Part shown: positions 1-13,570 of the stretch, in pieces
Layout: the number at the start of each line of letters is the position of its first letter
How positions within the stretch are numbered: position 1 is the stretch's first letter
Origin: Halobacteriovoraceae bacterium
Lineage (GTDB): Bacteria; Bdellovibrionota; Bacteriovoracia; Bacteriovoracales; Bacteriovoracaceae
Direction of reading: 5' to 3'
NCBI GenBank assembly: GCA_018663815.1
Contig: JABJPQ010000644.1
Span: forward strand, 1-13,570
DNA length: 13,570 nt
The notes under the pieces: generated by a model
Told to the model about the DNA's origin: nothing
Seen by the model: the letters and a program-made list of their open reading frames with translations, nothing else
Databases searched by the model: none
Position numbers and translations under genes: made by a program

Positions 1-44
1 AAAAAAATATTACCTACAAATAATAAAGTTCTTTTTATTCGCAT
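1..44 (-). CDS. Possible start of a leftward gene, cut by the window edge
   Basis: An ATG at 44-42 opens a frame that stays open for 14 codons to the window edge. It encodes MRIKRTLLFVGNIF, that is, two or three basic residues followed by a hydrophobic run, as at the start of a signal peptide or membrane segment. No Shine-Dalgarno sequence stands in front of it; the upstream DNA is very AT-rich. It is transcribed in the same direction as the prepilin gene upstream, about 145 bases away. The piece is too short to assign a family and may be a chance frame. Confidence 0.25.
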   Translation of the reverse strand, partial: MRIKRTLLFVGNIF

Positions 45-188
45 GTTAAATAAGTTTAACTTAAGGTTAAATTTTTTAAATGCTAAAATGACCAAAAGAA
101 ACAAAATGATCTCAAAACAAATGTCCACAATTTTAACGATCATTCACAGACGCTGGAACAGCATTCTTAAAGTTACACTTAAAAGGTA
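45..188. other. AT-rich intergenic region left of the prepilin gene
   Basis: I see no convincing gene here. A 6-bp inverted repeat, GGTATT/AATACC around one base, sits at 185-197 over the prepilin stop codon, but it has no loop and no T-run, so it does not make a normal terminator. A short AAGTT-T-AACTT inverted repeat lies near 51-63, just upstream of the possible leftward start at 44. Promoter hexamers cannot be assigned with confidence in such AT-rich DNA. Confidence 0.4.
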
Positions 189-1241
189 TTAAATACCGTA
201 ACGACAACAACGAATATCGAGTTGGTTCTCAGTCGCTGAACCAGAATTTGACTTTGCAAAGCACCCATTTTTTGTAAGGGCCATATCGCTTGAAGTATTT
301 ACGCTTCCAACGGCATGAGCACAACCAGTCATAAAAAACTTCTTATCTTCTCGACACTCAATCCCAAACCACTGTGAAGCGACTCCAGAAGATCCCAATG
401 GTGAAATGGCACTGGCTACGGGATGGGGTAATGACAAAGGATTTGAAGCGCAACAGCCACCCCTTAGCCTAGCAACATCCGAATATATAATTCCATTTTG
501 CAAAGGAAGGATACTTCCATCAGCAACCACAAATCCGTGTTTATAATCTGTTTTTACATAACGACGAATAGTGTAACAATTAAGTCTTTCTTCAATACTT
601 TTCTCTATCACACATGAAAGTACTTTGGAGTTTCCGTCTCTATCAGTAAAAAGTGAAAGATTTAGATCAAATATTTTTTTTACAAGACGAGATTTTTTAT
701 TATTAATTTTTCTATTATAGAGAACAACTAACTGACCAATATCGCTAATCACACCTGGACAGTAGTTACTATCACACTTCCCATCTCCATTAGACATAAC
801 GAGCTTAAGAGACTCAACTTTGATCTTACCATGTTGGCTCATGTCCTTTTCACCTGCAACCGGTGGATAGTCAAAACCATTTAGCTTTTTAACCGTTTTT
901 TTACTACCATCAGGGCTGCTGTACCATAGTTCAACACTAAGACCTTCACTTTCATCAGTATAGTCGGAGGCAACTTCAACAAACTCTCCATCAAAGTCGA
1001 CTTCTTCTTTTTTAAAGCTCACATCACTAAAGCTCGCTTTACAATGTCGTGGATTTTTCAAGATGGATCTTACCACAGAGGATAAATTTACTTCATCAGC
1101 AATAGACTGAGCTGATGTGCGACTACCAGAGATTTGTTCCGAAAGCTTCATAACACCTAAAGCAACTCCTCCCATCAAACCAACTGCGATCATGACACTA
1201 ACAAGAGAAAAACCATTTTGATTTACAACTATTTTCTTCAT
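189..1241 (-). CDS. Type IV prepilin-like protein (pseudopilin) with cysteine-rich C-terminal part
   Basis: The 350-residue product starts with a prepilin leader: a basic stretch, then the cleavage motif G10|F11-S-L-V, then a hydrophobic helix to about residue 33. This is the class III signal cut and N-methylated by the PilD-type peptidase. Position +5 of the mature protein, normally Glu, is Ser15, as happens in tip or minor (pseudo)pilins of the GspK kind. The body is far longer than a major pilin and holds 12 cysteines (67, 156, 161, 210, 222, 263, 264, 296, 307, 327, 345, 346), including two vicinal pairs, most of them in the last 150 residues. Homology of that C-terminal part is not recognised; a displayed adhesive or tip domain is an inference. 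The gene begins 35 bp behind the rpsU terminator. No clear Shine-Dalgarno precedes its ATG, although the leader supports this start. Confidence 0.75.
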   Translation of the reverse strand: MKKIVVNQNGFSLVSVMIAVGLMGGVALGVMKLSEQISGSRTSAQSIADEVNLSSVVRSILKNPRHCKASFSDVSFKKEEVDFDGEFVEVASDYTDESEGLSVELWYSSPDGSKKTVKKLNGFDYPPVAGEKDMSQHGKIKVESLKLVMSNGDGKCDSNYCPGVISDIGQLVVLYNRKINNKKSRLVKKIFDLNLSLFTDRDGNSKVLSCVIEKSIEERLNCYTIRRYVKTDYKHGFVVADGSILPLQNGIIYSDVARLRGGCCASNPLSLPHPVASAISPLGSSGVASQWFGIECREDKKFFMTGCAHAVGSVNTSSDMALTKNGCFAKSNSGSATENQLDIRCCRYGI

Positions 1242-1267
1242 GTATGTAGTCTAAGGGATTTTTTGAC

Positions 1268-1292
1268 AAAAAAAAACCCCTCAAAAGAGGGG
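1268..1292 (-). terminator. Rho-independent terminator of rpsU
   Basis: Read on the minus strand, CCCCTC-TTTT-GAGGGG forms a perfect 6-bp GC-rich stem (arms at 1287-1292 and 1277-1282) with a 4-base loop, followed by nine T residues (1276-1268). It begins about 10 bases after the rpsU stop codon. It separates rpsU from the prepilin gene downstream, which must therefore rely on readthrough or its own promoter. Confidence 0.92.
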
Positions 1293-1302
1293 CTCTTGTA
1301 TC

Positions 1303-1518
1303 TTAGATTTTTGACTTCGATCGGTGTGTTTTAAAAGCAGTTTTTCTTCTTCTTTTTTCAGCAGCTTCTAACTTTTCTTTCATTTTAACTGAAGGCTTCT
1401 TATACTCTTGACGAGCGCGATACATTTTGACGATACCGTAGGTATCACACATTCTTTTGAATTTTCTAAGAGAACGTTCTACGCCTCTTTCATCCACAGA
1501 AATATAAATGTTTTGCAT
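1303..1518 (-). CDS. rpsU: Small ribosomal subunit protein bS21
   Basis: bS21 is a small basic protein of the 30S subunit that lies near the anti-Shine-Dalgarno end of 16S rRNA and helps initiation. The product shows the family pattern: an N-terminal beta piece (MQNIYISVDE), then the helix 'ERSLRKFKRMCDTYGI', then R-x-x-x-[EF]-[YF]-x-K-P ('RARQEYKKP'), then a long lysine/arginine-rich helical tail. I start it at the ATG at 1518-1516, giving 71 residues as in E. coli. An upstream GTG at 1527, which would add three residues, falls inside the Shine-Dalgarno sequence and so is unlikely to be used. The gene is monocistronic, with its own terminator just downstream, and is divergent from rarA. Confidence 0.95.
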   Translation of the reverse strand: MQNIYISVDERGVERSLRKFKRMCDTYGIVKMYRARQEYKKPSVKMKEKLEAAEKRRRKTAFKTHRSKSKI

Positions 1519-1522
1519 CTTA

Positions 1523-1533
1523 ATCACCCCCTT
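1523..1533 (-). promoter_or_regulatory. Extended Shine-Dalgarno of rpsU; decides the start
   Basis: On the minus strand AAGGGGGTGAT precedes the ATG at 1518, with 8 bases between the G-run and the ATG. It matches AAGGAGGTGAT, the full complement of the usual 16S 3' end, at 10 of 11 positions, and the single change still allows a G-U pair. The GTG inside it would be a false start. Confidence 0.85.
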
Positions 1534-1548
1534 CTTATTAACGATAGG

Positions 1549-1565
1549 CTTCTGTAAAACAGAAG
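1549..1565. promoter_or_regulatory. Perfect inverted repeat in the rpsU leader
   Basis: CTTCTGT-AAA-ACAGAAG is a perfect 7-bp inverted repeat with a 3-base spacer. It lies between the rpsU Shine-Dalgarno and the proposed rpsU promoter, so it would be in the 5' leader of the rpsU transcript. No T-run follows it on the rpsU strand (the T-run comes before it), so it is not a terminator for rpsU. It could be an mRNA hairpin or a protein-binding site; which one is not shown. Confidence 0.55.
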
Positions 1566-1580
1566 AAAAAAGTTTTGGTT

Positions 1581-1609
1581 AAGTTATGATAATAAGGTAT
1601 ATATGTCAA
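1581..1609 (-). promoter_or_regulatory. Probable sigma-70-type promoter of rpsU
   Basis: On the minus strand a perfect -35 box, TTGACA (1609-1604), is followed after 17 bp by TAACTT (1586-1581), a weak -10 with 3 of 6 matches. Transcription would start near 1574 and give a leader of roughly 55 bases holding the inverted repeat and the Shine-Dalgarno. The -35 box lies directly against the rarA ATG at 1611. A TATGAT (1585-1590) on the plus strand is a possible -10 for rarA, so the two promoters would overlap. Confidence 0.5.
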
Positions 1610-1610
1610 C

Positions 1611-2855
1611 ATGAGTGATGAACAGTTCAACTTATTTACAGATACTAAGCAAACAAGCTCCCCACTAGCGCACAGAGTCAGACCTTTAACTGTGGATCAT
1701 TTTTTTGGCCAAGAGAAAACTTTACATAAAATTGATAAGCTCAACCTCACAAATCTTCCCCATATTATATTTTGGGGACCACCAGGATGTGGCAAAACAA
1801 CTATTGCTAAAATATTGGCTAAAATGGCTAAATATGAGTTCTACACCTTTAATGCTGTTCTCGGTGGCGTAAATGATCTCAGAAAAATAATTAAAGAATG
1901 TTTATCAACAAAAGAAACAACTGGCTCAAAATCCATCATCTTTATTGATGAGATACACCGCTTTAATAAAGGCCAACAAGATGCACTCCTTCCTTACTTA
2001 GAGTCCGGTGACTTTATCTTGCTTGGAGCTACCACTGAGAGCCCAAACACAAGTCTCAACAAAGCTATTTTATCGCGTGTTCAATGCTGGCCACTTAACC
2101 CCCTCGATGAATCAGCAATTGCAACACTTATTCAGCATACGAGCGAGACTGAAGATCTTGCGCTCGATCCAGAAGTTAGTAAGTTTTTAGTTAAACATAG
2201 TAACGGAGATGCACGATCAACTCTCAACCAGCTCGAAACTCTAATTATCAATAAAGAAAAGATAAGAGAACTTACACCAAAGCAAATTATAAAGGACTAT
2301 CTTTTTAGTCAGCGACGCTATGATAAAAATCAAGATCGCCATTATGATGTAATTTCTGCATTTATTAAAAGTGTTCGTGGCTCAGATGCGAATGCAGCAA
2401 TACTCTGGCTGGCCGTAATGCTTGATGGTGGTGAAGATATTGAGTTTATCGCAAGAAGACTTATCGTTTTAGCTAGTGAGGATGTTGGAAATGCTGACCC
2501 AAGAGCACTACAGGTAGCGACTAGTGCTCATTATGGTATAAAAAACATCGGTATGCCTGAAGCAAGAATAATACTGGCTCAAGCGACGACCTATCTGGCA
2601 AATGCACCAAAATCAAATGCGAGTTACCTGGCCATTGATAGGGCACTCGAGTTTATCAAGGAAAACTCAACAGTAGAAGTTCCCACCCACTTACGCAACC
2701 ATCATCCAGATAAGAAAAAGTATAAGTACTCTCATAGCTTTGAAAACCATTGGGTGTCACAAATTTATGAAAAGACCCAAGAAACTTTTTATGAGTCTTC
2801 CAAGCTTGGTTATGAAAAGATGCAAGATGATTATCTTAACCGTATTAAAAACTAA
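1611..2855 (+). CDS. rarA: Replication-associated recombination protein A (AAA+ ATPase)
   Basis: RarA (MgsA/WRNIP1 family) is a clamp-loader-like AAA+ ATPase acting at stalled or gapped replication forks. Domains in order: N-terminal tail; AAA+ core with Walker A GPPGCGKTT (56-64, Lys62), Walker B IIFIDEIHRF (Asp113, Glu114), sensor/arginine-finger stretch 'GATTESPNTSLNKAILSR'; then the family's C-terminal tetramerisation region with 'SVRGSDANAAILWLA', 'ASEDVGNADPRALQVA' and 'YLANAPKSNASYLA'. At 414 residues it is a little shorter than E. coli RarA (447). The piece usually reading T-K-L-M-K-x-x-G-Y-G after 'HLRN' is missing and replaced by a short lysine-rich stretch. The tail contains QFNLF at residues 5-9, which resembles the beta-clamp-binding pentapeptide. 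AAGG lies 13 bases before the ATG, a weak and distant ribosome site. The YciO-type gene follows after 35 bp and is probably cotranscribed. Confidence 0.95.
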   Translation: MSDEQFNLFTDTKQTSSPLAHRVRPLTVDHFFGQEKTLHKIDKLNLTNLPHIIFWGPPGCGKTTIAKILAKMAKYEFYTFNAVLGGVNDLRKIIKECLSTKETTGSKSIIFIDEIHRFNKGQQDALLPYLESGDFILLGATTESPNTSLNKAILSRVQCWPLNPLDESAIATLIQHTSETEDLALDPEVSKFLVKHSNGDARSTLNQLETLIINKEKIRELTPKQIIKDYLFSQRRYDKNQDRHYDVISAFIKSVRGSDANAAILWLAVMLDGGEDIEFIARRLIVLASEDVGNADPRALQVATSAHYGIKNIGMPEARIILAQATTYLANAPKSNASYLAIDRALEFIKENSTVEVPTHLRNHHPDKKKYKYSHSFENHWVSQIYEKTQETFYESSKLGYEKMQDDYLNRIKN

Positions 2856-2890
2856 TCTACACCCACACTCGATACCGCTACCATAATGCC

Positions 2891-3529
2891 ATGATAGAAT
2901 ACATAATTGCCCACAGCCCAGATGATCGAGTACTGGTTAAGGCTTCTAAACTTCTTAGTGCGGGAAAAATTATTTGCTTTCCTACTGATACGAGCTGGAC
3001 ATTAGCAGCATGTTCCACCCAAAAAAATGGCATTGAGAAGCTTTATAAGATAAAAAAAGAAGGTCATCAAAAACATTTCTCAATTTTATGTAATGAGATC
3101 TCACGAGCCTCAGAGTTAGCACATATAGAAAATCATGCTTTTAAATTATTAAAAAAAACGATTCCCGGAAACTATACTTTTATTTTTGAGGCACGGAAAA
3201 AAATTGCAAAACTGGTGCAGGCATCAAAAACAGATAAAGAAGTTGGTATCAGATTTGTCCCCTCAACCCTAGTTGATAGACTAATAGAAGTTCATGGGGA
3301 GCCCCTTATTAGTACTAATATCATTCCCAGTCTTGTGGGCCTTGATGATGACTCGATAGACCCGATATATTCCTATCAACTTGAAGACTGTATTTCTCAC
3401 CTCACAGAACTCATTATTGACCCAGGTGAATTTGAATTTGTCGGGCAATCCAGTATCATTGATTTTTCTAAGGGAGATGTTCCTCAGGTTATGCGTGAAG
3501 GGGTTGGGGATGTTTCTTTATTTATTTAG
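2891..3529 (+). CDS. YrdC-domain protein of the YciO type
   Basis: The 212-residue product is one YrdC/Sua5 domain, the fold that makes threonylcarbamoyl-AMP for tRNA t6A in TsaC and Sua5. It resembles E. coli YciO rather than TsaC: 'FPTDTSWTLA' (P31-T-D33), PGNYTFI (92-98) in place of W-P-G-P-x-T, and the C-terminal 'REGVGDVSLFI', almost the YciO ending. The 'STSAN' signature of TsaC/Sua5 reads STNII here. Whether it contributes to t6A is therefore uncertain, and a true TsaC may lie elsewhere. The ATG at 2891 has no visible Shine-Dalgarno; an ATG at 2886 stops after two codons, and no better in-frame start is evident. It lies 35 bp after rarA, which suggests a two-gene transcript. Confidence 0.85.
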   Translation: MIEYIIAHSPDDRVLVKASKLLSAGKIICFPTDTSWTLAACSTQKNGIEKLYKIKKEGHQKHFSILCNEISRASELAHIENHAFKLLKKTIPGNYTFIFEARKKIAKLVQASKTDKEVGIRFVPSTLVDRLIEVHGEPLISTNIIPSLVGLDDDSIDPIYSYQLEDCISHLTELIIDPGEFEFVGQSSIIDFSKGDVPQVMREGVGDVSLFI

Positions 3530-3535
3530 TTGAAC

Positions 3536-3562
3536 AAAAAAAGGCTCCCAAAACAGGAGCCT
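3536..3562 (-). terminator. Rho-independent terminator of the cysteine-rich protein gene
   Basis: On the minus strand AGGCTCC-TGTTTTG-GGAGCCT forms a perfect 7-bp stem (arms 3556-3562 and 3542-3548) with a 7-base loop, running into seven T residues (3542-3536). It lies about 27 bases after the stop codon at 3590. Read from the plus strand the stem has no T-run, so it would end the YciO-type transcript only weakly. Confidence 0.88.
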
Positions 3563-3589
3563 AAATCTGAAAACATTTTACTCTATAAA

Positions 3590-4522
3590 CTATCTAAAAA
3601 CCCAATTAGCATTTGCAGAAGTTGATATTTCATTTTTATTAATAACCTTTTTCGTATCAATTAAAAACTTCGTCTCCATAACAACTCTTACTTTAGCAGG
3701 AACTTTAACGCCTAGGTTATTTAAGTCAATTGAAAGTATTGACTCATTAGCATTCGTTTGAATATTCATATCACTTTGGCTGAGATACTTATCTAAGATA
3801 AGAATATCTGAGCGAAGTCTTCTATTTTGAAAAATTTTAATTTGTTGAGTAAATTTTCTAAGATCAAAACCAGCTCCAAGTTTAAAATTAAGAACACCAT
3901 TTCTCAACGAAACGTTTTGAATACCATTCGCAAAAACAGATTTTGCAGCACTGGCAGCAACGAGCCTAACTTTGTAAGTCATATCAACATACTTAGTTCC
4001 AGTTCCCATTTGTTCTGAGCGTAGTTCATTTTCTAGAACTAGGAAGTAATTTTTAGAACTATTAACAGATAATGAAACTCTATCACCCGTAACACTTACT
4101 GAGAATTGCTCATGCACAGTCTCTGCAACATCAGAGTTATCAAATTGTAACTTCACATTGGTTTCCACAAAGTAGTCATGAACTTGATATGATCTTGTCA
4201 CTGTTCTCATACATCGGTAAGAGACTTGAGTTGGAACATTTCTACATTGTTGACCACCACCAGAACAAACATTTCTACAAATTCCTCTTCCGGTACAAAC
4301 TGTTCGACACATAGGTGGTCTATGAGTACATCTATAACGGTACTCAGTTCTATAACAAATTGAAGGAACTCTTTCGGTTCTATACTCCGTTTTAGTTTTC
4401 TCTGTAGAGAGATTTAATTGAGTTTCATTTACAACTCCATTATAGAGTATTTGTTCTACTGCTGAGCTATCAGCAAATGCATTCATACTTAAAAAGCATA
4501 ATAAAATTAATAATTTTTTCAT
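3590..4522 (-). CDS. Secreted protein with eight-cysteine repeat region; family not recognised
   Basis: The 310-residue product starts with a clear Sec signal peptide (MKKLLILLCFLSMNAFA, probable cut after Ala17). The mature part has eight cysteines, all within residues 56-104 (56, 65, 72, 76, 82, 86, 93, 104). Two copies of C-R-[TN]-V-C (72-76 and 82-86) are followed by a third, half copy, C93-R-N-V. This block is rich in Arg, Tyr and Thr, with repeated 'YRTE' and 'YR(Y)RC'. An even cysteine number suggests up to four disulfides, so an exported and probably outer-membrane or surface place. The rest (about 110-310) is cysteine-free, with alternating polar and hydrophobic residues that suggest beta strands. 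A strong AGGGGGAG ribosome site stands 3-4 bases before the ATG. It is divergent from the transglutaminase-like gene. I do not recognise the family and assign no function. Confidence 0.85.
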   Translation of the reverse strand: MKKLLILLCFLSMNAFADSSAVEQILYNGVVNETQLNLSTEKTKTEYRTERVPSICYRTEYRYRCTHRPPMCRTVCTGRGICRNVCSGGGQQCRNVPTQVSYRCMRTVTRSYQVHDYFVETNVKLQFDNSDVAETVHEQFSVSVTGDRVSLSVNSSKNYFLVLENELRSEQMGTGTKYVDMTYKVRLVAASAAKSVFANGIQNVSLRNGVLNFKLGAGFDLRKFTQQIKIFQNRRLRSDILILDKYLSQSDMNIQTNANESILSIDLNNLGVKVPAKVRVVMETKFLIDTKKVINKNEISTSANANWVFR

Positions 4523-4745
4523 AATCTCCCCCTAGAAGAATTAAGATGACATATCTACTATGCTATTGAGAATGATTACAAATGTATACCAAGTGCTAAA
4601 TGACACCACGAGCACGCAATGTACTTTCAGTACCTTATGCCGCAAATGAGAGAAAAAATTATAACTTTTACACTCACTAATTATAAAAAAGCTTTTTCTG
4701 CATCGTGGTGTATATTGCAGCGGTTAAATATTTAGGAGTAACAAA
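4523..4745. promoter_or_regulatory. Divergent intergenic region with inverted and direct repeats
   Basis: This 223-bp region must hold the promoters of two divergent secreted-protein genes. A 9-bp inverted repeat, ACACCACGA at 4603-4611 and TCGTGGTGT at 4703-4711, has its arms 91 bp apart. The right arm lies inside CTGCA-13 bp-TGCAG (4698-4720). AATTATAA occurs twice as a direct repeat, 22 bp apart (4657-4664 and 4679-4686). AAAAAGCTTTTT (4686-4697) is a 12-bp palindrome. A good AGGAG ribosome site (4734-4738) stands 7 bases before the plus-strand ATG. I could not settle on a -35/-10 pair for either gene. Confidence 0.45.
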
Positions 4746-6608
4746 ATGGCCATTAAAAACATTATGATATTGAGCGGACTTATATTCTTAACTGTCTCAG
4801 AATATGCGTACTCCAAAGCTAGATACCCAAAAATATACCCATTCATACCGTTTAAAGTTAGCGACATTTACAACTCTGTAGAAAATCTTTCTGAAGATAA
4901 GGATTTTGTTTTTAATTTTATCGATATAAATTCCATGAATCTATCCAAGGCAAAAACAAAACTAAAACCTTGGACGAGTTCGTATTGGCCACTCAATAGA
5001 GGCTTAATTGCTGATCCTTATAAAAACACAGTTCGAGGTTATTACTTAAGTACGAAATTTCTCTCATGGAGTAGAAATTTTAATGTCTACAGCCGTAGAA
5101 AAAAAGGCGTCTTTAAAAATGTTGATAAACTAACCGAAGGGCAATTAGCCACCATGGCCCCATCTGAGAAATATGACATACTTCTTGGTGATAAAACTTT
5201 TGACCTAACGAGTAGACTTTGGGATTACACTCAAAAGTGGGGTAATAAAAAAGAATTTGGTTTTTTATCAAAACTATCCCTCGTAGGAGAAGATGCTCTT
5301 TCTATTGCCAAAGAAATGGTTGGATTTGGATGGTATGAAAGTGTCGATGATGCTTTTGCGGATGCTTACCAACTACGAGGAAGCCTTGCCGTTGACGAGG
5401 CTAACCGTCTCGTAAAAGAAGGGCAATTTAGTAGTGTTGAATCCGCAATGCCAATGGCCATTCAAAATGCAATTGCTGACTCAAAAAACTATGTGTTAGA
5501 AAAAAAGAATAATTTAATTGCTCTTTGGGAAGGTATTTGTCATGGATGGTCTACGGCCGCAGGCATAGTTCCAAGACCGAGAAAGACAGTAAAAATAGAG
5601 CTACCAGATGGGCGAAAATTAACTTTTTATCCTGAGGATATTAAAGCTCTTACTTCTCTTTTATGGGCTAATTCTTTAATTCAAGACAATAAATACCTTG
5701 ATTCAAATACTGGAAAAAATATTGGTGGTGGTGTTATCTCTGAAGGACTGCGCTGCAATCTTGAAAACCCAAGGCTTGATAAATGGGGCAGGTTTTATGA
5801 TAATAAACCAGATCCATTCAACAAGGACCACTCTCCTCGTTGCGTCGGTGTTCACCCTGCAATTTGGCACTTAGGACTGGTCAACTTAATTGGAAAACAA
5901 GGGCGTAGCTTTGTTGTTGAACAAAAGATTGGCTCAGAAGTAGATAATCATCCGATGTATGCTTATAAAATGTCTTATTTTAACCCCAGAACAGGAAACT
6001 TTAGTAAGTCTCTAGAAAATAATATTATCCAAATTGATCAATACGACCAATTTAAAAAGTTTAGATCTCCTAGGGCAAAATACATTGTAGGAGTTGAGAC
6101 TGAAATGACTTACCTTGACTGGGTAAGACCTAAAAGAAGAAAGACCAATAATGAACGCAATGATGTCGAAGTGAAAAAGAGTATGATGTATGATCTTGAG
6201 CTTGATGAAAATTACGATATTGTTGGTGGACAATGGCGAGCCTTAATTACAGGCTTAGACATATTCAGTGACTTTGCTGGTGACAATGATTCTGTTGAGG
6301 AGAAAAACCACAATCAGCCTGACTTTTTTTGGGTAATAACCAAAGACTGGAAACCATTTTTTAATGAATTAACAGATATTGAAACATGGGGAGATACAAC
6401 TAAAGCACCACCTCTATCTTGGAAGAAAAGAGCTTTTGGAGCACATAGCTTTATTTATCATCAAAAATATGTGTTCAGTACAGGCCAAAAGTGTAAAATA
6501 ATTCATAAGAGAACAGGCAAGACCCGTGAAGTAAGCTGTGAGTATGAGCTTCCAAAACCACAGCCACTTGTTAATGTTGTTAATAAGCTAATTGAATTAG
6601 CCCAATAA
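4746..6608 (+). CDS. Secreted transglutaminase of the oomycete-elicitor (GP42/M81) type
   Basis: I read this 620-residue protein as a member of the 'TGase_elicitor' family, best known from Phytophthora and reported also from marine Vibrio; such enzymes crosslink glutamine to lysine side chains. The N-terminus is a Sec signal peptide (about residues 1-23/25). A first region carries 'KPWTSSYWPLNRG' (74-86) and 'PSEKYDILLGD' (138-148). The core has W261-E-G-I-C265-H-G-W, with Cys265 the likely nucleophile, then 'LPDGRKLTFYPEDIKAL'. C366-V-G-V-H370-P-A-I-W-H375 offers the catalytic His. Residues 399-411 line up with the Pep-13 segment of the oomycete enzyme. The acidic triad member is not certain. 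The other four cysteines (337, 366, 583, 598) could form two disulfides. The first part may be a pro-region. The gene appears intact, has a good AGGAG site, and stands alone on its strand. The family call is from memory of motifs, with no alignment run; a target is unknown. Confidence 0.75.
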   Translation: MAIKNIMILSGLIFLTVSEYAYSKARYPKIYPFIPFKVSDIYNSVENLSEDKDFVFNFIDINSMNLSKAKTKLKPWTSSYWPLNRGLIADPYKNTVRGYYLSTKFLSWSRNFNVYSRRKKGVFKNVDKLTEGQLATMAPSEKYDILLGDKTFDLTSRLWDYTQKWGNKKEFGFLSKLSLVGEDALSIAKEMVGFGWYESVDDAFADAYQLRGSLAVDEANRLVKEGQFSSVESAMPMAIQNAIADSKNYVLEKKNNLIALWEGICHGWSTAAGIVPRPRKTVKIELPDGRKLTFYPEDIKALTSLLWANSLIQDNKYLDSNTGKNIGGGVISEGLRCNLENPRLDKWGRFYDNKPDPFNKDHSPRCVGVHPAIWHLGLVNLIGKQGRSFVVEQKIGSEVDNHPMYAYKMSYFNPRTGNFSKSLENNIIQIDQYDQFKKFRSPRAKYIVGVETEMTYLDWVRPKRRKTNNERNDVEVKKSMMYDLELDENYDIVGGQWRALITGLDIFSDFAGDNDSVEEKNHNQPDFFWVITKDWKPFFNELTDIETWGDTTKAPPLSWKKRAFGAHSFIYHQKYVFSTGQKCKIIHKRTGKTREVSCEYELPKPQPLVNVVNKLIELAQ

Positions 6609-6629
6609 ACGATTGGACCATTTTCAGTC

Positions 6630-7112
6630 TTAAAGTTTAAGGTTATTAGTTTTATTACGACTTTCTTCTTTTTGAATTGCTTTGAACTCAACTAGTTTTT
6701 CTCTAATACTAAGCTCTGATACTGCCAATATTTTGAGTGCCATTAGAGCTGCATTACCAGCATTATTAATCCCCATTGTAGCCACCGGGACACCTTTAGG
6801 CATTTGGACAATAGATAACAAACTATCCATTCCATCTAAGTTTTTACTTTTAACTGGTACTCCAACGACAGGAAGATAAGTATAAGAAGCTAACATTCCT
6901 GGTAAGTGAGCTGCTCCTCCGGCCCCTGCAATTATACAACAGGCATCTGTGTCTTCACACTCCTTTGCAAATGGAGCTAAGTCTTCTGGAGTTCTGTGAG
7001 CCGAAACAACTCTGGCTTCATACTCGACTTTAAATGTTTCAAGAATCTCCGCTGCTTGTTTCATCACCGGCCAATCACTATCACTTCCCATAACAATATA
7101 GATTTTTTTCAT
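6630..7112 (-). CDS. purE: N5-carboxyaminoimidazole ribonucleotide mutase
   Basis: PurE (class I) moves the carboxyl group of N5-CAIR to give CAIR, the step after PurK. All family marks are present in the 160 residues: GSDSDWPVM (9-17), SAHRTP (37-42, His39), [12 protein letters not shown] (62-73), GVPV, '[16 protein letters not shown]' and '[14 protein letters not shown]'. The length is normal for a bacterial class I enzyme. The presence of PurK next to it agrees with class I, which needs PurK. Its ATG overlaps the purK stop by 4 bases (ATGA), implying coupled translation. The 3' end faces the end of the transglutaminase gene only 21 bp away, and I see no strong terminator between them (only a CCAAT/ATTGG 5-bp repeat at 6602-6616). 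Confidence 0.97.
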
Positions 7113-8251
7113 AACTTATATTCCTTTTTAATTTTTTTTGCAATCTCAAGCGAACTCTGATCTCCATACAATGTAAGGTGTCCCATTTTTCGCCCAATCT
7201 TATTTTGTTTTTTTAAATACATATGTTCAGCATATACTTGTTTTGATGAAGTTTCAGGAATAATTAATTTATATGTTGAGGAGTTTTTTTGCCCTAAAAG
7301 ATTAATCATCGTGCCATGTGAGTGCAGCACACTTACTGCCGAAATTTTCTCATCAACTGCAATATCAATCATATAGTCAAACTGACTTTGTTCAAAATTT
7401 TCCATCGTGAAATGATAAGAGTTATGAACCCTAGGAGCACACTCATTGACATAAATGTCCCCCCGGTCATCTTCAAAAAATTCAAAAGCAAATACCCCTT
7501 CTCCATCTAAAGAATGATTAATCTTTTGCATAAATTTACTAATTTTACTGGCCTGTTTCTCACCTATTGGAGCAGGGAATTCTACCAAGTGACAAATGCT
7601 ATTTTCTTGATAAGTTTTACAAGTTGGAAAGATCAGATTATCTTTGCGCCCCTTAACGAGCATACTCGCGTACTCACTTTTAATTTGGATAAGCTGCTCA
7701 ATAATAATATTTTGACTGTAGTTATCTGAAAATTCGCAAACCTTAGCCTTTAAATCTTTGGCATTTTCCACCACAAGATTACCATAACCATCATATCCAC
7801 CATGAGAGAGCTTAAGCATATAAGGAGCAGAAAAATCAACTAACTCAAGGTCTTGTTCTGTGCTCACCACGACTGAATTAACGAACGCAATACCTGCTTG
7901 CTTAAAAAAGGTTTTTTGCCTATTTTTTGCATATAAGTGTTTATAAGCACTCAGACTTGGAAGTATTTTAGTCTTAGTTTTACTTACCAAAAATTCAAGT
8001 AACTCTGGTGAGTAAAACTCACTTTCTAATACAACGCTATCAACACAGCGAAAAAAAGCAAGTAATTGCTCTTGATCAGTTTGTGAACCTATAACAGATC
8101 TCTTTGCTTTTTGACACGCAGGTTCATCCAAGTTTTGGGCATAAATTACAACCTCATGACCTTTTTTAACTGCGGAATCCATTAACATAAGCGCTAACTG
8201 TCCACCGCCAAGAATACCAATAATATGTGATTTACTTGTCTTTTTTTGCAT
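7109..8251 (-). CDS. purK: N5-carboxyaminoimidazole ribonucleotide synthase
   Basis: PurK is an ATP-grasp ligase that joins bicarbonate to AIR, using ATP, to give N5-CAIR for PurE. The 380 residues show the N-terminal nucleotide-fold motif [13 protein letters not shown] (11-23), the ATP-grasp loop [11 protein letters not shown] (147-157; family K-x-x-x-G-G-Y-D-G-x-G) and the C-terminal signature [12 protein letters not shown] (269-280; family N-E-x-A-P-R-P-H-N-S-G-H). The Pro and Gly of that signature are replaced by Val and Tyr; the metal- and substrate-site residues Asn, Glu and Arg remain. The early 'T-x-E-x-E' motif reads 'LESEF'. The ATG is preceded by AGGA (8259-8262) at 7 bases. purK is the first gene of the leftward purK-purE operon and is divergent from purF across 163 bp. 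Confidence 0.95.
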
Positions 8252-8414
8252 AAATTAGTCCTATAGAATGAAGCTTAATTTCTTTTAAAATACAGGTCAA
8301 GTCATATTAGTAAATCTTACAAATTGCATAACTTTTTCTAATATTCATCTTTACAAGATTTCACTGATAAACTAACGTCTTCTTTTACCATATTACAATA
8401 AAAAGGTCTCATAT
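8252..8414. promoter_or_regulatory. Divergent purK/purF promoter region
   Basis: This 163-bp AT-rich region should drive both purine operons. For purK, the minus strand shows TTGACC (8300-8295, 5 of 6 to -35) and, after 17 bp, TAAGCT (8277-8272, a weak -10). For purF, TACAAT (8394-8399) resembles a -10 but has no good -35 and is close to the ribosome site AAGG (8403-8406), which is 8 bases before the ATG. I see no purine-riboswitch aptamer and no clear long palindrome of the PurR kind. Confidence 0.35.
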
Positions 8415-9869
8415 ATGTGTGGTATTGTTGGAATTATTGGTTCTCCCTTTGCAGCTAAGGAAAGCTATTTAGGCCTTTTAATGCTACAGCATCGAGGACA
8501 AGACTCCGCCGGAATTCTTAGTTATGATAGCAATAATAATACCTTTAATTCTGAAAAAAATCTAGGCCATATCAAAGAGGCAATTTCTGAGGAACAAATT
8601 GAATCTTTAACAGGTAGTTGTGCAATTGCGCATACTCGTTACTCTACCATTGGAAAAATAAGAAAAGAAGAAGCACAACCAATGCTGACAAATTATCCCT
8701 ATGGAATAGGTATGGCCCATAACGGAAATATTGTTAACGTAGAAGAAGTTAAAAAAGATTTACTAAAAAAAAATAAGCGTATGGTTCTCTCTAAAAATGA
8801 CCTTGAAGTCATGATGAATATCTTGGCCAAAGAACTAAGTAATGACGATGAATTCTTAAGCTCAGAGATTATCAACCAAGCCGTTGCAAAAATATATGAA
8901 ACAATTGAAGGTGCCTACAGCACAGTGACAATCTTGGCCGGGCATGGTCTGCTTGCTTTTAAAGATCCTAATGGCTTTCGACCTCTTTGCTGGGGCAAAA
9001 GAAAGCTTACAGACGAAGAAAAGGGCATTAACCAAAACGGACAAGAGTATACTTATGCCATTGCCTCTGAGTCAAAATCTTTACAATTTTTAGGTTATGA
9101 GTCTGTAGAAGAGCTTAAAGAAGGTGAATTAATCTATATCACTTTTGAAGGTGTCGTTCATAAATTTCAACATAAAAAAACACCTGCGACTCCATGTATG
9201 TTTGAATGGATATATTTTGCTAATGCTGATTCAAAAATTTGGAATAAAAATGTTTATCAAATGAGACTCAAGTTCGGTGAACTACTTGGGAAAAAATTAA
9301 AAAGTGAAAATATTGATGTCGATATTGTTGTGCCAGTTCCTGACACTTCAAGACCAAGTGCGATTACAATAAGTGAACAATTGGCAAAGCCTTACCGTGA
9401 AGTTCTAATTAAAAATAGATATGCCCAAAGAACATTTATTCTTAATAGCCAAATGGAGCGAGAAAAAGCCGTTCACTTGAAAATGAATGTTGTTGCCGAA
9501 GAAATTAAAGATAAAAACCTTTTAATTGTAGATGACAGTATTGTACGTGGAACAACATCAAAAAAGATTATTCAAATGCTTAGGGCCAATGGTGCTAAAA
9601 GCATCACCATGGTTTCAACTTGTCCCCCATTAATAAAACCATGCTTTTTTGGAATTGATTTTCCCAATGAAGAGGAGCTGGTGGCTGCAAATAAAACAAA
9701 CCGTGAAATTGCCGACTTAATTGGGGCAGATCATGTCTTTTTTCTCGACCAAAATGATTTAAAACTCGCATTCAATGATTTAAAAACCTGTATGGCCTGT
9801 CTTGATGGAAAATATCCCATAGATGTTAGTGCCGCTCAAAAAATGATTGATTCAAGGATAAAAAAATGA
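8415..9869 (+). CDS. purF: Amidophosphoribosyltransferase (PRPP glutamine amidotransferase)
   Basis: PurF makes phosphoribosylamine from PRPP and glutamine, the first and usually feedback-controlled step of purine synthesis. The Ntn glutaminase domain starts at Met1-Cys2-G-I-V-G, with Cys2 as nucleophile once Met is removed; 'LQHRGQDSAGI', 'AHTRYSTIG' and 'AHNGNIVN' follow. The C-terminal phosphoribosyltransferase domain has the PRPP motif LLIVDDSIVRGTTS. Four cysteines sit where B. subtilis PurF binds its [4Fe-4S] cluster: Cys261 (TPCMFE), Cys410 (PCFFGID) and Cys459/Cys462 (CMACLDGKYP). B. subtilis PurF also has an 11-residue propeptide; here the codons upstream of the ATG run to a TAA at 8373 with no usable start, so there is no propeptide. 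The 484-residue length is normal. It is the first gene of the rightward operon, and its stop overlaps the next start by ATGA. Confidence 0.97.
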   Translation: MCGIVGIIGSPFAAKESYLGLLMLQHRGQDSAGILSYDSNNNTFNSEKNLGHIKEAISEEQIESLTGSCAIAHTRYSTIGKIRKEEAQPMLTNYPYGIGMAHNGNIVNVEEVKKDLLKKNKRMVLSKNDLEVMMNILAKELSNDDEFLSSEIINQAVAKIYETIEGAYSTVTILAGHGLLAFKDPNGFRPLCWGKRKLTDEEKGINQNGQEYTYAIASESKSLQFLGYESVEELKEGELIYITFEGVVHKFQHKKTPATPCMFEWIYFANADSKIWNKNVYQMRLKFGELLGKKLKSENIDVDIVVPVPDTSRPSAITISEQLAKPYREVLIKNRYAQRTFILNSQMEREKAVHLKMNVVAEEIKDKNLLIVDDSIVRGTTSKKIIQMLRANGAKSITMVSTCPPLIKPCFFGIDFPNEEELVAANKTNREIADLIGADHVFFLDQNDLKLAFNDLKTCMACLDGKYPIDVSAAQKMIDSRIKK

Positions 9870-12094
9870 AAAAGCTTCTCTATAGCGGCTCCGTTAAAAA
9901 CGTTTATTCCAGTGGAGATGATATAGAGTTTGAATTTTCAGATAAGTATTCTATTTATGATTGGGGTGCAATGCCTGATCTCATCCCACATAAAGGTAAG
10001 AATCTCGCTTTAACTGCTGCTCTTTTATTTGAAAAATTACATTCAGCAACAACATTTAAAGATTTAAAAAAACCTAAACAAATTAAACCTGCTTTTTTTG
10101 ATTCACTCATAAGTTCTGATACATATAACGAACTCTCAACAGATGGAGCGAAAACCCATTATCAAAAATATCTTCCCCCCAACTCAATACTTGTAAACAA
10201 AGTAGATATTCTTCATCCAACACAGGAACAAGACAAATATAATTATCAAGCTTACCAGTCTGCTCCTACTAAAACACTCATTCCACTAGAAGTTGTTTTT
10301 CGACTTGGAGTCCCTGATGGCTCAAGTCTTTTAAAAAGAGATAAAACACTTATTCCCAACTCAATGTTTGAACAGATAAAAGTTGAGTTCTACACAAAAC
10401 TTGAACCCATTGATCGGTTATTAAGTTCTGATGAAGCTGTAAGTATGGCCGCTCTAACAACTAAAGAACTAGAGCAACTCACCAATTTAACCAAGATATA
10501 TGCCCTCGTACTAGAGAACCTATTCACAAAGTCTCAACTTACTTTTTGGGATGGAAAGTTTGAATTTGCATTTGGTGAAAAGATTAATGGTCATAGAGAG
10601 ATAGTGCTTGTCGATAGCATTGGGCCAGATGAAATAAGATTAACCCAAGATAAGAAACCTCTTTCAAAGGAATATTTAAGAAGTTTATATTTTGGAAGTG
10701 ATTGGTACGAAGAACTAGAAAGAGTAAAAAAAGAGTCTCCAAGAGACTTTAAAGAAAAATCTCAATTAGCACCACAAAACCTAACCGAAGACCAAATTAC
10801 TTATGCTGAAAATATTTATCTAACAGTCACTAATACCCTTACCAGTAAGATTGTCATTTTTGGCCAGGGTGGACGAGAGCATGCCATTGCAAATCAACTT
10901 GCATCTGCCTACCAAACAAATAGTATCTTTGTTATCCCTGGTAATCCTGGGATCGATGGTGAAAAGATTCAAAGCATAGATATCCATGAAGATGAATACC
11001 TATCATTTTGTAAAAAACACAAAGTTGATTTAGCAGTTATTGGCCCAGAAGCCCTACTTGAAAAAGGACTTAGTGATCAATTACAAACACATGGAATTGC
11101 TTGTGCATCACCATCTCAAAATGCGGCACGATTAGAAACATCAAAAGCATTTTCAAAAACGTTTATGCAAAAGCATCAAATACCGACTGCAAGTTTTGCG
11201 AATTTTCAAGATTCCAATGCTGCGATTGAGTATATTAAAAATCATGCAGCAAATGATCTTGTCATAAAACTATCAGGACTTGCTGCTGGTAAGGGCGTTA
11301 TTATTTGCCATAACAAGGAAGACTCTATTGCCGCAGTAAAAGCACTCGCTCCAAATGATGAAGAACTTGTCATTGAGCAATTTTTGACTGGCCCTGAAGT
11401 TTCTTACTTTGTTTTATGCCTTAAGGGTGAATACAAAATCCTTGGTACCGCTTGTGATTACAAAAGACTAAAGGATAATAATGAAGGTCCCAACACAGGA
11501 GGCATGGGTTGTTACTCCCCTGCTCATTGGCTCTCTCAAAAAGATCATGAAGTAATCAAACAAGAAGTTATTCTTAAAACACTACAAGGCATGAAAGAAG
11601 AAGATATAAATTACAGAGGTGTCCTCTTCATTGGTCTAATGATGACTCCCCAGGGTCCTTCCGTTTTGGAATATAATGTACGCTTCGGAGACCCAGAAAC
11701 TCAAACAATTCTTCCTCGAGTTGAAGCGGGACTGTTTGAAAGTTTACAGGCCATAGCAAATAATGATCTCAGCATATTTAAAAATAGCTTACTTGAGCTA
11801 AAAAAATCTTCCAGCATTCATATTGTAAAGGCCGCGAAAGGCTACCCAGGGACTTTTGGTGAGAAGATTGAAAAGGGCCAAGTCATAAAAAATAACTTTA
11901 CCAGCTCTCCATCAACTCACTTATTTTTTGCAGGAGTAAAAAAGGAGCAAGATCACTTTGTTACCTGTGGTGGCCGCGTTTTAGGTGTTACAGGACTTGA
12001 TGATAATTTAGCGAATGCAAGATCATTGGCCTATGAAACACTAAACACCATCAGTTTTGCAGGAGAACAGTTTAGAAGGGATATTGGCCAATGA
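9866..12094 (+). CDS. purCD: Fused SAICAR synthetase (PurC) and GAR synthetase (PurD)
   Basis: One 742-residue frame holds two purine enzymes. Residues 1 to about 300 are PurC, which joins aspartate to CAIR: 'SGSVKNVY', SDKYSIYDWGAMPDLIPHKG (25-44), 'VVFRLGVPDGSSLLKR' and LVDSIGPDEIRL (248-259) followed by 'LSKEYLR'. It is the long form of PurC, not the short bacterial one of about 240 residues. After a linker of about 25 residues, PurD runs from 328 to the end and makes GAR from phosphoribosylamine, glycine and ATP: IVIFGQGGREHA (329-340), 'VIPGNPGIDG', 'IKLSGLAAGKGV', 'GPNTGGMGCYSP', the metal site EYNVRFGDPETQ (602-613) and the terminal 'RRDIG'. Both halves look complete and active. The two steps are not consecutive in the pathway. 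Neighbours purF and purN overlap it by 4 bases at each side. Confidence 0.95.
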   Translation: MKKLLYSGSVKNVYSSGDDIEFEFSDKYSIYDWGAMPDLIPHKGKNLALTAALLFEKLHSATTFKDLKKPKQIKPAFFDSLISSDTYNELSTDGAKTHYQKYLPPNSILVNKVDILHPTQEQDKYNYQAYQSAPTKTLIPLEVVFRLGVPDGSSLLKRDKTLIPNSMFEQIKVEFYTKLEPIDRLLSSDEAVSMAALTTKELEQLTNLTKIYALVLENLFTKSQLTFWDGKFEFAFGEKINGHREIVLVDSIGPDEIRLTQDKKPLSKEYLRSLYFGSDWYEELERVKKESPRDFKEKSQLAPQNLTEDQITYAENIYLTVTNTLTSKIVIFGQGGREHAIANQLASAYQTNSIFVIPGNPGIDGEKIQSIDIHEDEYLSFCKKHKVDLAVIGPEALLEKGLSDQLQTHGIACASPSQNAARLETSKAFSKTFMQKHQIPTASFANFQDSNAAIEYIKNHAANDLVIKLSGLAAGKGVIICHNKEDSIAAVKALAPNDEELVIEQFLTGPEVSYFVLCLKGEYKILGTACDYKRLKDNNEGPNTGGMGCYSPAHWLSQKDHEVIKQEVILKTLQGMKEEDINYRGVLFIGLMMTPQGPSVLEYNVRFGDPETQTILPRVEAGLFESLQAIANNDLSIFKNSLLELKKSSSIHIVKAAKGYPGTFGEKIEKGQVIKNNFTSSPSTHLFFAGVKKEQDHFVTCGGRVLGVTGLDDNLANARSLAYETLNTISFAGEQFRRDIGQ

Positions 12095-12699
12095 AAAATA
12101 TTGCCATATTTGCTTCTGGTACCGGCTCCAACGCAACAAAGTTGATCAAACACGCACAGACACTCTCCCATATCAACCCAGTATGCCTCATTACTGACAA
12201 TGCAGATGCTGGAATAATTGAAATTGCCAATAAGCTCTCTTTTCCTATTTTTATTATAGAAAAGGGAACAAAGACTAAATCCGTACATGAAGCAGAAATT
12301 TTAAAAACTTTACGCCAAAATCATATCGAGTGGATATTTTTAGCAGGATATATGAGAATTTTATCCGCTAATTTTCTCAATGAATTTTATGATCAAGAGC
12401 TTAAACAATGTAAAGTCATTAATATTCACCCTTCCATGCTACCTAAGCACCGTGGCTTAAATGCCTATGAACATGCATTTGATTCAAATGAAAAGGAATC
12501 AGGTATCAGTATTCATTTTGTAGATGCTGGAATGGATACCGGAAAAATCATAAAACAAGCAAGCTTTTCTAAAGAAGCGAAAGATACAATTATAACTTTT
12601 AAGGCACGGGGTCTGGCCCTTGAACATATATTATATCCGCAAGTTTTAAGTTTACTTAATAAGGCCATTGCCACAAATAATTATAAGGACTTTGCATGA
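12091..12699 (+). CDS. purN: Phosphoribosylglycinamide formyltransferase (10-formyl-THF type)
   Basis: PurN puts a formyl group from 10-formyltetrahydrofolate on GAR, the product of the PurD half of the preceding gene. The 202 residues carry the GAR-binding N-terminal loop 'FASGTGSNA', the middle 'FLAGYMRIL', and the catalytic set Asn111-x-His113 in VINIHPSMLP and Asp149 in GMDTGKII, spaced exactly as Asn106, His108 and Asp144 in E. coli. The family's 'GxSxHxVDxxxDxG' pattern reads GISIHFVDAGMDTG. The length is normal. Start and stop both overlap the neighbours by ATGA, so it is translated in chain with purCD and purL. This folate route makes the formate-dependent PurT unnecessary, though one may exist elsewhere. 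Confidence 0.96.
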   Translation: MKNIAIFASGTGSNATKLIKHAQTLSHINPVCLITDNADAGIIEIANKLSFPIFIIEKGTKTKSVHEAEILKTLRQNHIEWIFLAGYMRILSANFLNEFYDQELKQCKVINIHPSMLPKHRGLNAYEHAFDSNEKESGISIHFVDAGMDTGKIIKQASFSKEAKDTIITFKARGLALEHILYPQVLSLLNKAIATNNYKDFA

Positions 12700-13570
12700 G
12701 AATTGATGTTATTTCCAAGGATTTTAATCAAGATTCACACCTCAGTGAACTTATTTTACAACAAACACATTGTCAGGTGGAAGCTCTCTATTCGGGGAAA
12801 TCATACTGGTTACAAACTAATAAAATCACCGACGAACTCTCAAGTTATTCCCAAAGCCTTTTTCGGGATAAAGTGGATGAGGCTTTACTTTACCAAGAGT
12901 TACCTATGTCTGAAATAGATTTTGATTACCTCATCCAAGTCACTTATAAGCCTGGGGTTACAGATAATACTGCTCACTCGGCTAAACAAGCTCTAGCCGA
13001 TAATTTTTCAACTCTAGAATTAGACATTGCCACGGGAGAAATTCATTTTTTAAAAGCTAAAATTACTCTCGCACAGGCCAAAGAAATTGGAAACACAGTT
13101 TTGGCCAATTCGCTTATTCAAAGGATTCAAGTTTACCCTAAAGATGAACTTTCGACTCAGATACCTTCTCCTCCTATGCCTCAGGTCGTGATGGAGTCTC
13201 ACTTACCTGCCACACACAATCTTGCGATTACTGATGAGGGACTAATAAAGCTCTCTAAAGATAATCTTTGGGCCCTAAGCCTTGAAGAGATGAAACAAAT
13301 TCAAACCTACTATAAAAGTTCAGAATCAATTGAGCTTCGTAAAAAACTCTCTTTACCAGCAGATCCAACTGATATTGAAATGGAAGTATTAGCTCAAACA
13401 TGGTCTGAGCATTGTAAACACAAAATCTTTAACGCCAATATTAATTACGAAGAAGACCCTAATGTTAAAAATCCTTTAGGTAAATTTAGAGTTGAAAGTA
13501 TTTTCAAATCACATATCAAAAAAGCAACAAAAGATGTCGAAGAAAAGTTTAATATTGATTGGTTAATTTC
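12696..13570 (+). CDS. purL: Phosphoribosylformylglycinamidine synthase, 5' part (cut by window edge)
   Basis: The frame runs from the ATG at 12696, which overlaps the purN stop as ATGA, for 291 codons to the window edge without a stop. PurL turns FGAR, glutamine and ATP into FGAM. Residues 1 to about 150 look like the PurS-type N-terminal region of large PurL proteins, with 'VTYKPGVTDNTAHSAKQAL' from 82. A proline-rich linker is followed by the PurL linker helix 'LSLEEMKQIQTYY', then DPTDIEMEVLAQTWSEHCKHK with His239 in the W-S-E-H-C signature, and the start of the first AIRS-like domain. PurS is thus built in. Whether a glutaminase (PurQ) domain is fused at the C-terminus cannot be seen. 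Confidence 0.95.
   Translation, partial: MRIDVISKDFNQDSHLSELILQQTHCQVEALYSGKSYWLQTNKITDELSSYSQSLFRDKVDEALLYQELPMSEIDFDYLIQVTYKPGVTDNTAHSAKQALADNFSTLELDIATGEIHFLKAKITLAQAKEIGNTVLANSLIQRIQVYPKDELSTQIPSPPMPQVVMESHLPATHNLAITDEGLIKLSKDNLWALSLEEMKQIQTYYKSSESIELRKKLSLPADPTDIEMEVLAQTWSEHCKHKIFNANINYEEDPNVKNPLGKFRVESIFKSHIKKATKDVEEKFNIDWLI

What the first reader, a model, noticed from the sequence alone, without database searches (positions are those of the whole stretch)
4746..6608. Oomycete-elicitor-type transglutaminase in a bacterium with a possible predatory lifestyle
The protein shows W-E-G-I-C265-H-G-W-S, 'LPDGRKLTFYPEDIKAL' and C366-V-G-V-H370-P-A-I-W-H after a signal peptide. I associate these with the Phytophthora GP42/M81 transglutaminase family, for which a link between oomycetes and marine Vibrio has been described. 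A secreted protein-crosslinking enzyme in a Bdellovibrionota-like organism could act on the cell wall or proteins of prey, or on its own envelope; that role is pure inference. The spread of the family over such distant lineages would make this copy useful for tracing transfer.
Basis: partly seen in the sequence, partly recalled or inferred. Interest (0 to 1): 0.7.

Follow-up and report, generated by a model that had tools for sequence, protein, structure and literature searches.

The report
Bacterial cousin of oomycete cell-wall transglutaminase
A bacterium related to bacterial predators carries a secreted enzyme of a family first described in plant-infecting water moulds; it belongs to a separate bacterial branch, tends to sit beside a spike-like secreted protein, and its relatives cast doubt on which histidine the family uses for catalysis.

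Summary

Three corrections. (1) The window copy is a remote cousin of GP42 (38 bits; other bacterial copies tested reach 287), so it is a poor tracer of transfer to oomycetes. (2) Cys366 is probably structural. (3) The literature's catalytic His, directly after the Cys (H266 here), is kept in 264 of 348 domains, while Cys265, Asp298, His375 and Asn401 are each kept in at least 346. Position 266 changed at least 8 times on a tree.

New: the clade has His370, copies with His or Asn at 266 (this genome has one of each), and a divergently transcribed secreted neighbour (3590-4522, -) with an inferred disulfide-stapled hairpin, adjacent in 7 of 10 genomes with the full-length form.

Best reading: a secreted Cys-dependent acyltransferase, probably cross-linking surface protein together with that partner. 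Activity and any role in predation are untested.

The parts
4746..6608 (+). 620-aa probably secreted TGase_elicitor (GP42-like) protein, long form, CH type
4746..4814 (+). signal peptide, about residues 1-23 (cleavage site inferred by eye, no predictor run)
   Evidence: sequence; crude hydropathy rule
5292..5501 (+). helical insertion, about residues 183-252, present in the 620-aa form; the ~560-aa sister form leaves a gap here in the profile match
5526..5549 (+). WEGICHGW: C265 (5538-5540) is the catalytic-Cys position; H266 is the CH-motif His
5637..5639 (+). D298, kept in 348 of 348 domains
5754..5756 (+). C337, inferred disulfide partner of C366
5841..5855 (+). C366 (structural, inferred) and H370, the extra His of the long-form clade (Asn in GP42)
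5868..5870 (+). H375, the family-wide His (346 of 348 domains; also present in GP42)
5946..5948 (+). N401 at the start of strand 401-412 (347 of 348 domains)
4523..4745 (.). shared divergent intergenic region, 223 bases; promoter-like hits in 4400-4800 are no more than in shuffles
3590..4522 (-). 310-aa probably secreted partner protein, no Pfam family over its cut-off; predicted long beta-hairpin plus C-terminal beta-sandwich
4211..4357 (-). partner residues 56-104: eight Cys that fit a nested ladder 56/104, 65/93, 72/86, 76/82

Best explanation
The protein is a divergent member of the GP42/TGase_elicitor family (shown by sequence and predicted fold), probably secreted (inferred from its N-terminus). 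It most likely works as a Cys-dependent papain-type acyltransferase: C265 takes up an acyl group from a protein glutamine and passes it to a lysine or other amine (inferred from GP42). The family-wide core C265/D298/H375/N401, rather than H266 alone, is likely to carry or support catalysis (inferred from conservation). At the base of its clade a second candidate His, H370, arose; later some sub-branches replaced H266 by Asn, so that one genome can hold a His copy and an Asn copy. It is linked to a divergently transcribed, probably secreted protein that looks like a disulfide-stapled beta-hairpin spike (co-occurrence and adjacency shown); that protein is the best candidate substrate, scaffold or anchor for a cross-linked layer on the bacterium's own surface (inferred).
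Against: I saw no activity measurement for a bacterial member in the papers listed. The catalytic geometry was not measured, since coordinates are not returned. Six long-form genomes lack a partner hit over 140 bits and nine have such a partner without a long form; G003, G012 and G074 have both on different contigs, and in G074 the partner is in two pieces on two contigs. Of the 21 genomes with the ~560-aa form and a partner over 140 bits, only 1 (G016) has them adjacent. Many genomes are incomplete drafts, and relatedness was not corrected for. CN, CD and even CH copies could be binding proteins without enzyme activity. Foldseek's only partner hit under 0.001 is a pore channel (TM-score 0.19), so another role for the partner is not excluded.
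Confidence: 0.5

Rival explanations
1. A predation enzyme: it is secreted into or onto prey and cross-links or deamidates prey envelope proteins, for example to stabilise the invaded cell.
For: Records holding its close relatives are titled Halobacteriovoraceae or Bacteriovoracaceae among others, and GP42-like copies occur in Myxococcota; both groups include predators (recalled).
Against: No tested gene links it to predation. 27 of the 59 genomes (the window's own among the 59), several of them near complete, have no PF16683 match. The conserved linkage is to a protein with its own signal-peptide-like start, which suits the cell's own surface as well as prey.
Confidence: 0.2
2. A protease or deamidase of papain fold rather than a cross-linker; the transglutaminase label is inherited from GP42.
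For: The papain-like superfamily has many functions besides transglutamination (PMC10318531, passages, and its abstract start); only fold and Cys are shown here.
Against: The only structural hit of any weight is a described transglutaminase.
Confidence: 0.2
3. Catalysis uses H266 exactly as described for GP42, and the Asn/Asp copies are inactive regulators of the His copies.
For: CH is the majority state (264 of 348). 15 of 29 named ~560-aa loci have a second family gene directly downstream, 13 of them with D at this position by motif.
Against: C265 and the rest of the core are about as invariant in Asn/Asp copies as in His copies, unusual for dead copies. In one genus-mate, G002, the two full-length copies found are both CN, though shorter family matches exist there.
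Confidence: 0.3

Closest known systems
GP42 transglutaminase of Phytophthora sojae (PDB 3TW5; Pfam PF16683)
   Same: Fold over 305 of 344 residues, Cys position, CH motif, D298, H375 and N401 equivalents; both thought to be exported
   Different: About 38 bits by sequence; helical insertion and other extra loops; H370 instead of Asn; C337/C366 present; only 4 of 13 residues of the Pep-13 elicitor stretch are shared
GP42-like proteins of Myxococcota and of a relative in the window's bacterial family (e.g. P0222 Pendulispora; L003)
   Same: Same Pfam family; 282-287 bits to GP42 over nearly the whole chain
   Different: Separate group on a long branch (support 93, not starred); Asn at 370; many listed relatives have a PPC domain in the same protein
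~560-aa sister form in the same bacterial family (e.g. L054)
   Same: H370, CH motif; partner family over 140 bits in 21 of the 27 genomes with this form
   Different: Lacks about 70 residues; in 15 of 29 named loci followed by a second family gene, 13 of them CD type by motif

Membership tests
Pfam TGase_elicitor (PF16683) | Score over the curated cut-off | tested here: met
   77.2 against 25 bits, profile 112-317 of 361
Pfam TGase_elicitor (PF16683) | GP42 fold | tested here: met
Pfam TGase_elicitor (PF16683) | Catalytic Cys in the N-terminal part of a helix | tested here: met
   C265 in helix 260-271; aligned to the Ser of 3TW5, which I recall as the Cys290Ser variant
Pfam TGase_elicitor (PF16683) | CH motif described for GP42 (PMC10318531, passages) | tested here: met
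   C265-H266 in the window; but only 264 of 348 family domains keep the His
Pfam TGase_elicitor (PF16683) | Asp on a neighbouring helix and Asn on a strand near the Cys | tested here: inconclusive
   D298 (helix 296-308) and N401 (strand 401-412) are conserved and lie in such elements, but that they are the residues meant in the paper is my inference and distances are not measurable without coordinates
Pfam TGase_elicitor (PF16683) | Transglutaminase activity | not testable with these tools
   needs purified protein
Pep-13 plant elicitor (a property of oomycete members) | Pep-13 peptide stretch | tested here: not met
   4 of 13 residues identical over residues 399-411, counted by eye (alignment; peptide as printed in PMC9879208)
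Clade linked to oomycete GP42 | Closer to GP42 than other bacterial copies are | tested here: not met
   38 bits against 287 (L003), 282 (P0222), 107, 102 and 59 for five copies of other groups; grouped with long-form bacterial rows, starred 99 (no oomycete row in that tree)

The most novel reading that the evidence does not exclude
The GP42 family's catalytic histidine has been misassigned or is mobile: the true family-wide His is the H375 equivalent (or, in this clade, H370), and the long-form enzyme plus the disulfide-stapled hairpin protein form a dedicated two-gene surface cross-linking system of Bacteriovorax-like bacteria.
Probability: 0.3. Interest if true: 0.75.

Novelty: new variant of a known kind. 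Interest (0 to 1): 0.56.

Why it matters
A 2016 review states that GP42 homologs occur only in oomycetes and some marine Vibrio (PMC4915311, passages). Here genomes of one bacterial family alone give up to 18 matches each (some are two pieces of one gene), and a GP42-like query finds 1647 proteins, so the source of the oomycete gene should be re-examined among many bacterial clades. The natural His/Asn/Asp variants after an almost invariant Cys make the described catalytic mechanism directly testable, and the linked spike-like protein offers a candidate substrate or scaffold for a bacterial member.

Tried and rejected

Sample limits: the 348 domains come from the best 120 of 325 and best 120 of 1647 protein hits plus fetched loci, so they lean to these clades; 395 collected, 47 dropped as identical over their last 300 residues; L003 is in twice (as P0121 and as its whole frame). 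One of the 348 (L052_454, 343 aa) lacks most core residues and is a very long row in the tree. For the tree one row was dropped for poor filling and 123 of 347 were taken: early-fetched loci plus rows under 60% identity to those chosen. It is a quick tree (SH-aLRT only, 25 of 120 inner branches starred, 40 open). Within the long-form clade Asn at 266 arises at least twice (15-row clade and P0084) and Gln once; His at 370 also occurs outside it in L087. The 140-bit and 335-bit limits in the co-occurrence count were set after seeing the tables; with 90 bits the table is 32/5/18/313, with E 1e-6 32/5/52/279. In one search at most 3 and at most 6 candidates per genome were scored, so copies are undercounted. 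The seven named loci with the pair are not extra evidence: they are the same DNA as G001, G077, G018, G149, G021, G016 and G002.

Full report

Host. The window is contig 345 of a draft genome, 80.69% complete. Genus-mates G001, G002 and G003 hold the same DNA as records titled Halobacteriovoraceae bacterium SAT1401, uncultured Oligoflexia bacterium SRR3933286_bin.5 and Halobacteriovoraceae bacterium SAT79. The genome scan kept the best 80 of 132 places, 79 distinct loci; their titles are of that kind (Bacteriovoracaceae, Halobacteriovoraceae, Bacteriovorax, Halobacteriovorax, Oligoflexia, Silvanigrella, Fluviispira, some only 'Bdellovibrionales' or 'Proteobacteria').

Distribution. 32 of 59 genomes, the window's own included, have PF16683 at 0.001, with up to 18 matches in one genome; some matches are two pieces of one frame. 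With the long-form alignment 172 of 368 genomes of the phylum match at 1e-10, at most 3 candidates per genome being scored; matches over 800 bits, the full 620-aa form, occur in 10 genomes. A GP42-like domain from a relative in the same bacterial family (L003) finds 1647 proteins, with named hits in Pendulispora, Nannocystis, Kofleriaceae and Archangium among the 120 listed. The statement that homologs occur only in oomycetes and some Vibrio (PMC4915311, passages) no longer fits.

Position in the family. Bits to GP42 are 287 for the L003 domain, 282 for a Pendulispora protein, 107 (L007), 102 (L009), 59 (~560-aa form L054) and 38 for the window. On a quick tree of 123 representatives the window sits in a 43-row clade (starred 99) made up only of proteins with His at 370; the 46 GP42-like rows form another group on a branch of 1.28 (support 93, not starred). 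No oomycete row was available for that tree. The window copy is therefore a poor tracer of oomycete transfer; L003-type copies are better ones.

Active site. PMC10318531 (passages) says that GP42 lacks the canonical His and has it directly after the Cys ('CH'), near an Asn of strand 2 or an Asp of another helix. Over 348 domains I find C265 347, D298 348, R336 347, C337 347, C366 346, H375 346, N401 347, but position 266 is H in 264, N in 64, D in 19, Q in 1; position 370 is N in 186, H in 160, D in 1 and Y in 1. The core is intact in the main classes: in the 60 NH domains C265, D298 and N401 are 60 of 60 and H375 59; in the 18 DN domains all four are 18 of 18. The tree needs at least 8 changes at 266 and 3 at 370 (both columns were left out of the tree). 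The simplest reading is HN, then HH, then NH: a second His arose at the base of this clade and position 266 was then freed. DN and NN copies lack both, so H375 is the one His common to all main classes; GP42 has it too. Against this: DN and NN copies may simply be inactive, and whether H375 is near C265 I could not measure.

Disulfides. C337 and C366 are near universal in these domains and both absent in the aligned GP42 chain; that joint loss suggests a disulfide (inference). So C366 is probably not part of the catalytic site.

Paralogues. The window genome has a CH copy (window) and a CN copy (contig 64, 629 aa). Tandem copies occur: CD then CH in L044, three CH in L045. Of 29 named ~560-aa loci, 15 are followed directly on the same strand by a second, shorter family gene; 13 of these show D after the Cys by motif and in 2 the motif was not matched; 14 are not followed, of which L068 and L080 have under 160 bases left. 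Several of the 29 share a genome.

The partner. The divergent neighbour (3590-4522, -, 310 aa, signal-peptide-like start) has 51 proteins at 0.001 in the protein database, one of them the window's own, and one weak Pfam match at 0.01 in 1 of 46 members scanned. 14 of the 51 share a longest-contig length with one of the 120 listed TGases, and 0 of 51 with the 119 contig lengths of the GP42-like list. Of 10 genomes with the full-length TGase, 10 have the partner: adjacent and divergent in 7 (G000, G001, G002, G077, G149, G018, G021; 197-279 bases between matches) and on other contigs in G003, G012 and G074 (in pieces in G074); G016 (~560-aa form) also has the adjacent pair (311 bases). Beside these 8 pairs, purE/purK/purF/purC-D recur only in L043 (G001), L044 (G077) and the window, and three other genes in L043, L044 and L057 (G002); L045, L048, L051 and L053 share with the window only the partner among the gene clusters found. 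Long form (over 335 bits, 37 genomes) and partner (over 140 bits, 40 genomes) together 31, long form alone 6, partner alone 9, neither 322; Fisher p 4.7e-31, not corrected for relatedness, limits chosen afterwards; other limits. Among the 27 genomes with the ~560-aa form, 21 have the partner over 140 bits but 1 has it adjacent.

Partner structure. The model has pLDDT 90.5, pTM 0.68: strands 33-68 and 90-128 flank a tip, then more strands. Besides Cys9 in the signal-peptide-like part, the Cys are at 56, 65, 72, 76, 82, 86, 93, 104. The nested pairs sum to 158-160, as in a hairpin ladder, and co-loss fits: 56/104 both kept in 46 of 46; 65/93 45 kept, 1 split; 72/86 39 kept, 6 lost together, 1 split; 76/82 43 kept, 3 lost together; the crossed pairs 72/82 and 76/86 are split in 7 and 6. 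That it is a stapled spike is inference. No clear known fold was found.

How it probably works. Shown: family, fold, conserved core, clade, paralogues, linkage. Inferred: secretion, thioester chemistry at C265, cross-linking of surface protein, partner as substrate or scaffold. A prey-directed role is possible but rests on host taxonomy alone. The Pep-13 stretch is not conserved (4 of 13), so 'elicitor' is only the family's name here.

Noticed in passing
9866-12094 +: A single 742-aa ORF joins a purC-like part (best score under the NCBIfam cut-off) to purD (over cut-off), within a purine cluster named by best NCBIfam hit: purE, purK (under cut-off), purF, purC-purD, purN (just under cut-off).
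   Followed up: no
L003 (G028:C42): In the same bacterial family, a GP42-like domain (287 bits to 3TW5) sits in a frame of at least 1121 aa with repeats that read like PKD domains before it and PPC-like repeats after it (domain names by eye for L003; PF04151 is listed for many of its relatives).
   Followed up: partly
G022, G028 and other relatives: Large expansions of PF16683 (18 and 16 matches, some of them pieces of one frame), with a wide spread of frame lengths.
   Followed up: no
189-1241 -: Secreted or pilin-like protein: weak N-terminal methylation motif (PF07963 15.1 bits against 21.2).
   Followed up: no
L142 (G000:C64) 2031-2414 -: Directly upstream of the CN paralogue, a small ORF of 127 aa with a signal-peptide-like start and several Cys; by eye not the same family as the partner.
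   Followed up: no
L083, L085: Another same-strand pair, WMGLCHGW then WEGICNGW. In L083 the two genes fall in different groups of the tree, so a His copy beside an Asn copy was put together separately from the long-form case.
   Followed up: partly
1611-2855 +: RarA/MgsA-like AAA ATPase (name partly recalled); the 25 NCBIfam rows shown of 79 are all under their cut-offs.
   Followed up: no
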